From positions 3,720,001-3,784,000 of the forward strand of contig NZ_CP063458.1 in assembly GCF_015169395.1 (NCBI RefSeq): 64,000 bases of DNA. The letters are read 5' to 3'. Positions within the stretch are counted from its first letter, which is position 1. Every line of letters begins with the position of its first letter. Positions 1 through 64,000 of this stretch are shown piece by piece. This DNA comes from Humisphaera borealis. Lineage in GTDB: Bacteria; Planctomycetota; Phycisphaerae; Tepidisphaerales; Tepidisphaeraceae. The position numbers and the translations under genes are program-made. The notes under the pieces were generated by a model. The model saw only the letters and a list, made by a program, of their open reading frames with translations, made no database searches and had not been told where the DNA came from.

Positions 1-47
1 GTACTCCGCTGCCCGTGGTGAGATGTGACTGCAGCGAAGCCGCCACG
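1..47. repeat. Truncated copy of the GTACTCCGC palindromic element
   Basis: The first 18 bases are identical to positions 49276-49293, and the following bases resemble the loop and the start of the right arm of the complete element at 49256-49354. The left part lies outside the window. To the right the similarity stops after about base 47, so only half an element is visible. Confidence 0.6.
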
Positions 48-97
48 CACCAGGAGAGCACCTTGGCAACTCTGCGTCTTGGCGTTCGTCACTTCTC

Positions 98-168
98 TTT
101 TCGGGGCAGACACGGCGGCATCTTGGGTCGCCGGGCGCGCCTCCGTGTCTCCGTGCCTGCTCCGAAAA
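98..168. repeat. Imperfect palindrome with CACGG/CCGTG words
   Basis: The left arm (about 98-116, TTTTCGGGGCAGACACGG) pairs imperfectly with a right arm ending TGCCTGCTCCGAAAA at 168. The words GCGTTC, CACTTC and TTTTCGG in this stretch recur in the same order near 30654-30680, so it belongs to a dispersed intergenic family. No coding potential is evident. Confidence 0.5.
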
Positions 169-178
169 TGCATTAAGG

Positions 179-248
179 AACCGCAGATTCCGCAGATTGC
201 GCAGATTTCAGAGAAGACAATCTGCGAGATCTGCGCAATCTGCGGTTT
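179..248. repeat. Long palindrome built of GCAGATT words
   Basis: The left arm at 179-208 is made of three consecutive CGCAGATT-type words. The right arm at 219-248 is its imperfect reverse complement (AATCTGCG words, ending GCGGTTT). Arms are about 30 nt with a loop of about 10 nt. It lies in the 5' flank of the sulfatase and could fold as a long hairpin in RNA or as a cruciform in DNA. Confidence 0.75.
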
Positions 249-400
249 CACCCTCTTGGTGTAAGGATCACGGTGTCGTGATGAACTCGATGGTGATTCT
301 TCTGCCGCGCCACGGCAGCCTCGACAATTTCGATGCACCAACGCCGTTTGTTCCTTACCGATCGAACCCGACGAGCCCAGCCACCACCCACGGAGCCATC

Positions 401-1960
401 ATGAAACACCTCCCCGTACTCCTCGCCGTACTGTTGATGGCGTCGCTGTCGGCGTTCGCCGCCGCTGCCGCGTCAGTCGGCAAGCCGAACATCGTCATCA
501 TCCTCGCCGACGATCTCGGCTACGGCGACGTGCAGTGCAACAACCCCGATCGCGGCAAGATCGCCACGCCCCATATCGACAAGCTCGCCTCGCAGGGCAT
601 GCGCTTTACCGACGGGCATTCCTCGTCCGGCGTCTGCACGCCTTCGCGCTACTCCCTTCTCACCGGGCGGTACCACTGGCGCACGTCGCTGCAAAAAGGC
701 GTCCTCGGCGGCATGAGCAAGCCGCTCATCCCACCCGACCGTCTCACCCTGGCCGGCTTGGTCAAGGCGCACGGTTACGACACGGCGTGCGTCGGCAAGT
801 GGCACCTGGGAATGACCATGCCCACGCCGATCACGGAGGGATCGATCAAGGACGGCCCTACCACCCACGGCTTTGACTACTACTTCGGTATCAGCGCCTC
901 CCTCGACATGCCGCCGTACGCGTTCATCGAAAACGACCGCTTCACCGAATCGCCCACGGCGAAGAAGTCGCTGCTGTGGATCGGCGGCAAAGAGGAGTCG
1001 CGGCTGGGCCCCGCCGCGCCAGGGTTCGAATCGGAGCAGGTGTTGCCGATGTTCGTGCGGAAGTCGGCCGACTGGATCGCCGCTCGCAAGGACAAGCCGT
1101 TCCTGCTTTATCTCGCGCTCAACTCGCCGCATACGCCGGTCGCCCCGACGCAGGAGTGGAAGGGCAAAAGCGGTCTGGGCGACTACGCCGACTTCGTGAT
1201 GCAGACCGACGCCGCCGTCGGCGACGTGCTGGCGGCGCTGGCGACCGCCGGCGTGGCCGACAACACCCTGGTGATTCTCACCAGCGACAACGGCTGCGCG
1301 CCCTATGTGGGCACCAAGGTGTCCGCCAACCCGCGCGATTCCAACGAGGGGATGGAGGCCGTCAAAGACCTGGAGAAGAAGGGGCACTTCCCCAGCGGAC
1401 CGCTGCGCGGGTACAAGGCCGACGCCTGGGAAGGCGGGCACCACGTGCCCTTCATCGCCCGCTGGCCGACCGCCGTTGCGGCCGGGACAGTCTGCAACCA
1501 GCTGGTGCAGCAGGCCGACCTGATGGCCACCATCGCCGACATCCTCGGCGACAAGCTTCCCGACAACGCCGGCGAGGACAGCTTCAGCCTGCTGCCGCTG
1601 CTCAAAGGCAACGACCAGCCCGTCCGCCCGAACGCCGTCAGCGCCGCCATGGGCGGCGTGCCGTCGGTGCGCCAGGGGCACTGGAAATACATCGCCGCCC
1701 CCGGCTCCGGCGGTTGGGGCAAGGGCGGCGATCAGAGCCAGCCCGTGCAGCTCTACAACCTCGCCGACGACCTGGCCGAAACAAAGAACCTCGCCGCGGC
1801 GATGCCCGAGAAAGTCGCCGAGCTCAAGGCCCTGCTGGAGAAGCTCATCACCGAAGGCCGCAGCACGCCCGGCGCGCGGCAGAAGAATGACGTCGAGGTG
1901 AAACGCTTCCCCGCCGAAGCCGCCGAGACCCCGAAGAAGAAGGCCAAGGCGGGGAAATAG
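401..1960 (+). CDS. Secreted sulfatase
   Basis: A 519-residue protein of the alkaline-phosphatase-like sulfatase superfamily. It would hydrolyse sulfate esters, probably on polysaccharides, outside the cytoplasmic membrane. The N-terminus is a signal peptide (MKHLPVLLAVLLMASLSAFA). The metal-binding start of the fold, NIVIILADDLGYGD, lies near residues 30-43. CTPSR at 79-83 is the C-x-P-S-R motif whose cysteine is converted to formylglycine. GKWHLG and TSDNG motifs follow in the expected order. The ATG at 401 is chosen because GGAG lies 6 nt upstream and it opens directly into the signal peptide; upstream in-frame sequence is repeat DNA. Length fits the family. The sulfated substrate cannot be told from sequence, and no dedicated maturase is seen nearby. 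Confidence 0.93.
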   Translation: MKHLPVLLAVLLMASLSAFAAAAASVGKPNIVIILADDLGYGDVQCNNPDRGKIATPHIDKLASQGMRFTDGHSSSGVCTPSRYSLLTGRYHWRTSLQKGVLGGMSKPLIPPDRLTLAGLVKAHGYDTACVGKWHLGMTMPTPITEGSIKDGPTTHGFDYYFGISASLDMPPYAFIENDRFTESPTAKKSLLWIGGKEESRLGPAAPGFESEQVLPMFVRKSADWIAARKDKPFLLYLALNSPHTPVAPTQEWKGKSGLGDYADFVMQTDAAVGDVLAALATAGVADNTLVILTSDNGCAPYVGTKVSANPRDSNEGMEAVKDLEKKGHFPSGPLRGYKADAWEGGHHVPFIARWPTAVAAGTVCNQLVQQADLMATIADILGDKLPDNAGEDSFSLLPLLKGNDQPVRPNAVSAAMGGVPSVRQGHWKYIAAPGSGGWGKGGDQSQPVQLYNLADDLAETKNLAAAMPEKVAELKALLEKLITEGRSTPGARQKNDVEVKRFPAEAAETPKKKAKAGK

Positions 1961-2069
1961 GTGAGGAAGAGCCAAGTGATCCCGCCGGCGGCGACTAGCC
2001 CGTTTTCCCGCCAGGGTGGCTTCATGTTGCGGCTGGATCGAGCAAGGGCAGTCCCTGAGCCGGGAAGGT

Positions 2070-2510
2070 CTATCGGTCGAGGGCGAAGCCCTTCCGCGAA
2101 CGCCGCCAGCGCCGAACACGCCACGCAATGGGCAACGCTGACGCTGCGAGTAATGGGTAGAACAGGCTCAGCGACAGCGTCCAGAGCGACGACCCATTGG
2201 GCCAGCGAATCATCCGGTAGTAGACGCCGGCAAAGTCGCCGAAGCCCGAGGTTGTCGGCCCGTTCGGGTCGCCCGCGAAGCCGACAATGCTTCCCGCGTA
2301 CGGGCCATAGGTCGAGTCATTGAAGACTTTGACCCTGGCGTCCGCTCCGCGGGCACCAAGGCTGACATGGAAATCAGGCGAGACGCTCAGGAACTGCTTG
2401 CGAGGGTCGATCCCTGGGTCGATACCTGCAGCCGCCACCCACGCGACGACAACGACACAGAACGCGATCGCTGACAAGAGGGAAGCGAGGTTGAAGAGAC
2501 GGTTCACCAT
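2070..2510 (-). CDS. Small membrane protein of unknown function
   Basis: 146 residues. An N-terminal hydrophobic helix (about residues 8-28, SAIAFCVVVVAWVAAAG) is followed by an extracytoplasmic segment of about 60 residues containing GRF-like aromatic positions. A second hydrophobic helix (FYPLLAASALPIAWRV) ends in a basic tail. The topology is therefore two helices around an outside loop. The ATG at 2510 is used because upstream codons run into repeat DNA. I do not recognise a named family; similar small two-helix proteins seem typical of planctomycetes, which is recollection, not a search. Confidence 0.6.
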   Translation of the reverse strand: MVNRLFNLASLLSAIAFCVVVVAWVAAAGIDPGIDPRKQFLSVSPDFHVSLGARGADARVKVFNDSTYGPYAGSIVGFAGDPNGPTTSGFGDFAGVYYRMIRWPNGSSLWTLSLSLFYPLLAASALPIAWRVRRWRRSRKGFALDR

Positions 2511-2536
2511 GGCAACCGGCAGTCTGCTTTTTCCGG

Positions 2537-2610
2537 AGCCCCAACGGGGCGAAAGTTCCATAGCCCAGGTCGCTGGCGCCTCAATTCCAAGCCCTGAAGG
2601 GGCGGCATAG
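2537..2610. repeat. REP-like hairpin pair (AGCCCC..GGGGC type)
   Basis: A small hairpin GCCCCAACGGGGC (about 2539-2551) and a second GCCCTGAAGGGGC (about 2591-2603) flank AT-richer text. This resembles a doublet of short REP hairpins. It lies just upstream of the 2510 gene. Confidence 0.45.
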
Positions 2611-2654
2611 CCCGACAAAAGGCCGCTCAAGCGCGGCGGTCTCACGGGTACTCC

Positions 2655-2738
2655 GGTGCCACGGGTCGGCGGTACTCCGCAGACCCGTGCGCTCGCGTCG
2701 CCGCACGGGTCTCCGGGGTACCGGCGACCCGTGGCACC
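2655..2738. repeat. Inverted doublet, 36-nt arms (GTACTCCGC family)
   Basis: The left arm at 2655-2690 pairs with the right arm at 2703-2738 over 36 nt with a few mismatches and a 12-nt loop. Each arm also folds on itself (CACGGGTC with GACCCGTG), so the element is two hairpins in inverted orientation. The core GGTACTCCGC is shared with 1-47 and 49256-49354. Confidence 0.75.
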
Positions 2739-2807
2739 AGATCGCCGTGCTTCTACTTAAGTCTGGCAACAGCCGAAGAACTGCGTCACGCAGCCGTATA
2801 GCCGGGA

Positions 2808-3671
2808 TTATCCCAGGCGTATCTCGCCCTCGGGTCGCCTGCCGAGTCGCCCTTGGCCATCTGGCAGGAACCAGGCAACCTCGGGATGCTCCATACTGAC
2901 AAGGAGCGATCCTTCATCATCGAACAGGAACGCGCGCCAACATCGTAGGAACACATCGAACGATGTCAGGACGACCCATGTCGGCCGCGAAATGAAAAAA
3001 ATCGGAGTGTTGTCGCGCCAAGGCAGCCGCGGTCGCAGGTGCGATGCAGCCCACAGATCATCGCGCTCGTTGCACGGTCGACGCCATTCGAACGGAATGC
3101 CGTAGTCGCACAGTTTGCTCAGCCACCCGTCACGGACTAAGACCGTCGAAGGAAGATCCTGCTGAACAACGCTGTCCCAGACAAAGCGGCTAGACGTCTC
3201 GTCCAACCGGTGAATCTGTGTGCGGTCACTTTCCGAGATGGTTACCGACGTGTGAAAGAATGGCCAGTCGTCACTCGGATCGAGTGGGCGCGTTACGAAG
3301 CTTGATCCGCCAAGACGCCTATGCCAGTCATTTCCGCACCAGAGGCATTGCTGCGCCTTTGGAGTACGTACGACACGATTGCATTTCGCACAGCGGTTGA
3401 TGAATACTTCCGAGTTATGATCCTGAAGGACACGCCGCGCGGTTCGACGGCGGAAAGTTTCAACGCCTTCCGCCAAGGCTTCCATCACCGCGGGGTCTTC
3501 TGCCAGTGCATGTCGCTTCCAAATAAACTCGGCGAAGTTCGGACTACCAGCTCTCGTCTTGGCATCCGCGAAGACCGCCCAGCCGGCCTTGACTTCGAGT
3601 GGCGTGAAGAACTTTGAGTAATGGTTCCACACGTAGGTCGTGAGTTCATCGTCTTCGTCGTAAGTCTTCAT
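2808..3671 (-). CDS. Hypothetical protein with a zinc-ribbon-like CxxC pair
   Basis: 287 residues, cytoplasmic by appearance, with no signal peptide or membrane helix. A central CAKC...CLWC arrangement about 17 residues apart, followed by GNDWH, looks like a zinc ribbon. The rest is rich in Trp, Asp and Arg. The ATG at 3671 is chosen because GGGAG lies about 8 nt upstream; an in-frame ATG at 3689 is less well placed. Base use is slightly less GC-biased than in neighbours. No family is recognised, and no partner is evident. Confidence 0.6.
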   Translation of the reverse strand: MKTYDEDDELTTYVWNHYSKFFTPLEVKAGWAVFADAKTRAGSPNFAEFIWKRHALAEDPAVMEALAEGVETFRRRTARRVLQDHNSEVFINRCAKCNRVVRTPKAQQCLWCGNDWHRRLGGSSFVTRPLDPSDDWPFFHTSVTISESDRTQIHRLDETSSRFVWDSVVQQDLPSTVLVRDGWLSKLCDYGIPFEWRRPCNERDDLWAASHLRPRLPWRDNTPIFFISRPTWVVLTSFDVFLRCWRAFLFDDEGSLLVSMEHPEVAWFLPDGQGRLGRRPEGEIRLG

Positions 3672-3879
3672 GGTGGATTCTCCCGCCATCACGAACCCGC
3701 GATTCAACGCCACAAGCCGCGTTCGGGCACGAGAGGGAAGCGAGCTTGAAGAGACCGGCCCGACAACCGGCCGCACAAATGCGGCGGTCTCACCGGATCG
3801 TCGTGCCATCAAGCTCTACGTGATGTCCTCCGTGCGCTCCGTGAACGCCGTGGTGAGTCCCCTCTTGTTCCCGTAGCCA

Positions 3880-4437
3880 TCACCCCACGATATCCGCCTC
3901 CGTGAACCGCGACTCCACCTTCCCCGCCACTTCGCGGAACAGCCATTTGAGTGGCTCCCGCGATTTCCCGGCCGTGCAGCCGTCGATGATGTTGAACGCC
4001 AGGAACAGGTTCCAGTCTGCGATCGCGTGCAGCAATGCGTCGAACCGTTCCTGGCTGTAACTGCCCTTGAACTCTACCTGGCGGTACAGCGCGAAGGGCT
4101 CGTCATGGAATTGCACCATCGCCAGCAGATCGGCGTCGTCGGTGTATGACGCCAGGAACGCCCGGGCGAGCGACGCATGGCTCCGGGGGTCGGCGATCGA
4201 AACGCCGGGCCGGGCTTCGGCCTTGAAGCTGTCGTGGGTATGGATGAGCAGCTTCAGCTTCCAGTGTTCGTCGTCGGTCAGCTTTGGCTTCAGCGTCTCC
4301 AGGTTGGGTTCGATCTCGGCAATGTGCGCCCGCACGGTTCCCTCAGGATGCCCGGGCCTGGGTTTGCCCCAGTCGAGGTTCGCGAGGTAGCGAGGATCGG
4401 CCGTGATGGCGTCGAAAGTGCGTTGATAGTCGGACAT
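3880..4437 (-). CDS. HD-domain-like hydrolase
   Basis: 185 residues. The motif LLIHTHDSFK near the middle provides an H..HD metal-binding pair, and further downstream VQFHDEP and a C-terminal FNIIDGC add His and Asp candidates. Together these suggest a metal-dependent phosphohydrolase of the HD superfamily; family assignment beyond that is not possible from sequence. The ATG at 4437 opens a compact start (MSDYQRTFDAI); longer upstream codons look non-coding. It stands alone on the minus strand downstream of the histidine kinase, 93 bp from it, so co-transcription is possible. Confidence 0.6.
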   Translation of the reverse strand: MSDYQRTFDAITADPRYLANLDWGKPRPGHPEGTVRAHIAEIEPNLETLKPKLTDDEHWKLKLLIHTHDSFKAEARPGVSIADPRSHASLARAFLASYTDDADLLAMVQFHDEPFALYRQVEFKGSYSQERFDALLHAIADWNLFLAFNIIDGCTAGKSREPLKWLFREVAGKVESRFTEADIVG

Positions 4438-4530
4438 GGTTGCCCCCGGGGTACTCTCCCTGAACTGGCATTCTCCCCTCATTTCCGCCACACGGCAATT
4501 GCCCTGTCGGCATCGGCGTCGGGTGAAGAT

Positions 4531-6624
4531 TCAGGTTGTTCGATGAAGGGGCAGCTGGACGTAGAATGTCGCGCCTCGTCCCGCCCCCTCGCTTTCTGCC
4601 CGAACCGATCCGCCATGAAGCTGGACCAGCTCGCGAACGATGTACAACCCCAGTCCCAGGCCGAGCCTGCGTGAATGATGATCTCCCGTCTGCGACATGC
4701 GGTCGAATACGTGCGGCAGGAAGTCGGGCTCGATCCCCTTGCCTTGATCGATCACCTGAATGGAAATGTGCGTCGACTCCCGGCCGGGCCGAATTCGAAC
4801 CAGAGACCCACGCGGGCTGAACTTGACGGCGTTCGTCAGAAGGTTCCAGCAGATCTGCTGAAGCCGAAGCGAATCACCCTCGACAAATAACGGGAAATCT
4901 TCCGGCTGATCGAGAACGAGCTGTACTCCGCGCTCCCCGGCGAACGGTGCGACCGTCGTCATGGCCGCCCTGACGACTGGCACGAGGTCCACCCGGAGAA
5001 GTTCAATCCGCAGCTTCCCATGCAGGATTCGCGTCGTATCCAGGATGTCATCAATCAACCTGGATTGATCTTTGGCCGATTGCTCGATCCATCCGATGCT
5101 ATCGCGCAGTTCTGGTGACGAGTTCAGCCGCCGCAGAATCTCGGCGTGAAGACGAATCGCACTGATCGGTGTTCTCAGGTCGTGCGTGACGGCCGCGAGG
5201 AAGTCATCCTTGGCACGGTTCGCGATCTCGGCGGCTTCCTTGGCCACGCGGAGCGATTCGGCTTGTTTGAGTTCTGTCATGTCCCAGAACACGCCCACCG
5301 CGCCACGCGGCTTTCCCAGACTGTCTAGAAGGGGCCTGGCATTCGCGGCAATCGGTACTGCCGGCCCGTCTACAGGCACGACATCAATTTCGAAGTTCTC
5401 GACCTGATGGCCCGTCCTGGCGGCAACTTGAAGCGGAAGGTCGTCAGGGGCCAGTTCCGCCCCGTCCCGCATCGCCCGGTATCCGGGTCGCTGGTCGAGC
5501 GGCGCACTCTTCGAGACGTTGGCGGTGACAGGCGTGCCCAGCATCTTCGACAGCACTGCGTTGGCTCGGATCGTGCGGCACTCTGCGTCCTCGGCGACCG
5601 CCACCCCGATCGGAATGACCGCAAAGAGGGCCTCGAGTTCCGCAACCTTCGATCGGAGATGTTCGTTCAGTTCCAGTATCTCTGCCTCGGCCCGCTTTCG
5701 TTCCGTGATGTCTTCGCTGAAAACAATGATGCCACCCGCCTTCGCAGCCGCGATATTCCACGGACGAACCTCCCATCGAAGCCACTGCGTGTTGCCATCG
5801 GCCCGCACAAATGGATCTTCTTCCGCTCGTTCAACCGCTCCGGCAAGACACCGTCGATGGATCATCTTCCATCGCTCTGGAATTTCAGGAAACATCTCGT
5901 AGTGGCATTGGCCGATGACATCTTTTCCCCGCATGCCATAGTCGCTCAGCCACCGCTGGCTGACCGCGACATATCGCATCCGATCATCGAGCATGGCGAT
6001 AGCGGCCGGAGCATGTGCCGCGAATAACCGAAGCCGGTCGTTGGTCTGCAACAGCTCGGCTTCGGCGCGTTTTTGAAGTTCCGTCTGCTGCGCGACGGCT
6101 TCCACCTGTCGGGTCTGGCGAAGGCGATCGCCCAGGACGCAGAGACAGAGGTTGCAGCCTGCAAAAATGGAAAGAGACAGGAAGTCGCTGGTTGAGGTAA
6201 CGCTGATCGAACCGCAGGGCGGAATAAACAGATAGTCAGCGAGCAGTGTCGACGCGAGCGTGGCCAGAATCCCGGGTTCGCCGCCGGCAACGCTCGCCAC
6301 CAGCAGAACCGCCGGATAAAACGTAAGGAACGGCGGCAAAACCCCATACGTCTGTCCGAGCCACCATCGAATGCCTCCGGCAGCTAGGACGACCCCCACG
6401 GCGAACAGGTAGCGAAAGAGCACTGACGTCACTGTTTCACGAGGTTTGGCCATCCGCATTAGAGTGCTGTCCGTCCGACCCCGATGGACGACTCGCACCG
6501 CCAGCAACGCAAGTCCGAACAGCAGAAGCGGGATCCCGAGTTGGAGAACGCTGTTTGACCGAATCCCCACGTCCGAAAGCGTGACGCCATCCGTATCGGT
6601 GCTTGCCAAAAGATGCGTCATCAA
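4531..6624 (-). CDS. Membrane sensor histidine kinase (DUF4118-PAS-PAS-HisKA-HATPase)
   Basis: 697 residues. One helix lies near residues 28-46, then a block of hydrophobic segments at about 68-165 resembles the DUF4118 four-helix module of KdpD. Two PAS-like sensor regions follow (about 200-310, ending DITERKRAE, and 330-455, ending DMTELKQAE). The HisKA phosphoacceptor is H481 in HDLRTPIS. The N-box NLLTNAVKFS and glycine boxes GKGIEP and LGLGLYI form the ATPase. Two ATGs are adjacent at 6624 and 6621; GGGAG is better spaced from the second. No receiver domain or response regulator is adjacent, so this is an orphan kinase. The signal sensed is unknown. Confidence 0.9.
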   Translation of the reverse strand: MMTHLLASTDTDGVTLSDVGIRSNSVLQLGIPLLLFGLALLAVRVVHRGRTDSTLMRMAKPRETVTSVLFRYLFAVGVVLAAGGIRWWLGQTYGVLPPFLTFYPAVLLVASVAGGEPGILATLASTLLADYLFIPPCGSISVTSTSDFLSLSIFAGCNLCLCVLGDRLRQTRQVEAVAQQTELQKRAEAELLQTNDRLRLFAAHAPAAIAMLDDRMRYVAVSQRWLSDYGMRGKDVIGQCHYEMFPEIPERWKMIHRRCLAGAVERAEEDPFVRADGNTQWLRWEVRPWNIAAAKAGGIIVFSEDITERKRAEAEILELNEHLRSKVAELEALFAVIPIGVAVAEDAECRTIRANAVLSKMLGTPVTANVSKSAPLDQRPGYRAMRDGAELAPDDLPLQVAARTGHQVENFEIDVVPVDGPAVPIAANARPLLDSLGKPRGAVGVFWDMTELKQAESLRVAKEAAEIANRAKDDFLAAVTHDLRTPISAIRLHAEILRRLNSSPELRDSIGWIEQSAKDQSRLIDDILDTTRILHGKLRIELLRVDLVPVVRAAMTTVAPFAGERGVQLVLDQPEDFPLFVEGDSLRLQQICWNLLTNAVKFSPRGSLVRIRPGRESTHISIQVIDQGKGIEPDFLPHVFDRMSQTGDHHSRRLGLGLGLYIVRELVQLHGGSVRAESEGAGRGATFYVQLPLHRTT

Positions 6625-7279
6625 GCTCCCGGTCTGCGGCTACGCAGGCTGGTTTTCAGTTGTGTCAGAAATGTCAATCGCGACGCTATATACACAGAGT
6701 GGTCTCCAGTCTGAAATTTCTTTCATGAAGGATCTCCCGCGCCTTTCATGCGTGGGTGGCGGTATCGCTGTGGCACCATCCTCGAAGCAACTGGAATACG
6801 TGGCAGACGCGGCTTTTTGGTTGCAATCCTGAGATTTTCACTTAACATGTACCGTACAAATGATCCGGCCCGGGTCGGACGTTTTCGGCGTTCGGCCGCT
6901 GGCTTGCGCTGCCTGGTACCTGGTTGCCGCGGGTGTGATCCGTCGTCGGCCGGGGTGTCGGACTGGGTGGCGCGTGTGGCGGGTGGCTTGGTTCTGTCGG
7001 CGAGTCGTGCGGCTCGCCGTGGTGGTGGCATTGGGCTAACTCGGACGATCTATCGGCGCGTGTGACTTCTTGAAGGAGCCGCGCACGAAATAAGCGGGCA
7101 TGGGACGCGGCGTTGCGCAGGTTCCTGCGGCATCGCGGCATTGCGGCGCTGGTTCCCCACCGTTCCCGCTTACTTCGCGCGGCTCTTTCGGAGTGTTATG
7201 CGCGTTGGCGGATCGGGCCGAGTGGTCTTGTTTCGGGAGGTGGAAGGCAAATGCCGGAGGTGACGCCGACGGTTCACTT
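6625..7279. other. Intergenic stretch with no supported gene
   Basis: This is the first part of a gap of about 0.9 kb between the kinase start and the NeuD-like gene. Open frames here are short, have no credible start site and translate to Arg/Pro/Ser-rich shadow sequence. A short stem (CGGCGAG..CTCGCCG) occurs at about 6999-7020. Nothing else is visible. Confidence 0.5.
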
Positions 7280-7467
7280 GGGTTCGTTCGGCCGTTGGAC
7301 CGTTGCGTCGGGTTCGTTTGGCGGGTTGCAGTGTCGCTCGGGTCGCTCGGGCTGAGTGCACCTTCGGTGCGACCGCTAATCGAGGTTGATCTCGGGTTCG
7401 TTTGGCTGATTTGCGATCGCCTTGGGTTCGTTTGGCGAATTGGGTGTCCGCCTCGGGTTCGTTTGGC
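7280..7467. repeat. GGGTTCGTTTGGC array, 30-bp period
   Basis: Five copies of a 13-bp word occur at 7280-7292 (one mismatch), 7310-7322, 7394-7406, 7424-7436 and 7455-7467. Starts are 30, 84, 30 and 31 bp apart. The 17-nt segments between copies are unrelated. On the minus strand the word reads GCCAAACGAACCC. No CRISPR-length repeat or cas gene is present. Confidence 0.75.
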
Positions 7468-7551
7468 ATCGCCGGGCGGGTGGGTTTCCTGCTGCTCCTG
7501 GGCCTGATCGTCCGATAACACGGATCGGCGATATCGCCGGAAAGGCCGTTC

Positions 7552-8241
7552 ATGGATGTCGTGATCATTGGCGCAGGCGGGCACGGGAAGGTGATCGCGG
7601 ACATCCTGCGCGCGGCGTCGCTGGCCGGAACTTGCGACGCCCGGCTGATCGGATTTCTGGATGCCGACCCCAGTTTACGGGGTAAGCTGGTGGCGGATCT
7701 TCCGGTGCTGGGGCCGGTGAACCAGTTGACGAAATTGTGGCAACAGAAGGTCCGGCATGCAGTTGTGGCGATCGGCGACAGCCGGACACGTCGGCGGCAT
7801 GGGGACCTGCTCCGCGAGTACGGGTTCGAGGCGATCAACGCGATTCATCCGTCGGCGGTGGTCTCGCCGACCGCTGTTTTGGGGCACGGAATCGTTATAT
7901 GTGCCCAGGCGGCGGTTTGTACCGAGGCACGGATCGGGGATTTTGCGATTATCAATACCGGTTCGGTGATCGATCACGAGTGCAGAATCGGAATTGGGGT
8001 GCATATTGCACCCGGCGCGCACCTGGCGGGTCGCGTCAACGTACAAGATGAAGCATTTGTCGGAATCGGTGCCAACATCATCCAGTGTCTGAACATTGGT
8101 GCCGGGTCGGTTGTTGGTGCCGGTGCGGTGGTGACCCGCGACGTGCCGCCGGGTGTGACGGTGGTCGGAGTTCCGGCGAGGGTCATCGAGGTCGAGGAAG
8201 AGATTTCCGGCAACGAGGCCGGCGGGAAAGCGACGATATAA
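7552..8241 (+). CDS. NeuD/PglD-like sugar O- or N-acyltransferase
   Basis: 229 residues. The N-terminal Rossmann-like half starts MDVVIIGAGGHGKVIADIL, the signature of the NeuD family nucleotide-sugar binding part. From about residue 100 onward it is a left-handed beta-helix of hexapeptide repeats (HPSAVVSPTAVLGHGIVI, IGDFAIINTGSVIDHE, IGAGSVVGAGAVVTRDV) ending GVPARVI. The family moves acetyl groups from acetyl-CoA to sugars of surface polysaccharides or glycans. It is a lone gene with no sialic acid or bacillosamine cluster around it, so the acceptor sugar is unknown. Confidence 0.88.
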   Translation: MDVVIIGAGGHGKVIADILRAASLAGTCDARLIGFLDADPSLRGKLVADLPVLGPVNQLTKLWQQKVRHAVVAIGDSRTRRRHGDLLREYGFEAINAIHPSAVVSPTAVLGHGIVICAQAAVCTEARIGDFAIINTGSVIDHECRIGIGVHIAPGAHLAGRVNVQDEAFVGIGANIIQCLNIGAGSVVGAGAVVTRDVPPGVTVVGVPARVIEVEEEISGNEAGGKATI

Positions 8242-8307
8242 TCAGTTGTGGCGCGCCTTTACGGGTGCTAAGCTTTTGACGTCGCGGCGAGGCGGCAGGA
8301 GGCGATC

Positions 8308-8493
8308 ATGAATCAGGTTTGTATTCCGGAAGAGGCGGCGATCATCCAGATCGAGCGTTTGGCGCTCGAGGCTCGGCACATTCGTCGGCGGATCGAGTCG
8401 GCACACACGCCGCAGGACCGTCGAGTGATGAACCGGCAGTTGCAGGAGATCGAGGCTGAGATCCATCAGCTACAGAGCCGGCTAGAGCGATAG
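8308..8493 (+). CDS. Small coiled-coil protein
   Basis: 61 residues. A strong AGGAGG ribosome-binding site lies about 5 nt before the ATG. The sequence is almost entirely helical, with heptad-like Leu/Ile spacing (IIQIERLALEARHIRRRIE ... LQEIEAEIHQLQSRLER). It is followed by a clear hairpin terminator at 8585-8608. Function unknown; a short coiled-coil of this kind could be an adaptor or anti-sigma-like partner, which is speculation. Conservation was not tested. Confidence 0.6.
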   Translation: MNQVCIPEEAAIIQIERLALEARHIRRRIESAHTPQDRRVMNRQLQEIEAEIHQLQSRLER

Positions 8494-8584
8494 CCGATTC
8501 GGCCGAGGACAAGACGATATTTTCGTCCGTCGCCGTTCAATGGGTTTTCGAACCGGTGTCGGCGCGGGCGAACAGGCTGCGATG

Positions 8585-8608
8585 CAAGACCCGCCATGGC
8601 GGGTCTTG
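8585..8608 (+). terminator. Hairpin terminator
   Basis: Perfect inverted repeat CAAGACCCGCC / GGCGGGTCTTG with a 2-nt centre, followed by TGTGTTTGG. It is placed after the small coiled-coil gene and before the PurM-like gene. The T tract is weak. Confidence 0.6.
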
Positions 8609-8707
8609 TGTGTTTGGCGAGCTCTGCGTGTCGGTGGAACCGGGCCGGCGTGTCGGTGGAATGGCGGGTGGTTTGCGATCCGGCGGGATTTGCCGTACAC
8701 CGTTCCC

Positions 8708-9829
8708 ATGACCGATTCCGCCTCGCCGGGCGGGCTCAGCTACGAGTCGGCCGGCGTAAACTACGACCAGCTTGACGCCTTCAAACGTGCCTGCCAGCAG
8801 GCGGCGGGACAGACCGTCTCGGCGCTCGCGGCGCACGGGCTTCTGGAGCCGGCGGGCATCCGCGGGGAAAGCGCCTACCTGCTCGACGCCGGCGACCACT
8901 ACCTCGCCCATGTGGAGGAGGGGCTCGGCACCAAGAACCTGATCGCCGACGACATGCTTCGACTGACGGGCCGGTCGTTCTACGCGAACGTGGGGATCGA
9001 TACCGTCGCGACGATCGTCAACGACCTGATCACGGTGGGTGCGGTGCCGATCTCCGTCGCGATGCACGCCGCGGTCGGCGACGCGGCGTGGTTCGAGGAT
9101 CCGCGGCGGTCGGTGGAACTGGCCAAGGGTTTCGCGGCGGCATGCCTGGAAGCCGGCGCGGTCTGGGGCGGCGGCGAGACGCCGACGCTCCGCGGGATCG
9201 TCAACCCTTCGACCATTGTCCTGGCCGGCAGCGCGATCGGACGCATCAAGCCCAAGTCCCTTCGCGTCGGCGGCGACGTGCGGGACGGGGACGCGATTGT
9301 TTTCCTGGCGTCGTCCGGCGTGCAGACCAACGGCCTGACGCTGTGCCGGAAACTCGCCGACGGCCTTGCCGACGGGTACCTCACGCCCCTGAGCGACGGC
9401 AGGACGTACGGTGAAGCGCTGCTCGATCCGTCGGTGATCTATGTGAAGTTCGTGTCGGCGCTGCAGCGGGCGGGCGTGCCGATCCACTATGCGGTGCACG
9501 TGACCGGGCACGGCTGGCGGAAGCTGATGCGGCTCGTCGAGCCGTTCGTCTATCGCATCCGCGTGGTTCGCGAGCCCCAGCCGGTGTTCCGCTTCATCCA
9601 GCGGCACGGTCCGGTGGACGAGCGCGAAGCGTACGCCACGTTCAATATGGGGGTCGGGTTCGCGGTGTATGTCGATCCCGGTGATGTGCCCGCGGCGCTG
9701 GAACTGGCCAAGGCGAACGGCTACGACGCCTGGGTGGCTGGTGAGGTGTGTAAGCAGGGTGACCGCAAGGCGGTGGAGATTGAGCCGTTGAACGTGTCGT
9801 TTGAGGCCGATTCGCTGAAAGTAAGGTGA
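8708..9829 (+). CDS. purM: PurM-like protein (AIR synthase-related)
   Basis: 373 residues. PurM makes aminoimidazole ribonucleotide from formylglycinamidine ribonucleotide and ATP in purine synthesis. Family marks are GLGTKN near residue 77, DTVATIVNDLI, GGGETP, SSGVQTNGLTL and the C-terminal TFNMGVGFAVYV glycine-rich strand. It is somewhat longer than usual, and the VDGVGTK signature is altered to EEGLGTK, so it could be a diverged PurM rather than the only housekeeping copy. The start at 8708 has no clear Shine-Dalgarno; TACACC lies 6 nt upstream. No other purine gene is adjacent. Confidence 0.82.
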   Translation: MTDSASPGGLSYESAGVNYDQLDAFKRACQQAAGQTVSALAAHGLLEPAGIRGESAYLLDAGDHYLAHVEEGLGTKNLIADDMLRLTGRSFYANVGIDTVATIVNDLITVGAVPISVAMHAAVGDAAWFEDPRRSVELAKGFAAACLEAGAVWGGGETPTLRGIVNPSTIVLAGSAIGRIKPKSLRVGGDVRDGDAIVFLASSGVQTNGLTLCRKLADGLADGYLTPLSDGRTYGEALLDPSVIYVKFVSALQRAGVPIHYAVHVTGHGWRKLMRLVEPFVYRIRVVREPQPVFRFIQRHGPVDEREAYATFNMGVGFAVYVDPGDVPAALELAKANGYDAWVAGEVCKQGDRKAVEIEPLNVSFEADSLKVR

Positions 9830-9970
9830 ACCGGGGCGTGTTCGATGACGAAGACCTGATGCGGGTGTTACTATCGATTCGAGAAGTCAACGGTCAATCT
9901 GGGAGCGTCGGCTTTTCTCGGACGTTGATTTTTGATCTAATAGTTGCGTCATCGAATTTTGAGTCGCCCC

Positions 9971-10327
9971 ATGTCGCACGACTGGTTTGCCGTATCGCAG
10001 GAAGGCGTCGTGCAGGTGCTCGCACTGGCAGTGCCGTTCCATGTGGACTCGGCGGATTTCGATCGGCTGCATGACGCGATCATGTCGGCGGTCGAGGTCA
10101 GGGTCGGCTCGAAATGGGTGATCGACCTGGCCGGGCTGCATTACATGGGCAGTTCGGTGCTCGGGCTGATGGTCAACCTTCGCCAGCGGGTCCGCCAGGG
10201 CGGCGGAAAGCTGGTGTTGTGCGGGATGAACCCGAAGCTGCACCAGGTGTTTCGCACGTGCAGCCTCGAGAAGTTGTTCGTGATCCGCACCGACCGCGAC
10301 GACGCGGTGGAAGCGGTCACGAGGTAG
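9971..10327 (+). CDS. STAS-domain protein (anti-anti-sigma factor-like)
   Basis: 118 residues, a single STAS domain. The core DLAGLHYMGSSVLGLMV near residues 53-69 matches the phosphorylation loop of SpoIIAA/RsbV proteins (normally DSSGLG). The serine pair is kept, but the preceding Asp is Gly here. Such proteins bind an anti-sigma kinase and release a sigma factor, and are switched off by serine phosphorylation. No kinase or sigma factor gene is next to it. The ATG at 9971 begins MSHDWFAV; no strong ribosome-binding site is seen. Confidence 0.8.
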   Translation: MSHDWFAVSQEGVVQVLALAVPFHVDSADFDRLHDAIMSAVEVRVGSKWVIDLAGLHYMGSSVLGLMVNLRQRVRQGGGKLVLCGMNPKLHQVFRTCSLEKLFVIRTDRDDAVEAVTR

Positions 10328-10529
10328 CGGCGTTCGCCCTGCCGGGCCGGATGCCGATCGGTTTGAACAGCGTCTTGAAGACAACTCGGCGCTCCGAGCG
10401 AGCGCGATGAAAAGGCCACGGAAGGCGCACCAGGAAGACCGCGGCGGTCGATGAACGTCCGCCGTCGTTCGCGAATCAAGGACTGACGCGAACCCATGAT
10501 CTTCGGGTGACCTTGCGGGACGGGACAAC

Positions 10530-12221
10530 ATGAACACGCAATTTCAAGGATGGAAGCGCGTCAAATCAGCCCCACCGACTGCCGACGGCCGGAAAGGCGG
10601 CAAGGCTTTTCGAGGCCATCTGGCGCTGGGCGTCTTGGCCGGACTTCTGGGAACCGGGTGTTCGGGTGGCGGGGCGTTCGACCCGACCGAGCCGGTGATG
10701 AAGCCGCGCAAGCCTTATGTCGCCCAGGGCGGGGCGCGACAGACCAGTCCCAAGACGGGAACTTCAAGCACACAGACCAAGGCTTCAAGCGGCGTCGCGG
10801 TGGCGTCGGCGGATGCGACGACCTCCGCGGATGCGATGCCGACGGTATCACCCGTGACACCGGTCGCGACGGCGACGCCGGTGAAGCCCGTTGTCGCGGT
10901 GCCGACGACCCGGCCTTTGCCGGAGCCCGTGCCAACGGTTACGCCACCGGACAACCGCGTGGTTTCGGCGCCGCCCGTCGCGACGCCTCCTGTCGCAATC
11001 CCTCCGGTCGCCGCACCATCGGTCGCCGAGACGCCCGCGGCGGCCGGTAAGTCCGTTGATCTGGATCCGAACCCCCGGCCGCGGAATCCGCTGGCGAGGA
11101 TCGACGCCGGCGTGTCTCCGGCAGCGGTGCCGTCGACGAATGTTGAGGCGACGACCGTGTCGCAGTCTCCGACGCTGGCGGTGACGCCGGCTCCGACCCC
11201 CGCGGCAGCAGATCAGGGTTCGCCGGTAGCGGTCGAGCCGACGACGGCCAAGCCGGACATCGGACCGATTCAGGCCGCCCCGTACAACCCAGCGCCGCAG
11301 GCGACAGTGGCCCCCGCGGTCGCGGTCGCCAAGCCGGTTGATCCTGAAACGCAGAAGATCCGCGACCGGCTCGCGCAGGTCCGGAGTGAGCTGGAGAAGG
11401 GCCGCGACGTCAACGAAAAAGACGACAACGGCCGAACCCTGTTGCAGCAGGCGGCGCTGGCGGGCGAGCAGGCGGTTGTCGAGTTGCTCCTGGACTGGGG
11501 CGCGAGCGTCAAGGCGGTCGATCGCCAGGGCTGGACCGCGCTGCACTGGGCCGCCAGCAGCGGGCATCCGGAAATCTGCGAGTTGCTGATCGCTTGCGGG
11601 ACGCCGGTCGATTCCCGCGGCTTTCTCGACGAAACACCGCTCTATTGGGCGTCGGTGTTCGATCGCCAGCACGCGGTCGAACTGCTGCTGGCTCGGGGCG
11701 CTAAGGTGAACGCGGCGGACAAGCGCGGCAAGAGCCCGCTCCACGCCGCCGTCGAAGGCGATGCCCGCGCGACGGCGACGATCTTGCTCGCCCAGGGTGC
11801 CGACGTGGCGGCGCGGGACGAATCGGGGCTGACGCCGCTGCATCAGGTCGTGTTCCGCCTCCGCAAGACGCTCCTGGGCCTGGCCGAAGAACCCTCGACC
11901 GAGGCGACCAGCACCTCGGGATCGCCGGCAGCGGAAGTCGCCCTGGAGCGCGACCATCAGCGCAAGCTGGCGATCACATCCGCGCGGGAGATGGCACGGC
12001 TGTTGTTGTCTCAAGGGGCCGACGTGAACGCCTCCACTGCCGCCGGAGTAACACCGCTGCACCTTGCGGCCTGGGACGACACCAAGGAGATCGCGGACGT
12101 GCTGATCGCCGCTGGTGCCAAGGTGTCGGCAAAGGACAGCCGCGGCCGAACGCCCGGCGATTACGCGAGCCAGCGCGGGCAGAAGCGCGTGCTGCCGCTG
12201 CTGGCAGCCAAGGCGAGGTAA
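10530..12221 (+). CDS. Ankyrin-repeat lipoprotein with a Pro/Thr/Val-rich linker
   Basis: 563 residues. A hydrophobic helix ending LLGTGC places a lipobox cysteine at about residue 44. Residues about 60-265 are a low-complexity linker rich in Pro, Thr, Val and Ala. From about residue 285 to the end are roughly seven ankyrin repeats (NGRTLLQQAALAGEQAVVELLL, GWTALHWAASSGHPEICELL, GKSPLHAAVEGD, GVTPLHLAAWDD), interrupted by an acidic/Thr-Ser insertion near 440-475. Ankyrin stacks bind proteins, here probably at the envelope with the linker acting as a spacer. Partner unknown. The long N-terminal extension before the hydrophobic helix is unusual for a lipoprotein signal, so a later start is possible. 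Confidence 0.82.
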   Translation: MNTQFQGWKRVKSAPPTADGRKGGKAFRGHLALGVLAGLLGTGCSGGGAFDPTEPVMKPRKPYVAQGGARQTSPKTGTSSTQTKASSGVAVASADATTSADAMPTVSPVTPVATATPVKPVVAVPTTRPLPEPVPTVTPPDNRVVSAPPVATPPVAIPPVAAPSVAETPAAAGKSVDLDPNPRPRNPLARIDAGVSPAAVPSTNVEATTVSQSPTLAVTPAPTPAAADQGSPVAVEPTTAKPDIGPIQAAPYNPAPQATVAPAVAVAKPVDPETQKIRDRLAQVRSELEKGRDVNEKDDNGRTLLQQAALAGEQAVVELLLDWGASVKAVDRQGWTALHWAASSGHPEICELLIACGTPVDSRGFLDETPLYWASVFDRQHAVELLLARGAKVNAADKRGKSPLHAAVEGDARATATILLAQGADVAARDESGLTPLHQVVFRLRKTLLGLAEEPSTEATSTSGSPAAEVALERDHQRKLAITSAREMARLLLSQGADVNASTAAGVTPLHLAAWDDTKEIADVLIAAGAKVSAKDSRGRTPGDYASQRGQKRVLPLLAAKAR

Positions 12222-12577
12222 CCTGTGGGCGACGCGTCGCGCCGGCGTCCGATATTCTGATTGGGGTCACGCGAAGCCTGTCGTCGCCACGACGGCTATT
12301 CCCGGCATTCGGGCATGGGGAGAATGGGGCAGATTTCCGGCTGGTCGCCGAGCGTCGGCCGACAACAGTGACGGGGGTCACAGGTATAAACCCGCGGTAG
12401 CGACGGTCTACACCAGGCTCGTGAAGCACCCGGCAGGGCCGATGCTCGTGCTGACGTGGGCGAATCAAGGGGGAAAGCGCTGTTCGAGTCGTAGTGCAGC
12501 GCAGGCGGGGTGACATCCACCCGGCTGTTTGATTTCCGTAATCTCGCCTTCGCACCGCCGAAGTCGAAATCTAAACC
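12222..12577. other. Intergenic stretch, nothing recognised
   Basis: A 356-bp gap before the DUF1592-type gene. I see no strong palindrome, tandem repeat or credible short gene. A promoter for the following operon presumably lies here, but no pair of boxes is convincing. Confidence 0.4.
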
Positions 12578-15500
12578 ATGAAACCGAGTCTTTTGGTAGC
12601 AGTCGTTTTCGCCGTCGCGACCCACGCGTCGGGTGCCGAAAGCAAACCAGCATCTACCCCACCGTTGCCGTTCCGGGTTGACGAGAAGGTGCTGACGCTA
12701 CTCGATAACTACTGTTTCTCCTGCCATAACGCTGACAACCAAAAAGGCGACGTTAAGCTCGACGATCTCGGGAGGCTCTCGCTGGATGCTCGATTGGATC
12801 TGCTGAACCGCGTCCAGGAGCAGCTCTTCACCGGCGAGATGCCGCCAAAGAAAAAGAAGCCGCCCACGGAAGACGAACGAGCCCTCCTGACGGAGTGGAT
12901 CGGCGGGGAATTGCGGAAGCACAATGCCTCGAAGCTGGAAGACAAGCTGCGTAAGCCGGAGTTCGGCAACGTCGTGGATCACGACAAGTTGTTTTCCGGG
13001 AAGTTCAAGGACCTCCCCGGCTTCACCCCCGACCGTCGCTGGCTGATCAGCGAATACATCTTCAACGCGAAGTTTAACAAACTGCTGGACCACACCGCCC
13101 CACTCAATGTTGACGGCAAGAACCACCAGGTCATTGGCAACAACAACCGCCGGGCAAACCTGACCAATCCGTTTCTCCTGCCGACGCACAGCGGCGTGCG
13201 CTATTACGACACGACGATGCTGGATGGCGGCCATCTGTTAACGATGCTCACCAATGCCAAGGAATCGTCGGCATACCTGATGGAACTCAGCAGGAAGAAG
13301 AACTACTTAACTGCTGTCACGGCCATCATGGCGTCGCAGTGGGATCATGAAAAGATCCTTCTGGCGCGCGAGAACTATCTGAAGTTGAACATCGAGGCGT
13401 TGCTGCGCGACCTCTACAAGGAGAAGCACGACAGCCTGCTGCCGGCCTTCGTCGCGACAAAGCCGGCGCCTCCCGCTGCCACCATGGGTGCCGACGGCAG
13501 GCCGCTCAAGAAGCCTGTGTTCGATACGGCAAAGCCGTCGAACGACGAACTGGCACAGATCTGGTCCGGCATGAGGAAGCACGGCACAGACAGTGTCGAA
13601 GGGGAGAAACTGGTCCTGAAGTGCGAACAGGAGTGGTTCCATCATGGCGTGAACCAGCGCACGATTGAAACGCGCCTGCTTTTCATGCGTGGCTACATGG
13701 ATGAGTTGGTCAAGCGCATGCCCAAGGCCACTCCCGCCAACAGCAAACCTCCCGTCGCCGCCGAAATGGATACCATCCGCGCCGCGCTACTGAAGCATCG
13801 CCAGGCGGGCGACACCTACGCTGCGGTGATCGCCAGGTGCATGGCCGACTGGAGCGACGGATTCCAACGCGAACGGGAAAAAGCCAAGGTCACCGACCAG
13901 GCCATCGCCCAGCTCGTCGAACAGCTGTTCGCCAAGGTGATTGAACGTGCCCCGACGCAAAAGGAAGCAGCGGAATACGTCACGCTCACCAAGGGCTATC
14001 TTCCAAACCTGGGCAACGAGAAGGCGATTGAGCGGCTCATTCAGACGCTCATCCTCCGAAGCGATTTCGTCTATCGGCAGGAGTTTGGTGAGGGCACCGC
14101 AGACCAGTACGGCCGCAAGATGCTTTCACCGCGTGATGCCAGTTTTGCGCTGGCCTACGCACTGACCGACAGCAGCCCCGACAAGGAACTTCAGGAAGCC
14201 GTGAAGAACGGAAAGCTCAACACGCGCGAGGATTACCGACGCGAAGTAGAGCGCATGCTCAAGGTTCGCAGCCAGTATTACATCGTCGACGAAACGGTGG
14301 AGCGAGGTGGGCACGACAGCTTCACCGATCTCCCCATCCGAAAACTCCGCTTCTTCCGCGAGTTCTTCGGCTATCCGGCCATGCAGTCGATCTTTAAGGA
14401 CAACAAGCGATTTGGTGGAAACTACGTGAATGCCGCCGGGCGGATCGTCAGCGAAGCCGACATGCTTGTGGAGTACATCCTCAAGCAGGATCAGAACGTG
14501 TTTGAACGCCTGCTGACCACGGAAGACTTTTACGTCTACCACAGCGGCGACGACAAGGCGATGGCCGCCTCGACGGCACTCATCCGTAGCATCTACGACT
14601 ACTTCAAGGACAAAGACTGGAAGAACTTCAACGACGATCAGTTGAGGGCCCACATCCCGTTCCTCAAAGCCAATCCGATGCCCGGCCTGAATCTGGACGC
14701 CATCGGCAAAGTCGGCGGCCGGTCGAATCAGCTCAAGATCTTCAAAGACATGATGGCCAACTACGCGCAGCGGCTCGGCAAAGGCGAGACCGTCACCGCG
14801 CCGTTCTCATCGGTCTTCGGAGTTCCCAGTGCCGCCAAAACTCGCACCGGAAAACAGCTCGGCGGTTCCGAGGTGGCCAAGGCCTTCAATCTTGATATGG
14901 TCAGTTGGAACTACCCAACCGCCCAGCCCGCGAAGATGGAGCATCGCAAGGGCATCCTCACCCATCCCGCCTGGCTCATCGCGTTTGCCGCAAACACCGA
15001 AACCGATCCGATCCGCCGCGGCAAATGGGTACGAGAAAAGCTCCTCGCCGGCACCATTCCCGATGTTCCGGTTACGGTCGATGCAGTGATTCCCGAAGAT
15101 CACCACAAGACCCTGCGGCAACGCCTCGACAAGGTCACCCAGGCTGAGTACTGCTGGAAGTGCCACGAACGCATGAATCCGCTCGGCACCGCTTTCGAAA
15201 TCTATGACGATTTCGGTCGCTTTCGCACGCAGGAGTCACTTGAACATCCGGACAACCTGATCAAAAAGATGCCCGACAAAGGCGCTCCCGAGGCTGACCT
15301 ACGCGACATCTACAAGACACTTCCGGTGGATGCCAAAGGCCAGCTCGTCGGCACCGGCGACGCCAAACTGGATGGCGATGTCAGCAACGCAATCGAATTG
15401 ACCGAGCGACTGGCGAAATCCGCCAAAGTTCGCCAGTCGATCATCCGCCATGCGTTCCGATACTTCCTTGGTCGCAATGAAGTGCTCTCAGACTCAAAAA

Positions 15501-15625
15501 CCCTGATCGACGCCGACCAGGCTTATGTTAAAAGTGGCGGCAGCTTTGATGCCGTCATCGTTTCGCTCCTGACCTCCGACTCTTTCATCTACCGCAAACC
15601 GATCACCGACGGGAACAACCCATGA
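12578..15625 (+). CDS. DUF1592/DUF1588/DUF1585-type cytochrome-like protein
   Basis: 1015 residues, exported (signal peptide about 1-19). NYCFSCHN at about 45-51 is a CxxCH haem c motif of the planctomycete-type cytochrome domain (PSD family). A second CWKCHERMNPLG lies about 150 residues from the C-terminus in the DUF1588-like region. SDFVYRQEFG in the middle is typical of DUF1592, and the C-terminal part (RHAFRYFLGRNE ... GGSFDAVIVSLLTSDSFIYR) of DUF1585. The biochemical role of these proteins is not settled; they are recurrent in planctomycetes with DUF1552 partners and have been proposed to act in periplasmic redox or polymer processing. Its stop overlaps the next start by 4 nt (ATGA), so the two are translationally coupled. 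Confidence 0.9.
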   Translation: MKPSLLVAVVFAVATHASGAESKPASTPPLPFRVDEKVLTLLDNYCFSCHNADNQKGDVKLDDLGRLSLDARLDLLNRVQEQLFTGEMPPKKKKPPTEDERALLTEWIGGELRKHNASKLEDKLRKPEFGNVVDHDKLFSGKFKDLPGFTPDRRWLISEYIFNAKFNKLLDHTAPLNVDGKNHQVIGNNNRRANLTNPFLLPTHSGVRYYDTTMLDGGHLLTMLTNAKESSAYLMELSRKKNYLTAVTAIMASQWDHEKILLARENYLKLNIEALLRDLYKEKHDSLLPAFVATKPAPPAATMGADGRPLKKPVFDTAKPSNDELAQIWSGMRKHGTDSVEGEKLVLKCEQEWFHHGVNQRTIETRLLFMRGYMDELVKRMPKATPANSKPPVAAEMDTIRAALLKHRQAGDTYAAVIARCMADWSDGFQREREKAKVTDQAIAQLVEQLFAKVIERAPTQKEAAEYVTLTKGYLPNLGNEKAIERLIQTLILRSDFVYRQEFGEGTADQYGRKMLSPRDASFALAYALTDSSPDKELQEAVKNGKLNTREDYRREVERMLKVRSQYYIVDETVERGGHDSFTDLPIRKLRFFREFFGYPAMQSIFKDNKRFGGNYVNAAGRIVSEADMLVEYILKQDQNVFERLLTTEDFYVYHSGDDKAMAASTALIRSIYDYFKDKDWKNFNDDQLRAHIPFLKANPMPGLNLDAIGKVGGRSNQLKIFKDMMANYAQRLGKGETVTAPFSSVFGVPSAAKTRTGKQLGGSEVAKAFNLDMVSWNYPTAQPAKMEHRKGILTHPAWLIAFAANTETDPIRRGKWVREKLLAGTIPDVPVTVDAVIPEDHHKTLRQRLDKVTQAEYCWKCHERMNPLGTAFEIYDDFGRFRTQESLEHPDNLIKKMPDKGAPEADLRDIYKTLPVDAKGQLVGTGDAKLDGDVSNAIELTERLAKSAKVRQSIIRHAFRYFLGRNEVLSDSKTLIDADQAYVKSGGSFDAVIVSLLTSDSFIYRKPITDGNNP

Positions 15626-17016
15626 AAAGCCGACGAGACTTCCTTCGATCCACGATTCTGGGCGCCGGTGCACTTTCGCTGACACCGTGCCTGAAGTCGT
15701 TCGCCGGTGAAGCCGCGACCAGCGGATTTCCGAAGCGGTTCGTCTTTATCCGCAAGTCCAATGGCGAGCGCCCCAATGAGGTTGCTCTGCCGACGCTCTC
15801 GGCAAAGGATAAGTCCTCGGAAGAGAAGAAGCTGCCGTTTGAGGTGGACCTGCGCGACCACGAACTACCTCTGTATCTGCGCGCTCTGGAGAAACACAAA
15901 TCCAACATGTGCATCCTGCAGGGCCTTTCCTGCATGATGAGCGAGAACGGCCACTACTCGTTCTCGTCCGTCATGGGCGCGTACAAGTCGAATCGCAATT
16001 CGCTGAGCGGCATCAAGCGCGCCACGATCGATTTTGAGTTGGCCAAGCTCTTCCCGTCGCCGTTCGGGCACGTCGAGCTCTCGCTCACCGGCGACTATTC
16101 CACGTTCAGGACCGGGATTGTCTCCGGCTATTCCGCTTCTGCCGCCCACCAGCGGAACTACTGCTACGCCGATCCTCAGACCGCCTTCAACGAGCTCTTC
16201 CGTTCCGTCACCAATCCCGGCGCTGTCGAATCCGACAATGCCATGCTGAAGTTCCTCGAAAGCGAGGAATCCTTTAAAGCAGGCATCCTGCAGGGCTACG
16301 AGAAGCTCAAGCTCAGCAACCACATTGATTCCATCGAGGCCATCCAGGCGCGCAACCAGAAGTTGTCGAAGATGGCTGGTTCCATCGCCAGGCACATCCC
16401 GCAGATTGGCAAGATCCACGCTGATGGCGGCCCCAATGCCAGCTACCCCGAAAAGCAGGAAGCGATGACCGAGATTCTCATCGCCGCGCTCATCACCGGT
16501 TTGACCAATGTCGTGACCTACACGATTGACGAGCTATCCACGCCTGTGCGGGGATTGCCCGGTAACGAGTCCGACCGTATTTCAATCCACGCCATCGGTC
16601 ACAATGAAAGCTACAGCGGCGTTCCGGCCGACAAGATCCGCGAGAACATTCGCATCGGGCATATCCAGCAGGTGGCTCGTATCGTCGAACGGCTCAAGGC
16701 AACGCCCGAGGGCAATGGCACCCTGTTCGATAACACGATGATCATGTACTTCCCCGAGGGCGGCGAAACGCATCACGGATGGGGTTTCGAAGCACCCTTC
16801 GTCATCATGGCGGGTAACAATTGCAAGCTCGACATGGCCGGCCGCTACATTCGCCTTCCCTATCATGGAACCGAGGGGCACAAGACGATCGGCAACTGGT
16901 ATACAACGCTGCTGAACGCGCACGGCAATCCGATCAAGCATTACGGCGATTTCGACCTCGAAATGTCTCGTAAGAAGTTGGATCAGGCCGGGCCGATCAA
17001 ACGGTTCCTCGCTTGA
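15622..17016 (+). CDS. DUF1552 protein with Tat signal
   Basis: 464 residues. MKSRRDFLRSTILGAGALSL is a twin-arginine signal, so the protein is exported folded. The body has DUF1552 character: a phosphatase/sulfatase-like core with NGHYSF, FDNTMIMYFPEGGETHHG and YHGTEGHKTIGNWYTTLL near the C-terminus. It overlaps the DUF1592-type gene upstream and forms a two-gene unit with it, the standard planctomycete pairing. Catalytic function is unproven. Confidence 0.9.
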   Translation: MKSRRDFLRSTILGAGALSLTPCLKSFAGEAATSGFPKRFVFIRKSNGERPNEVALPTLSAKDKSSEEKKLPFEVDLRDHELPLYLRALEKHKSNMCILQGLSCMMSENGHYSFSSVMGAYKSNRNSLSGIKRATIDFELAKLFPSPFGHVELSLTGDYSTFRTGIVSGYSASAAHQRNYCYADPQTAFNELFRSVTNPGAVESDNAMLKFLESEESFKAGILQGYEKLKLSNHIDSIEAIQARNQKLSKMAGSIARHIPQIGKIHADGGPNASYPEKQEAMTEILIAALITGLTNVVTYTIDELSTPVRGLPGNESDRISIHAIGHNESYSGVPADKIRENIRIGHIQQVARIVERLKATPEGNGTLFDNTMIMYFPEGGETHHGWGFEAPFVIMAGNNCKLDMAGRYIRLPYHGTEGHKTIGNWYTTLLNAHGNPIKHYGDFDLEMSRKKLDQAGPIKRFLA

Positions 17017-17128
17017 GAAAGTGCAAATAGGAAGCAGTGCTCGCGTGTGGGCTGCCGGCCGGGCTGCCACAGAAGGGAATCCCCGCGCAACTCTATTGCA
17101 GTTCATATTTTGTGAATCGAACCGCGAT

Positions 17129-17158
17129 TTGACATCTCCGCCGTTGTTCCGCTAGAAG
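17129..17158 (+). promoter_or_regulatory. Sigma70-like promoter for the DUF481 gene
   Basis: TTGACA at 17129-17134 (perfect -35) and TAGAAG at 17153-17158 (4 of 6 of TATAAT) are 18 nt apart. About 100 nt of leader would precede the start at 17265. It lies in the only gap between the DUF1552 gene and the next gene. Confidence 0.5.
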
Positions 17159-17264
17159 CTACTTCGGTTTCCAGGGTGAATCGTGAAAGGCCGGAGGGTC
17201 CTGCCGTCTCGCGCATTTCGCCCCAAATCCGGCCGCTTCGGCGGCCTTCACTGGTGGAGGATTC

Positions 17265-18284
17265 ATGCGCGGATTGTTCAAGACCCTGGCCGTTATCGCG
17301 GTCGGCGGAGCCTTCTCGTCGGCGGCGCTGGCGGACGAAATCGTGTTCAAGAACGGGGATAAACTGACCGGCAAGATCGTCTCGGCCGAAGACGGCAAGC
17401 TGAAGATCAAGTCGACGGTCGCCGGCACTGTTGAAGTGGATCTCGCGGACGTCAAGACCTTTGCTTCGGACGCACCGGTGTCGATCAAGCTCAAGGACGG
17501 CACGATCATCAAGCAGCAGGTGGCCGCCGCCGACAAGGCCGGCGAAGTCGCCGTGAAGCCCGGCGCGGTTGCCGCGCAGAATGTTCCCATCGAGTCGATC
17601 AAGTCGATCAACCAGAAGGAAACCTGGACGGGCAGTCTCGTCGCCGGCGGCCTGATCACGCGCGGCAACAGCAACACCGAGGCGATCAACATCGCGATCG
17701 ACGCAACCCGCCGCACCGACAACGACCGGCTCAATCTTAACGGCCAGTACCTCTTCGGCCGGCAGGAAGACCCGACGACCGGCGAGAAATCGACGAGCAC
17801 CGACAACTGGCGCATCGGCGCGAAGTACGACTACTTCTTCAACGAGAAGTTCTACGCGTTCGGCAGCTTCGGCGTCGAGAAGGACCGCATCGCCAACCTC
17901 GACATCCGCCTGACGCCTGCCGTCGGTGTGGGTTACCAGTGGATTGAAAAGAAGGACTTCAACTTCTCGACCGAAGCCGGTCTGGCGTACGTCTACGAAG
18001 ATTACGCCGGCGAAGACGCCAACGAGAACATCAGCCTGAAGCTGGCTTACCACGTGGACAAGAAGCTTCGCGAAGGCGTCAGCGTCTTCCACAACCTGAC
18101 GTTCTACCCGAGCATCGAGAGCATCAGCGATTACTACCTGCTGACCGATGCCGGCATCCGCGCCGAGCTGACCGACAATTTCTTCACCGAGTTCAAGGTC
18201 GAGTTCAAGTACGACGCCACCCCGGCGATCGATTCCAGCCGCAGCGACCTGCGGTACATCCTGGGCGTCGGCTGGACGTTCTGA
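17265..18284 (+). CDS. DUF481-family outer-membrane protein (YdiY-like)
   Basis: 339 residues. Signal peptide about 1-23 (ending ALA). Residues about 24-110 contain a double repeat of the type IVFKNGDKLTGKIVSAEDGKL and DGTIIKQQV, a small beta domain common in planctomycete DUF481 proteins. From about 115 onward are alternating amphipathic strands (ETWTGSLVAGGLITRGNSNTE ... WRIGAKYDYFF ... DLRYILGVGWTF) ending in an aromatic C-terminus, as in outer-membrane beta-barrels. The family is often induced by acid or salt; the ligand is unknown. Terminated by the hairpin at 18395-18437. Confidence 0.85.
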   Translation: MRGLFKTLAVIAVGGAFSSAALADEIVFKNGDKLTGKIVSAEDGKLKIKSTVAGTVEVDLADVKTFASDAPVSIKLKDGTIIKQQVAAADKAGEVAVKPGAVAAQNVPIESIKSINQKETWTGSLVAGGLITRGNSNTEAINIAIDATRRTDNDRLNLNGQYLFGRQEDPTTGEKSTSTDNWRIGAKYDYFFNEKFYAFGSFGVEKDRIANLDIRLTPAVGVGYQWIEKKDFNFSTEAGLAYVYEDYAGEDANENISLKLAYHVDKKLREGVSVFHNLTFYPSIESISDYYLLTDAGIRAELTDNFFTEFKVEFKYDATPAIDSSRSDLRYILGVGWTF

Positions 18285-18394
18285 TTGCCTAAGCGCGCTG
18301 CGAAGCCCCAAAGGTGTCTGCGCCGCTGCGGTCAGGCCGCTGGCGTCGCCGACTGGAGCTGGCAAAGGCCAGCAATGCAAAAGTGGTTTGGTTG

Positions 18395-18437
18395 ACGCGC
18401 CAGGTTCTCGGCCGGTTACGTCGGGGACCTGGCGCGT
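18395..18437 (+). terminator. Rho-independent terminator between convergent genes
   Basis: Perfect 11-bp arms ACGCGCCAGGT (18395-18405) and ACCTGGCGCGT (18427-18437), followed by TTTTCG. It ends the DUF481 gene and lies directly after the stop of the oppositely oriented 1360-residue protein. Confidence 0.8.
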
Positions 18438-18443
18438 TTTTCG

Positions 18444-21400
18444 TCACTTCTCTTTCCGTTCCCGCCCTTTCTCGATCGCCTCGAAGTAGGCCTTGATCGA
18501 CGCCTCGTAGCCCGGCGGATCGGTGCGGTGCAGCAATCCGGTCGCTTCGTCCATCTCGCGTGGCCTGAGCCTGCGAAACTCGCCGGACAGGATCGACCAG
18601 GCCGAGGTGGGGGGCGCCGCCGGGTCGGCCGCCGTGGCGGCGGGTGTGTCGGCCGGCGCGACCATCACCGGCCGGGCCGAGCGCACCGCGAGCACGCGCT
18701 GGCCCGAGGCGTATCGAAGTGTGTCGTCCCGCGCCCGAGACATCAGCGACACCGCCGACCGCTGCGACTTCTCGGCGGCGCGGAAATCCGGGGGCTTGCG
18801 TGACAGCGCGTCGGCCGCGGCGCGGGCATACCACCGGGCCGACGTCAACGGATCCTGCATCGCCAGTTCGTCCTGCCAGCGGGCGACGACAACCTGCGAC
18901 GCATCGATCGCCTGCCGGGCTTCGGCGGCGGCACGGTCGACCCGCGCCCGGTCCGACGCGGAGCGCTCGCCGGCCTTGGGGCCGACGGCTTCCACCAGTG
19001 ATTTCAGTGCCGGGGTCAGTTGAGTCGCGATCACGTCGCGGGCCTGCGAAGGATCGTCCGCGGACCGCCCCGCCGCCGAATCCAGATTGACCAGCATGCT
19101 CTGACCGATTGCCGGCCCGATCGCCTGCGCCTGTTCGGCAAGCCGCGCGGCGGCGGCGGCCTGTTCCTGCTGAGCCATCTCCGCCATGCGGGCGGCGGCG
19201 GCCTTGTTGGCGGGGGACGCGCGGTCGAGTTCCTCTCTTGCGAGCCTCGTTCGCTCGGCCGCCTCGCGGTAGGTGGCGTCGGCCTCCAGCAGGCTGGCGA
19301 CCTGCTGCGGCATGGCGACCAGGCGGTTCTGCGCCGCCAAGTACGCCTCGGCGGTCTTGTCGCGGGCGTTGAAGGTCGAGCCGGCGATACCGGCGATGAC
19401 CGGCGTGCGGTAGCGCGAAGAGGTCTCCAGATCGCTCGCGATCTGCCGCTGTGCATCTGCCAGTGCCGGGGCGTCGGCGACATTCGCCGCGGCGGTTTTC
19501 CCGGCGAGTTCGAGTTGACTCGTCCGGGCCGTATCGAGCGTCCGCGCCGCGACGGTGGCCCGGCGGGCCTTTTCCAGCGCCTGTTGCGTCACGTCGCCGG
19601 TCGAACTCTGTGACGCCAGTTGCCGCGATAACGCCGCGTCGGCGCTGTCGGCGGCCTCGTAGTTGCGTTCGGCGGCGGCCGCGCCGGCTTGAAGCGCGAT
19701 CGCCTCCAGCGCGGCCGTCCGCGCCACGGGCGCGGTTGTGGGCGGCGATGCCGCGACGGCCCCCTGCCCGGACCACTGCTCCATCAGCGCCCTGGCTTTC
19801 GAGGCGTTGGCGGCAATTGTCGCCTGCTCGTCGGCCATGCGGAGGTCTGTCGGGCGGCGCAGGACGGCGTGCTCCCGCGCCAGCGCCTCGAATGCCGACA
19901 CATACGCGTTGGCGGTCGCCGGGCTGACCGGCACCGGGCGGGTGCGGTCGCCGGCGGCATCGATCGCGGCGGCGGCGCGGGCGGCAAGGTTCAAGTCGCG
20001 GGCGATTCGCAGATCGCCACCCGGCCGAACGGCCTCGGCCTGGGCCGCCGCCGACATCCGCTCGTCGAGCACAATCGGCTGCCAGGTGTTTCTTTGGACC
20101 TGCTGCGACCATTCGCGGGCCGCCGCGATGTAGTCGACCTTCGACTTTCCACGCGAGACTTCGTTGCCGCGATCGACCAGGCCCTGCAGCTTCTTTTTGA
20201 AGTCTCCTGCCGAAGGCTGCAGCGAAAGGGCCTTGCCGGCTGCGTTGATCTCGTCGCGCATCCTGTCGCGCGACTGCTTGTAGCGATCGACCGCAGCCTT
20301 GTCGGCCGCAGTTCCGGTCGATTTGGGCGGGCCGCGTTTTTCGATGGCGGCGGCATTCTCGAGGTCGGCGAGTACCGTTGCCGACCGCAATCCGTCCCGC
20401 CCGATCCGCAACTGCTCGGCCAGGCGGTTGGCTAGCTCCGTCAGTCCGCGCGTCAGCGCGAGGAGTTCGCCAGGGGCGGGCCTGCTCCTTGGCGAGGGTT
20501 TGGTCGAGGAATCGCTAAGCCGCGGCTCGCCCCCCAGTTCGCGGAAGCACGACTCGGCGGTCGATGACAGCGTCTGCGCTTCATCGATCCAGGCGAGCAT
20601 GGCGGCCGACAGTTCGGGCGACGGCTCGCGGCCGATGCCACGGACCAGTGCCCGCCGCACCAGCGCCGCCGCCGATCCCGCCGCCGAAAACCGCCGACTG
20701 AGCCGTCCGCCGGTGAAGGATGTGCCAGGGTCGGCTTCGGCCAGTCGCTTAGCGGCTTCCTGAAGGTCGTCCCCCACCGAAGCCGCCAGCAGCGCCGCGG
20801 CGTCCAGCTCGGATATCAGCTCGTAGGTATCGATCCCGACCGACCGCGGCGACACCAGCACGTGCAACGCTTCGCTGACCGCAAACTGGTTGGACGTGTC
20901 GCGTCCGGCCAACACCAGCGTGACCACGTCGCCCACGGCCAATGGCAGTCGGGCCAGGTCCAGATCGTAAAGCCCTTCGCGGCGGCGCGGATCGGGAGAC
21001 GTCCGGCCCGCACCGGATGCCCCACCGGCGGGCAGGTCGCCCGGTTCGCCCGATGGCTGGGCAGCAACCACCGGGAACTCCACCGGCGCCGCCGAGCCGA
21101 CCTGGGCTCGGAGCGTGAGCGCATCGATGCCGAAGTCATCCAGCGCTTCGTACGAGATCGGAAGCAGGTCGCGCGGCCCCAGCCGAAGGGTCTGCCCGGT
21201 AACGCCGACGCGGACGATCGGCGGTCGGTCGGGGACGACTTTGACTTCTGCCGTCACCGGCCCGATGCCGGCCTGCTCGCGAGTGCTCACCAGCCCGAAA
21301 TCGAGCCTGCCGTCGCGAGACAGGAGCACCTTCGCCTGGCGGAAACGGCCGGTGGCGTCGTCGTTCGGACGCACCATCGCCTGGGTTTCGCCGGCGTAGG

Positions 21401-22526
21401 TAAGGAGGGCGGATTTCAGCGGTTCGGTCGAGACAACCGTCAGCTCGGCTTCGGTGCCCGTCGGCGCTTCGAGCCGGCCGTCAGCGCTGGTGAACGTCGC
21501 CGGTGGCCGGCCGGTGTGGGGCGGATAAATGAACCGCACGCGGAACTCGGCAATGGCCGGCTTCCGCAGGGCACGCAGCGTGTAGACCCGGCTCTTGGCA
21601 TCGCCGGCGGTGATGTAATACCTGACGTCGCGGTCGATCGACGTGAGCGTGTAGGTGAAATGGATCGGCTCGTCGGAACCGGCGGGCGAGCCCGGTTGCG
21701 TGGCAGGCGGGCCGGGTTGCGTGGCGGGCCGAGTGGTCACTCCGTCGGCGGCCGGCAGATCGCGGATCGACATCTGGAACTTCTGCCAGGGTGGGTCCTG
21801 GAGAGACGAGGGGTCGGTGTCATCCACCTCGGCCAGGTGGAACCAGGCAAGCCCCCCGCCGAGCCGCCGGATGGAGGCTTCGATCGTCGCCGGCGCGCCC
21901 TGCGCCAGATCGCGGTCGCCGGGAACTACAACGAGCTGTGTGGTCGTCACCGGGTCGATGGGCTGCCACGGGGTCAGGAAGCGCAGGCCCAGCCGGGGAA
22001 GGTTGATATCCGGAAGTGAGATCAGGCCGTACGCGATCCCCAGCAGCACGGCGAACAGCAGCCAGGGGCCGACAACCCGCCTGGCGGGGAGCAGTCGACT
22101 GGGGCGTTCGGCGGCGGCTTCGCGATCAAGCTCGTAAGAGAGCTTGTCGAGCATCTCGTCCGAGCCGCGATAATTGTGTTCGCCGAGCAGACGGGAGGTG
22201 ACGGTCAGCAGCCGCTGGCCGAAGCGATCATCCTGCGTTTCGATCTGCTCTGTGACGGCGAGCCAGTCGATCTCGGGTTTGGTGAGCTGCAGCAGCGGGC
22301 GAACGACCAGGACGAGGCAGGTGAGCCCGGCGGCACCGAGCAGCAGGCCGCGAACGGCCGCGGGAAACTGCACGAAACGATCGCTCAGACATGCTGCGAG
22401 CATGACCCCCAGGAACACACACGCGGCGACACCTGCGCCGCGAATCAACGCCAGCCGGCGACCACGCATGACGCAGCCGCGAAGATATCGGCGGACGGCC
22501 GGAGGAAGTTGGGCGAGGTCGGACAT
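18444..22526 (-). CDS. Large membrane-anchored protein (DUF4175-like), Ala-rich coiled-coil C-terminus
   Basis: 1360 residues from the ATG at 22526. Three hydrophobic segments lie in the first 190 residues (GVAACVFLGVMLAAC; LLLGAAGLTCLVLVV; WLLFAVLLGIAYGLISL), a layout seen in DUF4175-type proteins. Residues about 200-530 form an extracytoplasmic beta-rich part with an Ig-like stretch. From about 530 to the end the sequence is Ala/Arg/Gln/Glu-rich helix with long coiled-coil potential. The upstream in-frame extension was rejected because it overlaps the end of the Kelch gene. The stop is 4 codons from the shared terminator. Function unknown; members are often near MoxR or VWA genes, which are not seen here. 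Confidence 0.75.
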   Translation of the reverse strand: MSDLAQLPPAVRRYLRGCVMRGRRLALIRGAGVAACVFLGVMLAACLSDRFVQFPAAVRGLLLGAAGLTCLVLVVRPLLQLTKPEIDWLAVTEQIETQDDRFGQRLLTVTSRLLGEHNYRGSDEMLDKLSYELDREAAAERPSRLLPARRVVGPWLLFAVLLGIAYGLISLPDINLPRLGLRFLTPWQPIDPVTTTQLVVVPGDRDLAQGAPATIEASIRRLGGGLAWFHLAEVDDTDPSSLQDPPWQKFQMSIRDLPAADGVTTRPATQPGPPATQPGSPAGSDEPIHFTYTLTSIDRDVRYYITAGDAKSRVYTLRALRKPAIAEFRVRFIYPPHTGRPPATFTSADGRLEAPTGTEAELTVVSTEPLKSALLTYAGETQAMVRPNDDATGRFRQAKVLLSRDGRLDFGLVSTREQAGIGPVTAEVKVVPDRPPIVRVGVTGQTLRLGPRDLLPISYEALDDFGIDALTLRAQVGSAAPVEFPVVAAQPSGEPGDLPAGGASGAGRTSPDPRRREGLYDLDLARLPLAVGDVVTLVLAGRDTSNQFAVSEALHVLVSPRSVGIDTYELISELDAAALLAASVGDDLQEAAKRLAEADPGTSFTGGRLSRRFSAAGSAAALVRRALVRGIGREPSPELSAAMLAWIDEAQTLSSTAESCFRELGGEPRLSDSSTKPSPRSRPAPGELLALTRGLTELANRLAEQLRIGRDGLRSATVLADLENAAAIEKRGPPKSTGTAADKAAVDRYKQSRDRMRDEINAAGKALSLQPSAGDFKKKLQGLVDRGNEVSRGKSKVDYIAAAREWSQQVQRNTWQPIVLDERMSAAAQAEAVRPGGDLRIARDLNLAARAAAAIDAAGDRTRPVPVSPATANAYVSAFEALAREHAVLRRPTDLRMADEQATIAANASKARALMEQWSGQGAVAASPPTTAPVARTAALEAIALQAGAAAAERNYEAADSADAALSRQLASQSSTGDVTQQALEKARRATVAARTLDTARTSQLELAGKTAAANVADAPALADAQRQIASDLETSSRYRTPVIAGIAGSTFNARDKTAEAYLAAQNRLVAMPQQVASLLEADATYREAAERTRLAREELDRASPANKAAAARMAEMAQQEQAAAAARLAEQAQAIGPAIGQSMLVNLDSAAGRSADDPSQARDVIATQLTPALKSLVEAVGPKAGERSASDRARVDRAAAEARQAIDASQVVVARWQDELAMQDPLTSARWYARAAADALSRKPPDFRAAEKSQRSAVSLMSRARDDTLRYASGQRVLAVRSARPVMVAPADTPAATAADPAAPPTSAWSILSGEFRRLRPREMDEATGLLHRTDPPGYEASIKAYFEAIEKGRERKEK

Positions 22527-22629
22527 GGCAAACCCGGCCGCCCATCCTAACGCAAACCATTCACCACGGAGAATACGGCGTTCGCGGTGACAAACTTGGA
22601 AGACGCTTCCGGCGAAAGTCGTCCGGACA

Positions 22630-25602
22630 TCAGACCGGCGTGCCGATCCAGGTCTGGGCGGTCGCGCCCGGGCCATTGCCTGTAGAGACGACGATGCGTC
22701 CGTCGGGTAGTGCCCCGGCGACCATTGTGCTGCGCGGCAGCGGCAGATAGCCCATGATCGACCAACTGTCCGTGACCGGGTTGTAAGCAAACACCTCGGT
22801 TTTCGGATCGTCATGGCCGGGGTCGCCGCCCGCGAAGCAGATTCGCCCCTGGTAGATGAACACGCCGGCCGTCAGATGGGACCTTGGGACGGGAATGCTC
22901 GCCTTCGCGACCCAGGTGTCGGTCGCGGGATCGTAGTATTCCATGGCGGACAGGCCGATGGTGTCTTCCTCCTGGGCGATCTGCCCTCCGACCGCCCAGA
23001 GCTTGCCGTCGAACGCGATGGCACCGACGTGATTTCGCCCGGTGAGAATCGGGGCCTTGGCCACCCAGCCGGCTGACGTGTTGTCCAGATCGAGCGCCCA
23101 GGTTTCGTGCTTGTTGGCGGTGCGGGTCGCTTCCATGCCGGCGGTGTAATAGATGGTGTTGCCGATCAGGACTGCAGCGCCTGCGCCGCGGGCTTCGGGC
23201 AGGTCCGGCCCCTGCGACCAGGTGTTGGCAATCGTGTCGTACTTCCAGACATGCGTCGTTCCGGAGCCGGGGTGATTGCCGAGGTATCCGCCGACGAACC
23301 AGATCGTCGTCCCGACCACCACGCCGGTGGAGTGAGTGAACACTTCGGGCATGTCGGCGATCCGGGTCCAGGTGTTGGTTGCCGGGTCGTAGACATCGCA
23401 CCGGGGAATGGCCACCCAGAAGTTCGTGCTTCCCGGCAAGACTGTGCCGTCGAACCCGCTCATCACGTAGAGCTTTCCGCCGACCAGGCTGCCCACGGCT
23501 TCGGCGCGCTTGACCGGGCTTGGCGCGGCGGCCTGCCAGGAAATGCTTGTCGCGAATGGTTGCGTCGTCAGAGCGCCCTGGTAGACCTCGACGAAGTCAA
23601 TCCGTGTAATACCGGCGGCGGCGCTGCCGTTCTGAATCGACAGCTTCCCGTCGGCGACGGTCACGGTGACGGTTCTGGATGCGAACTGGTTCGCCGGCAG
23701 ATCGACGTAGTTAAACAGCCAGTTGCCTTCCACCCAGACGTTGTCACGCGACGCCTGGTTGGAGTCGCCGACGCCCACCTTCACGGTGTACACGCCGTTC
23801 GGCACGGCGAGCTCCCAGGCGGCGCCCTTTTTCATTGCGACATGGGTATCGAGCTTCTGGTCGTTGTTCTTGTTGCGATCGATGACCACATCGGTGTGGG
23901 TCGCATTCCAGCCGTACGACAGTCCGTTACGGCTGCCGTACACCTGGCCGGAATCGACCAGGTATCCGCCGACCGTCGGCGCTGACGCGGGTTGGAAGTT
24001 AATCTTCACCAGCGCGGTGGGAGGAGGCGGCGGCGGAGGAACAGTGGGCGGAACGGTCGGCGGCACAGTCGGTGGAACAGTGGGGGGAACCGTCGGCGGC
24101 ACGGTGGGTGGCACCGTTGGGGGCGTGGTGGGCGGTGTCGTGGGCGGCGGCACGACGTCGCCGACGTCATACACCGTCACGTTGATCGTCGTCTCGGCCA
24201 GGACGGTCCCGCCGGCACCCGTCGCGCTGTAAAGGACGGCCTTGTAGACATGAGCACCCGAGGCCGGCTTCCAGTCGAGGTAGTCGCCGGCGGTGTACCC
24301 GCCGAGGGTGTACGGCGAGGTATCGACCGTCACCATGGGGGTGCTGTCCACCAGGAACTGGATGCTCCCGCCAACGAATGTCGTCACCGCTTCCAGGTTG
24401 AGCCGGGTGCCGACGACGTTCATGTCGATGACGGCGCCGTCGGCGAGCGTCACGATCTTCGTCTCGGTCGCGGCGTCGATCAGGTCGAGCGAGTGCGCAG
24501 CGACGACCGGAGGCACGGTGGGAGGAACCGTCGGGGGAACGGTGGGCGGGACGGTGGGAGGAACTGTGGGAGGCACCGTAGGGGGCACGATCGGGGGCGG
24601 CGCGACGAACGTCAGTGAAACTTCGTAGGTCGCCGCGATCTCGCCGGAGGCTTCAGCGCCGGTATAGGCGACGGCCTTGACCAGGTGTGTTCCCAGCGGG
24701 GCGTTCCAGGCCAGGAAATCGGGGGCCGCATCGCCGCCGATCGCGTACGGCGCACTGGTCTCGACCTTGGCCGTCAGTCCGTCAATCAGGAACTGCACCG
24801 ACCCCACCGGCCCGCCGGTGACCGCGTGCAGGTTGATGCCGGTGGAAGCGACTTCGATCGTCTGGTCGGCGACGACAAGGCCGATGTCGCTGTCGGTGGT
24901 CGCGTTAACCAGCATCAGGCCTGATATGGAGATGGGCACCGTGGGCGGAACGGTCGGAGGCACTGTGGGGGGTACAGTAGGTGGCACGGTGGGCGGAACC
25001 GTTGGAGGCGTTGTGGGTGGCGTCGTCGGAGGTGTCGTCGTCGGCGTCGTCGGCGGAACGACCGGCACGATCTCGATCGAGTCGATCCGGGTCGCCAGGT
25101 TTGCGGCCGATCCCACGCCGACGGTCAGTCGTCCGTCGTTGACCTGCAGCGTCTGCGTCTGGGTCAGGAACTTGCCCGCCGCCAGGCTGACGGATTTGAT
25201 CGCCCAGGTCGATCCTTCGAGCCAGATGTTGTTGGTCGACGCGGCACCCGAGTCGCCGACCGTCACCTTCACCTGGTATTGCCCGTTGGGCACGGCAAGT
25301 TCCCACCGGGCACCGGCCCTGACGGCAACATGGGTGTCGAGCCGCTGATCGGCGATCTTGTTGCGGTCAAAAGCCGAGGTGGTGTGCGAAACCGTCCACC
25401 CGTAGGTTTGTCCGTTTCCGCGGTTGCCATAGACAAGCCCGCCATCAACCAGAAACCCCGAAACGGCCGGGGCGGCGGTGGGTTGGAAGTTCACGGAAAC
25501 CGGAGCGGCGGCGAACAGTGTTCGATGTTCCAGCTTTTCGAGCAGTTCAAGACCTTTGCGACGCTTCGAAAGCGAGGGTGCTTTTTCCCTTGCGACTGAC
25601 AT
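22630..25602 (-). CDS. Secreted Kelch protein with two malectin-like and two Ig-like domains
   Basis: 990 residues. The N-terminus has the planctomycete LEPR-XLL type signal (LELLEKLEHRTLFAA at about residues 18-32). Order: malectin-like carbohydrate-binding domain (about 35-180), a Pro-Thr-Val linker, Ig-like domain, second linker, second Ig-like domain, third linker, second malectin-like domain (about 550-690; starts KINFQPASAPTVGGYLVDSG), then five or so Kelch blades (for example CDVYDPATNTWTRIADMPE). The two malectin-like domains are near duplicates. It is probably a cell-surface glycan-binding protein. The ATG at 25602 is chosen because AGGAG lies 9 nt upstream; the ATG at 25620 would include the ribosome-binding site in the coding region. 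Confidence 0.88.
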   Translation of the reverse strand: MSVAREKAPSLSKRRKGLELLEKLEHRTLFAAAPVSVNFQPTAAPAVSGFLVDGGLVYGNRGNGQTYGWTVSHTTSAFDRNKIADQRLDTHVAVRAGARWELAVPNGQYQVKVTVGDSGAASTNNIWLEGSTWAIKSVSLAAGKFLTQTQTLQVNDGRLTVGVGSAANLATRIDSIEIVPVVPPTTPTTTPPTTPPTTPPTVPPTVPPTVPPTVPPTVPPTVPISISGLMLVNATTDSDIGLVVADQTIEVASTGINLHAVTGGPVGSVQFLIDGLTAKVETSAPYAIGGDAAPDFLAWNAPLGTHLVKAVAYTGAEASGEIAATYEVSLTFVAPPPIVPPTVPPTVPPTVPPTVPPTVPPTVPPVVAAHSLDLIDAATETKIVTLADGAVIDMNVVGTRLNLEAVTTFVGGSIQFLVDSTPMVTVDTSPYTLGGYTAGDYLDWKPASGAHVYKAVLYSATGAGGTVLAETTINVTVYDVGDVVPPPTTPPTTPPTVPPTVPPTVPPTVPPTVPPTVPPTVPPPPPPPTALVKINFQPASAPTVGGYLVDSGQVYGSRNGLSYGWNATHTDVVIDRNKNNDQKLDTHVAMKKGAAWELAVPNGVYTVKVGVGDSNQASRDNVWVEGNWLFNYVDLPANQFASRTVTVTVADGKLSIQNGSAAAGITRIDFVEVYQGALTTQPFATSISWQAAAPSPVKRAEAVGSLVGGKLYVMSGFDGTVLPGSTNFWVAIPRCDVYDPATNTWTRIADMPEVFTHSTGVVVGTTIWFVGGYLGNHPGSGTTHVWKYDTIANTWSQGPDLPEARGAGAAVLIGNTIYYTAGMEATRTANKHETWALDLDNTSAGWVAKAPILTGRNHVGAIAFDGKLWAVGGQIAQEEDTIGLSAMEYYDPATDTWVAKASIPVPRSHLTAGVFIYQGRICFAGGDPGHDDPKTEVFAYNPVTDSWSIMGYLPLPRSTMVAGALPDGRIVVSTGNGPGATAQTWIGTPV
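24014..24160 (-). repeat. 12-bp period coding repeat (PPTV linker 3)
   Basis: In-frame tandem repeats of a 12-bp unit encode PPTV four-residue repeats and a poly-Pro run in the linker before the second malectin-like domain. Third-position substitutions vary from unit to unit, so the protein repeat is kept while DNA drifts. Confidence 0.85.
24509..24606 (-). repeat. 12-bp period coding repeat (PPTV linker 2)
   Basis: About seven PPTV units lie between the first and second Ig-like domains of the Kelch protein. Confidence 0.85.
24934..25064 (-). repeat. 12-bp period coding repeat (PPTT/PPTV linker 1)
   Basis: About ten PPTT/PPTV units follow the first malectin-like domain. The three linkers together act as a Pro-rich stalk. 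Confidence 0.85.
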
Positions 25603-25838
25603 TGGCAACTTCTCCTGCAACCTGACCGAAACTCAACGAACAGAGCGTGGAATGATGTACACGACGGTCGTTAGCGCCGCATGACAATCCCGCATTTGGC
25701 CGGCCGAGATACCGCTCCGCGAGATTACACAGCCCACCTAACCGACATCAACCGGCTCAGGCGTAGAGCATGAACCAGTTATAGGACATCCGGGCTTGCC
25801 TGTTCACGGCAAATCGGGGCGGAATTACACTGAATTCC

Positions 25839-26726
25839 ATGAAGTATAGAAGACTGGGCAAAACGGACCTTCAGGTGTCGGTCATTGGCGTGGGCACCTG
25901 GCAGTATGGCGGGGAATGGGGCAGGGACTTTTCGCAGGGTGAAGTCACCGACATCCTTCACCGGGCGGGTGACCTCGGCATCAACTTCATCGATACCGCC
26001 GAATGCTACGGTGACCACCTCTCCGAGATGCTCATCGGCGGAGCTATTTCGTCAGCGCGGCAGAACTGGATCATCGCAACCAAGTTCGGCCATAAGTACC
26101 ACGGCTACCTGAACCGGTCTGAGCCGCGTACGCCGACCGACATCGTCGAACAACTGGAAGGTTCGCTTCGCGCCCTGCGAACTGATTACATCGACATCTA
26201 TCAATATCATTCAATGCGCAACTCGGAGTTCGACGACATGGGTGTGCGTGATGTGCTTCAGAAAGCGAAGCAGGCGGGGAAAATCCGGCACATCGGGTCG
26301 TCGATCAGCCCGAACGACAACACCCACCAGACCGACGGCGCAACCGCCGCCGACGTCGAAACAATTCAGGTCATCTACAACCGACTGGATCGCAAGCCCG
26401 AGGAGAAGGTGCTGCCTTCCTGCCAGAAGCAGGATCTGGGCGTGCTGGCCCGCGTGCCGTTGGCCAGCGGCCTGCTGAGCGGCAAGTACCGGCCGGGCGT
26501 CGCCTTTCCGCAGGGAGATGTCCGTCACGGCAAGCCCCAGGATCAGATCGACGAACAACTCCGCGAAGTCGCGAGGATACAGCGCGAGGAAGTGCCGTCC
26601 GGCGTGAGCATGGCGACCTGGGCGCTGGCATGGTGCCTGCGACACCCGGCCGTCTCGTGCGTTATCCCGGGATGCAAAAGCGTGGAACAGTTAGAAACCA
26701 ACGCGGCGGCGGCGGATCTGGATTAG
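25839..26726 (+). CDS. Aldo/keto reductase
   Basis: 295 residues. NADPH-dependent reduction of carbonyls is the family activity. The start MKYRRLGKTDLQVSVIGVGTW is diagnostic. The tetrad is visible as Asp in FIDTAECYG (with the Tyr), Lys in WIIATKFG, and the His of YIDIYQYHS. The C-terminus lacks the longer tail of some members and ends soon after VSCVIPGCKSVEQLETN. The ATG is leaderless-looking, with TACACT 7 nt upstream and TTCACG 17 nt before that. Its stop is 11 bp from the convergent GGDEF gene. Substrate unknown. Confidence 0.9.
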   Translation: MKYRRLGKTDLQVSVIGVGTWQYGGEWGRDFSQGEVTDILHRAGDLGINFIDTAECYGDHLSEMLIGGAISSARQNWIIATKFGHKYHGYLNRSEPRTPTDIVEQLEGSLRALRTDYIDIYQYHSMRNSEFDDMGVRDVLQKAKQAGKIRHIGSSISPNDNTHQTDGATAADVETIQVIYNRLDRKPEEKVLPSCQKQDLGVLARVPLASGLLSGKYRPGVAFPQGDVRHGKPQDQIDEQLREVARIQREEVPSGVSMATWALAWCLRHPAVSCVIPGCKSVEQLETNAAAADLD

Positions 26727-26737
26727 GGCTGCGGGAG

Positions 26738-27742
26738 TCAGCGGGATTCGACAAGACTTGATTTGCCCTGGGCCGCGCCGGCCGCGCGCTTGTGCTGGAA
26801 CTTCACCTCGTACAAAGCCCGGTCGGCCGCTTCGAGAATCGCCTTGGCGGTCGGTTCTTCAATGTCGCGGAGCAGCGCCATGCCGATCGACAGCCGCGGC
26901 CGGCGCTCGACGCGCAGGGTTTTGGCCAGGCCGTCCACCAGCGAAACCAGCCGGTCGCTCAGCGCCTTGCCGGCAGCGGCGTCGGCGCCTTCCATCGCGA
27001 CGACAAACTCGTCGCCGCCACACCGGAAGCTCAGATCCGACTCGCGCGCGGTCGATCGGATCATCTGCCCGATCGATCTCAGCAATTCGTCGCCGGCGGC
27101 GTGGCCGAGCGTGTCGTTGAGCATCTTGAAGTTGTCGACATCGATCATCAGCACCGCCAGCGCGCGGTGCTCGGCCTTGCAACGCTCGATGATTTTCGGC
27201 AGCGATTCGTCGAGCATCCGGCGGTTGAGCAATCCGGTCATGGGATCGCGTGACGCCTTCTCCCGCAGCGTGCCGAGCATGCGCTCCAGCGCGTCGGTCC
27301 GGTTGGCGACCCGCTGGTTCATTTCCTGTTCGAGCTGATGGATTTCCACCCGGCGGTTCTTGAGATCCTGCAACAGGTCACGCAATACCGGCACCAGCAC
27401 CGCAGGAACCCCTTCGACCTTCGAAAGCTCGTCGAGCGGAAGTTCGCCCCGGCGGACCGCCTGCACGATGTCGCCCAGCCGCCGGACCGGCAGCGTCCAG
27501 AGCTTGTACCGCTGCCAGGCGCCCCAGCAGATGCCGGCAACGGTGGCGGCGGCAAGCAGGATCTGCACCGCCCAGGCCGCACTGGCGGCCTTTCCGCCGA
27601 GCAGCATCCGAACGAATACCGCCATCACCGCGATGGCCAGTAACACCGCACCGATCTGCAAGACCGCATCGCGGCGGACCACACGGAGCGCCGGTTCGGC
27701 GGCAGGTGGGGTTGGCGTGGGTTCGGCGGGTGGCTCGATCAT
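26738..27742 (-). CDS. Membrane diguanylate cyclase (GGDEF)
   Basis: 334 residues from the ATG at 27742. Two membrane helices (about 25-45 and 56-75) are followed by a HAMP-like and coiled-coil stretch (about 85-150), then the GGDEF domain. The active site reads RCGGDEF, an intact GGDEF, so synthesis of c-di-GMP from two GTP is expected. DPMTGLLNRRMLDE and LMIDVDNFKMLNDTLGHAAGDE are present. No I-site RxxD is obvious five residues upstream. In-frame codons continue to an ATG at 27973 with fairly protein-like text but no ribosome-binding site; a longer protein cannot be excluded. Confidence 0.87.
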   Translation of the reverse strand: MIEPPAEPTPTPPAAEPALRVVRRDAVLQIGAVLLAIAVMAVFVRMLLGGKAASAAWAVQILLAAATVAGICWGAWQRYKLWTLPVRRLGDIVQAVRRGELPLDELSKVEGVPAVLVPVLRDLLQDLKNRRVEIHQLEQEMNQRVANRTDALERMLGTLREKASRDPMTGLLNRRMLDESLPKIIERCKAEHRALAVLMIDVDNFKMLNDTLGHAAGDELLRSIGQMIRSTARESDLSFRCGGDEFVVAMEGADAAAGKALSDRLVSLVDGLAKTLRVERRPRLSIGMALLRDIEEPTAKAILEAADRALYEVKFQHKRAAGAAQGKSSLVESR

Positions 27743-28058
27743 GGGGTGGTTTTGTCCCCGCGGCGGCGGGAATCCAGATTCAATCCCAAGATCGGTCGCC
27801 AATCCCGACCGGTTAATCAGATCGCGGGACATCCACATCGCAGGTCCGACGATTTCGTGGGTTTCGTTACCTTCAGCGGCGACGATCAGGAGACGCCCCG
27901 TCGGCAAAACTGCGACTTGGCACTCGCCAGAAGTCCCTGTCGTCGCGAGAATGAATGCGGTCCCATCTGTCATACAAGGGAACTGCAGACCCCCCGGACG
28001 GCCATCGACCGCCGATGGCGCGTGGGGCGACATCTCTACGGCTCTTACGGAACCCACC
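27743..28058. other. Divergent intergenic region
   Basis: 316 bp separate the GGDEF gene start and the beta-propeller gene. It should hold divergent promoters. The minus frame is open through most of it (possible N-terminal extension of the GGDEF gene). No palindrome stands out. Confidence 0.4.
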
Positions 28059-29012
28059 ATGCGTCTCTCTCTTAGCGCGTGCTTTCTGATGCTCGGCCTG
28101 ATCACCGGGCCCGCCACTGCCGAACAAGCTGCCCCTACCGGACGTCGAGTCCTGGCGCTCGACTACTCGGTCAAGCGTCTCGCGATGGTCGATTCGGCCG
28201 GCAAAGTCCTCTGGCAGCGCGAGACAAAGGGCAGCCACGACCTGCATCAGCTACCCAACGGCAACATTCTTGTCGGCGACGGCTGGACGCGCGTCATTGA
28301 GATCCAGCCCGCGCAGGGAGGCAATGCCGAGAAGGTCGTCTGGGAGTACGACGCCGCGAAGCAGAACCGGACCGACGGCAAGAAGGTCGAGGTTCACGCG
28401 TTCCAGCGGCTCGCCGACGGCAACACGATGATCGCCGAGTCGGGGCCCGCGCGAATCATCGAGGTGGACAAGGACTGCAAGCTTGTGAAGGAGATCAAGC
28501 TCAAGACCGTTCACCCCAGCACCCACAGCGACACCCGGCTCGCCCGCAAGCTGGACAACGGCCATTACCTGGTCTGCCAGGAAGCCGACGGCACACTGCG
28601 AGAATATGACGGCGATGGGAAGGTGGTCTGGGAGTACGAAGTGCCCCTGTTCGACAAGAAGCCCGCGGGCGGCCACGGCCCGGAGGCCTGGGGAAACCAC
28701 CTCTTCGGCGCCGTCCGTCTGCCGAGCGGCAATACGCTGATCGCGACCGGCAACGGACACTCTGTCATTGAAGTCACCCCGGCGAAGGAAGTCGTCTGGC
28801 ACCTGAAGCAGAACGACATTCCCGGCGTCACGCTGGCATGGGTCACCACGCTGCAGGTTCTGCCCAATGGCAACATCGTCATCGGCAACTGCCACGCAGG
28901 CGACAAGAATCCGCAGATCGTCGAAGTGTCGCGGGAGAAGAAACTCGTCTGGCAGTACAAGGACTTCAAGCTGTTCGGTAACGCGATGTCGAACAGCCTG
29001 GTGATAGACTGA
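28059..29012 (+). CDS. Secreted beta-propeller protein (PQQ-like repeats)
   Basis: 317 residues. Signal peptide about 1-22 (MRLSLSACFLMLGLITGPATA). Repeats of the form DSAGKVLWQRETKGSHDLHQ, LPNGNILVGDG, DGDGKVVWEYEVP and LPSGNTLIATGNGHSVIEV are six- to seven-bladed propeller blades as in PQQ-binding-like or arylsulfotransferase-like proteins. The WQ/WE sites at blade starts favour a propeller. Role unknown; probably periplasmic or surface. Followed by two palindromes. Confidence 0.8.
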   Translation: MRLSLSACFLMLGLITGPATAEQAAPTGRRVLALDYSVKRLAMVDSAGKVLWQRETKGSHDLHQLPNGNILVGDGWTRVIEIQPAQGGNAEKVVWEYDAAKQNRTDGKKVEVHAFQRLADGNTMIAESGPARIIEVDKDCKLVKEIKLKTVHPSTHSDTRLARKLDNGHYLVCQEADGTLREYDGDGKVVWEYEVPLFDKKPAGGHGPEAWGNHLFGAVRLPSGNTLIATGNGHSVIEVTPAKEVVWHLKQNDIPGVTLAWVTTLQVLPNGNIVIGNCHAGDKNPQIVEVSREKKLVWQYKDFKLFGNAMSNSLVID

Positions 29013-29028
29013 CTAAACGGCTGATCGT

Positions 29029-29120
29029 GATTCGCGCCCTGGGACCGCCGAGCGCCTGCTCGGCTCTTGGACATGCCGAGCAAGCGCTCGGCGGTCCCAG
29101 GCGGCAAATGGGCGCGAATC
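29029..29120. repeat. Inverted REP-like doublet with GCCGAGC hairpins
   Basis: The left part GATTCGCGCCC..GGACCGCCGAGCG (29029-29064) is repeated in inverted orientation at 29075-29120, with about 10 extra bases in the right arm. Each half carries its own hairpin (GCCGAGCGCCTGCTCGGC). It lies just after the stop of the propeller gene. Confidence 0.75.
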
Positions 29121-29156
29121 GAGGACGGCTATTTCGCATGGCGATGTCTCGCCCCG

Positions 29157-29244
29157 TTTTGCATTTTCATTGCGTGTTTTGCGTTTTGCATTCTCGAACG
29201 GTGAGCGAATGCAACATGCAGAACACGCAATGAAAAGTGCAGAA
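29157..29244. repeat. Long palindrome with TTTTGC/TTTGCG words
   Basis: The left arm at 29157-29193 (37 nt, AT-rich for this genome) pairs with the right arm at 29207-29244 over its whole length with few mismatches; the loop is 13 nt. It lies between the REP-like doublet and the small membrane protein gene, which is transcribed toward it, so it could also terminate or stabilise that transcript. Confidence 0.75.
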
Positions 29245-29269
29245 TGAGTCGCCGCGCCCCGCCGCTGCT

Positions 29270-29587
29270 TTATTCGTCTCCCATCGCATCAATGCTTCGC
29301 ATTTGACGGCTGCTGACGATGCGGGCCATCATTCCCAGTGCCAGGAATGCGCCCATCACGCCCGCGAACGCGATCCCGAGCCGGCGAGGCCGTGGGTCGG
29401 TCCCATCCGGCCAGCGCGGCAGGAGATCGTTGGCGATCAGCACATCGGGGAGCGCATACGCCCAGAGGTAACTGAACGCCGCCGCCGCAATGACCAGCAT
29501 CAGCAGGACATGCAGGGTGCGCGGCTTCCTTGGCGGAGGTGGGGCCTCGTCGGGGTCGATCGTAAACGACGGCGCGTTGTGCGGCAT
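29270..29587 (-). CDS. Small two-helix membrane protein
   Basis: 105 residues. An acidic/Pro-rich N-terminal 25 residues precede a helix ([22 protein letters not shown]), a short loop and a second helix ([22 protein letters not shown]), then a polar tail. Not assigned to a family. The ATG at 29587 (MPHNAPS) has no clear Shine-Dalgarno. It may be a subunit of a larger envelope assembly, but neighbours give no hint. Confidence 0.5.
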
Positions 29588-29698
29588 GTGCGTTCGCCGG
29601 CGTAAAACCAGTGCCGGCTCCGCGCCTGATCTACGATTCGCGGACGCTGTCGGCAAGGCAGGCGTAGTCTGTCCTTGGCAGTCAACGCATAGACTTTT

Positions 29699-29776
<78 letters not shown>

Positions 29777-29790
29777 TGACCAAACGCAAA

Positions 29791-29822
29791 CGTCCCGGTG
29801 TCGATCGCTCGACACCGGGACG
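29791..29822 (-). terminator. Terminator of the pilin gene
   Basis: 14-bp arms CGTCCCGGTGTCGA and TCGACACCGGGACG with a 4-nt loop. It lies downstream of the minus-strand pilin gene; its T tract on that strand is interrupted but present (TTTGCGTTTGG). Confidence 0.7.
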
Positions 29823-29854
29823 CTCGTTTTAATCAGGAGATGTCAGCAGGATCG

Positions 29855-30355
29855 TTAGTAGGCCGAGTACGCCTTGCCGGCCTGATCGTTTCCGAGGGCG
29901 TTGGCGGTAACGGACCCGGTCGAGACGTCGTAGATCCAGGCCACGCCGGCCGCGTCGGCGGCGGCTACGCCGCTGCTGCCCTTCTTCGCGCCCACAGAAA
30001 TCTGCGGCACCGCACGCAGGTATGGACCGTAGATCACGCCGGTCGCGGTGTCCTTGGTCGCCGAGGTCGTCGTGCCGTCAATATTGCTGTACTTGGTCAA
30101 CTGGTCGGCGAACGTCGCGACCGGCGGGTAGGTTCCTTGGTGCTCCGTGTGATAGAGATCGATCGCATTGCGAAGCACCGCAAGGTTCGACGCGACGGCC
30201 GAGTCGGCGGCGGCGGCGGAACCACGGCTCATCCGAGGGATCGCAATCGCCGCGATGATCCCGATGATCACCACCACGATGACAAGCTCGATCATGCTGA
30301 ACGCCGATCGACGCGGCAACGACTTCTTTCCGATACAGGCTTTGAACTGCGACAT
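29855..30355 (-). CDS. Type II secretion / type IV pilin-like prepilin
   Basis: 166 residues. The N-terminus is a class III signal: basic leader, [20 protein letters not shown], with cleavage expected before FSMIE by prepilin peptidase and the Glu at +5. The long hydrophobic N-helix continues into the pilin alpha-spine. The C-terminal part has the [10 protein letters not shown] tail of GspG-like major pseudopilins. The ATG at 30355 has AGGAG 8 nt upstream. It is a single pilin gene with no assembly ATPase or platform protein in view. The GspC-like gene at 30897 is on the same strand, 0.5 kb upstream. Confidence 0.85.
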
Positions 30356-30682
30356 TCGTAAATCTCCTGTCCTCCCACAACCCACGGTCCTTTCCCCGCG
30401 CTCTCCGGAGCGCCCCAAGCCGGTTCATAGGAAGCATCGGATTTCCCCCCGTCAGACTTGAGTGCCGCACGAGATGGGCCGGCGGATTCGCAGCCGTCTG
30501 CTAACCCGGACAATGCAGGATCACAACGGATTTCGCGATGAGGCCGCTGGCCTCTCACCGAGTTAACGAAACCTTCGTACGGCACCACGATTGAACGCCA
30601 AGACGCCGATACGCCAAGAGTTGCGTTGCCTTTGATGGCGTCCCTGGCGACTCGGCGTTCATCACTTCAATTTTCGGAGCAG

Positions 30683-30812
30683 GACACGGAGAAATCACGG
30701 AGAGTTTGCCCGAAGGCGATCGGAGCAGCCTGCAAGTCGAATGAATCGCTCAAGTCGTTCGTAGGTTTCTTCTCCGTCTTCATCTCCGTGAACTCCGTGT
30801 TCTCTGTGGTGA
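30683..30812. repeat. Imperfect palindrome of CACGGAG words
   Basis: Left words CACGGAGA and CACGGAGA (30685-30703) face right words CTCCGTCTTC, CTCCGTGAA and CTCCGTGTTCTC (30771-30812). Same word class as 54151-54344 and 98-168, but more degenerate. Confidence 0.55.
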
Positions 30813-30836
30813 ATCATCCTGGCCAAATGGGCAACG

Positions 30837-30869
30837 AAAAAAGGGCCGGCCGATCCCGACCGAGCCCTT
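30837..30869 (-). terminator. Rho-independent terminator
   Basis: Read on the minus strand: AAGGGCTCGG...CCGGCCCTT followed by TTTT. It lies just downstream of the GspC-like gene. Confidence 0.55.
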
Positions 30870-30896
30870 CTCACCAAGAATTGTCGGACGTGCAAA

Positions 30897-31472
30897 CTAC
30901 CTGGCGGCTGCCAAACCGACGTCGGGAAGCTCCAGCTCGAAGTCTTCCGTGCCGTCGGTCAGCAGGACGCTGCGGTCCCGCACCGCCTTAACCTTGAACC
31001 CCTTGAACGATTCTCCGACGCGGACCGTGTCACCGTGAATCACCGCCAGCCCCTGTGTCGCGCCGGACCGCATGACGGCCGTCAGCTTGTATTTGGAGCG
31101 GAACTCTGCGGCACGCGACGAAACCACGGGGGCGGCGGTTCCGTCGGCCAGTGCCGGGGCCTCGGGGAACCACTGCGGCGGCGGTGCGAACGCGTCGCCG
31201 GAGTGCCCGGGTTTCAGGCCCTCGGCGGCACAGATCTCCTCCATCTTGCGGGCCAGCGCCGCCATCGGCAGCGACGCCGACGCAATCACCGGACCACCGC
31301 TTTGAGTGCGCGAGCCACCAGCCGAGCCTACAAGAGCGGTCGAGCCGGTCGGCGCAATCAGCAGGTCTTCCTCCGCCGAACCGCCTCCCAGGACGAAACG
31401 GTCGCCCAGAAACGCGGCGACGGCCACGCCCAGAAGTCCGACCGCTATCTTTTGTTGTTTGTTCCACTTCAT
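30897..31472 (-). CDS. GspC/PilP-like periplasmic protein
   Basis: 191 residues. One membrane helix near residues 10-27 (IAVGLLGVAVAAFLGDRFVL). After a linker the C-terminal 70 residues (YKLTAVMRSGATQGLAVIHGD...VRVGESFKGFKVKAVRDRSVLL) resemble the homology region of GspC or PilP, which links inner-membrane and outer-membrane parts of type II secretion or type IV pilus systems. The start MKWNKQQK is used; an in-frame ATG 6 codons upstream is also possible. Lies upstream of the pilin on the same strand, which supports the assignment, but 540 bp of repeat DNA separate them. Confidence 0.65.
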   Translation of the reverse strand: MKWNKQQKIAVGLLGVAVAAFLGDRFVLGGGSAEEDLLIAPTGSTALVGSAGGSRTQSGGPVIASASLPMAALARKMEEICAAEGLKPGHSGDAFAPPPQWFPEAPALADGTAAPVVSSRAAEFRSKYKLTAVMRSGATQGLAVIHGDTVRVGESFKGFKVKAVRDRSVLLTDGTEDFELELPDVGLAAAR

Positions 31473-31622
31473 GGCGAGTGAAGCAAACAATTCGGTTTGC
31501 CAGCGGGCAAACGAAATTCAGATATCAGTAGGGAGAAACCGGTCGTTACCGGACGGCAACCGGAAACTGTTACGGCAACTCTGATCGCAACGAATGCACG
31601 GTCTCCGCGACCGGACATGAAG

Positions 31623-32690
31623 CTATTTGTTGGCCTTTTTCTGCTCGGCTTTGGCGGCGAGCTTCTGCTGGGCCTTTTGCACTTCGGGCGGGTGGGGCTC
31701 GTCGGGGAACATGCAGCTTCGCGGCAACGCCGCCAGCAGGGTTGCCTGGTTGAGCGACTTGTCGTCGGGCATCGCCTTGCCGACTTCTATTGACCGCTGC
31801 TGAAGCCGGGCGAATTGTGCCGCGTTGGCGACCGGCGGTTTGAGCTTCTGCTGCCAATCGGGGTGTTTGGCCTTCCATTCGGCGGCCCATTTCTCGGCGT
31901 TGGCGACGCGCTCGGCCGTCGCCGGGTGCGTGGACATGAAGTCCGATCCACCGCCCCCCGCCTTCTGCTCGATCTTGAGAATGGTCCTGAAGAAATCGGC
32001 GAAGTGATCCGGGTGCCAGCCGGCACCGACGTAAAAATCGAATCCGATCTTGTCGGCTTCTGATTCGTCGCTTCGGCTGAAGCCGGCGTTGGCCAGTCCG
32101 CCGGCGAGCATGCCCAGGCCCGCGCCGTAGCCTGCGTATTCCTCGCCGCCGGCGACGTAGCCCGCCGCCGCTGCCGCTCCCGATCCCAGCAGTACCGCCA
32201 TCTGTCGGTTCATGCCGTTGTGAATGTGTCGCCCGAAGACGTGTCCGTACTCGTGCGCCATCACGGCGGCCAGCGCGTCCTCGCTGGTCGATTGCCGGAA
32301 CAACTCGGTATAGACATACATGTGCTCGCCGCCGGTCGTGAACGCGTTAAGCGTCTTGCTGTTGACGAAGTGAAACTCCATTGCCTTGGAGAACATCCAG
32401 TCGCTCGCCTCGTCTACTTTCGACTTGGGCCGGTAGCCCTGCGAGAACCGCTTGGCGGCGATCGTGACGACGCGGTCGCCCACCGTCTGGATATAGGTGG
32501 ATAGCTCAGGATCGGTAATGACCGCCTTGCTCAGCTCGCCATGAAATTCATTTGCCTGCGCAATTACTGCCTTGTCGCTCGCGCAACCACTGCCCAGGAG
32601 CAGCGTGACACCGAGCGAAACGACGACGACGGAACGCGCGACGGCGAGAAAGAATTTGCGCGACAGCGAATGTGAAGCGGCACGGAACAT
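31623..32690 (-). CDS. M48-family metalloprotease lipoprotein
   Basis: 355 residues. Lipobox LLLGSGC puts the lipidated cysteine at residue 36. HEYGH at 146-150 is the zinc-binding HExxH, and the third ligand Glu lies in SRSDESEADKIGFD. Alanine/Lys-rich C-terminal tail. Family members (Oma1/BepA-like) degrade or assist outer-membrane proteins. The ATG at 32690 has AAGGA 7 nt upstream; the TTG further up is a poor choice. No tetratricopeptide repeats are seen. Confidence 0.88.
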   Translation of the reverse strand: MFRAASHSLSRKFFLAVARSVVVVSLGVTLLLGSGCASDKAVIAQANEFHGELSKAVITDPELSTYIQTVGDRVVTIAAKRFSQGYRPKSKVDEASDWMFSKAMEFHFVNSKTLNAFTTGGEHMYVYTELFRQSTSEDALAAVMAHEYGHVFGRHIHNGMNRQMAVLLGSGAAAAAGYVAGGEEYAGYGAGLGMLAGGLANAGFSRSDESEADKIGFDFYVGAGWHPDHFADFFRTILKIEQKAGGGGSDFMSTHPATAERVANAEKWAAEWKAKHPDWQQKLKPPVANAAQFARLQQRSIEVGKAMPDDKSLNQATLLAALPRSCMFPDEPHPPEVQKAQQKLAAKAEQKKANK

Positions 32691-32911
32691 GGCCAAGTCC
32701 TTTGCAGTACGTCGCCTCGATCAACGTTCGCGGCAATGCCGCAAACGCGACTCTCCTGAAATACCTCGAACAGCCTAATCCCCCGGAAAAATTGCGACAA
32801 GCGGCAATCTCTGCGCGGGCAGACGGCACATCGTTTCAGCACGCTTTTTGAGGTGCTGCCCTCTTCAGGTCTGGCTTCATCGGAAGTGGGTGCCGAGCCG
32901 ATGAATGGGCT

Positions 32912-33145
32912 GTGAACACAACCCACCCAACCGTGCGTGCTTCGATGGGGAAGCCGCCGCAAGCCCGCGATGAACGCAGGCCCGCGACGGACAAGCAAAT
33001 GCTCGACTCCATCGTCGCCTCCCGACGCGAAATCGCCGACAAAGTTCGTCGGCTCAAGCGCTCCATCCACGACAACCGCTACGACAATTCCGCGAAGCTG
33101 TCGATCGCGCTCGATCGAATGATCGCGAAGGTGATCAGCAGATGA
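32912..33145 (+). CDS. Small helical protein, FlgM-like C-terminus (tentative)
   Basis: 77 residues from the GTG at 32912, or 66 from the ATG at 32945. The C-terminal half is helical with charged pattern DSIVASRREIADKVRRL and DNSAKLSIALDRMIAKVI, which resembles the C-terminal sigma-binding helix of FlgM anti-sigma factors in general pattern only. No flagellar genes are in the window. It ends just before a strong hairpin at 33179-33207. Confidence 0.4.
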   Translation: MNTTHPTVRASMGKPPQARDERRPATDKQMLDSIVASRREIADKVRRLKRSIHDNRYDNSAKLSIALDRMIAKVISR

Positions 33146-33178
33146 CGGCACCGTAAAGCGTTTAAAACTTGACCCTTT

Positions 33179-33207
33179 CATTGGCCCCGTCACTGACGGG
33201 GCCAATG
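33179..33207. terminator. Hairpin between convergent genes
   Basis: Perfect 14-bp arms CATTGGCCCCGTCA and TGACGGGGCCAATG with a 1-nt centre, between the small + gene and the minus-strand PKD protein gene. The T tract is poor on both sides, so it may be a bidirectional terminator or a transcript-stabilising stem. Confidence 0.6.
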
Positions 33208-33221
33208 TCATTCATTCCCGC

Positions 33222-35294
33222 TCACTGCGACAGCGGGTCTTCGGGGTATCGTTCCTTCAGCAGCTTGCGCAGGCTCAGGCTTCGCGCCAGGTCGGCTTCG
33301 CCGATCAGTCGGCTGGCGCGATCAAGCAGTGGGGGACTGTACGGCGAGTCGGGTACGGCGCGGGCGAATGCCTCGGCGATGTTCGCCGCCGCTGCGTTGG
33401 ACTTGCGCAGCTCCAGCAATCGCACCTTCAACATCACCGCGTGGCCTTGCAGAAAGTCGGTCGGAAGTCTCTGCTGCCAGACGGCCCACGCGTTTTCGCC
33501 GGCATCGGCGTCTTTGGTTGCGATGTAAAACTCCACCGTCCGCGCCGATGCCCCGCTGATCGCCGCCCGGCGGGCGGGATCGTCTTCCATCGGCAGCGAT
33601 TCCAGCAGTTTCGCCCCTTCCGCGCGCTTGCCCGAAAGCACCAGCGCCTGGCCGAGCGCCCGCTTGAGGTCCGGGTCGTCCATGGGCAATTGCGCCAGGG
33701 TCTTGGCCGCCCCGTCGGCGTCGCCCTGCCGCCAGAGTTGCAGCAACGCGAGCGCTTTGGCCGGGCCGGGTTGCAGGAGGGAATCGGCCGGTGTCAGTCG
33801 CCAGAGCTTGACGGCGTCGGGGAGTCGGCCGGCCTCGACGGCAGCGTCGGCGGCTTCGGTGAGGGCCGTCATCACCTGCCCCGCGTCGGCCGGCACCCGA
33901 GCCGCTGCCCCCGCCGCCGCGGCTGACAACGCCTGGTCGAGTTTCCCCGCCCTGACAAACAGCAGCGCCGCCCGCGGCAGCCACGTCGGCGGCAGTCGGT
34001 CGGCCCGGTAGCCGGCCACCACCAGGGCATGCCGTTCCAGCGGTTCCTCGGTCGGGCGGTCGGTCCACTCCCAGTCCCGGCTGACAGCAATGCGCTGCGT
34101 GCGCGTATCGCTGCGCGTGCCGTCACGCACGACCAGCTTCACCGGGTACACGCCGTCGGCCAGGTACACCTGCGTCGCCGCCGGCCCCGTCGCCGTCTGG
34201 CCGTTGCCGAAGTCCCATTCGTAATTCGCCGCCACGCCCTGCCGCGGCGGATTGGCCGTGAACTGATAGCGGTGCGAGTATCCGCCGGCGAAAAAGCATT
34301 CACCCTGATACGCGACGGCGAAGTCGGCGATCAATGCCTGCTCAGGACGTTCGAGCGCGCCTGCCTTGCCCCACAGCGGCTTGCCCAGCACGTCGGACGA
34401 CAGTGCCTGCCAACGCTGCGTCTCGGCCCGGCGGAAAGCCACGGCAAACCGTCCGTCGCCGGCGAGGTTGGCGTGGTAAATGACCAGCGACCGCTTACCC
34501 GCACTGAGGCGGACGGCGGCGTTGTTCCGCACGTCGCCAATCGCGGCGTCGGTGAAGATGACCGGCTTGCCGTCGATGAACACCGCCGCCCGGTCGTCCG
34601 CCGACAACGCAAAGAAGTAGTCGCCGTCGAAGCCGACTGGGAACGTGCCTTCGAACCGGCTGATGGTCCGCTGCTGCTCGCCGAACGGATTCACGCCCAG
34701 CGACGCGTGCGGGATGAGCGTCCTGCCGATCACCTTTTCGGCCGCGTTCCACGCTTTCTCCAACTCGGCGGCGTTGTTGATGTCGGCCTGGGTCAGCTCG
34801 CGCATTTCCATCAGCAGGCCGGCGGAACGCGGGATGTCGGCCATCGCGGGCTCGAGCGGCGGTGGCTTCGGATGGCCGAAGTACGCGTAGTACCGCGACA
34901 CACCCTTCACCGCCGGGAACGCGATACGAATGCGATCGCCGGGGCCGACCGTCAGCACTCGGGTGCGAAGGAGCTTGTCGTCGGCGGTGGCGACGCGGAG
35001 ATCGCTGCCATCGGGCTGGTGTGTGCCGCCGGTGTAGAGGTCGGCGTAAATCAGTTCGTCGCCGGTGGCGCGGTCGGCGACCCAGTCCACGTCGATCGGT
35101 CGGCGGAATGGCCAGGCGGGGTCGATCCAGGCGAATACGGGGGATGTGGAGACGACCAGGAACAAGGCAGCAATGAGCAGGTGAATGCGCTTTCGGGTGG
35201 CATGGGCAAGTACGCTTGCCCGTAGTTCAACACTGCCCTCATGCGAACCGCGGGCAGCGGCGCACCGCAGCCCATGGCACACCGATGAATGCAT
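33222..35294 (-). CDS. Exported protein with PA14-like and PKD domains
   Basis: 690 residues from the ATG at 35294. A hydrophobic signal (LLIAALFLVVSTSPVFA) sits at about residues 37-55. A PA14-like stretch (RFEGTFPVGFDGDYFFALSADDRAAVFIDGKPVI) lies near 205-245, and a PKD domain (YEWDFGNGQTATGPAATQVYL) near 360-415. The last 300 residues are helical, TPR-like. The real start is doubtful: bases 35238-35282 resemble the GTACTCCGC repeat family, the signal helix is preceded by no ATG/GTG/TTG for about 35 codons, and a GTG is available at 35330. A one-base error upstream of the signal would explain this. Confidence 0.72.
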   Translation of the reverse strand: MHSSVCHGLRCAAARGSHEGSVELRASVLAHATRKRIHLLIAALFLVVSTSPVFAWIDPAWPFRRPIDVDWVADRATGDELIYADLYTGGTHQPDGSDLRVATADDKLLRTRVLTVGPGDRIRIAFPAVKGVSRYYAYFGHPKPPPLEPAMADIPRSAGLLMEMRELTQADINNAAELEKAWNAAEKVIGRTLIPHASLGVNPFGEQQRTISRFEGTFPVGFDGDYFFALSADDRAAVFIDGKPVIFTDAAIGDVRNNAAVRLSAGKRSLVIYHANLAGDGRFAVAFRRAETQRWQALSSDVLGKPLWGKAGALERPEQALIADFAVAYQGECFFAGGYSHRYQFTANPPRQGVAANYEWDFGNGQTATGPAATQVYLADGVYPVKLVVRDGTRSDTRTQRIAVSRDWEWTDRPTEEPLERHALVVAGYRADRLPPTWLPRAALLFVRAGKLDQALSAAAAGAAARVPADAGQVMTALTEAADAAVEAGRLPDAVKLWRLTPADSLLQPGPAKALALLQLWRQGDADGAAKTLAQLPMDDPDLKRALGQALVLSGKRAEGAKLLESLPMEDDPARRAAISGASARTVEFYIATKDADAGENAWAVWQQRLPTDFLQGHAVMLKVRLLELRKSNAAAANIAEAFARAVPDSPYSPPLLDRASRLIGEADLARSLSLRKLLKERYPEDPLSQ

Positions 35295-35378
35295 GATTCG
35301 AGGGGACATACTCAGAATTTCCCGTGCCACGCTACGCCGACTAGGACCTTAAAAGCTCCAGACCGCACAAACACTTCA

Positions 35379-35500
35379 AGTTCGGATTCAACACGAAGGC
35401 ACGAAGTTCACGAAGAAGCACCACCGACGCTTTTGACGACTGTTCTGATCATCCGATGCTTCTTCGTGTCCCTTCGTGCCTTCGTGTTAAAAGCCGAACT
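35379..35500. repeat. Long palindrome of CACGAAG words
   Basis: The left arm at 35379-35420 (three CACGAAG heptamers) pairs with the right arm at 35457-35500 over about 42 nt with few mismatches; the centre is 36 nt. It lies upstream of the HAD phosphatase gene. Confidence 0.85.
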
Positions 35501-35624
35501 CCAGACGACTTTGGGTTACACAACGGTACCGCCGGCCGGTGGCACCAAACCCATCGAACTGGCCCGAGATCGTCATAATACGTCGCTTCACAGCTTATGC
35601 GTCGTACACCATACTCAGCCTGCC

Positions 35625-36230
35625 ATGTCGCTGATCACTCCAGACCAGACCCCCGCCGCCGTCCTGTTCGATATGGATGGCACGTTGACAGAGCCTATGC
35701 TCGACTTCCCGCGCATCAAGCGGGAAATGGGGATCGGCGACCAGCCGATCCTGGAAGCGCTGGCAGCGATGTCGCCCGGCGACCGCGCCGCCGCCGAGGC
35801 CGTCCTGCTTCGCCATGAAGGCGAAGCCGCCCGGCTGTCGCGGCTGAACCCCGGCTGCCGCGAAGTGCTGGCGTTGCTCGAACGCAGCGGCATTCGCACG
35901 GCGCTCATCACCCGCAACAGCCGATCGAGCGTGCAGACGGTGCTGCAGACGCACCAACTGGCGATCCAGGTGCTGATCAGCCGCGAAGACGCCGCCCCCA
36001 AGCCCGATCCCGAGCCGCTGTATCACGCCTGTCGGCGGCTGGACGTCTCGCCCGGCGAAGTCTGGATGGTCGGCGACGGCGAGTTTGACGTTCAGGCCGG
36101 CCTGAACGCGGGCGCGAGAACGGTCTGGGTCAGTCACGGCCGCTTGAAGCATTTTCCCGAGACGCCTTGGCAGGAAGTAACCGATTTATGGGCCCTCGAA
36201 GCGCTGTTGGGCAAGCATCTGACCCCGTAG
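35625..36230 (+). CDS. HAD-family phosphatase
   Basis: 201 residues. Motif I is DMDGTLTEPMLDF (nucleophile Asp at about 15), motif II is ALITRNS, motif III Lys in PKPDPEPL, and motif IV VGDGEFDVQAG. Phosphoglycolate-type monophosphatase by overall pattern; substrate not certain. The ATG at 35625 is preferred over upstream codons because the fold begins 10 residues later. Its stop lies inside the GTAG-hairpin element at 36227. Confidence 0.88.
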   Translation: MSLITPDQTPAAVLFDMDGTLTEPMLDFPRIKREMGIGDQPILEALAAMSPGDRAAAEAVLLRHEGEAARLSRLNPGCREVLALLERSGIRTALITRNSRSSVQTVLQTHQLAIQVLISREDAAPKPDPEPLYHACRRLDVSPGEVWMVGDGEFDVQAGLNAGARTVWVSHGRLKHFPETPWQEVTDLWALEALLGKHLTP

Positions 36231-36412
36231 GGTGGGCTTCAGCCCACCGCATCGCGACCGGAGGACTGTTGTGTGCCTTTTCGAGTACTTCACTCCTTAT
36301 CGAAATCGTCGCCGAATCAACCTTCGATCCCGAGGCAGATCTGCTCTCCGCCATTCGGAGATCGACATCGATAGTGCACGCCAAAGGTGCGGCCGAGTGA
36401 ACCCCACCCTAC
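36227..36412. repeat. GTAG-hairpin element with inverted end
   Basis: GTAGGGTGGGC/TTCA/GCCCACC at 36227-36248 is a REP-type hairpin with a 5' GTAG. The inverted complement CCCCACCCTAC lies at 36402-36412, about 165 bp away. Weaker than the other doublets because the inner part is unrelated. Confidence 0.5.
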
Positions 36413-36481
36413 GATGAACCAAATGCCCGCCCGGGTGTCTAAACTCCGGGGCAGGGACGCCGAATTGGTTGGAGAAGACTC

Positions 36482-37312
36482 ATGAAACGAACGCCGACAC
36501 GAATCGCCTCACTGGTTCTGCCGCTGGTCATGGGATCGACGCTCGCCTGCGCGCAGCCGGCGCCCGGTGGCAACCCCGCCCCGGTGAATCCGGTTGCCCC
36601 CGCGGGCGGACCCGCCGTGCCGGCCGGTGCGCCGAATGTCGACGCGATCCTCGACCAGCTCGACCAGCGCGGGCAGACGCTCGACACCTTTGTCGCCGAT
36701 GTCGAGCTGATGGAGGAAGACGCCACGCTCGCGACCGAGAACACACGCGTCGGCAAGCTCTGGTATCAGAAGCTCCCGGATGGATCGGTCCGCCTGCGCA
36801 TCGCGTTCACCGACCGTCTGACCAAAAACGCCAAGCAGAACGACCCGATCGACTATGTGTTGGAAGGCGGCCGGCTCATCGAGCGTCAGCACGCCAAGAA
36901 GCTGGAAGTCCGCCGGCAGATCCTCAAGCCCGGCGAGAAGCTGAACCCCTTCAAGCTCGGCGAAGGCCCGGTGCCTCTGCCGATCGGCCAGAAGAAGGAA
37001 GACGTCAAAAAGCAGTTCGACGTGACGGCGGCCAAGCCCGACAAGGAAGACCCCGCCGGGACGTCGCATGTGATGCTCCGCCCCAGGGCGAACACGTCGC
37101 TTTCGCGAAAGTTCAGCCTGATCGACGTCTGGGTCGACCAGAAGTCGCAGATGCCGGCGAAGATCATGACCGCCGACCGGAAGGAAGAGAACATCAAGAC
37201 GACGACGCTGAAGAACATCCAGATCAACCCGAAGCTGGCGGATGAAGACTTCAAGCTGCCGGCGATCGACGAGACGAAATGGAATGTGACGGTGGAGACG
37301 CTGAAGGAGTGA
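36482..37312 (+). CDS. LolA-like outer-membrane lipoprotein-sorting protein
   Basis: 276 residues. Signal peptide about 1-24 (ending CAQ). A Pro/Ala-rich linker at 25-50 precedes the LolA-like beta-sheet (DTFVADVELMEEDATLATENTRVGKLWYQKLPDGSVRLRIAF ... KFSLIDVWVDQKSQMPAKIMTAD). LolA carries lipoproteins across the periplasm. The motif of a full LolA is not fixed, so this may be a lipid- or lipoprotein-binding relative. GGAG lies 7 nt before the ATG. No LolB or LolCDE gene nearby. Confidence 0.75.
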   Translation: MKRTPTRIASLVLPLVMGSTLACAQPAPGGNPAPVNPVAPAGGPAVPAGAPNVDAILDQLDQRGQTLDTFVADVELMEEDATLATENTRVGKLWYQKLPDGSVRLRIAFTDRLTKNAKQNDPIDYVLEGGRLIERQHAKKLEVRRQILKPGEKLNPFKLGEGPVPLPIGQKKEDVKKQFDVTAAKPDKEDPAGTSHVMLRPRANTSLSRKFSLIDVWVDQKSQMPAKIMTADRKEENIKTTTLKNIQINPKLADEDFKLPAIDETKWNVTVETLKE

Positions 37313-37321
37313 AGATGGTGC

Positions 37322-37342
37322 GGATGAAGGATGAAGGATGAA
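37322..37342. repeat. Heptamer tandem (GGATGAA)3
   Basis: Three perfect copies of GGATGAA follow the LolA-like stop codon. Same heptamer period as 29700-29776 and 38717-38765. Confidence 0.8.
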
Positions 37343-37401
37343 GAACGGGGAATGGAGAACGTCGCGTTTAGCGGTCGCACCGAAGGTGCACCCTTCTTCC
37401 C

Positions 37402-37989
37402 TTACGGCGGCGGATTCTGGCCGGCGTTCAGAGCGGCGATGATCTTGGAGAGGGACTTGGCGTCCTTCCATCGGACTTGTCCGTCCAAGTACAACACATG
37501 GCCGCCCTCTCCGGTGTGATTGACAAGCGGTTCATACGCAATGACCGCAGTTGCCGGCGATGATGGGGTGAGACCTTTCCCGGCGTAGTGGTACGAAAGG
37601 TACCCGCCGCTTGTAGAACCCGGCGGCGGGCTGGTGGCGAGTTTCGTATGGATCTGGGTGTTATCCCCGCCAGCAGCGCGAAGGTCGTTGCTACTGGGGC
37701 AAAGACAGGACTCGGGATCAATCTGACCGGCGACGTACAGCGCCGCAAACGAGTCCGGCAGCTTGTAGGCGTTACCGTTGGCGTAGCTCAGGCAGGCGAT
37801 CCCGATTTGCCGCAGGTTGGACGCGCACTTGAGCCGATTGGATCCTTCACTCGCCCGACCGCGGTTGCCGAACGGCAATACGAGCACCAACAGAAGCCCG
37901 AACGCAAGGAGGAGGAAAAGCCAGCTCCACCAGGGCGACTTGGAGCTGGCATTTTGCCCCGGTAATGCGTAGTCGAGCTGTTGCGTCAC
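37402..37989 (-). CDS. DUF1559-type (H-X9-DG) pilin-like protein
   Basis: 195 residues. One hydrophobic helix at about 20-40 (WWSWLFLLLAFGLLLVLVLPFG), then KCASNLRQIGIACLSYANGN, the typical start of the DUF1559 globular domain. Near the C-terminus HTGEGGHVLYLDGQVRW contains the H-X9-DG box. A canonical prepilin cleavage site is not seen, so it may be anchored instead. GTG start at 37989 with GAGGG 5 nt upstream. These proteins are abundant in planctomycetes; function unknown. Confidence 0.7.
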   Translation of the reverse strand: MTQQLDYALPGQNASSKSPWWSWLFLLLAFGLLLVLVLPFGNRGRASEGSNRLKCASNLRQIGIACLSYANGNAYKLPDSFAALYVAGQIDPESCLCPSSNDLRAAGGDNTQIHTKLATSPPPGSTSGGYLSYHYAGKGLTPSSPATAVIAYEPLVNHTGEGGHVLYLDGQVRWKDAKSLSKIIAALNAGQNPPP

Positions 37990-38021
37990 GGTTGCCCTCG
38001 CAGTTGCAAGCCTCTAGCCGC

Positions 38022-38471
38022 CTACCTTGTCACCGCGCCACTCTCCACCAACACCGCCGCGATCGCGAACGTTGCCAGCAGGCTTACGACGAAGTTCACC
38101 GCGGTGAACGCGATGACATACGTCAGTTCAAGATCGAACAGCCACATCATCAGGATGACGAACGTGGTCGTGCGGACGAGGAATCCGAAGCCCGACGGCA
38201 GGAATGCGCCCAGCGCCGCTGAGAAGATGTAGATGCCGGCGAGTTTGAGCGCCGCCGACAGCAGATCGCCGAAGCTGACCTTGCAGATCGCCGCCGTCAC
38301 GTAGGCGGCCATCAGCATCAGCAGGGTGCCGACGACGGTGCTGATGCCGACGTACGCCAGCAGCAGGCCGACCTTGCTGCCGAACTGGATCAGGCCGGCG
38401 ACGACGAACAGCAGTTCGCCGCCGATGATCAGGCCGATCGGAATCTTGCGCTCTGTGAGTGAGTAGTCCAT
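38022..38471 (-). CDS. Four-helix membrane protein
   Basis: 149 residues, almost entirely hydrophobic: four membrane helices (about 12-32, 37-60, 70-95, 105-130) with short loops. No family recognised. Positive residues at the N-terminus suggest an inside start. It lies between the H-X9-DG gene and the argH region with 32-bp spacing to the former, so the two could be co-transcribed. Confidence 0.65.
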   Translation of the reverse strand: MDYSLTERKIPIGLIIGGELLFVVAGLIQFGSKVGLLLAYVGISTVVGTLLMLMAAYVTAAICKVSFGDLLSAALKLAGIYIFSAALGAFLPSGFGFLVRTTTFVILMMWLFDLELTYVIAFTAVNFVVSLLATFAIAAVLVESGAVTR

Positions 38472-38543
38472 GCGTGCCCTCCCGTGCCGTGTGGGTGTTG
38501 TCGAAGCGTACCGACCTTGGGGAGACGTTCAAGAGAATACGAC

Positions 38544-38690
38544 TTTTAGCGCCATCCCCGAAGGGGTGGGATTCCGGCGCGGGTCGCTCGGAGTCGCTCA
38601 CTGCGACGAAGTGGTTGCGGTTAGACCTCGCGCAGATCCAACACCTTTCGCGTATCGCAGAAACCCACCCCTTCGGGGATGGCGCTAAAA
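38544..38690. repeat. Perfect 27-bp inverted repeat, REP-like doublet
   Basis: The left arm 38544-38570 and the right arm 38664-38690 are perfect reverse complements over 27 bp. Each arm contains its own hairpin (CCCC/GAAG.. or TTCG/GGGG). 93 nt lie between them. It occupies the gap upstream of argH. Confidence 0.9.
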
Positions 38691-38716
38691 GGAGTCCTCT
38701 GGAGTTCAACTTTCAA

Positions 38717-38765
38717 TCCTCGATCCTCGATCCTCGACGTTCGACGTTCGACGTTCGACGTTCGA
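38717..38765. repeat. Heptamer array (TCCTCGA)3(CGTTCGA)4
   Basis: Three perfect copies of TCCTCGA at 38717-38737 are followed without a gap by four of CGTTCGA to 38765. Both words are heptamers differing in their first three bases, so this looks like array change by mutation and re-amplification. Confidence 0.9.
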
Positions 38766-38822
38766 TCGTATTTCGTTACCCACCTGTCCACTTCACCCAT
38801 CTCTCGTACAATCCCCCATCCC

Positions 38823-40271
<1,449 letters not shown>

Positions 40272-40317
40272 TCGGCCTTTCCGCTTGTCGTCGCGCCGGC
40301 GGGTTCGCGGCCGCGCG

Positions 40318-42387
40318 TCACTTCACCTTCCACGCCTCGTCGAAGAATCCGTTCGCGACGACATTCCCCGGATCGCCGGCATCCGGCGGTGTGGTGATGT
40401 CGATGATCGCCCAGTCGCCGAGCTTTGGGTTCTGCTGCGAGTTCGTGCCGTCGTGGGCTTCGCGGAAGGTCAGGCCGCTGTTGAGGACGACGTACTTCGC
40501 CGGGTTCTTCGGGTTCGGGTAGATCAGCGCGGGCACGGTGTTCGCCACATCGTAAGACTTGCCGGCGAAGGTCAACTTCTCGTCGCCGTAGCTCACCGGA
40601 AGCTTGCCGGCCAAGTCGGCGATGAGCTTGTTGCTCTTGGCGTCACCCCACAGGACAAGGTTGTACTTCGCGATGTCGTCGGCGGTGACGTCAGTGTCTT
40701 TCTTGATCCGCAGGTCGCCGCGCATCAGGGCGCGCCAGCGGTCCTGTTGGTGCTGCATCTCAAACGCCGTCCAAGCCGCAACTACCGGGCTGGCGGCCTT
40801 GCCGGTGGGGGCAACGAAGAGGAACGGCGACATGAAGGCGTCGTCGATCGGGCCTTGGAGGCCGGGGGATTTGCGATAAGGACTGGTCGGCGATTCGAGC
40901 ACCGGTAGTGCCCATCCGCCTCCCAACTTCACCAATTGAAGTGTACCGCTGCTCAAGTCTTTGGGAGTTACCTGGATCCGTTTGCCGTCGATCACCACCA
41001 GGGAAGACGCCGATTCTCCGGCGTTTCCGAGAAGTAAGAAATCACTGAGTGCGATGCGAGTCACGTTTGTCGTACTGACCGCAAGTTCTGCAGGATTCAC
41101 ACGCTTTGCGTCGACCCGCGCCTCCTTCCAGTGCTCTTCCATCCCCAGAATCTCCACCCAGAACTGTTTGTTGTACCGCAGCGTCTTCGTCTGCAGATGC
41201 ACTTCGGCCGGGTGCGGGTTCCGCCCTTGCTTTACGTAGCCATCGATCTTCGCCAGCATCTCCGGCAGCGGGAGATACTTGTGCTCCACCTTCGGGCCGA
41301 TGAACTGCGTCAACTCCTGGCCGTCCTTCTTCAGCTCCTCGGCCATGATGTTCGCCGACTGCCGCTGCTTGTCGTTTTCGCCGCTGTAGCTGATGAGGTG
41401 CGTGTTGCGGAAATTGCGCAGGTAGTCCGGAACATCGTACTGGCCCCAGAGCAGCTTCTCGGCCAGCGGCGTCTTCGCCGGGTCGAGGTTCTGGTAGCGC
41501 TGCACGTCGATAAACCCCGCGCCCGGCTGCACGACGCAGAACTGGTCGGCGTAGTGGACGCCCAGGTGCCACGCGCCCGCCCCGCCCATGCTGAAGCCGG
41601 CGAGCACCACGCGGTTCTCGTCGATCTTGTACCGCTTCTTCACCGACGCGATCGCGTCGAGCACATCGATCTCGCCGGCGTTCTTGTATCCGACGCACTG
41701 TCGTCCGAGCGGGTGCAGCACGATCGCGTTTTCATGCTTCACTTCGCCACGCTTGCTCTGCCGGCCGGCGATGAAATACAGGTCGGTGTCGGTGTCGCCG
41801 CGGCCGTGGAGCCAGATGTACAAAGGCACCGGCTTGCTGAAGTCGACATCCTTGCCGATGTCGAGCCCGTAAGGCTGCGCCGACCCATCGATGTCGCTGA
41901 TGTACCCACGAACGAGCGTGCCGGTTGCTTTCGTCCAGGCGTGCGTGCCCTTGTTGAGTTCGTCGAGCCGGGCATTGGCGGTCTTGAGCAGATCGAGGCA
42001 TAGCGCAACCCCGCGCGGTGCGGTCGATTTCGCCGGAGTCGCCGGCTTTGGCGCGGCAGGCTTCGGAGCCGCTTGCGGTTTTGTGCCAGTCGTGGGTGCC
42101 GGTGCCGCGGCCTTCTTCGCTTCGTAAAACTCATCGTGCAGCAGCGCGTACCGCACTGCCTTCTCGTACACCTTCACGTCCGGCAGTACATCGGCGAGCG
42201 CGGGGTTGCCTTCCAGCTTGGCGATCCGAGCCTGCACTTTGGTCAGCTCGGCTTCGATCTTCTGCCGGTCGGTGGCGTCGATCTTTACGCCCGGCGGCGG
42301 GAGCTTCCGCGCGATCGGCTGGATGTCGGCGGCGTACGTGAGCGAAATCGACAACAACAATGCGATGGCGGCGGCTCGGTAGGGCAT
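40318..42387 (-). CDS. Secreted alpha/beta-hydrolase (esterase/peptidase-like)
   Basis: 689 residues from the ATG at 42387. Signal peptide about 1-19. A Pro/Ala/Lys-rich spacer lies near 93-125. The catalytic domain follows: IWLHGRGDTD near 191, nucleophile Ser in GFSMGGAGAW at about 266, an Asp in SGENDKQ and a His in KVEHKYLP complete a plausible triad. Resembles the dienelactone hydrolase/PHB depolymerase type. The C-terminal 250 residues form a second, unknown region. GATAAT lies 6 nt before the start, suggesting leaderless transcription. Substrate unknown. Confidence 0.82.
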   Translation of the reverse strand: MPYRAAAIALLLSISLTYAADIQPIARKLPPPGVKIDATDRQKIEAELTKVQARIAKLEGNPALADVLPDVKVYEKAVRYALLHDEFYEAKKAAAPAPTTGTKPQAAPKPAAPKPATPAKSTAPRGVALCLDLLKTANARLDELNKGTHAWTKATGTLVRGYISDIDGSAQPYGLDIGKDVDFSKPVPLYIWLHGRGDTDTDLYFIAGRQSKRGEVKHENAIVLHPLGRQCVGYKNAGEIDVLDAIASVKKRYKIDENRVVLAGFSMGGAGAWHLGVHYADQFCVVQPGAGFIDVQRYQNLDPAKTPLAEKLLWGQYDVPDYLRNFRNTHLISYSGENDKQRQSANIMAEELKKDGQELTQFIGPKVEHKYLPLPEMLAKIDGYVKQGRNPHPAEVHLQTKTLRYNKQFWVEILGMEEHWKEARVDAKRVNPAELAVSTTNVTRIALSDFLLLGNAGESASSLVVIDGKRIQVTPKDLSSGTLQLVKLGGGWALPVLESPTSPYRKSPGLQGPIDDAFMSPFLFVAPTGKAASPVVAAWTAFEMQHQQDRWRALMRGDLRIKKDTDVTADDIAKYNLVLWGDAKSNKLIADLAGKLPVSYGDEKLTFAGKSYDVANTVPALIYPNPKNPAKYVVLNSGLTFREAHDGTNSQQNPKLGDWAIIDITTPPDAGDPGNVVANGFFDEAWKVK

Positions 42388-42431
42388 GGTGGGATTATCC
42401 GTCACTCGGCGTTGCGCTACAATCTTCTTCT

Positions 42432-42734
42432 CTACGCCTGCTCGACGACGAATACCTGCCTGTACCGCAGCACCCCGCCGACACGATCGCTCACATGAGC
42501 CGCGACCCAGCTCGCCTGTGATTGCCCGTCGAGCTGAATGACAAGGACGTCGCCGACGGAGATGCCGGGCAGCGGCGATCCCGTGAGTGGCAGATAGACG
42601 ACGGCGGACGCCGCGACCCCCGCCGACTCGAGCCAGGCTTGCTCACTGGTCGTCGGGGAAGCGAGCGTGCACCGCATCTCCAGCGCATCGCCGGCCGGCG
42701 GATTGACTTCAACGAGTTTGGCGTTGTGGAGCAT
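42432..42734 (-). CDS. Small phage-like structural protein (putative head closure)
   Basis: 100 residues, beta-rich (LVEVNPPAGDALEMRCTL, AVVYLPLTGSPLPGISVGDVLVIQLDG). The last gene of the minus-strand head module, 52 bp after the connector gene. By position (downstream of the connector gene) it would be a head-closure or tail-adaptor-like protein; no sequence signature confirms this. Start MLHNAKLV at 42734. Confidence 0.5.
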   Translation of the reverse strand: MLHNAKLVEVNPPAGDALEMRCTLASPTTSEQAWLESAGVAASAVVYLPLTGSPLPGISVGDVLVIQLDGQSQASWVAAHVSDRVGGVLRYRQVFVVEQA

Positions 42735-42786
42735 GGGTGGGTCACCGGTTTGGAGATGGGTGGTTCGCGCACGATCGGGATCCTGC

Positions 42787-43296
42787 TCACAGCAGTCGGC
42801 CGCTTTGCAGGCGGTAGCGGCGTAGCACGATCCACGCCCGGCGGCAGAGTCCCGAACGCACCCCGGGGCCGGACGTCGACTTGTAGCTTTCGGCGAGCGC
42901 GCCGGTCTGCTCGTAGACGACGCCGTCGTGCTGGGCCGAAAGGCGCAATTCGCGGTCGCCGGCGAGAATGGCATCGGCCTGGTAGAGCGCGGCGCGCTTC
43001 ACGCTTGCCGGGACGACCGCCGACTGGGTGTCGTCGTCCCAGTCCCAGACGCGCGATGGCGTTACGGCCGGGTCGCTGTCGAAGCTGCGGGGAAACTCGC
43101 GCGGCTGATCGGCGTCGTAGCGACGGCCCTGGTAGGACATCGCCGAATCGATATCGATCGTCGCCTGCAATAGCGCGGCCGACTTCTCGTCGTCGGTCAC
43201 TGCCTTGTATGCGGCCAGTTCCGGAAGTGCATCGGCGAGGGTGTCGGCGTCAGCAAGGGACAAATACGCGGCCGCAGGAATGACGGGTTCGGGCAT
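42787..43296 (-). CDS. Head-tail connector-like protein
   Basis: 169 residues. An N-terminal helical part (AAYLSLADADTLADALPELAAY...DDEKSAALLQATIDIDSAM) resembles DnaT-like or gp6-type connector proteins of siphophages, with the usual YQGRRYDADQPREFPRSFD segment. The ATG at 43296 has GAGG 7 nt upstream. It lies between the 126-residue structural gene and the last gene of the module. Confidence 0.6.
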   Translation of the reverse strand: MPEPVIPAAAYLSLADADTLADALPELAAYKAVTDDEKSAALLQATIDIDSAMSYQGRRYDADQPREFPRSFDSDPAVTPSRVWDWDDDTQSAVVPASVKRAALYQADAILAGDRELRLSAQHDGVVYEQTGALAESYKSTSGPGVRSGLCRRAWIVLRRYRLQSGRLL

Positions 43297-43398
43297 GGTG
43301 CACCTCGTGGGTTGCGATGATGACACTCGGGAAATGGGGCCGCCGGCGAGACGGTGGGTTCGGCCGGCGGCCCCGGAGACGCTGCAGCGGTGCCAGTG

Positions 43399-43779
43399 CT
43401 AAGGCAGCGGGTTGAGCCACGCCTTGTAAGTGATGGAAGGCGTTGTGCCCGAGGTCGTCAGGACCAGTCGGATGTACCGCTTGGTGCTGACGCCGCGGAC
43501 CACGGTAACACCGGTGGAGACCGCGACTGTTCCGACGCCGCACGCGGCGAAAGTGGCGTTGTCCGACGACTCCTGGAGGGTGAAGGTGTAGGCCTCGTTG
43601 CCGTCGTCGGTGTCGCGGCTGACGACGGCGACCAGCGCCGTCATGCGCCGGCCGGGCCCCCCGGGCGCGTACCCCGCGCCTAGATCCAGTGCGGTCGAGT
43701 TGAATGTAGCGGTCTTGGTGACAGTGTCCTGCAGCAACAGGCGGGCGTCCTGCGGGGTGGGAACAATGGGAGATGACAT
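43399..43779 (-). CDS. Small phage-like capsid-associated protein
   Basis: 126 residues, beta-rich with Gly/Thr patches (YAPGGPGRRMTALVAVVSRD, TTSGTTPSITYKAWL). AAGGA 7 nt upstream of the ATG. Its position just after the major capsid suggests a decoration or fibre-like protein; not confirmed by signature. Confidence 0.55.
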   Translation of the reverse strand: MSSPIVPTPQDARLLLQDTVTKTATFNSTALDLGAGYAPGGPGRRMTALVAVVSRDTDDGNEAYTFTLQESSDNATFAACGVGTVAVSTGVTVVRGVSTKRYIRLVLTTSGTTPSITYKAWLNPLP

Positions 43780-43870
43780 GGGAGATTCCTTTTATGTAAA
43801 TGGTGTAAATGCAACTGAATGATCGGTCACTTGTCGCGCGAACCAGTGACCAGTGACAAATGACAGTTTC

Positions 43871-44776
43871 CTACGCCGTAATGCCCTTGATTCGGCTGGC
43901 CGCGCGGGGGTGGAACATGCCCATGCCGATCGCGGATTCGACCAGGTCGCTGTAGTAGGTGCCGAGCAGGCCGACCGAGACGTGCTCGATCATCTTGCTG
44001 CCGATCAGGCCCTGGACGTGTTCGCCGTCGACGTCGCTGCCGGGGCGGATGACGTACAGGCTCGTGGTGACGTTCGAGCTTCCCTGGGTTTCGTTGAAGT
44101 CGAGGATGGGGGTTTCGTCGCCGTCCTCGTCGAGCACCTGGATGGGAGCGCCGTCGTACTCGCGAACCTGCGCGCCGATCTCGCTCATCGCCGCCCCGCC
44201 GGCGGCGTCGCGAACCAGTGCGGTGATCTGCCGGCGGACGGCCTTGTTGCAGATGATGACCTTGCGGCTGTTGGACCCGACGACGCTGTCGAGCGCCTCG
44301 TCGAGCAGTTCCAGCGTAAGCGGCCCGCCGTTGGCCGCCACGGTCAGCACCTGGCTGCCGGTCAGACGCCCGTTGAGCCCGTAGAACTGCAGCGGATCGA
44401 CGGTGGGATCGCCTTTGATGACGTAGCGGTCGAAGAAGAGGCCGGCCTTTTTCACTTTGGCGGCGATCGCGTTGGCGCGGGCGGCGTCGCCTTGCTTGTT
44501 GACGATCTGGCGGTCGGTGCGGACTTCGCCGCCGAAGATCGACAGCGACTCCACCTGCGGGTTCACCACGCCGGCGTCTTCGGTGTAGGAGTCGTTGAGC
44601 CCGCGGAATGCGATGCCACCGAGCGCGGATTGGCGGTTGTAGGTGTACGCGAACCCGTCCACGGGGACGAAGCGGAGGATCTTGAGGAAGATCGACTCGT
44701 TGGTGATCTCCTGGATGATGCCCCGCCGCATTGGCGAGCGGGACTGGTTGGCGAAATCGAGTAGCGAGATAGCCAT
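43871..44776 (-). CDS. Major capsid protein (HK97-like)
   Basis: 301 residues. A short N-terminal arm is followed by the E-loop-like segment (FVPVDGFAYTYNRQSALGGIAFRGLNDS...) and P- and A-domain text (GDPTVDPLQFYGLNGRLTG, DEALDSVVGSNSRKVIICNKAVRRQITALVRD, PIQVLDEDGDETPILDF) in the order of HK97-fold major capsids. It is short and has no recognisable delta domain; the separate 267-residue gene upstream may provide scaffolding. AGGA 8 nt upstream of the ATG. Host-like GC. No database comparison was made; the call rests on order and fold pattern. Confidence 0.78.
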   Translation of the reverse strand: MAISLLDFANQSRSPMRRGIIQEITNESIFLKILRFVPVDGFAYTYNRQSALGGIAFRGLNDSYTEDAGVVNPQVESLSIFGGEVRTDRQIVNKQGDAARANAIAAKVKKAGLFFDRYVIKGDPTVDPLQFYGLNGRLTGSQVLTVAANGGPLTLELLDEALDSVVGSNSRKVIICNKAVRRQITALVRDAAGGAAMSEIGAQVREYDGAPIQVLDEDGDETPILDFNETQGSSNVTTSLYVIRPGSDVDGEHVQGLIGSKMIEHVSVGLLGTYYSDLVESAIGMGMFHPRAASRIKGITA

Positions 44777-44908
44777 GGGAGTTTTCCTTTCTTGAACTGT
44801 GGAGCGGGCAAGTTCGCTTGCCTGTTGAGTTGACGATCAGGCACGCAAAGGCGCGGGCATGACCTCATGCCCAGGCCTCCTAATGTCTTTCGAATAGAGT
44901 AGATGCAG

Positions 44909-45667
44909 TTAATCTGCGCCGACAAAGAGCGGCTCGCCGTCGAGGACGTCGGGCGCGGGTGCGCGCTGATCGCTGCGCGCATCGCGGGGATGACGATTCG
45001 ATCCGGCTTCGGCGGCGGGAGTGGCTTTGGACGGCGATCCTCTCAGGCCCAGCGCGATCTGCTGCATGGGGGAGAGCTTGCTGTAGTCGATCGCGGCAGC
45101 GGGCGATTGGCCGCCGGGGTCGGTGCCGAAGAAGTCTTCCGGCGGATCGAACCCGACGTCCGGCGCCGAGGGCGCTGCCGGCTGAGTCGCCGGACTGCGA
45201 CCGCCCTGCCCGGCCGATCGCAGGTCGTCGCGGAACTGCCGGCGGACTTTCTGTTCCGCGTCGGCAAGCGTGGCGTCGTCGGCTGTCTTAGGCATGAGCC
45301 TTCTGTACGCTTCGGGAAGATCGGACAGGTGCTGCCGGAGGTACTCGTCGCGGGCGATCGATCGAGCCGCCGTCGCCGAGTGCTGGCGGAACAGGTCGGC
45401 GACGAACGCGCGGAGGTCGGCCGGGCTGACGGCCGGTGACGAGGAAGCCGTGGCCAACGGGTTGGGCGCCGGCGACGGCGTCGGTGACGCTTTGAGTCCG
45501 TCGAGCAGGGTTTGCTGCTGGCGGGAAAGCTGACCGACGGCATCGATCAATCGGCTGAGCCGGTCGTCCGGCGGAGTTGCGGGGGTCGAGGTCTGTGACA
45601 TAGCGAGTGCCTTTCTGCCGCTGGCATGCAGCGGACGTTTGAAGAGGGTGAAGAATCGGAACGGCAT
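44909..45667 (-). CDS. Putative scaffold-like protein of the head module
   Basis: 252 residues from the ATG at 45667. Pro/Ala/Ser/Gln-rich with a Gln-rich helix (LIDAVGQLSRQQQTLLDGL) near the N-terminus and a charged stretch ARDEYLRQHLSDLPEAYRRLM. Its place between portal and major capsid is where scaffold or protease genes sit in tailed-phage maps. No protease motif is seen. An alternative start is the ATG at 45601 (MSQTSTPA), which has its own AAGG at good distance; the choice is uncertain. Confidence 0.5.
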   Translation of the reverse strand: MPFRFFTLFKRPLHASGRKALAMSQTSTPATPPDDRLSRLIDAVGQLSRQQQTLLDGLKASPTPSPAPNPLATASSSPAVSPADLRAFVADLFRQHSATAARSIARDEYLRQHLSDLPEAYRRLMPKTADDATLADAEQKVRRQFRDDLRSAGQGGRSPATQPAAPSAPDVGFDPPEDFFGTDPGGQSPAAAIDYSKLSPMQQIALGLRGSPSKATPAAEAGSNRHPRDARSDQRAPAPDVLDGEPLFVGAD

Positions 45668-45780
45668 GGTGAGTCCTGTTGGGGTGTCTTGAGACGCGTA
45701 ATTGGTTGTATGCTGTACAGGTGATCTATAAGTGGCTTTGTTGGGTGTTAAGGGGAGCGTCGTCGGTGGCAACCCCCTCC

Positions 45781-47331
45781 CTAGCCCTCCCCCGGAGTAC
45801 CGGAGGAGGGGATGTGGGTACCGGAGGAGGTGACTGGGATGTCTGTGAAGGGGGCTTGGAGTTCCAGCCGTTGCAACTCGCGTTGCACGGCGGCGGGGTC
45901 GCCTAGCTGCTCTTCCACGGCCCGCTGAAGCGAGATCAGGCCGGCGGCGCGGAGGACGGACAGGCGGTCGGCGGTGTCTTTGTCGTCCTGGGGGATGCCG
46001 TCGCGAAGGGTCACGCCGATCGGTCTCTGGGGGTACCGTACGCCGGGTAGCGTGTTCTCGAGCATCTGCGCGACGGCGATCGCCCGGCGGATGCCGGCTT
46101 TCCAGTATGCCGCCTTTCGGGCCGCTTTCGTCAGCGAGTTGAAGCTCTCGAGCCGGACCTTTCGGTAGGCATCCGGCGCGGCACCTTCCTTCAGTCCCAG
46201 CAGCACCGGCGATGTCTCGGTCCGCACGAGCAACTGGTTCAGTACGAACGCGCGGTCAGCCATCGCATGGCCCAGCTCGGCGTTCCAGGTGATGTACTGC
46301 GGGATCTTTTTGGCGTCGCTGAACGCGAAGACTTCATGGTCCGACCGTACGTTGCCGTCTGCGGTGAACGCTTCTTCCGGGAAGACCATGCGCGGGTCGG
46401 CGTGCTTCAGCAGCACCCTGCCGACCTGGCTGTTCTTGGCGTTGAGCGCGTCCTGCAGCTCGATCGCGCCGTCGTAGTCGCTGACCGGGCAGCAGCGCAC
46501 GAGCTGGTTGGGAATCCAGGTGATCGTCGGGAACGGGATGCCGGTACGGGTGACGGGAGCGAGCGTGACGCCGGTTTGGCGCGGTGGTGTCGTGGAGTAC
46601 GACGATACGGCCGTGCCATCGCTTTGTGCGTCATGACTCGCAGTCCCCGCGATCCAGCTGCTCAGCTCGACCTCACGACGGCCGCCGTCGTCGTCGAGCT
46701 GATAGCACCGTCGTTCGATTCGCCCGGGCAGATAGAGGACTTCGAGGAGCAGGTGGAGCGGGGACGAGTCGGTGCCGGCATTGCGGATGCGGTAGCGGGC
46801 GTAGGCGTTGTACTGGCTGTCGGGGCCGGGCCGGCCGACGGGAAAGATCTCGTCCGCCGGCACCTGCCGCAGGTGGACTTCACGTTCGTGAACGCAGGCT
46901 TCGAGGAAGGTTTCGCCTTCGTAGCTGGCATCGACGGCGCACGCGTAGAGCAGGCTGTGGAGGTTGCTGCGCTCGCCGAGCCGCGCCAGGGCGTTTTGCT
47001 GGGCGGCGTTGTCGGCGACGAGTAGGGGTTCCTGGCCGAAGAGCAGGTCGGCGCCTTTGAGCGAGATCAGGCCCAGCACGTTGCAGGTGAGGTACATCCG
47101 CACCTGCCGATCGCCGGCCCGAACCAGCGGAAAATCGAACTGCGTCCGCCCTTCGTCCAGGAAGTACTCGCGGTGGCGGCCGTCGTAGAGGAGACGTGCC
47201 TGGCGCAATCGCTCGAGGCGAGCCTGCTGGTCATCGGTCAGAAATGCGCCGTAGCCGCCGGCGCGGGCGTTGTTGTAATCGGTGCCGGTGGTGTGAACCC
47301 AGACGGCGGGGATGGCTCGGGTGAGTTGCAT
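45781..47331 (-). CDS. Portal protein (SPP1 gp6-like)
   Basis: 516 residues. Portal-type text: RLRQARLLYDGRHREYF, YLTCNVLGLISLKGADLLFGQEP, EIFPVGRPGPDSQYNAYARY, and the C-terminal half KAGIRRAIAVAQMLENTLPGVRYP...IPQDDKDTADRLSVLRAAGLISLQRAVEEQLG, as in SPP1 gp6/DUF-type portals. The last residues (TSSGTHIPSSGTPGEG) are encoded by a palindromic repeat sequence (CCCTCCCCCGGAG..), so the C-terminus is probably recently altered. Gap to the terminase gene 112 bp. Confidence 0.82.
   Translation of the reverse strand: MQLTRAIPAVWVHTTGTDYNNARAGGYGAFLTDDQQARLERLRQARLLYDGRHREYFLDEGRTQFDFPLVRAGDRQVRMYLTCNVLGLISLKGADLLFGQEPLLVADNAAQQNALARLGERSNLHSLLYACAVDASYEGETFLEACVHEREVHLRQVPADEIFPVGRPGPDSQYNAYARYRIRNAGTDSSPLHLLLEVLYLPGRIERRCYQLDDDGGRREVELSSWIAGTASHDAQSDGTAVSSYSTTPPRQTGVTLAPVTRTGIPFPTITWIPNQLVRCCPVSDYDGAIELQDALNAKNSQVGRVLLKHADPRMVFPEEAFTADGNVRSDHEVFAFSDAKKIPQYITWNAELGHAMADRAFVLNQLLVRTETSPVLLGLKEGAAPDAYRKVRLESFNSLTKAARKAAYWKAGIRRAIAVAQMLENTLPGVRYPQRPIGVTLRDGIPQDDKDTADRLSVLRAAGLISLQRAVEEQLGDPAAVQRELQRLELQAPFTDIPVTSSGTHIPSSGTPGEG
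45786..45811. repeat. Small palindrome inside the portal 3' end
   Basis: CCTCCCCCGGAGTACCGGAGGAGG lies within the last codons of the portal gene. It resembles the GGAGTACCGG-type dispersed element seen in other GC-rich genomes and supplies the SSGT-rich tail. Confidence 0.55.
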
Positions 47332-47443
47332 GTTTTCCCTCTGTAGTAGATACAGTCAAAAGCAGCGTCGCCGCATCCGTGGCCGTGGGGCATTGCTGCG
47401 GCTCGTTGTGCCCGCCTGTCGTTCGACCTCTGGTGGCGACCGC

Positions 47444-48865
47444 TCACCACCCCACGGGTTTGCGGGCGACGCTCATCGCCTGGTGTGCCGGCGTTTGCTC
47501 GGCGGCGTGGCACGCGAGCGCCAGCGCCCAGAAGCGGTCGGCATGGCCGTCTGCGTCGCGCGGGGCGGACAGGCGCACATGATGTGCCGCCGTCACCGTA
47601 CGCCGAACCTTGTGCAGGTCGTCGCGGGTTGCCGCATCGGCCGGGATTCGGACCAGGCGATCCTGGAATAGCCGCACTAGCGGCATCGCCAGTTCGCTCT
47701 TGGCGTCGGTTGTGAAAACGATCGGCTCGACGCGATGACCGTGTTTCTGGGCGAGTCGTTCGGCGAGCATCGCGCCCATGCCGGTGGCATCGATGCACAG
47801 CCGGCGCAGCCGCCGGCCCTTCAGAAGGTCGTCGAGCAGTTGTTCCTGCACGCTGAACGGCGCATCGCCCATCACGCGGACGATGCGCGTCCAGAGAACG
47901 TCGCCGAGACGTTCGACCACCCACAACACCGAGCGGTCGCGTTTGCGGCCGACGTCGAAGCCGGCGAACAGTGGGCCGGCGCTTTGCGGAACACCCGGGG
48001 TGACGGCGGCGTCGCCGGCGATCGTGTCGACCTCCAACAGTTGCAGGTTGGCCGCTTCGCACCCGGCAATCAGGGGATAGCCGAGCAACGCGGCTCCGTC
48101 GGCCGAGGGTTCGCAGAGGTACTCCTCGCGGAACGATGCTTCGTCCGGGCAACTGGCGCGGATTTCGTCGATGAAGTCGCGGCGTGCGGTGAGATTGGGC
48201 TCGGGCAGCCCGCGAATGCACTCCACCAATCCCTGGTTGACGGCGTCCACCAGCGTGACGCGATAGCGACCGACCGACTGGCGTGTGATTGGCGTCGCAA
48301 GGCTGTCGGCGGTGGTGTCCGGATTGTTCAATGGCGGTTGAACAAGCTGGTGAAAAAAAGAGCCTACTCCATTGTGCGTTGACCAGATGCGCATCTGGTG
48401 GCCCCAGATGAGCGCCGCCGGCTGCATCGCCTTGTAAAGTTCCCGCGGCTGCTCGTGAAACGCGAACTCGTCGGCTTCGGTGTCGCCGCCCTTGGAACGG
48501 AAGAACGTTGGGCTGGAACTGCCGGCGACGATCCGCGCGCCGTTGCAGAATCGCAGCATCCATGCCGTCATCCCTTCCTCCTCGATCAGCGTCTGCGACC
48601 ACAAGGCACCGACGGCGTTGAACACGCCGGCCCAGTGGCGGCAGTCCTTGATGAACTCGCGGGCGGCTGTGAGGTCGGCAGAGGAGTAGAACAGGTCGGT
48701 TCCATACCGGAGGCGTCGATAAACCGCCCGGCATGCCGACACGTACGTCCACCCGATCCGCCTGCTCTTTTCAGCAAAGCAGATCGGGCGGTCGTCTGCA
48801 AGCCATGCCTTCTGGTAAGGCAGCAGGTGCGCGACGTACCCTGAAAGGTCGGGTGTAGATCCCAT
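47444..48865 (-). CDS. Terminase large subunit (Mu gp28-like)
   Basis: 473 residues from the ATG at 48865, which has AAGGAG 6 nt upstream. The ATPase part has a deviant Walker A, AEKSRRIGWT at 31-40 (no classical GKT), and a Walker B-like DTEADEF at about 128-134. The nuclease part has the RNase H-like AGFDVGRKRDRS (Asp at about 304), LCIDATGMGAM (Asp at about 359) and a last Asp in HADRFWALAL. This pattern is that of Mu gp28-type terminases. First gene of the minus-strand module. A longer upstream frame exists but reads into an untypical Arg-rich stretch and was not used. Confidence 0.82.
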   Translation of the reverse strand: MGSTPDLSGYVAHLLPYQKAWLADDRPICFAEKSRRIGWTYVSACRAVYRRLRYGTDLFYSSADLTAAREFIKDCRHWAGVFNAVGALWSQTLIEEEGMTAWMLRFCNGARIVAGSSSPTFFRSKGGDTEADEFAFHEQPRELYKAMQPAALIWGHQMRIWSTHNGVGSFFHQLVQPPLNNPDTTADSLATPITRQSVGRYRVTLVDAVNQGLVECIRGLPEPNLTARRDFIDEIRASCPDEASFREEYLCEPSADGAALLGYPLIAGCEAANLQLLEVDTIAGDAAVTPGVPQSAGPLFAGFDVGRKRDRSVLWVVERLGDVLWTRIVRVMGDAPFSVQEQLLDDLLKGRRLRRLCIDATGMGAMLAERLAQKHGHRVEPIVFTTDAKSELAMPLVRLFQDRLVRIPADAATRDDLHKVRRTVTAAHHVRLSAPRDADGHADRFWALALACHAAEQTPAHQAMSVARKPVGW

Positions 48866-49161
48866 GGTTGCTCCTTCCGACCGATGACGAAACGACTGCG
48901 CCGGCGCGCGGCAAACCGCGATTGATGGCAATACGCGCGGACACGCGCAAGCAGAGCGCCGTGCCCACCTGCGGGGTTGAAGACCCGGGGCAGCTTGCCG
49001 TTGGACGACTGAGTTTTGCGGAGGCTCTTGATCGCTGCGTACGCCGGCCGCAGGCCGGCATTCAAGGTGCCATGACGCGCCGGCCGCCGGGTTGTGCGCC
49101 GCGGCCGGCACGTCGATAGCGGGCTGACGCGAGGTCAGTTTCCTCTCGACGTCATACCAAA

Positions 49162-49190
49162 CATGTTACGAACATGCGCATTTGTGTCAA
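49162..49190 (-). promoter_or_regulatory. Promoter with palindromic operator for the head module
   Basis: On the minus strand TTGACA (49190-49185) and TAACAT (49168-49163) are 16 nt apart. A palindrome CATGTT-CGT-AACATG (49176-49162) covers the -10 box. This is the usual place for a repressor site. The sequence also contains GTTC-N7-GTTT, one mismatch from a GTTC-N7-GTTC LexA box of alphaproteobacteria; LexA control is only an idea. The start codon of the terminase gene is about 300 nt downstream. Confidence 0.5.
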
Positions 49191-49255
49191 GCAGAAAATC
49201 GGTCGCCGCGTCGTGCCGGGTGTAGCGCAGAGTTTTGGCGCCTGTGTGTGTGTTG

Positions 49256-49354
49256 CCGGGGTGCCATGGGCTGCCGTACTCCGCTGCCCGTGGCAAGGTA
49301 TGACTGCGGTGACACCGCCACGGGCAGGCGAGTACGCCAGCCCATGGCACCCGG
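49256..49354. repeat. Inverted doublet, 34-nt arms (GTACTCCGC family)
   Basis: The left arm GTGCCATGGGCTGCCG.. (49261-49294) and the right arm (49317-49350) are near-perfect reverse complements. The outer ends (CCGGG / CCCGG) match as well. Each arm contains an inner hairpin (CCATGGGC/GCCCGTGG). Shared core with 1-47 and 2655-2738. Confidence 0.85.
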
Positions 49355-49398
49355 AATAATGCCGAAAACACGAGTTACACCCCGTCGTGCCACGCCGA

Positions 49399-51174
49399 TC
49401 AGGCCTCGATGGGTGTGGGGCTGAGATCAAGTTCGGGCAGTTGGCGTCGGACGGTATCGGCGAGTTCGGGGCGGGCCGCGACCGCGCCGACAATCGCCGA
49501 CAGACCGGCGCGGGTTTCAGGAACGCGCACCGACCGGATGGCGGCGGCGAGGACGGGAATCAGCATCTCGGCGCGAGCCGGTGTTTGACGGATCGCATCG
49601 CTGATCTGCCGCAGGGCGGTCAGCTTTCGGCGGCCGCCGCGATGGATGTTCAGCAGGACGCCAGTCCAGAGAAAGGTGATCGCGTCGTCAGTCGCGCCCG
49701 GGAGGTTCTGGCGTTGTTGCAGCACATCGACGAGGAACAGCCGGATGTCTTCGAAAGGCGATTCGACCAGGCGAGACCAGAGGGCCGGGTCGTGCCAGCC
49801 GGCGGAGGGCTTGGTTGCGCTCGCGAGCCAGTCGCGGGCGGCAGCGCGGATCTCGGGCAGCAGGCTGTCGAAGAACCGGGTGACGGTGTCGACGTTGTAA
49901 ACGCCGGCGACACCGAGATGGCCCAGTGCCCAGGTGCCGATGTCGTAGCCGACGGCGGCGCATCGGGCATCGGCCAGGTGCACCAGTGCCTGCCGCAGTT
50001 GTGACGGGTCGATCGACCGACCCTGGAGAAAGTTCAACCCGAGCCGCGCGACAGGGGCGGCTTCGGTTTTCGCCAGGTTGATCGCGTCGAAGAGCGACAC
50101 CGATGCCGGCGTGACGTGCCGCATCATCAGGCGCGCGACGGCATCGAGCACGGTGAGGTTCCTGTTCTGCAGCAAGCGGAACCAGCGGTCGAACGGAAGT
50201 GATTCAAGCCCTGACGCCTTCTCGAACAGTTCGATGCCGATCGACCAGACGGCTTCGTCGGGGTGGGCCAGCAGCGGCGCGACTTGTTCGACCGGCAGGC
50301 CGACGAGTGCCTCGGCATGCCAGCGGCGGAGCAGATCAATGGACCAGACGCGGGCGAACGTCGATCGGGCGGCGGTGAGCAGCGAGAGCAGTTGGGGGGC
50401 GGCCGCGCTGTTCTGCCAGAGCGCACCAAAGGCGGGTGCGGCGGCGAGATTGGCCAACGACGGTCCGCCGACGAGCTTGGTGCGATGCGTCGTGAAGGCG
50501 ATCGATTCGCTTTCGCCGAAGCAGGCGTGCAGGAGCGACCAGCAGTCCATGAGGTTGTCGCCGGTGGCGAGGTCGGCGTCGGTGTAGCTGCCGATCATCG
50601 CGGCGACGGCGGGAACGTAGTCAGTGGGACGGCGATGGCCGAGGTGGCGGAAGTACCGCCAGGCGCGACGGCGTAGGTAGTGGCGGGTGTGGTGCGAGAA
50701 CAGGCGCCTCCCGCGCCAGCCGAGCTGGCCGTAGACGATCCACTGGCCGCTTCCTGGCTCCCTGTAACGATGGCCGGGAAAGTAGTGAAGACGATCTTCC
50801 GGTGAGATCAGGCGTTCTTCGGGCACACTCATGCGCGAGGTGTAGTCCCACCGCCATCTCTTCCTGCGGACCCGCCGGACAAGCCGATCGAAGCTCACCG
50901 CCCAGGCCGACAGCAGCAGGTCATCCTGGCGAGCCTCGGCTCCTTTGAAGAGCCGCTTGACGAGCGAGTTGTGATTGCCGGCGTTCAGCGGCAGGTCGAT
51001 GTACGCGAGCATCTGCTCGCGTGCCCAGGGCCGCGGATCGCGGAGCCACTTCTCGGCGAACGCCGCCATCGGGGCGGGATCGACGAAGGTTCGCAGTGCC
51101 GGCAAGAACTGTGGGCTGCCGGCGGCGAACAGCTCTTCGACGACGAGAAAGGAAGTTGGCCCGGCGTCTGCCAT
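49399..51174 (-). CDS. Helical-repeat protein of unknown function
   Basis: 591 residues, all-alpha in appearance with HEAT-like pairs (LLRRWHAEALVGLPVEQVAPLLAHPDEAVWSIGIELFEKA; VARLGLNFLQGRSIDPSQLRQALVHL). No signal or membrane helix. N-terminal region about 1-140 has DYTSRMSVPEERLISPEDRLHYFPGH. Stop 2 bp from the window's repeat block end, so it is the last gene before the phage-like region, but its role there is unproven. Confidence 0.6.
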   Translation of the reverse strand: MADAGPTSFLVVEELFAAGSPQFLPALRTFVDPAPMAAFAEKWLRDPRPWAREQMLAYIDLPLNAGNHNSLVKRLFKGAEARQDDLLLSAWAVSFDRLVRRVRRKRWRWDYTSRMSVPEERLISPEDRLHYFPGHRYREPGSGQWIVYGQLGWRGRRLFSHHTRHYLRRRAWRYFRHLGHRRPTDYVPAVAAMIGSYTDADLATGDNLMDCWSLLHACFGESESIAFTTHRTKLVGGPSLANLAAAPAFGALWQNSAAAPQLLSLLTAARSTFARVWSIDLLRRWHAEALVGLPVEQVAPLLAHPDEAVWSIGIELFEKASGLESLPFDRWFRLLQNRNLTVLDAVARLMMRHVTPASVSLFDAINLAKTEAAPVARLGLNFLQGRSIDPSQLRQALVHLADARCAAVGYDIGTWALGHLGVAGVYNVDTVTRFFDSLLPEIRAAARDWLASATKPSAGWHDPALWSRLVESPFEDIRLFLVDVLQQRQNLPGATDDAITFLWTGVLLNIHRGGRRKLTALRQISDAIRQTPARAEMLIPVLAAAIRSVRVPETRAGLSAIVGAVAARPELADTVRRQLPELDLSPTPIEA

Positions 51175-51282
51175 CCGGCGAATCCAGGTTCAGGCGTTCG
51201 CTTCAGCGCGAAACCGCGAAGCGACTGGCGGCTGCCGCGGCGGATGAATGCTTTGCGATGACCCGGACTTTTCTAACGGTAA

Positions 51283-52035
51283 TCACTTCACCGGCACAAT
51301 CCAGATGTTGCGGTATTGCACCGGGTTGCCGTGGTCCTGCAGCACGATGGGGCCGGGGGTCGCCGGGTCGCCGCCCATGCCGCTGGTGGTGTTGTCCTTG
51401 GTGATCTCGACGTTGTCGTGGATCTTCACGCCGTTCTGCACGACGGTGATTCGGCCGTTGGCGACGCGCTTGCCGTTCTCGAACTTCGGTGCGGTGAAAT
51501 CGACGTCGTAGCTCTGCCAGACGGTGGGCGCCTTGCAGGCGTTTTCGCTGGAGGACTTGATGCCGTAGATGCCGCCGCAGTCGCCCTGGGCGAGCTTTTC
51601 CTTGGGGATGCCGTAGCTGTCGAGGACCTGGACTTCGTATCGCCCGTGCATGTAGACGCCGGAGTTACCGCGTCCCTGGCCGCTGGCCTTGGGCATGTAG
51701 GGCGTGCGGAACTCGACATGAAGCTTGAAGCTGCCGAAGGTCTGGCGGGTCATGATGTCGCCACCCTTGACCTGCATCGCCCCGCCGTCAACCAGTGGCC
51801 ACTCGGCGGCCTTGGGTTCGGCCTTGCCTTCGACGACCTTGAGGTCCTTCTTGCACCAGGCGTCCAGATTCTTGCCGTTGAAGAGCACGATCGCCCCGGC
51901 GGGCGGCGGCGTGGACGCGACATCCTGCTTATCCTCCGGCTTGGCGATCTTCAGATCGCCGGTGCCTTCGTATTGGGCAAACGAGACCGGGGCGGTGATC
52001 AGCAGAAGGGCAAGAAACGCGACGAAGCGGGGCAT
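51283..52035 (-). CDS. DUF1080 (3-keto-disaccharide hydrolase-like) protein
   Basis: 250 residues. Signal peptide about 1-20. The DUF1080 jelly-roll: GAIVLFNGKNLDAW at about 48-61, GSFKLHVEFRTPYMP, NSGVYMHGRYEVQVLDSYG and the C-terminal GPIVLQDHGNPVQYRNIWI. Planctomycete DUF1080 domains include lyases/hydrolases acting on 3-keto-glucosides. GAGGAG lies 6 nt upstream of the ATG. No dehydrogenase partner is seen. Confidence 0.88.
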   Translation of the reverse strand: MPRFVAFLALLLITAPVSFAQYEGTGDLKIAKPEDKQDVASTPPPAGAIVLFNGKNLDAWCKKDLKVVEGKAEPKAAEWPLVDGGAMQVKGGDIMTRQTFGSFKLHVEFRTPYMPKASGQGRGNSGVYMHGRYEVQVLDSYGIPKEKLAQGDCGGIYGIKSSSENACKAPTVWQSYDVDFTAPKFENGKRVANGRITVVQNGVKIHDNVEITKDNTTSGMGGDPATPGPIVLQDHGNPVQYRNIWIVPVK

Positions 52036-52437
52036 GGATGCTCCTCGGGGAAGATGCGATACAAGGCCGACAGCGGCCTGTGCAGTTTGAATACAGCAGC
52101 CGGTGTGGATTGTGGCGGACGAACGATTTGCAGTACATGTGGGAGCCCCGGGTCGCGGACGGGCGATTGCGATGTCGGGCCGGCGTGAGCCGCCTCCCCC
52201 GTCCTTGGCCAGCAAGCTGCGTTTGTACAGCGGGAATCGCGGCCGGAAGGCTGCAACCCCAATATCCACCGGGATATGGGTCGCGCCCACGGCGGACCGG
52301 CGCACAACATCTGGCTGCCACAAATCTGTTGCGACCTCCACTTCCCCCGGTATACTTGGCGTGAACGGACCTCGCACGAGGCGAGATTTGGCCGGCGGAT
52401 GTGTTGTTTCCCTTGATTTCTGAAGGGTTTGGTGAAG

Positions 52438-53037
52438 ATGCCGAGTCGGCAGACGCTTCGCCGCCGCCATAGGCGATCGCCTCTGGTTGTCGCGCTGTAC
52501 CTGAACGCGGCTTTGCTTGCGTGTGTTCTGGCTGCGGTGTTGTCTCGGAATTCGGGTTCGGCAGCGTTCGCGGCAGCACCTGCACCTGGTGCCCAGCCGA
52601 TCGCGGGTGGCAACGGCCTCTACCTGATGCCGGGGCAGTTCGCGATCAATATCTGGGGCTGCTACGTCATGGACGTGGACCGCCAGACGCTTTGTGCGTA
52701 CGAGTATGTTCCCGGGCGCAAGCAGTTACTGCTGGTGGCGTCACGGTTTATCGGTCATGACCGGCAGTTGCTGGAATACAACACCAGTCCCTCGCCGGAA
52801 GAGGTGAAGCGGCTGGTCAACTTGCAGAACGCCCCGATCCGCGGCCAGCCCGGCGAGAATGGCGGCGGGCCGATTGTCCCGAGGGCTGATGAGCCCAGGA
52901 CAGGTACGCCCGGTGCCCCGGGAACCCAGCAGGGTGCCCCCGCAGGTCCCACTGGCGAACGCCCGTTGGATCGTCCGCCGCAGCCCGGCGATAAAGATTT
53001 TGTGCCCAAGCCGAGCGATATCAATCCGCAAGGCTAG
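52438..53037 (+). CDS. Hypothetical exported protein
   Basis: 199 residues. A basic N-terminus and one hydrophobic helix (LVVALYLNAALLACVLAAVL) at about 16-35, then a conserved-looking core (YLMPGQFAINIWGCYVMDVDRQTLCAYEYVPGRKQLLLVASRFIGHDRQLLEYN), then a long Pro/Gly-rich tail. The core looks like a small globular domain also found in other planctomycete proteins, by recollection. The ATG at 52438 is used; TTG and GTG a few codons upstream are possible. Confidence 0.55.
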   Translation: MPSRQTLRRRHRRSPLVVALYLNAALLACVLAAVLSRNSGSAAFAAAPAPGAQPIAGGNGLYLMPGQFAINIWGCYVMDVDRQTLCAYEYVPGRKQLLLVASRFIGHDRQLLEYNTSPSPEEVKRLVNLQNAPIRGQPGENGGGPIVPRADEPRTGTPGAPGTQQGAPAGPTGERPLDRPPQPGDKDFVPKPSDINPQG

Positions 53038-53142
53038 TTCTTGTTGAAAGTGGAACGCCGAGCCTGGAATGTCGGCGTTAGCAAAAGTCCACGTTCGTTG
53101 ATCGAGAGTCAGCCGTCGAAAGTCCCGCAGGAGTAGTGCCCC

Positions 53143-54138
53143 ATGATGGCCAAGATGTTCTACACGATGGAAGAGGCCAAGTCGGCCCTCGGCAAGTCCG
53201 AGGACGAAATCCGCCAGTTCGCCCGCGAGGGCCGGCTGCGCGAGTTCCGCGACGGCCCGCGCCTGATGTTCAAGGCCGACCAGGTCGAACAGCTTCGCGC
53301 CGAAGTCGGCGGCGGCATCGGGGCCGGCATGGATCAGGTTGACCTGGGCGTCTCCGACTCCGGCGGTCTGATCGGCCTGGTCGATACCACCGGTGCCAGC
53401 GGCACCAGCATCACCCTCTCCGACAGCGAAGGCTCGAGCGGCTCGCTGAAAATGAAGGACGACACGGCCCTGGCGGCCGACCTCGGCCTCTCGGGTTCGC
53501 TCGGCGGCATGCCGTCGCCCGGCCCGGTTCGCGCTGGCGCGGGTGGCCCGAGTGGCACCGGCCTGTCGGGCTCGATGTCCGGCCGCAGCGGTGCGGGCAT
53601 CAATGTCTTCGGTGGCGACGACGTCGAACACGTCGACCCGATGGCGCAGACGGCTATCACCGGCGCATTTACCGACCAGATCGACCTGCAGGCCGTCGGC
53701 TCGGGCTCGGGTCTGCTCGACCTGACCCGCGAAAGCGACGACACAAGCCTGGGTGCAGTGCTCGACGAAATCACCCCGCAGGCGGCCCCGCCGATGCGTC
53801 GCGGCGCCGGCTACGGCCCGCTCGATCAGGGCGAAGGCAGCCTCGGTGCGGCGTTTGAAGACGTCCCTGCGACCCCTCGCGCCCCTGCTGCCCCCGTCTA
53901 CATCGAAAAGCCTGACGCCTTGGCGCCCGCCTTCGGCGGCGCGGCGCTTGCGGCCAGCCTGGTCTGCATCTTCGGCCTGTTCGTCCTGATCTCCGCCATG
54001 CTCGGCACCCGGCCGGATGCGGTGCTCTGGTTCGAGACCAAGAAGATCAACATGTGGATGGGCGCCGGCATCGGTTTCGGCGGCGTGCTGTTCTTCTTCA
54101 TCTTCGGCCTGATCCTCGGCCGGCTCGGCAAGCGGTAA
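53143..54138 (+). CDS. Membrane-anchored helix-turn-helix protein
   Basis: 331 residues. Residues about 5-52 (MFYTMEEAKSALGKSEDEIR...GRLREFRDGPRLMFKADQVEQL) form an excisionase/MerR-like winged helix-turn-helix. About 60-235 are Gly/Ser/Asp-rich and likely disordered. Two membrane helices close the protein (AALAASLVCIFGLFVLISAML and GAGIGFGGVLFFFIFGLIL). A DNA-binding domain tethered to the membrane could regulate transcription from the envelope or attach DNA to it. AGGAG lies 9 nt before ATG ATG at 53143/53146. Followed by the palindrome at 54151-54344. Confidence 0.75.
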   Translation: MMAKMFYTMEEAKSALGKSEDEIRQFAREGRLREFRDGPRLMFKADQVEQLRAEVGGGIGAGMDQVDLGVSDSGGLIGLVDTTGASGTSITLSDSEGSSGSLKMKDDTALAADLGLSGSLGGMPSPGPVRAGAGGPSGTGLSGSMSGRSGAGINVFGGDDVEHVDPMAQTAITGAFTDQIDLQAVGSGSGLLDLTRESDDTSLGAVLDEITPQAAPPMRRGAGYGPLDQGEGSLGAAFEDVPATPRAPAAPVYIEKPDALAPAFGGAALAASLVCIFGLFVLISAMLGTRPDAVLWFETKKINMWMGAGIGFGGVLFFFIFGLILGRLGKR

Positions 54139-54150
54139 GGAAACGACGGG

Positions 54151-54344
54151 AGATCACCACGGAGGCACGGAGACACGGAGGCCACCTCGACTTCGGTGCC
54201 TTCAGATCCATCAGGACTGAACCAGGAATGCAGGTAGACATGCAACATTTGCGCGTGTCTGCCTGCATTCTCTGTTTGGCCTGTTCCGACGTGTAGTCGA
54301 GTTACCCCCCGTGTCTCCGTGTCTCTGTGCCTCCGTGGTGATCT
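54151..54344. repeat. Long palindrome of CACGGAG words
   Basis: The left arm 54151-54181 (AGATCACCACGGAGGCACGG..) pairs with the right arm ending GTGGTGATCT at 54344 over about 31-38 nt. The arms are 125 bp apart. Arms consist of repeated CACGGAG heptamers. It separates the membrane HTH gene from the OmpA gene. Confidence 0.8.
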
Positions 54345-54602
54345 CTTCTTTCCCTACGAAAAAGCGCAATTTCCGCCGTATCTACTTGCAATTATCGGAC
54401 CGGTTGCCCAAACTATCAGCCAAGCCGGAACGGAGTCGGGCTTCCTGCGAACGCCTACCACTTCTTTTTGGCCATCGGGCTTTTTTTGATCTGACAAACT
54501 GTACCAGCGACCGATTCGTCGTGGCCGGTTGACGTGCGAGGCTATCGCACGCGGTTCACACAACTGGCGATTCGACTCGCGCAAGAGCATGGAGGCCAGC
54601 TC

Positions 54603-55535
54603 ATGGCAAGGATGCATCACTTCGCGGTTCTCGGTCTTTCCTTCCTCGCACTCGGCACCGGCTGCGTCTCTTCGGAGAAGTACCAGGCCCAGCGCATGCG
54701 TGCGGAGCAATCCGATGCGCAGCTCTCGGCGGCCGAGGCCAACCTGATGTCGGCCAACGCCAAGGCAGAGCTGACCCAGGGCCAGGTCGAGAAGCTTCGC
54801 CAATACCACGAAAGCCAGGAGACCCTGATCCGTAATCAGGGTTCGCAGATCACCGAGCTGACGCGCCAGCTCGAAGAGATGAACGGCAAGTACCAGCTGG
54901 CGATGAGCAACATCGGTAAGGCCGGTACGTCGTCGCTGCCGATCCAGCTCGTCAGCGAGCTCACGACTTTCGCCCAGCAGAACCCCGATGTCGTCGAGTT
55001 CGACGAAGCCAAGGGCCTTGTGAAGTTCAAGAGCGACGTCACATTCTCGGCCGGAAGCGCCGTCGTGAAGCCCGAAGCCAAGACGGTCATCGACAAGCTC
55101 GCGGCGATCCTCAACGGACCGATGGCAAGCCAGCACGAACTGCTCGTCTGCGGCCACACCGACAACGTTCCGGTGAGCAACCCGGTGACCAAGAAGAACG
55201 GCCACCTGGATAACTGGTACCTGTCGGCCCACCGCGCGATTGCGGTCAGCCAGGAACTGCGTACGGTCGGTGTGCAGTCGAACCGCATGATGGTCGCCGG
55301 ATACGCCGACCAGAAGCCGGTCGCCGCGAACGACAGCGATGCCAACAAGGCCCGCAATCGCCGCGTCGAGGTGTTCATCCTCCCGACGACGGTCAGCGGC
55401 ACCCCCGCTCCGATCGCTCCGTCGGCCCCGGTGACGATGAAGCCGGTTCCGGCAAAGCCGTCGCTGAACAAGGACATCACCCCGATCCAGGGTGGCCGGG
55501 CTGATGTTGATCGCGGTGCCGCGATCAACAAGTAA
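54603..55535 (+). CDS. OmpA-family peptidoglycan-binding lipoprotein
   Basis: 310 residues from the ATG at 54603 (GGAGG 7 nt upstream). Lipobox LALGTGC with lipid Cys at 21. A helical coiled-coil region (about 28-110) leads to the C-terminal OmpA domain (about 145-265), with CGHTDNVP, LSAHRAIAVSQEL and NKARNRRVEVFILP, the conserved diaminopimelate-contacting pattern. Likely anchors the outer membrane to peptidoglycan or, as in Pal-like proteins, to the cell wall. Ends in a terminator. Confidence 0.9.
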   Translation: MARMHHFAVLGLSFLALGTGCVSSEKYQAQRMRAEQSDAQLSAAEANLMSANAKAELTQGQVEKLRQYHESQETLIRNQGSQITELTRQLEEMNGKYQLAMSNIGKAGTSSLPIQLVSELTTFAQQNPDVVEFDEAKGLVKFKSDVTFSAGSAVVKPEAKTVIDKLAAILNGPMASQHELLVCGHTDNVPVSNPVTKKNGHLDNWYLSAHRAIAVSQELRTVGVQSNRMMVAGYADQKPVAANDSDANKARNRRVEVFILPTTVSGTPAPIAPSAPVTMKPVPAKPSLNKDITPIQGGRADVDRGAAINK

Positions 55536-55570
55536 TCCGAGCGCTGGCGGCGGAGAAAGAGACTGAAATA

Positions 55571-55602
55571 AAACGCCCAGGGACGGCTGTCCCTGGGCGT
55601 TT
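55571..55602. terminator. Bidirectional terminator
   Basis: 14-bp perfect arms AAACGCCCAGGGAC and GTCCCTGGGCGTTT with a 4-nt loop, between the convergent OmpA and FecR-like genes. It also gives T-rich ends on both strands. Confidence 0.8.
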
Positions 55603-55682
55603 GCTTGCGCTTTGACTTGTAGACGGTTCGCGACTTGAAGCCGGTCGGAAGCAACTCGGCTGTCGATCGAGTCGCCCCGTGT

Positions 55683-57200
55683 CTATCGAGTCTTCTGGGC
55701 TTTCCTGGCCTCGCCGGCCTTCAGCTGCTTCGAGGCTGATTTACTGAGCGTCGTGACCTGGTTGTTGGTCGGTCCGACGACCGGGTGTGACGGAAAACCT
55801 TTGGACAGTGAGGGGGCACTCTTCGTGTTGCCGCCGGTCCGGATCGCGGCTAGCGAGCGGGCAATGGCCTGGGTGGTGACTTCGTCGTCGCCGGGGGTTG
55901 CGATGGTTTCGAACAGCTCGTTACGGGGAACAAAGAGGATCGCGCCGTCGGTGCCATCGGGGCCGATGGTGCCCTTGAGCGTATTGACGCGAATAACGTT
56001 TCCCTCGGCATCGAATGTAAAGATCGGCAGTGCCTCGCCGTCGAGGAAGGCGTTGATCTTGAAGTTGGTGGTGCCGCCGGTGGCGTGCAGGACGCCGACT
56101 CCATAAACCCCCTGCGGGAAGCTGTTCTGCCAGTAGGCGATTTCGGTACCGCCGTTCTTGCCGCCACGGTGATCGAAAGGAATCAGTCCGCCGGAGGTAC
56201 TGACATTCAGGCCGTAACCCGGGAAGAGGATTTCTTCCGGGCGGAAGCCGCTGAGCACGATGTTCGTCGAGTCGCCGGCCTGGTTATCGACGATGAAGTT
56301 GAGGTCGGCCTGGCTGTCCCACCGAAGGGCGAAGCTCAGGCGACCGGGCAGCGCGCCCGGCAGCGAGGTATCGGGGAGAGGTCCGCCGCCGCGAATCACG
56401 GGGATGCTCGCGCGGTTATCAAACCCGAGCACGCCGCCGGAGCTGAGCTGCTGGGAGATCACCGTCGATTCGTTCTGGGTGCGGGCCGCGGCGATCGACG
56501 GATCGACGGTGCTGTTGGCCAGTGCTGTTTCGGCGGCCGATCCCTTGATGCCGCTGGCGACGCTGTAGCTCTTGCCGCCGATGAACGTGGAGCCGCGGGC
56601 CGTGCGGAACAAGGCGCGGCCGGTATAGCTTTCCGCCTGCGGGGAGAAGCCGGCGCGGTCGTAGATGCGAACCACCGTACCGCGAATCGCCATGGTGCTG
56701 CCTGGCGTGCGGATGACCGCGTCATACTCGCGGCCGGCGGCTTCGATGCCGTAGCTGGCGGCGCCGTACTTCATCATCAGGTCTGTTTTTTCCTTGCCGC
56801 CGGCACGGCTTGCTTCTTCCACGCGTACCGTGCTCAGCGATTCGAGCGTAAACATCTGCTCGCCGCCGATCCGGCAGGTAACCGCCGATCGCAGTCCGGT
56901 GCGGAAGACGGCGCCGGTGTTATAGGTTTCGCCGACGGCAGCCTTTTTGAAAGTCTTGCCATCGTCGGTGCTGACCATGACGCTGCCCTTGACCTCCATG
57001 ACCTTGACTTCAAGGAGCACGGCCTTGGCGGGTTCGGTCGCCGGCTGCGAATCTTGCAGGAGGTAGTGCGGGAAGACGGGCTCTGATGTTGCCGGGGCCG
57101 CTGCCGAATTCGGGGCCGCGAGCGACGGCGATGCCAATGCCGCCGCAATCGCAGAAGCCAGCAGGGCAGGAAGTCGGACCGATGGGCGATGCGAGGTCAT
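55683..57200 (-). CDS. FecR-domain secreted protein
   Basis: 505 residues. Signal peptide about 1-29. The FecR-like domain (about 60-175) contains VKVMEVKGSVMVSTDDGKTFKKAAVG, a TLESLSTVRVEEASRAGGKEKTDLMM region and IRTPGSTMAIRGTVVRI near the end. The last 250 residues are a beta-rich unknown domain. FecR domains sense the cell surface and pass signals to anti-sigma factors, but no sigma factor is next to it. GGAG 7 nt upstream of the ATG. Confidence 0.75.
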   Translation of the reverse strand: MTSHRPSVRLPALLASAIAAALASPSLAAPNSAAAPATSEPVFPHYLLQDSQPATEPAKAVLLEVKVMEVKGSVMVSTDDGKTFKKAAVGETYNTGAVFRTGLRSAVTCRIGGEQMFTLESLSTVRVEEASRAGGKEKTDLMMKYGAASYGIEAAGREYDAVIRTPGSTMAIRGTVVRIYDRAGFSPQAESYTGRALFRTARGSTFIGGKSYSVASGIKGSAAETALANSTVDPSIAAARTQNESTVISQQLSSGGVLGFDNRASIPVIRGGGPLPDTSLPGALPGRLSFALRWDSQADLNFIVDNQAGDSTNIVLSGFRPEEILFPGYGLNVSTSGGLIPFDHRGGKNGGTEIAYWQNSFPQGVYGVGVLHATGGTTNFKINAFLDGEALPIFTFDAEGNVIRVNTLKGTIGPDGTDGAILFVPRNELFETIATPGDDEVTTQAIARSLAAIRTGGNTKSAPSLSKGFPSHPVVGPTNNQVTTLSKSASKQLKAGEARKAQKTR

Positions 57201-57575
57201 ATGTTCGCTCCGGGCAAGGTAGGCGGTTTCTGCCGACCATTGTACAAGCTTTTGCGAAGTTGGCTTGAGAAAACGACACCCTGATCAGGTGAAACCGGGT
57301 CTATTCGAAAATTCAAGGCCGTATTCGGGCCCGATGCCCGCCGAGATTGAGGACCCACCACCCGCGGTCTTGCCGGCGCGGGATAGCTCGTGAGACATCG
57401 GCCATTAAAAAGCAAAATTGCGCAAAGTCGGTACTTGGGGCACTTCAGAGTTACGGGCTGGTTTGCCTGTAAGACACCCGTCGGACGGCTGCGTGAAGAT
57501 GAATGACAGAAAATTCTTGAAATCTGCAAATTCTTCTCGGCGAGAATACATCGGCCTGCTGGTACAATCCGCCGC
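57201..57575. other. Intergenic, nothing named
   Basis: A 375-bp gap between the divergent FecR-like and small winged-helix-like genes. No clear palindrome; a -10-like TACAAT at 57563-57568 belongs to the latter. Confidence 0.4.
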
Positions 57576-57923
57576 ATGACAAATGAAGCGCAGAAGTTGC
57601 TCGAACAGGCGGTTAAGGCGGTCGGTCTTCGCGGCAGCTTCGATCCTGCGGAGATGGGACACAAGGTCGGCCTGAACCGCACGCAGGCGGAAGCAGCCGC
57701 CCGTATGCTGTCGAACGCAGGCGTTCTCGTCCTGGGGTTTGACCTCGCCGCTCACTTCACGCCGGAATACCGCAAGTTCCGTGGCCCGGTCGAGAAGAAG
57801 TCGGACAAAAAGTCCGCCGAGCCGTCGGTTTCCTCCCGTACCCCCGGCAAGACGACCAAGGCAAGCCGCAAGGACGTGGAAAAGCCGGAAAAGAAGCGAA
57901 AGAAGCTCGCTGCGGCCCGCTGA
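57576..57923 (+). CDS. Small DNA-binding-like protein with Lys-rich tail
   Basis: 115 residues. Residues about 1-70 are compact helix (LLEQAVKAVGLRGSFDPAEMG...LNRTQAEAAARMLSNAGVLVLGFD), similar to a small winged-helix fold. The last 45 residues are Lys/Arg/Ser-rich (SDKKSAEPSVSS, KKRKKLAAAR), as in histone-like tails. DNA binding is inferred only from charge. Start has no Shine-Dalgarno; TACAAT lies 7 nt upstream. Confidence 0.55.
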   Translation: MTNEAQKLLEQAVKAVGLRGSFDPAEMGHKVGLNRTQAEAAARMLSNAGVLVLGFDLAAHFTPEYRKFRGPVEKKSDKKSAEPSVSSRTPGKTTKASRKDVEKPEKKRKKLAAAR

Positions 57924-60204
<2,281 letters not shown>

Positions 60205-60303
60205 TCCGGGACAGCCTCTCGAGGCACCCACTCGACGCGACGTTTCAAAAACCGAATTCAAGCAACTGGCGGGTTCAGGCCCGCCCAACGAGGACAACGA
60301 ATC

Positions 60304-60597
60304 ATGGCACTCAAGCTCAAGCCCCTGGCCGACCGTGTAATCGTCAAGCAGACCGAAGCCGAAGAAAAGACCGCCAGCGGGATTTACCTCCCGGACGCGG
60401 CCAAGGAAAAGCCCACCAAGGGCAAGGTCATCGCCGCCGGCCCCGGCAAGTTTGATGACAACGGCAAGCGGATGGAACTGGCCGTCTCGGTCGGCGACAC
60501 CGTCTACTACGGCAAGTACGCCGGCACCGATGTCGAAGTCGACGGGCAGAAGCTCGTCATCCTTCGCGAGTCGGACATCCTCGGCGTTCTCGAGTAA
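60304..60597 (+). CDS. groES: Co-chaperonin GroES
   Basis: 97 residues, normal length. The mobile loop region is [21 protein letters not shown] and the C-terminus ESDILGVLE. Downstream of groEL1, the inverse order to the usual groES-groEL. Confidence 0.96.
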
Positions 60598-60606
60598 ATC
60601 GCTCGT

Positions 60607-60724
60607 GTAGGGTCCGCCTTGGCGGACGCGATGCTCTCGCGTCCGGCGGACGGCCTGAATGACCTAACGATCAAAGCTCTCGCGTCCGCTACGACGCTCT
60701 CGCGTCCGCCAAGGCGGACCCTAC
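60607..60724. repeat. GTAG-REP inverted doublet inside the chaperone cluster
   Basis: 25-bp perfect arms at 60607-60631 and 60700-60724. Each arm begins GTAG (right one read on the opposite strand) and folds as GTCCGCC-TT-GGCGGAC. The word GCTCTCGCGTCCG occurs three times inside. This is the textbook architecture of a REP pair, and it sits between groES and groEL2. Confidence 0.92.
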
Positions 60725-60738
60725 GAAGGATCAATCCC

Positions 60739-62360
60739 ATGGCTGCCAAACAAATGAAGTTCACCACCGACGCCCGCGCTGAAATCTTCAGCGGGATGTC
60801 GCAGCTTTCCCGGGCCGTCAAGGCGACCCTCGGACCCCGCGGACGCAACGTCGTCCTCCAGAAGTCGTTCGGCTCGCCCCGGATCACCAAGGACGGCGTC
60901 ACTGTCGCGAAGGAAATCGAGCTCCCGCAGCCGTTCGAGAACATGGGCGCCAAGCTCATCTCGTCGGTCGCGAGCAAGACCGGCGATGTCGCCGGCGACG
61001 GCACCACCACCGCGACCGTGCTCGCCGAGGCGATCCTCGCCGAAGGCCTGAAGTACGTCGCCCAGGGTGGCGTGAATCCGGTCACCATCCAGCGCGGCAT
61101 CCTCAAGGCCGCCGAGGCCGCTGCCGAGGCGATCACCGGCTTTGCCCGCAAGGTCAAGGGCCACGAAGACTACAAGAAGGTCGCCACCATCTCCGCCAAC
61201 GGCGACGAGCTGATCGGTCAGCTCATGGCCGACGCGATGGAAAAGGTCGGCAAGGAAGGCGTCATCACGGTTGACGAGGGCAAGAGCACCGAGAGCACCC
61301 TCGAGTACACCGAAGGCATGCAGTTCGACAAGGGCTACCTGTCGCCCTACTTCCTGACCAACCCGGGCACCCTCGAGTGCGAACTCGAAAACCCGTACAT
61401 CCTGCTCCACGAAAAGAAGATCAACAACCTGGCCGAGCTGCTCCCGCTGCTCAACAAGATCGTCACCGCCAGCCGTCCGCTGCTGATCATCGCCGAAGAC
61501 ATTGAGTCCGAAGCGCTGGCGGCGTTGGTCGTCAACAAGCTCCGCGGCGTCCTGAATGTCGCGGCTGTGAAGGCCCCCGGCTTCGGCGATCGCCGCAAGG
61601 CGATCATGGCCGACCTTGCCGTCCTGACCGGTGCCAAGTTCATCAGCGAAGACCTCGGGCTCAAGCTCGAGAACGTCGAGCTGGAAGACCTCGGCACCGC
61701 CAAGGAAGTGACGATCGACAAGGACAACACGCTGATCGTCGAAGGTGCCGGCACCAAGAAGGAAATCCAGGCCCGGCTCGATCAGATCCGCGCCCAGATC
61801 GACAAGACCACCAGCGACTACGACCGCGAGAAGCTCCAGGAACGCCTGGCCAAGCTCACCGGCGGCGTCGCAGTCATCAAGGCCGGTGCCAACACCGAAA
61901 CCGAGATGAAGGAACGTAAGGACCTCATCGACGACGCCCTTCATGCCACCCGCGCGGCGGCTGAAGAAGGCGTCGTTCCCGGCGGCGGCGTCGCGTTCCT
62001 GCGGGCGATCGCGTTCGTTGAAGCGGCCAAGAAGCAGGCCAAGGGCGACGAGAAGATCGGCTTCGACATCGTCATCCAGGCCCTGCAGGCCCCGGCGATC
62101 CAGATCGCCGAGAACGCCGGCGAAGACGGCGAAGTCGTTGTCGACAAGATCCTGCAGAAGGAAAGCCAGAGCTACGGCTACAACGCCGCCACCGGCGAAT
62201 TGGCGACATGTTCAAGTTCGGCATCATTGACCCGGCCAAGGTCGCCAAGACGGCGTTGCTGAACGCCGCCAGCGTCAGCGGCCTGGCCCTGACGACCGAC
62301 GTCATCCTGACCGATTACAAGGGTGACGACGAAGACCAGATTCCCGGCGCGATCATCTAA
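60739..62360 (+). pseudogene. groEL: Chaperonin GroEL (copy 2), reading frame broken near the 3' end
   Basis: Residues 1-487 are in frame ([20 protein letters not shown] ... [12 protein letters not shown]). At 62200-62201 one base appears lost: the expected GGC-GAC-ATG-TTC (…[17 protein letters not shown]…) reads on in the next frame and runs through 52 codons to a TAA at 62358-62360. The uncorrected frame ends at 62262 with an unrelated tail ([17 protein letters not shown]). Length of the whole gene, 1622 bases, is one short of a multiple of three. The restored C-terminus has no GGM tail (ends [10 protein letters not shown]). Whether this is a sequencing error, a mutation or programmed frameshifting cannot be told here. 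ATG at 60739 with AAGGA 8 nt upstream. Confidence 0.85.
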
Positions 62361-62386
62361 GTGTCGGCAGTCGTAGAAAAGCTGAA

Positions 62387-62440
62387 CCACGGCGGCGCGA
62401 AGACACGAAGATACCCTTTGTGTCTTCGTGCCGTTTGTGG
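62387..62440. repeat. CACGAAG-class hairpin between groEL2 and dnaJ
   Basis: The left CCACGGCGGCGCGAAGACAC (from 62387) pairs with the right GTGTCTTCGTGCCG (to about 62435). Imperfect, about 20-bp arms, short loop. Confidence 0.6.
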
Positions 62441-62447
62441 ATATTGA

Positions 62448-62476
62448 GGTGGCACGGGTGTCCTGCCCGTACCACC
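62448..62476. repeat. REP-like hairpin (GGTGGCACGGG type)
   Basis: GGTGGCACGGG with TGCCCGTACCACC, about 12-bp arms, directly before dnaJ (24 nt upstream of the GTG). Confidence 0.65.
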
Positions 62477-62500
62477 GCCCGCGCCTGTTGGAGCACCTGA

Positions 62501-63646
62501 GTGGCCACGACCAAGCGAGATTACTACGAAGTCCTCAGCGTCTCCCGTACCGCGACGGGCGAGGAGATCAAGCGCGCTTATCGCAAGCTCGCGATGAAGT
62601 ACCACCCCGATCGCGCCGGTGCCGATCAGAAGGCCGAGTACGAGGTGCACTTCAAGGAGTGTGCCGAGGCTTACGAAGTCCTTTCCGACGACACCAAGCG
62701 ACAGCGCTATGACCAGTACGGCCATGCGGGCGTCGGCGGGCAGCACGACTTCTCCCACATGGACGTCGGGGACATCTTTTCGATGTTCGGCCTCGACGAA
62801 CTGTTCGGCGGTGGTCGACGCCGGGGTGGCGGCGGCGGAGCGGGTGGAAGGCCGCGCGGGTTCGACCTCGAAACCCAGGTCGAGCTCACCCTCAACGAGA
62901 TCGCCAACGGCACCGAGAAGACGATCGAGTTCGAACGCCAGGACGCCTGCGAAAACTGCAAGGGCTCCGGCGCTCGCCCCGGCTCATCACCGATCGTCTG
63001 CCCGCAGTGTGGCGGGCAGGGTCGCGTCGCACAGCAGGGCTTTGGCGGCATGTTCCGCATGGTCACGACCTGTCCCAACTGCCGCGGCAAGGGGAGCGTC
63101 GTCAAGGAACACTGCGTCGCCTGTGCAGGCAGCGGGAAGAAACAGAAGCACCGCGTCGTCAATGTGAAGATCCCCGCCGGCGTTCATGAAGGACAGGCGG
63201 TTCGCGTTGCCGGCGAAGGCGAGGCCGGTGACGGCCCCAACGCTCAGCCCGGCGACCTGCACTGCTACATCGCGATCAAGCCGCACCCGATTTTCACCCG
63301 CCACAACAACGACCTGGTCTGCCAGGTGCCCGTGTCGTTCGCCCAGGCGGCGCTCGGCGGCAAGATCGAAGTGCCCACGCTCAAGGGGCGCGAGCAGCTC
63401 GATATCCCCGGCGGCACCCAGCACGGCGAAGTGTTCAAGCTCAAGGGCAAGGGCCTGCCCGACATTCGCAGCCATCGCACCGGCGACGAGCTGGTTCAGA
63501 TCCTGATCGAGATCCCCAAAAAGCTGACCGACCGTCAGAAGCAGTTGCTCAAGGAGTTCTCCGAGCACGATAGTGCCGACGGCGACCACCTTCCGCAGCG
63601 CAAGGGTTTTCTCGATAAGTTAAAGGAAGTCTTCAAGGGCGAGTAA
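62501..63646 (+). CDS. dnaJ: Chaperone DnaJ
   Basis: 381 residues. J domain (about 6-70) with HPD in the text MKYHPDRAG. Gly/Phe region to about 110 (GGGRRRGGGGG). Cys-rich zinc part near 150-210 with four CxxCxGxG-like motifs (CENCKGSG, CPQCGGQG, CPNCRGKG, CVACAGSG). C-terminal peptide-binding domain follows. The start is GTG at 62501 with GGAG 8 nt upstream. It activates DnaK's ATPase and feeds substrates; DnaK is not in this window. Confidence 0.95.
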   Translation: MATTKRDYYEVLSVSRTATGEEIKRAYRKLAMKYHPDRAGADQKAEYEVHFKECAEAYEVLSDDTKRQRYDQYGHAGVGGQHDFSHMDVGDIFSMFGLDELFGGGRRRGGGGGAGGRPRGFDLETQVELTLNEIANGTEKTIEFERQDACENCKGSGARPGSSPIVCPQCGGQGRVAQQGFGGMFRMVTTCPNCRGKGSVVKEHCVACAGSGKKQKHRVVNVKIPAGVHEGQAVRVAGEGEAGDGPNAQPGDLHCYIAIKPHPIFTRHNNDLVCQVPVSFAQAALGGKIEVPTLKGREQLDIPGGTQHGEVFKLKGKGLPDIRSHRTGDELVQILIEIPKKLTDRQKQLLKEFSEHDSADGDHLPQRKGFLDKLKEVFKGE

Positions 63647-63764
63647 CGAAGGTGTTCACTGTCATGAATCAACTTTCCCCGGCGACAAACGGGAATGGAA
63701 GCAACCGGCATGATTTACCGCCGCTTGCCAGTGACAAGGGACAAACGACAAAGGACCAACCCAG

Positions 63765-64000
63765 ATGACCCGCATCCCCATCAACGACAACGATCCCGAG
63801 CAGGCCAATACGGCAGCCGCCGACCAGGCCGAAGAACTGTTCGAGCCCGATCCGGAAGCGCCGGGTGCCACCGACGACGAACTGGCGAAGGTCAAAGCCG
63901 AGCGCGACGACTTCTACAACCGCCTGGCCCGCGCGACTGCCGACTTCAAGAACACCCAGAAGCGGCTGCAGGACGAGTTCGACCAGCGCGTGAAGTACGC
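63765..64000 (+). CDS. grpE: GrpE nucleotide exchange factor (partial, cut by window end)
   Basis: First 78 residues only. An acidic disordered N-terminus (NDNDPEQANTAAADQAEELFEPDPEAP) leads into the typical GrpE helix (LAKVKAERDDFYNRLARATADFKNTQKRL). AAGGA lies 9-10 nt before the ATG. It is the last gene in the chaperone cluster; GrpE swaps ADP for ATP on DnaK. Confidence 0.85.
   Translation, partial: MTRIPINDNDPEQANTAAADQAEELFEPDPEAPGATDDELAKVKAERDDFYNRLARATADFKNTQKRLQDEFDQRVKY

Follow-up and report, generated by a model that had tools for sequence, protein, structure and literature searches.

Humisphaera borealis carries a seven-gene viral head operon that could well be a domesticated, tailless DNA-packaging head, reduced once, kept by selection, and put to a host use resembling that of a gene transfer agent (GTA). 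We hold this reading tentatively as a whole, and its parts differ in strength. The origin of the operon, its single reduction, the selection acting on it, and its shared promoter are supported by sequence; its use would most likely be the filling of heads by the large terminase (TerL) with non-specific DNA, GTA-like yet tailless. Intact genes and catalytic residues, a parent prophage, a sister copy, a single clade, low dN/dS, and a conserved promoter block all count in favor of this reading. If it is true, a tailless head operon that lacks a small terminase (TerS) and mobility genes, yet is selected across species, would mean that a bacterium can benefit from DNA-packaging capsids that have no tails of their own. 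The use of packaged DNA could then also be tested in a single small operon, against the complete parental prophage as internal control.

The window analysed here is the whole 64-kb stretch between 3.72 and 3.784 Mb of the 7.19 Mb single-contig H. borealis genome. At 42432–48865, seven intact minus-strand open reading frames (ORFs) form one head operon, flanked by an alpha/beta-hydrolase gene on one side and a HEAT-repeat gene on the other. ORF calls and family or fold matches bear out the seven head genes of the preliminary description, which run from TerL to the stopper in the following order:

47444..48865, minus strand: terL, large terminase, 473 aa (PF17289, 9e-14; phrog_5909, 1e-32)
45781..47331, minus strand: portal, 516 aa (PF05133, 3e-13; phrog_533, 5e-31)
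44909..45667, minus strand: scaffold-like protein, 252 aa (31% identity to the resident-prophage gene at the scaffold position)
43871..44776, minus strand: major capsid protein of the epsilon15 gp7/BPP-1 type, 301 aa (phrog_212, 1e-50)
43399..43779, minus strand: Bbp16-like cement/decoration protein, 126 aa (phrog_427; PF21190, 4e-4, under the Pfam gathering score)
42787..43296, minus strand: Ad1-like head–tail adaptor, 169 aa (phrog_477, 6e-15; start at 43296 preferred)
42432..42734, minus strand: stopper/head-closure-like protein, 100 aa (hhalign and predicted fold)

The last gene, previously given a start at 42974, begins at 42734. Each gene had been credited with its own ribosome-binding site; a Shine–Dalgarno sequence is clear before most of them, though not before the stopper gene. 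The operon is host-like in composition, as described earlier, with a GC content of 65.4% (63.5% for the whole window) and host-like codon usage and GC3.

The capsid protein matches the NCBIfam model MCP_gp7_epsi_15 (6e-51) far above the family cut-off, and its AlphaFold model was poor (pLDDT 46) and left out of the analysis. The major capsid and cement are of the same type as those of epsilon15 and BPP-1 (3j40, 3j4u), although these are podophages with full genomes, and their identity to the island is low. The scaffold-like protein has no family match in profile searches. Similarly, the stopper-like protein has no family match, but it aligns with its positional counterpart in the prophage (hhalign E 2e-9), and its predicted model (pLDDT 86) has a fold like the R4C, Chi, lambda, and SPP1 gp16 stoppers, with PilZ barrels scoring equally. 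In TerL, the residues of both the ATPase (EKSRRIGWT, DEFAF) and the nuclease (FDVGR, CIDATG, HADRF) are intact. These packaging genes bear on the encapsulin-like use once proposed for the operon, in which the capsid protein would build a storage or enzyme compartment. An HK97-type capsid retained without a tail would suit such a compartment, but the idea is very improbable: an encapsulin gene would be expected beside one for a cargo enzyme and without packaging genes, whereas the operon has no such enzyme coupled to it, and the selection that keeps the capsid also keeps the portal, the adaptor, and a terminase whose catalytic residues are intact; in H. borealis the stopper is retained as well.

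Searches with the parent-phage genes found no homologues or fragments of tail, TerS, MuF, or cement–adaptor-block genes in the 64-kb window. No lysis, integrase, regulator, replication, or HNH gene was found in the window or the flanks of the operon, in agreement with the earlier statement that the flanks hold no tail, lysis, integrase, or replication gene. Remnants of lysis, integrase, or regulator genes are not seen either, and tRNA genes are likewise absent from the window. A larger prophage truncated at the window edge is ruled out since both flanks consist of host genes, with HEAT and DUF1080 neighbors that recur in another genus. A satellite with att repeats was also rejected, as flank-to-flank repeats are not above chance. 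The neighboring HEAT-repeat gene (49399–51174) matches PADLOC HEAT-ARM_XIII along its entire length (E 3e-188), and its homologue in another genus also lies near a DUF1080-like gene. HEAT-ARM_XIII is a family that we take to be linked to retron type XIII; assignment of the gene to that type was discarded, as gene calling placed neither an RT nor a WGR gene next to it and Rfam gave no match.

The same genome harbors, 2.16 Mb from the island, an intact-looking Mu-like transposable siphoprophage (G000:C1, ~1585–1622 kb) with the same head genes. It encodes MuA, MuB, a DNA methylase, an S24 repressor, TerS, TerL, a 982-aa portal–MuF fusion, scaffold, capsid, and cement, followed by four further genes and then by the adaptor, stopper, tail proteins, and tape measure. 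The tail genes that the preliminary description recommended seeking elsewhere are found here, in a matching set. Parts of this gene order are common to two IMG/VR contigs and to prophages of three family members (G009, G004, and G024). Head genes and their order in the resident prophage and the contigs IMGVR 3300048819_000301 and 3300014501_000052 are the same as in the island. Identity to the island is 58–73% for the capsid (73% in the resident prophage, at most 62% in the IMG/VR relatives), 47–63% for the portal (at most 55% in IMG/VR), and 50–52% for TerL, in IMG/VR as among all relatives sharing it; a TerL of this kind is lacking from one of the IMG/VR contigs. A cement gene directly after the capsid gene is likewise found in the relatives. 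These also carry TerS, a MuF domain (fused to the portal or encoded by the next gene in close relatives), extra genes between cement and adaptor, and a tail, and the prophage adds transposition genes and a repressor; the island has none of these, and its portal lacks MuF.

These comparisons support descent of the island from a lineage of Mu-like transposable siphophages, a complete member of which resides in the same genome. The island arose by loss of TerS, MuF, the cement–adaptor block, and everything beyond the stopper, and since head genes are kept to either side of the missing block, this was not a simple or single end-deletion. Two features once read as peculiar to the island are thereby explained as inheritance from the parent phage. 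The Walker A motif (EKSRRIGWT), described as deviant, is what the parent phages ordinarily have, and the pairing of terminase and portal, described as a mosaic, is the same pair that these phages carry. A second MuA-like transposase gene is present at G000:C1:5253702–5255666 (37% identity), and genome-wide portal and capsid searches found nothing near it.

Kinship with a resident phage raises the idea of anti-phage interference, whereby island capsid, portal, or terminase subunits would co-assemble with those of an infecting or induced relative of the Mu-like phage and poison its virions. Related phages reside in the genome or occur in the family, the capsids of island and resident prophage are close, and the upstream neighbor matches a HEAT protein of a defense library. 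We nevertheless consider interference quite unlikely, because the TerL catalytic residues, cement, and adaptor are also under selection, none of which a simple capsid decoy needs, and because the HEAT gene belongs to a host gene neighborhood kept in another genus.

The sister species (G001, a 65% complete MAG) carries the same head module on two unlinked contigs. On contig C184, a host metallophosphatase gene directly precedes terL, which is followed by the portal gene, with no TerS. On contig C313, the capsid, cement, and adaptor genes are followed ~34 bp on by host trpD; the block intervening between cement and adaptor is gone, and there is no stopper gene between adaptor and trpD. The sister assembly lacks the portal–scaffold junction, so the loss of MuF was checked in the H. 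borealis genome only, and searches of this 65% assembly found neither MuA nor a second portal or capsid. The sister TerL (L029:863-2488) has a Pro/Ala-rich N-terminal extension of ~50 residues.

The two islands group as one clade for TerL (support 99/100), portal (100/99), capsid (95/99), cement (97/97), and, more weakly than for the other four genes, adaptor (86/87). The clade was absent from the capsid tree when distant sequences were included, and was recovered once the long ones were left out. Island-to-island dN/dS, from one species pair, is 0.17–0.25, versus 0.27 and 0.41 in two host genes, while dS between the islands is ~0.6–1.8 and for most genes similar to that of the two host gene pairs. 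The frame decay in relatives that was named beforehand as evidence against domestication is not seen: no gene common to both islands has an internal stop. Conservation at the same site, also proposed as a check, is borne out for the module and not for its immediate neighbors, which differ between the two species. However, trpD, the neighbor in the sister, sits 50 kb from the island in H. borealis, in the orientation that one inversion of a common site would give.

Most simply, then, the head genes would have been reduced once, before the split of the genus's two species, leaving a tailless head operon of single origin that is inherited vertically and maintained by selection, rather than a recent prophage wreck. 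Selection on the tailless set in both species suggests that the bacterium, and not a virus, uses the head genes. A decaying remnant would instead require that two related prophages each lost all but their head genes, the signal of selection being left over from their phage past. The restriction to two genomes and the differing immediate neighbors count in its favor. It is improbable, however, for genes that show neither stops nor relaxed selection at such dS, that form one clade five times over, and that lie in islands with the same losses (TerS, the cement–adaptor block, and everything distal) and a conserved promoter; the position of trpD also speaks for a common site. The earlier proposal of a head-only, domesticated particle gains support from the equally reduced sister copy, the purifying selection, the conserved promoter, and the parental prophage.

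The promoter is predicted upstream of terL:

49163..49190, minus strand: sigma70-like predicted promoter, TTGACA-N16-TAACAT, within a 61-bp block conserved with the sister

The sister version reads TTGTCA-N16-TAATAT, and the block lies ~283 bp upstream of terL in H. borealis and 365 bp upstream in the sister. The alignment score of the 61-bp block was reached by none of 1000 shuffles and was equaled or exceeded in 5 of 427 real host-genome windows, which are probably copies of a palindromic repeat inside the tested stretch. Allowing two mismatches, the inner 19-bp motif occurs nowhere else in the genome. The repeat itself, at 49259–49352, is a 94-nt near-perfect palindrome with 36-nt arms that are 92% complementary, and its ~40 related genome sites suggest a REP- or MITE-like repeat family.

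In general terms, the operon would work in four steps. (i) A single promoter upstream of terL would drive the making of scaffolded, cement-stabilized capsids. (ii) A portal–TerL motor without a small terminase of its own, and hence presumably without sequence choice, would pack any cell DNA. (iii) The adaptor and stopper would close the filled heads. (iv) The host would use these tailless heads, released by cell death or vesiculation or simply retained, as a GTA-like particle whose use is independent of a tail of its own. Counting against this scheme, the operon has no tail or lysis genes and no obvious route of release or delivery; there are only two carrier genomes, the sister being a fragmented MAG with no stopper after the adaptor, and dN/dS comes from one pair, for which dS is in places close to 1. 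A more specific version is possible but doubtful: in this genus the complete packaging head of a Mu-like siphophage may have become a cellular organelle. It would be a DNA-filled capsid, closed by a stopper, lacking a tail, and made from a promoter of its own, and selection would maintain it for some benefit to the host that does not involve the transfer of DNA through a tail; storing DNA, disposing of it, and exporting it in vesicles are examples.

Compared with known systems, the operon resembles GTAs of the RcGTA/CcGTA type in being a host-kept phage structural operon without replication or integration genes, which is the part of the earlier GTA-like proposal that stands. To our knowledge, all GTAs described so far keep a tail. 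GTA particles are tailed, the tail being encoded in the structural cluster, and lysis and accessory genes of the host belong to these systems, whereas the island, known from its genes alone, has none of these, and the matching tail genes belong to the resident prophage. The absence of TerS is a further likeness to CcGTA, since no TerS is known for the Caulobacter GTA (PMC11841831). Tailless siphophage particles of Lactococcus lactis TIFN are likewise DNA-filled heads made by a bacterium, but they come from a whole prophage with disrupted tail genes that packages its own genome and exits in membrane (PMC8752148), whereas the island has lost all non-head genes.

The capsid-forming satellites, cf-PICIs and cf-PISPs, share with the island a capsid, portal, adaptor, closure protein, and terminase without a tail. 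A similar use is conceivable here, in which island heads would borrow TerS, tail, and lysis functions from the prophage or an infecting relative and yield chimeric transducing particles. The tail-facing adaptor and stopper are kept in H. borealis, and a matched tail-bearing prophage is at hand. Yet cf-PICIs are mobile and encode both terminases, HNH, a protease, a Stl-like regulator, and usually an integrase (PMC13230959), whereas the island has no second terminase or protease, and no integrase or recombinase, regulator, HNH, replication gene, or att-like repeat beside it. Moreover, the sister has no stopper after its adaptor and no resident MuA, second portal, or second capsid in its 65% assembly, and the pattern of the island looks vertical. 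Tail borrowing is therefore unlikely. Because it misses both the tail genes of GTAs and the integrase and regulator of satellites, we call the operon a vertically kept tailless DNA-packaging head operon.

The head-only island is known in two genomes, which represent both species of the genus; no head-only copy of this kind occurs in other genomes of the family (26) or among the 397 Phycisphaerae genomes searched, which rules out a class-wide GTA. A more distant capsid is present in three other genomes of the class, at loci among other phage genes in G150 and G086, and in G004 in a short run that includes a scaffold-like gene, the contig continuing into host genes. Among the matches listed, isolated phages reach at most 37% capsid identity, and our literature searches turned up no account of domesticated modules of this head-only kind in planctomycetes. 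Toward the far end of the window, the region 58546–63998 carries groEL, groES, another groEL, and dnaJ, with a short chaperone-type ORF closing the window, all named by reading the sequences.
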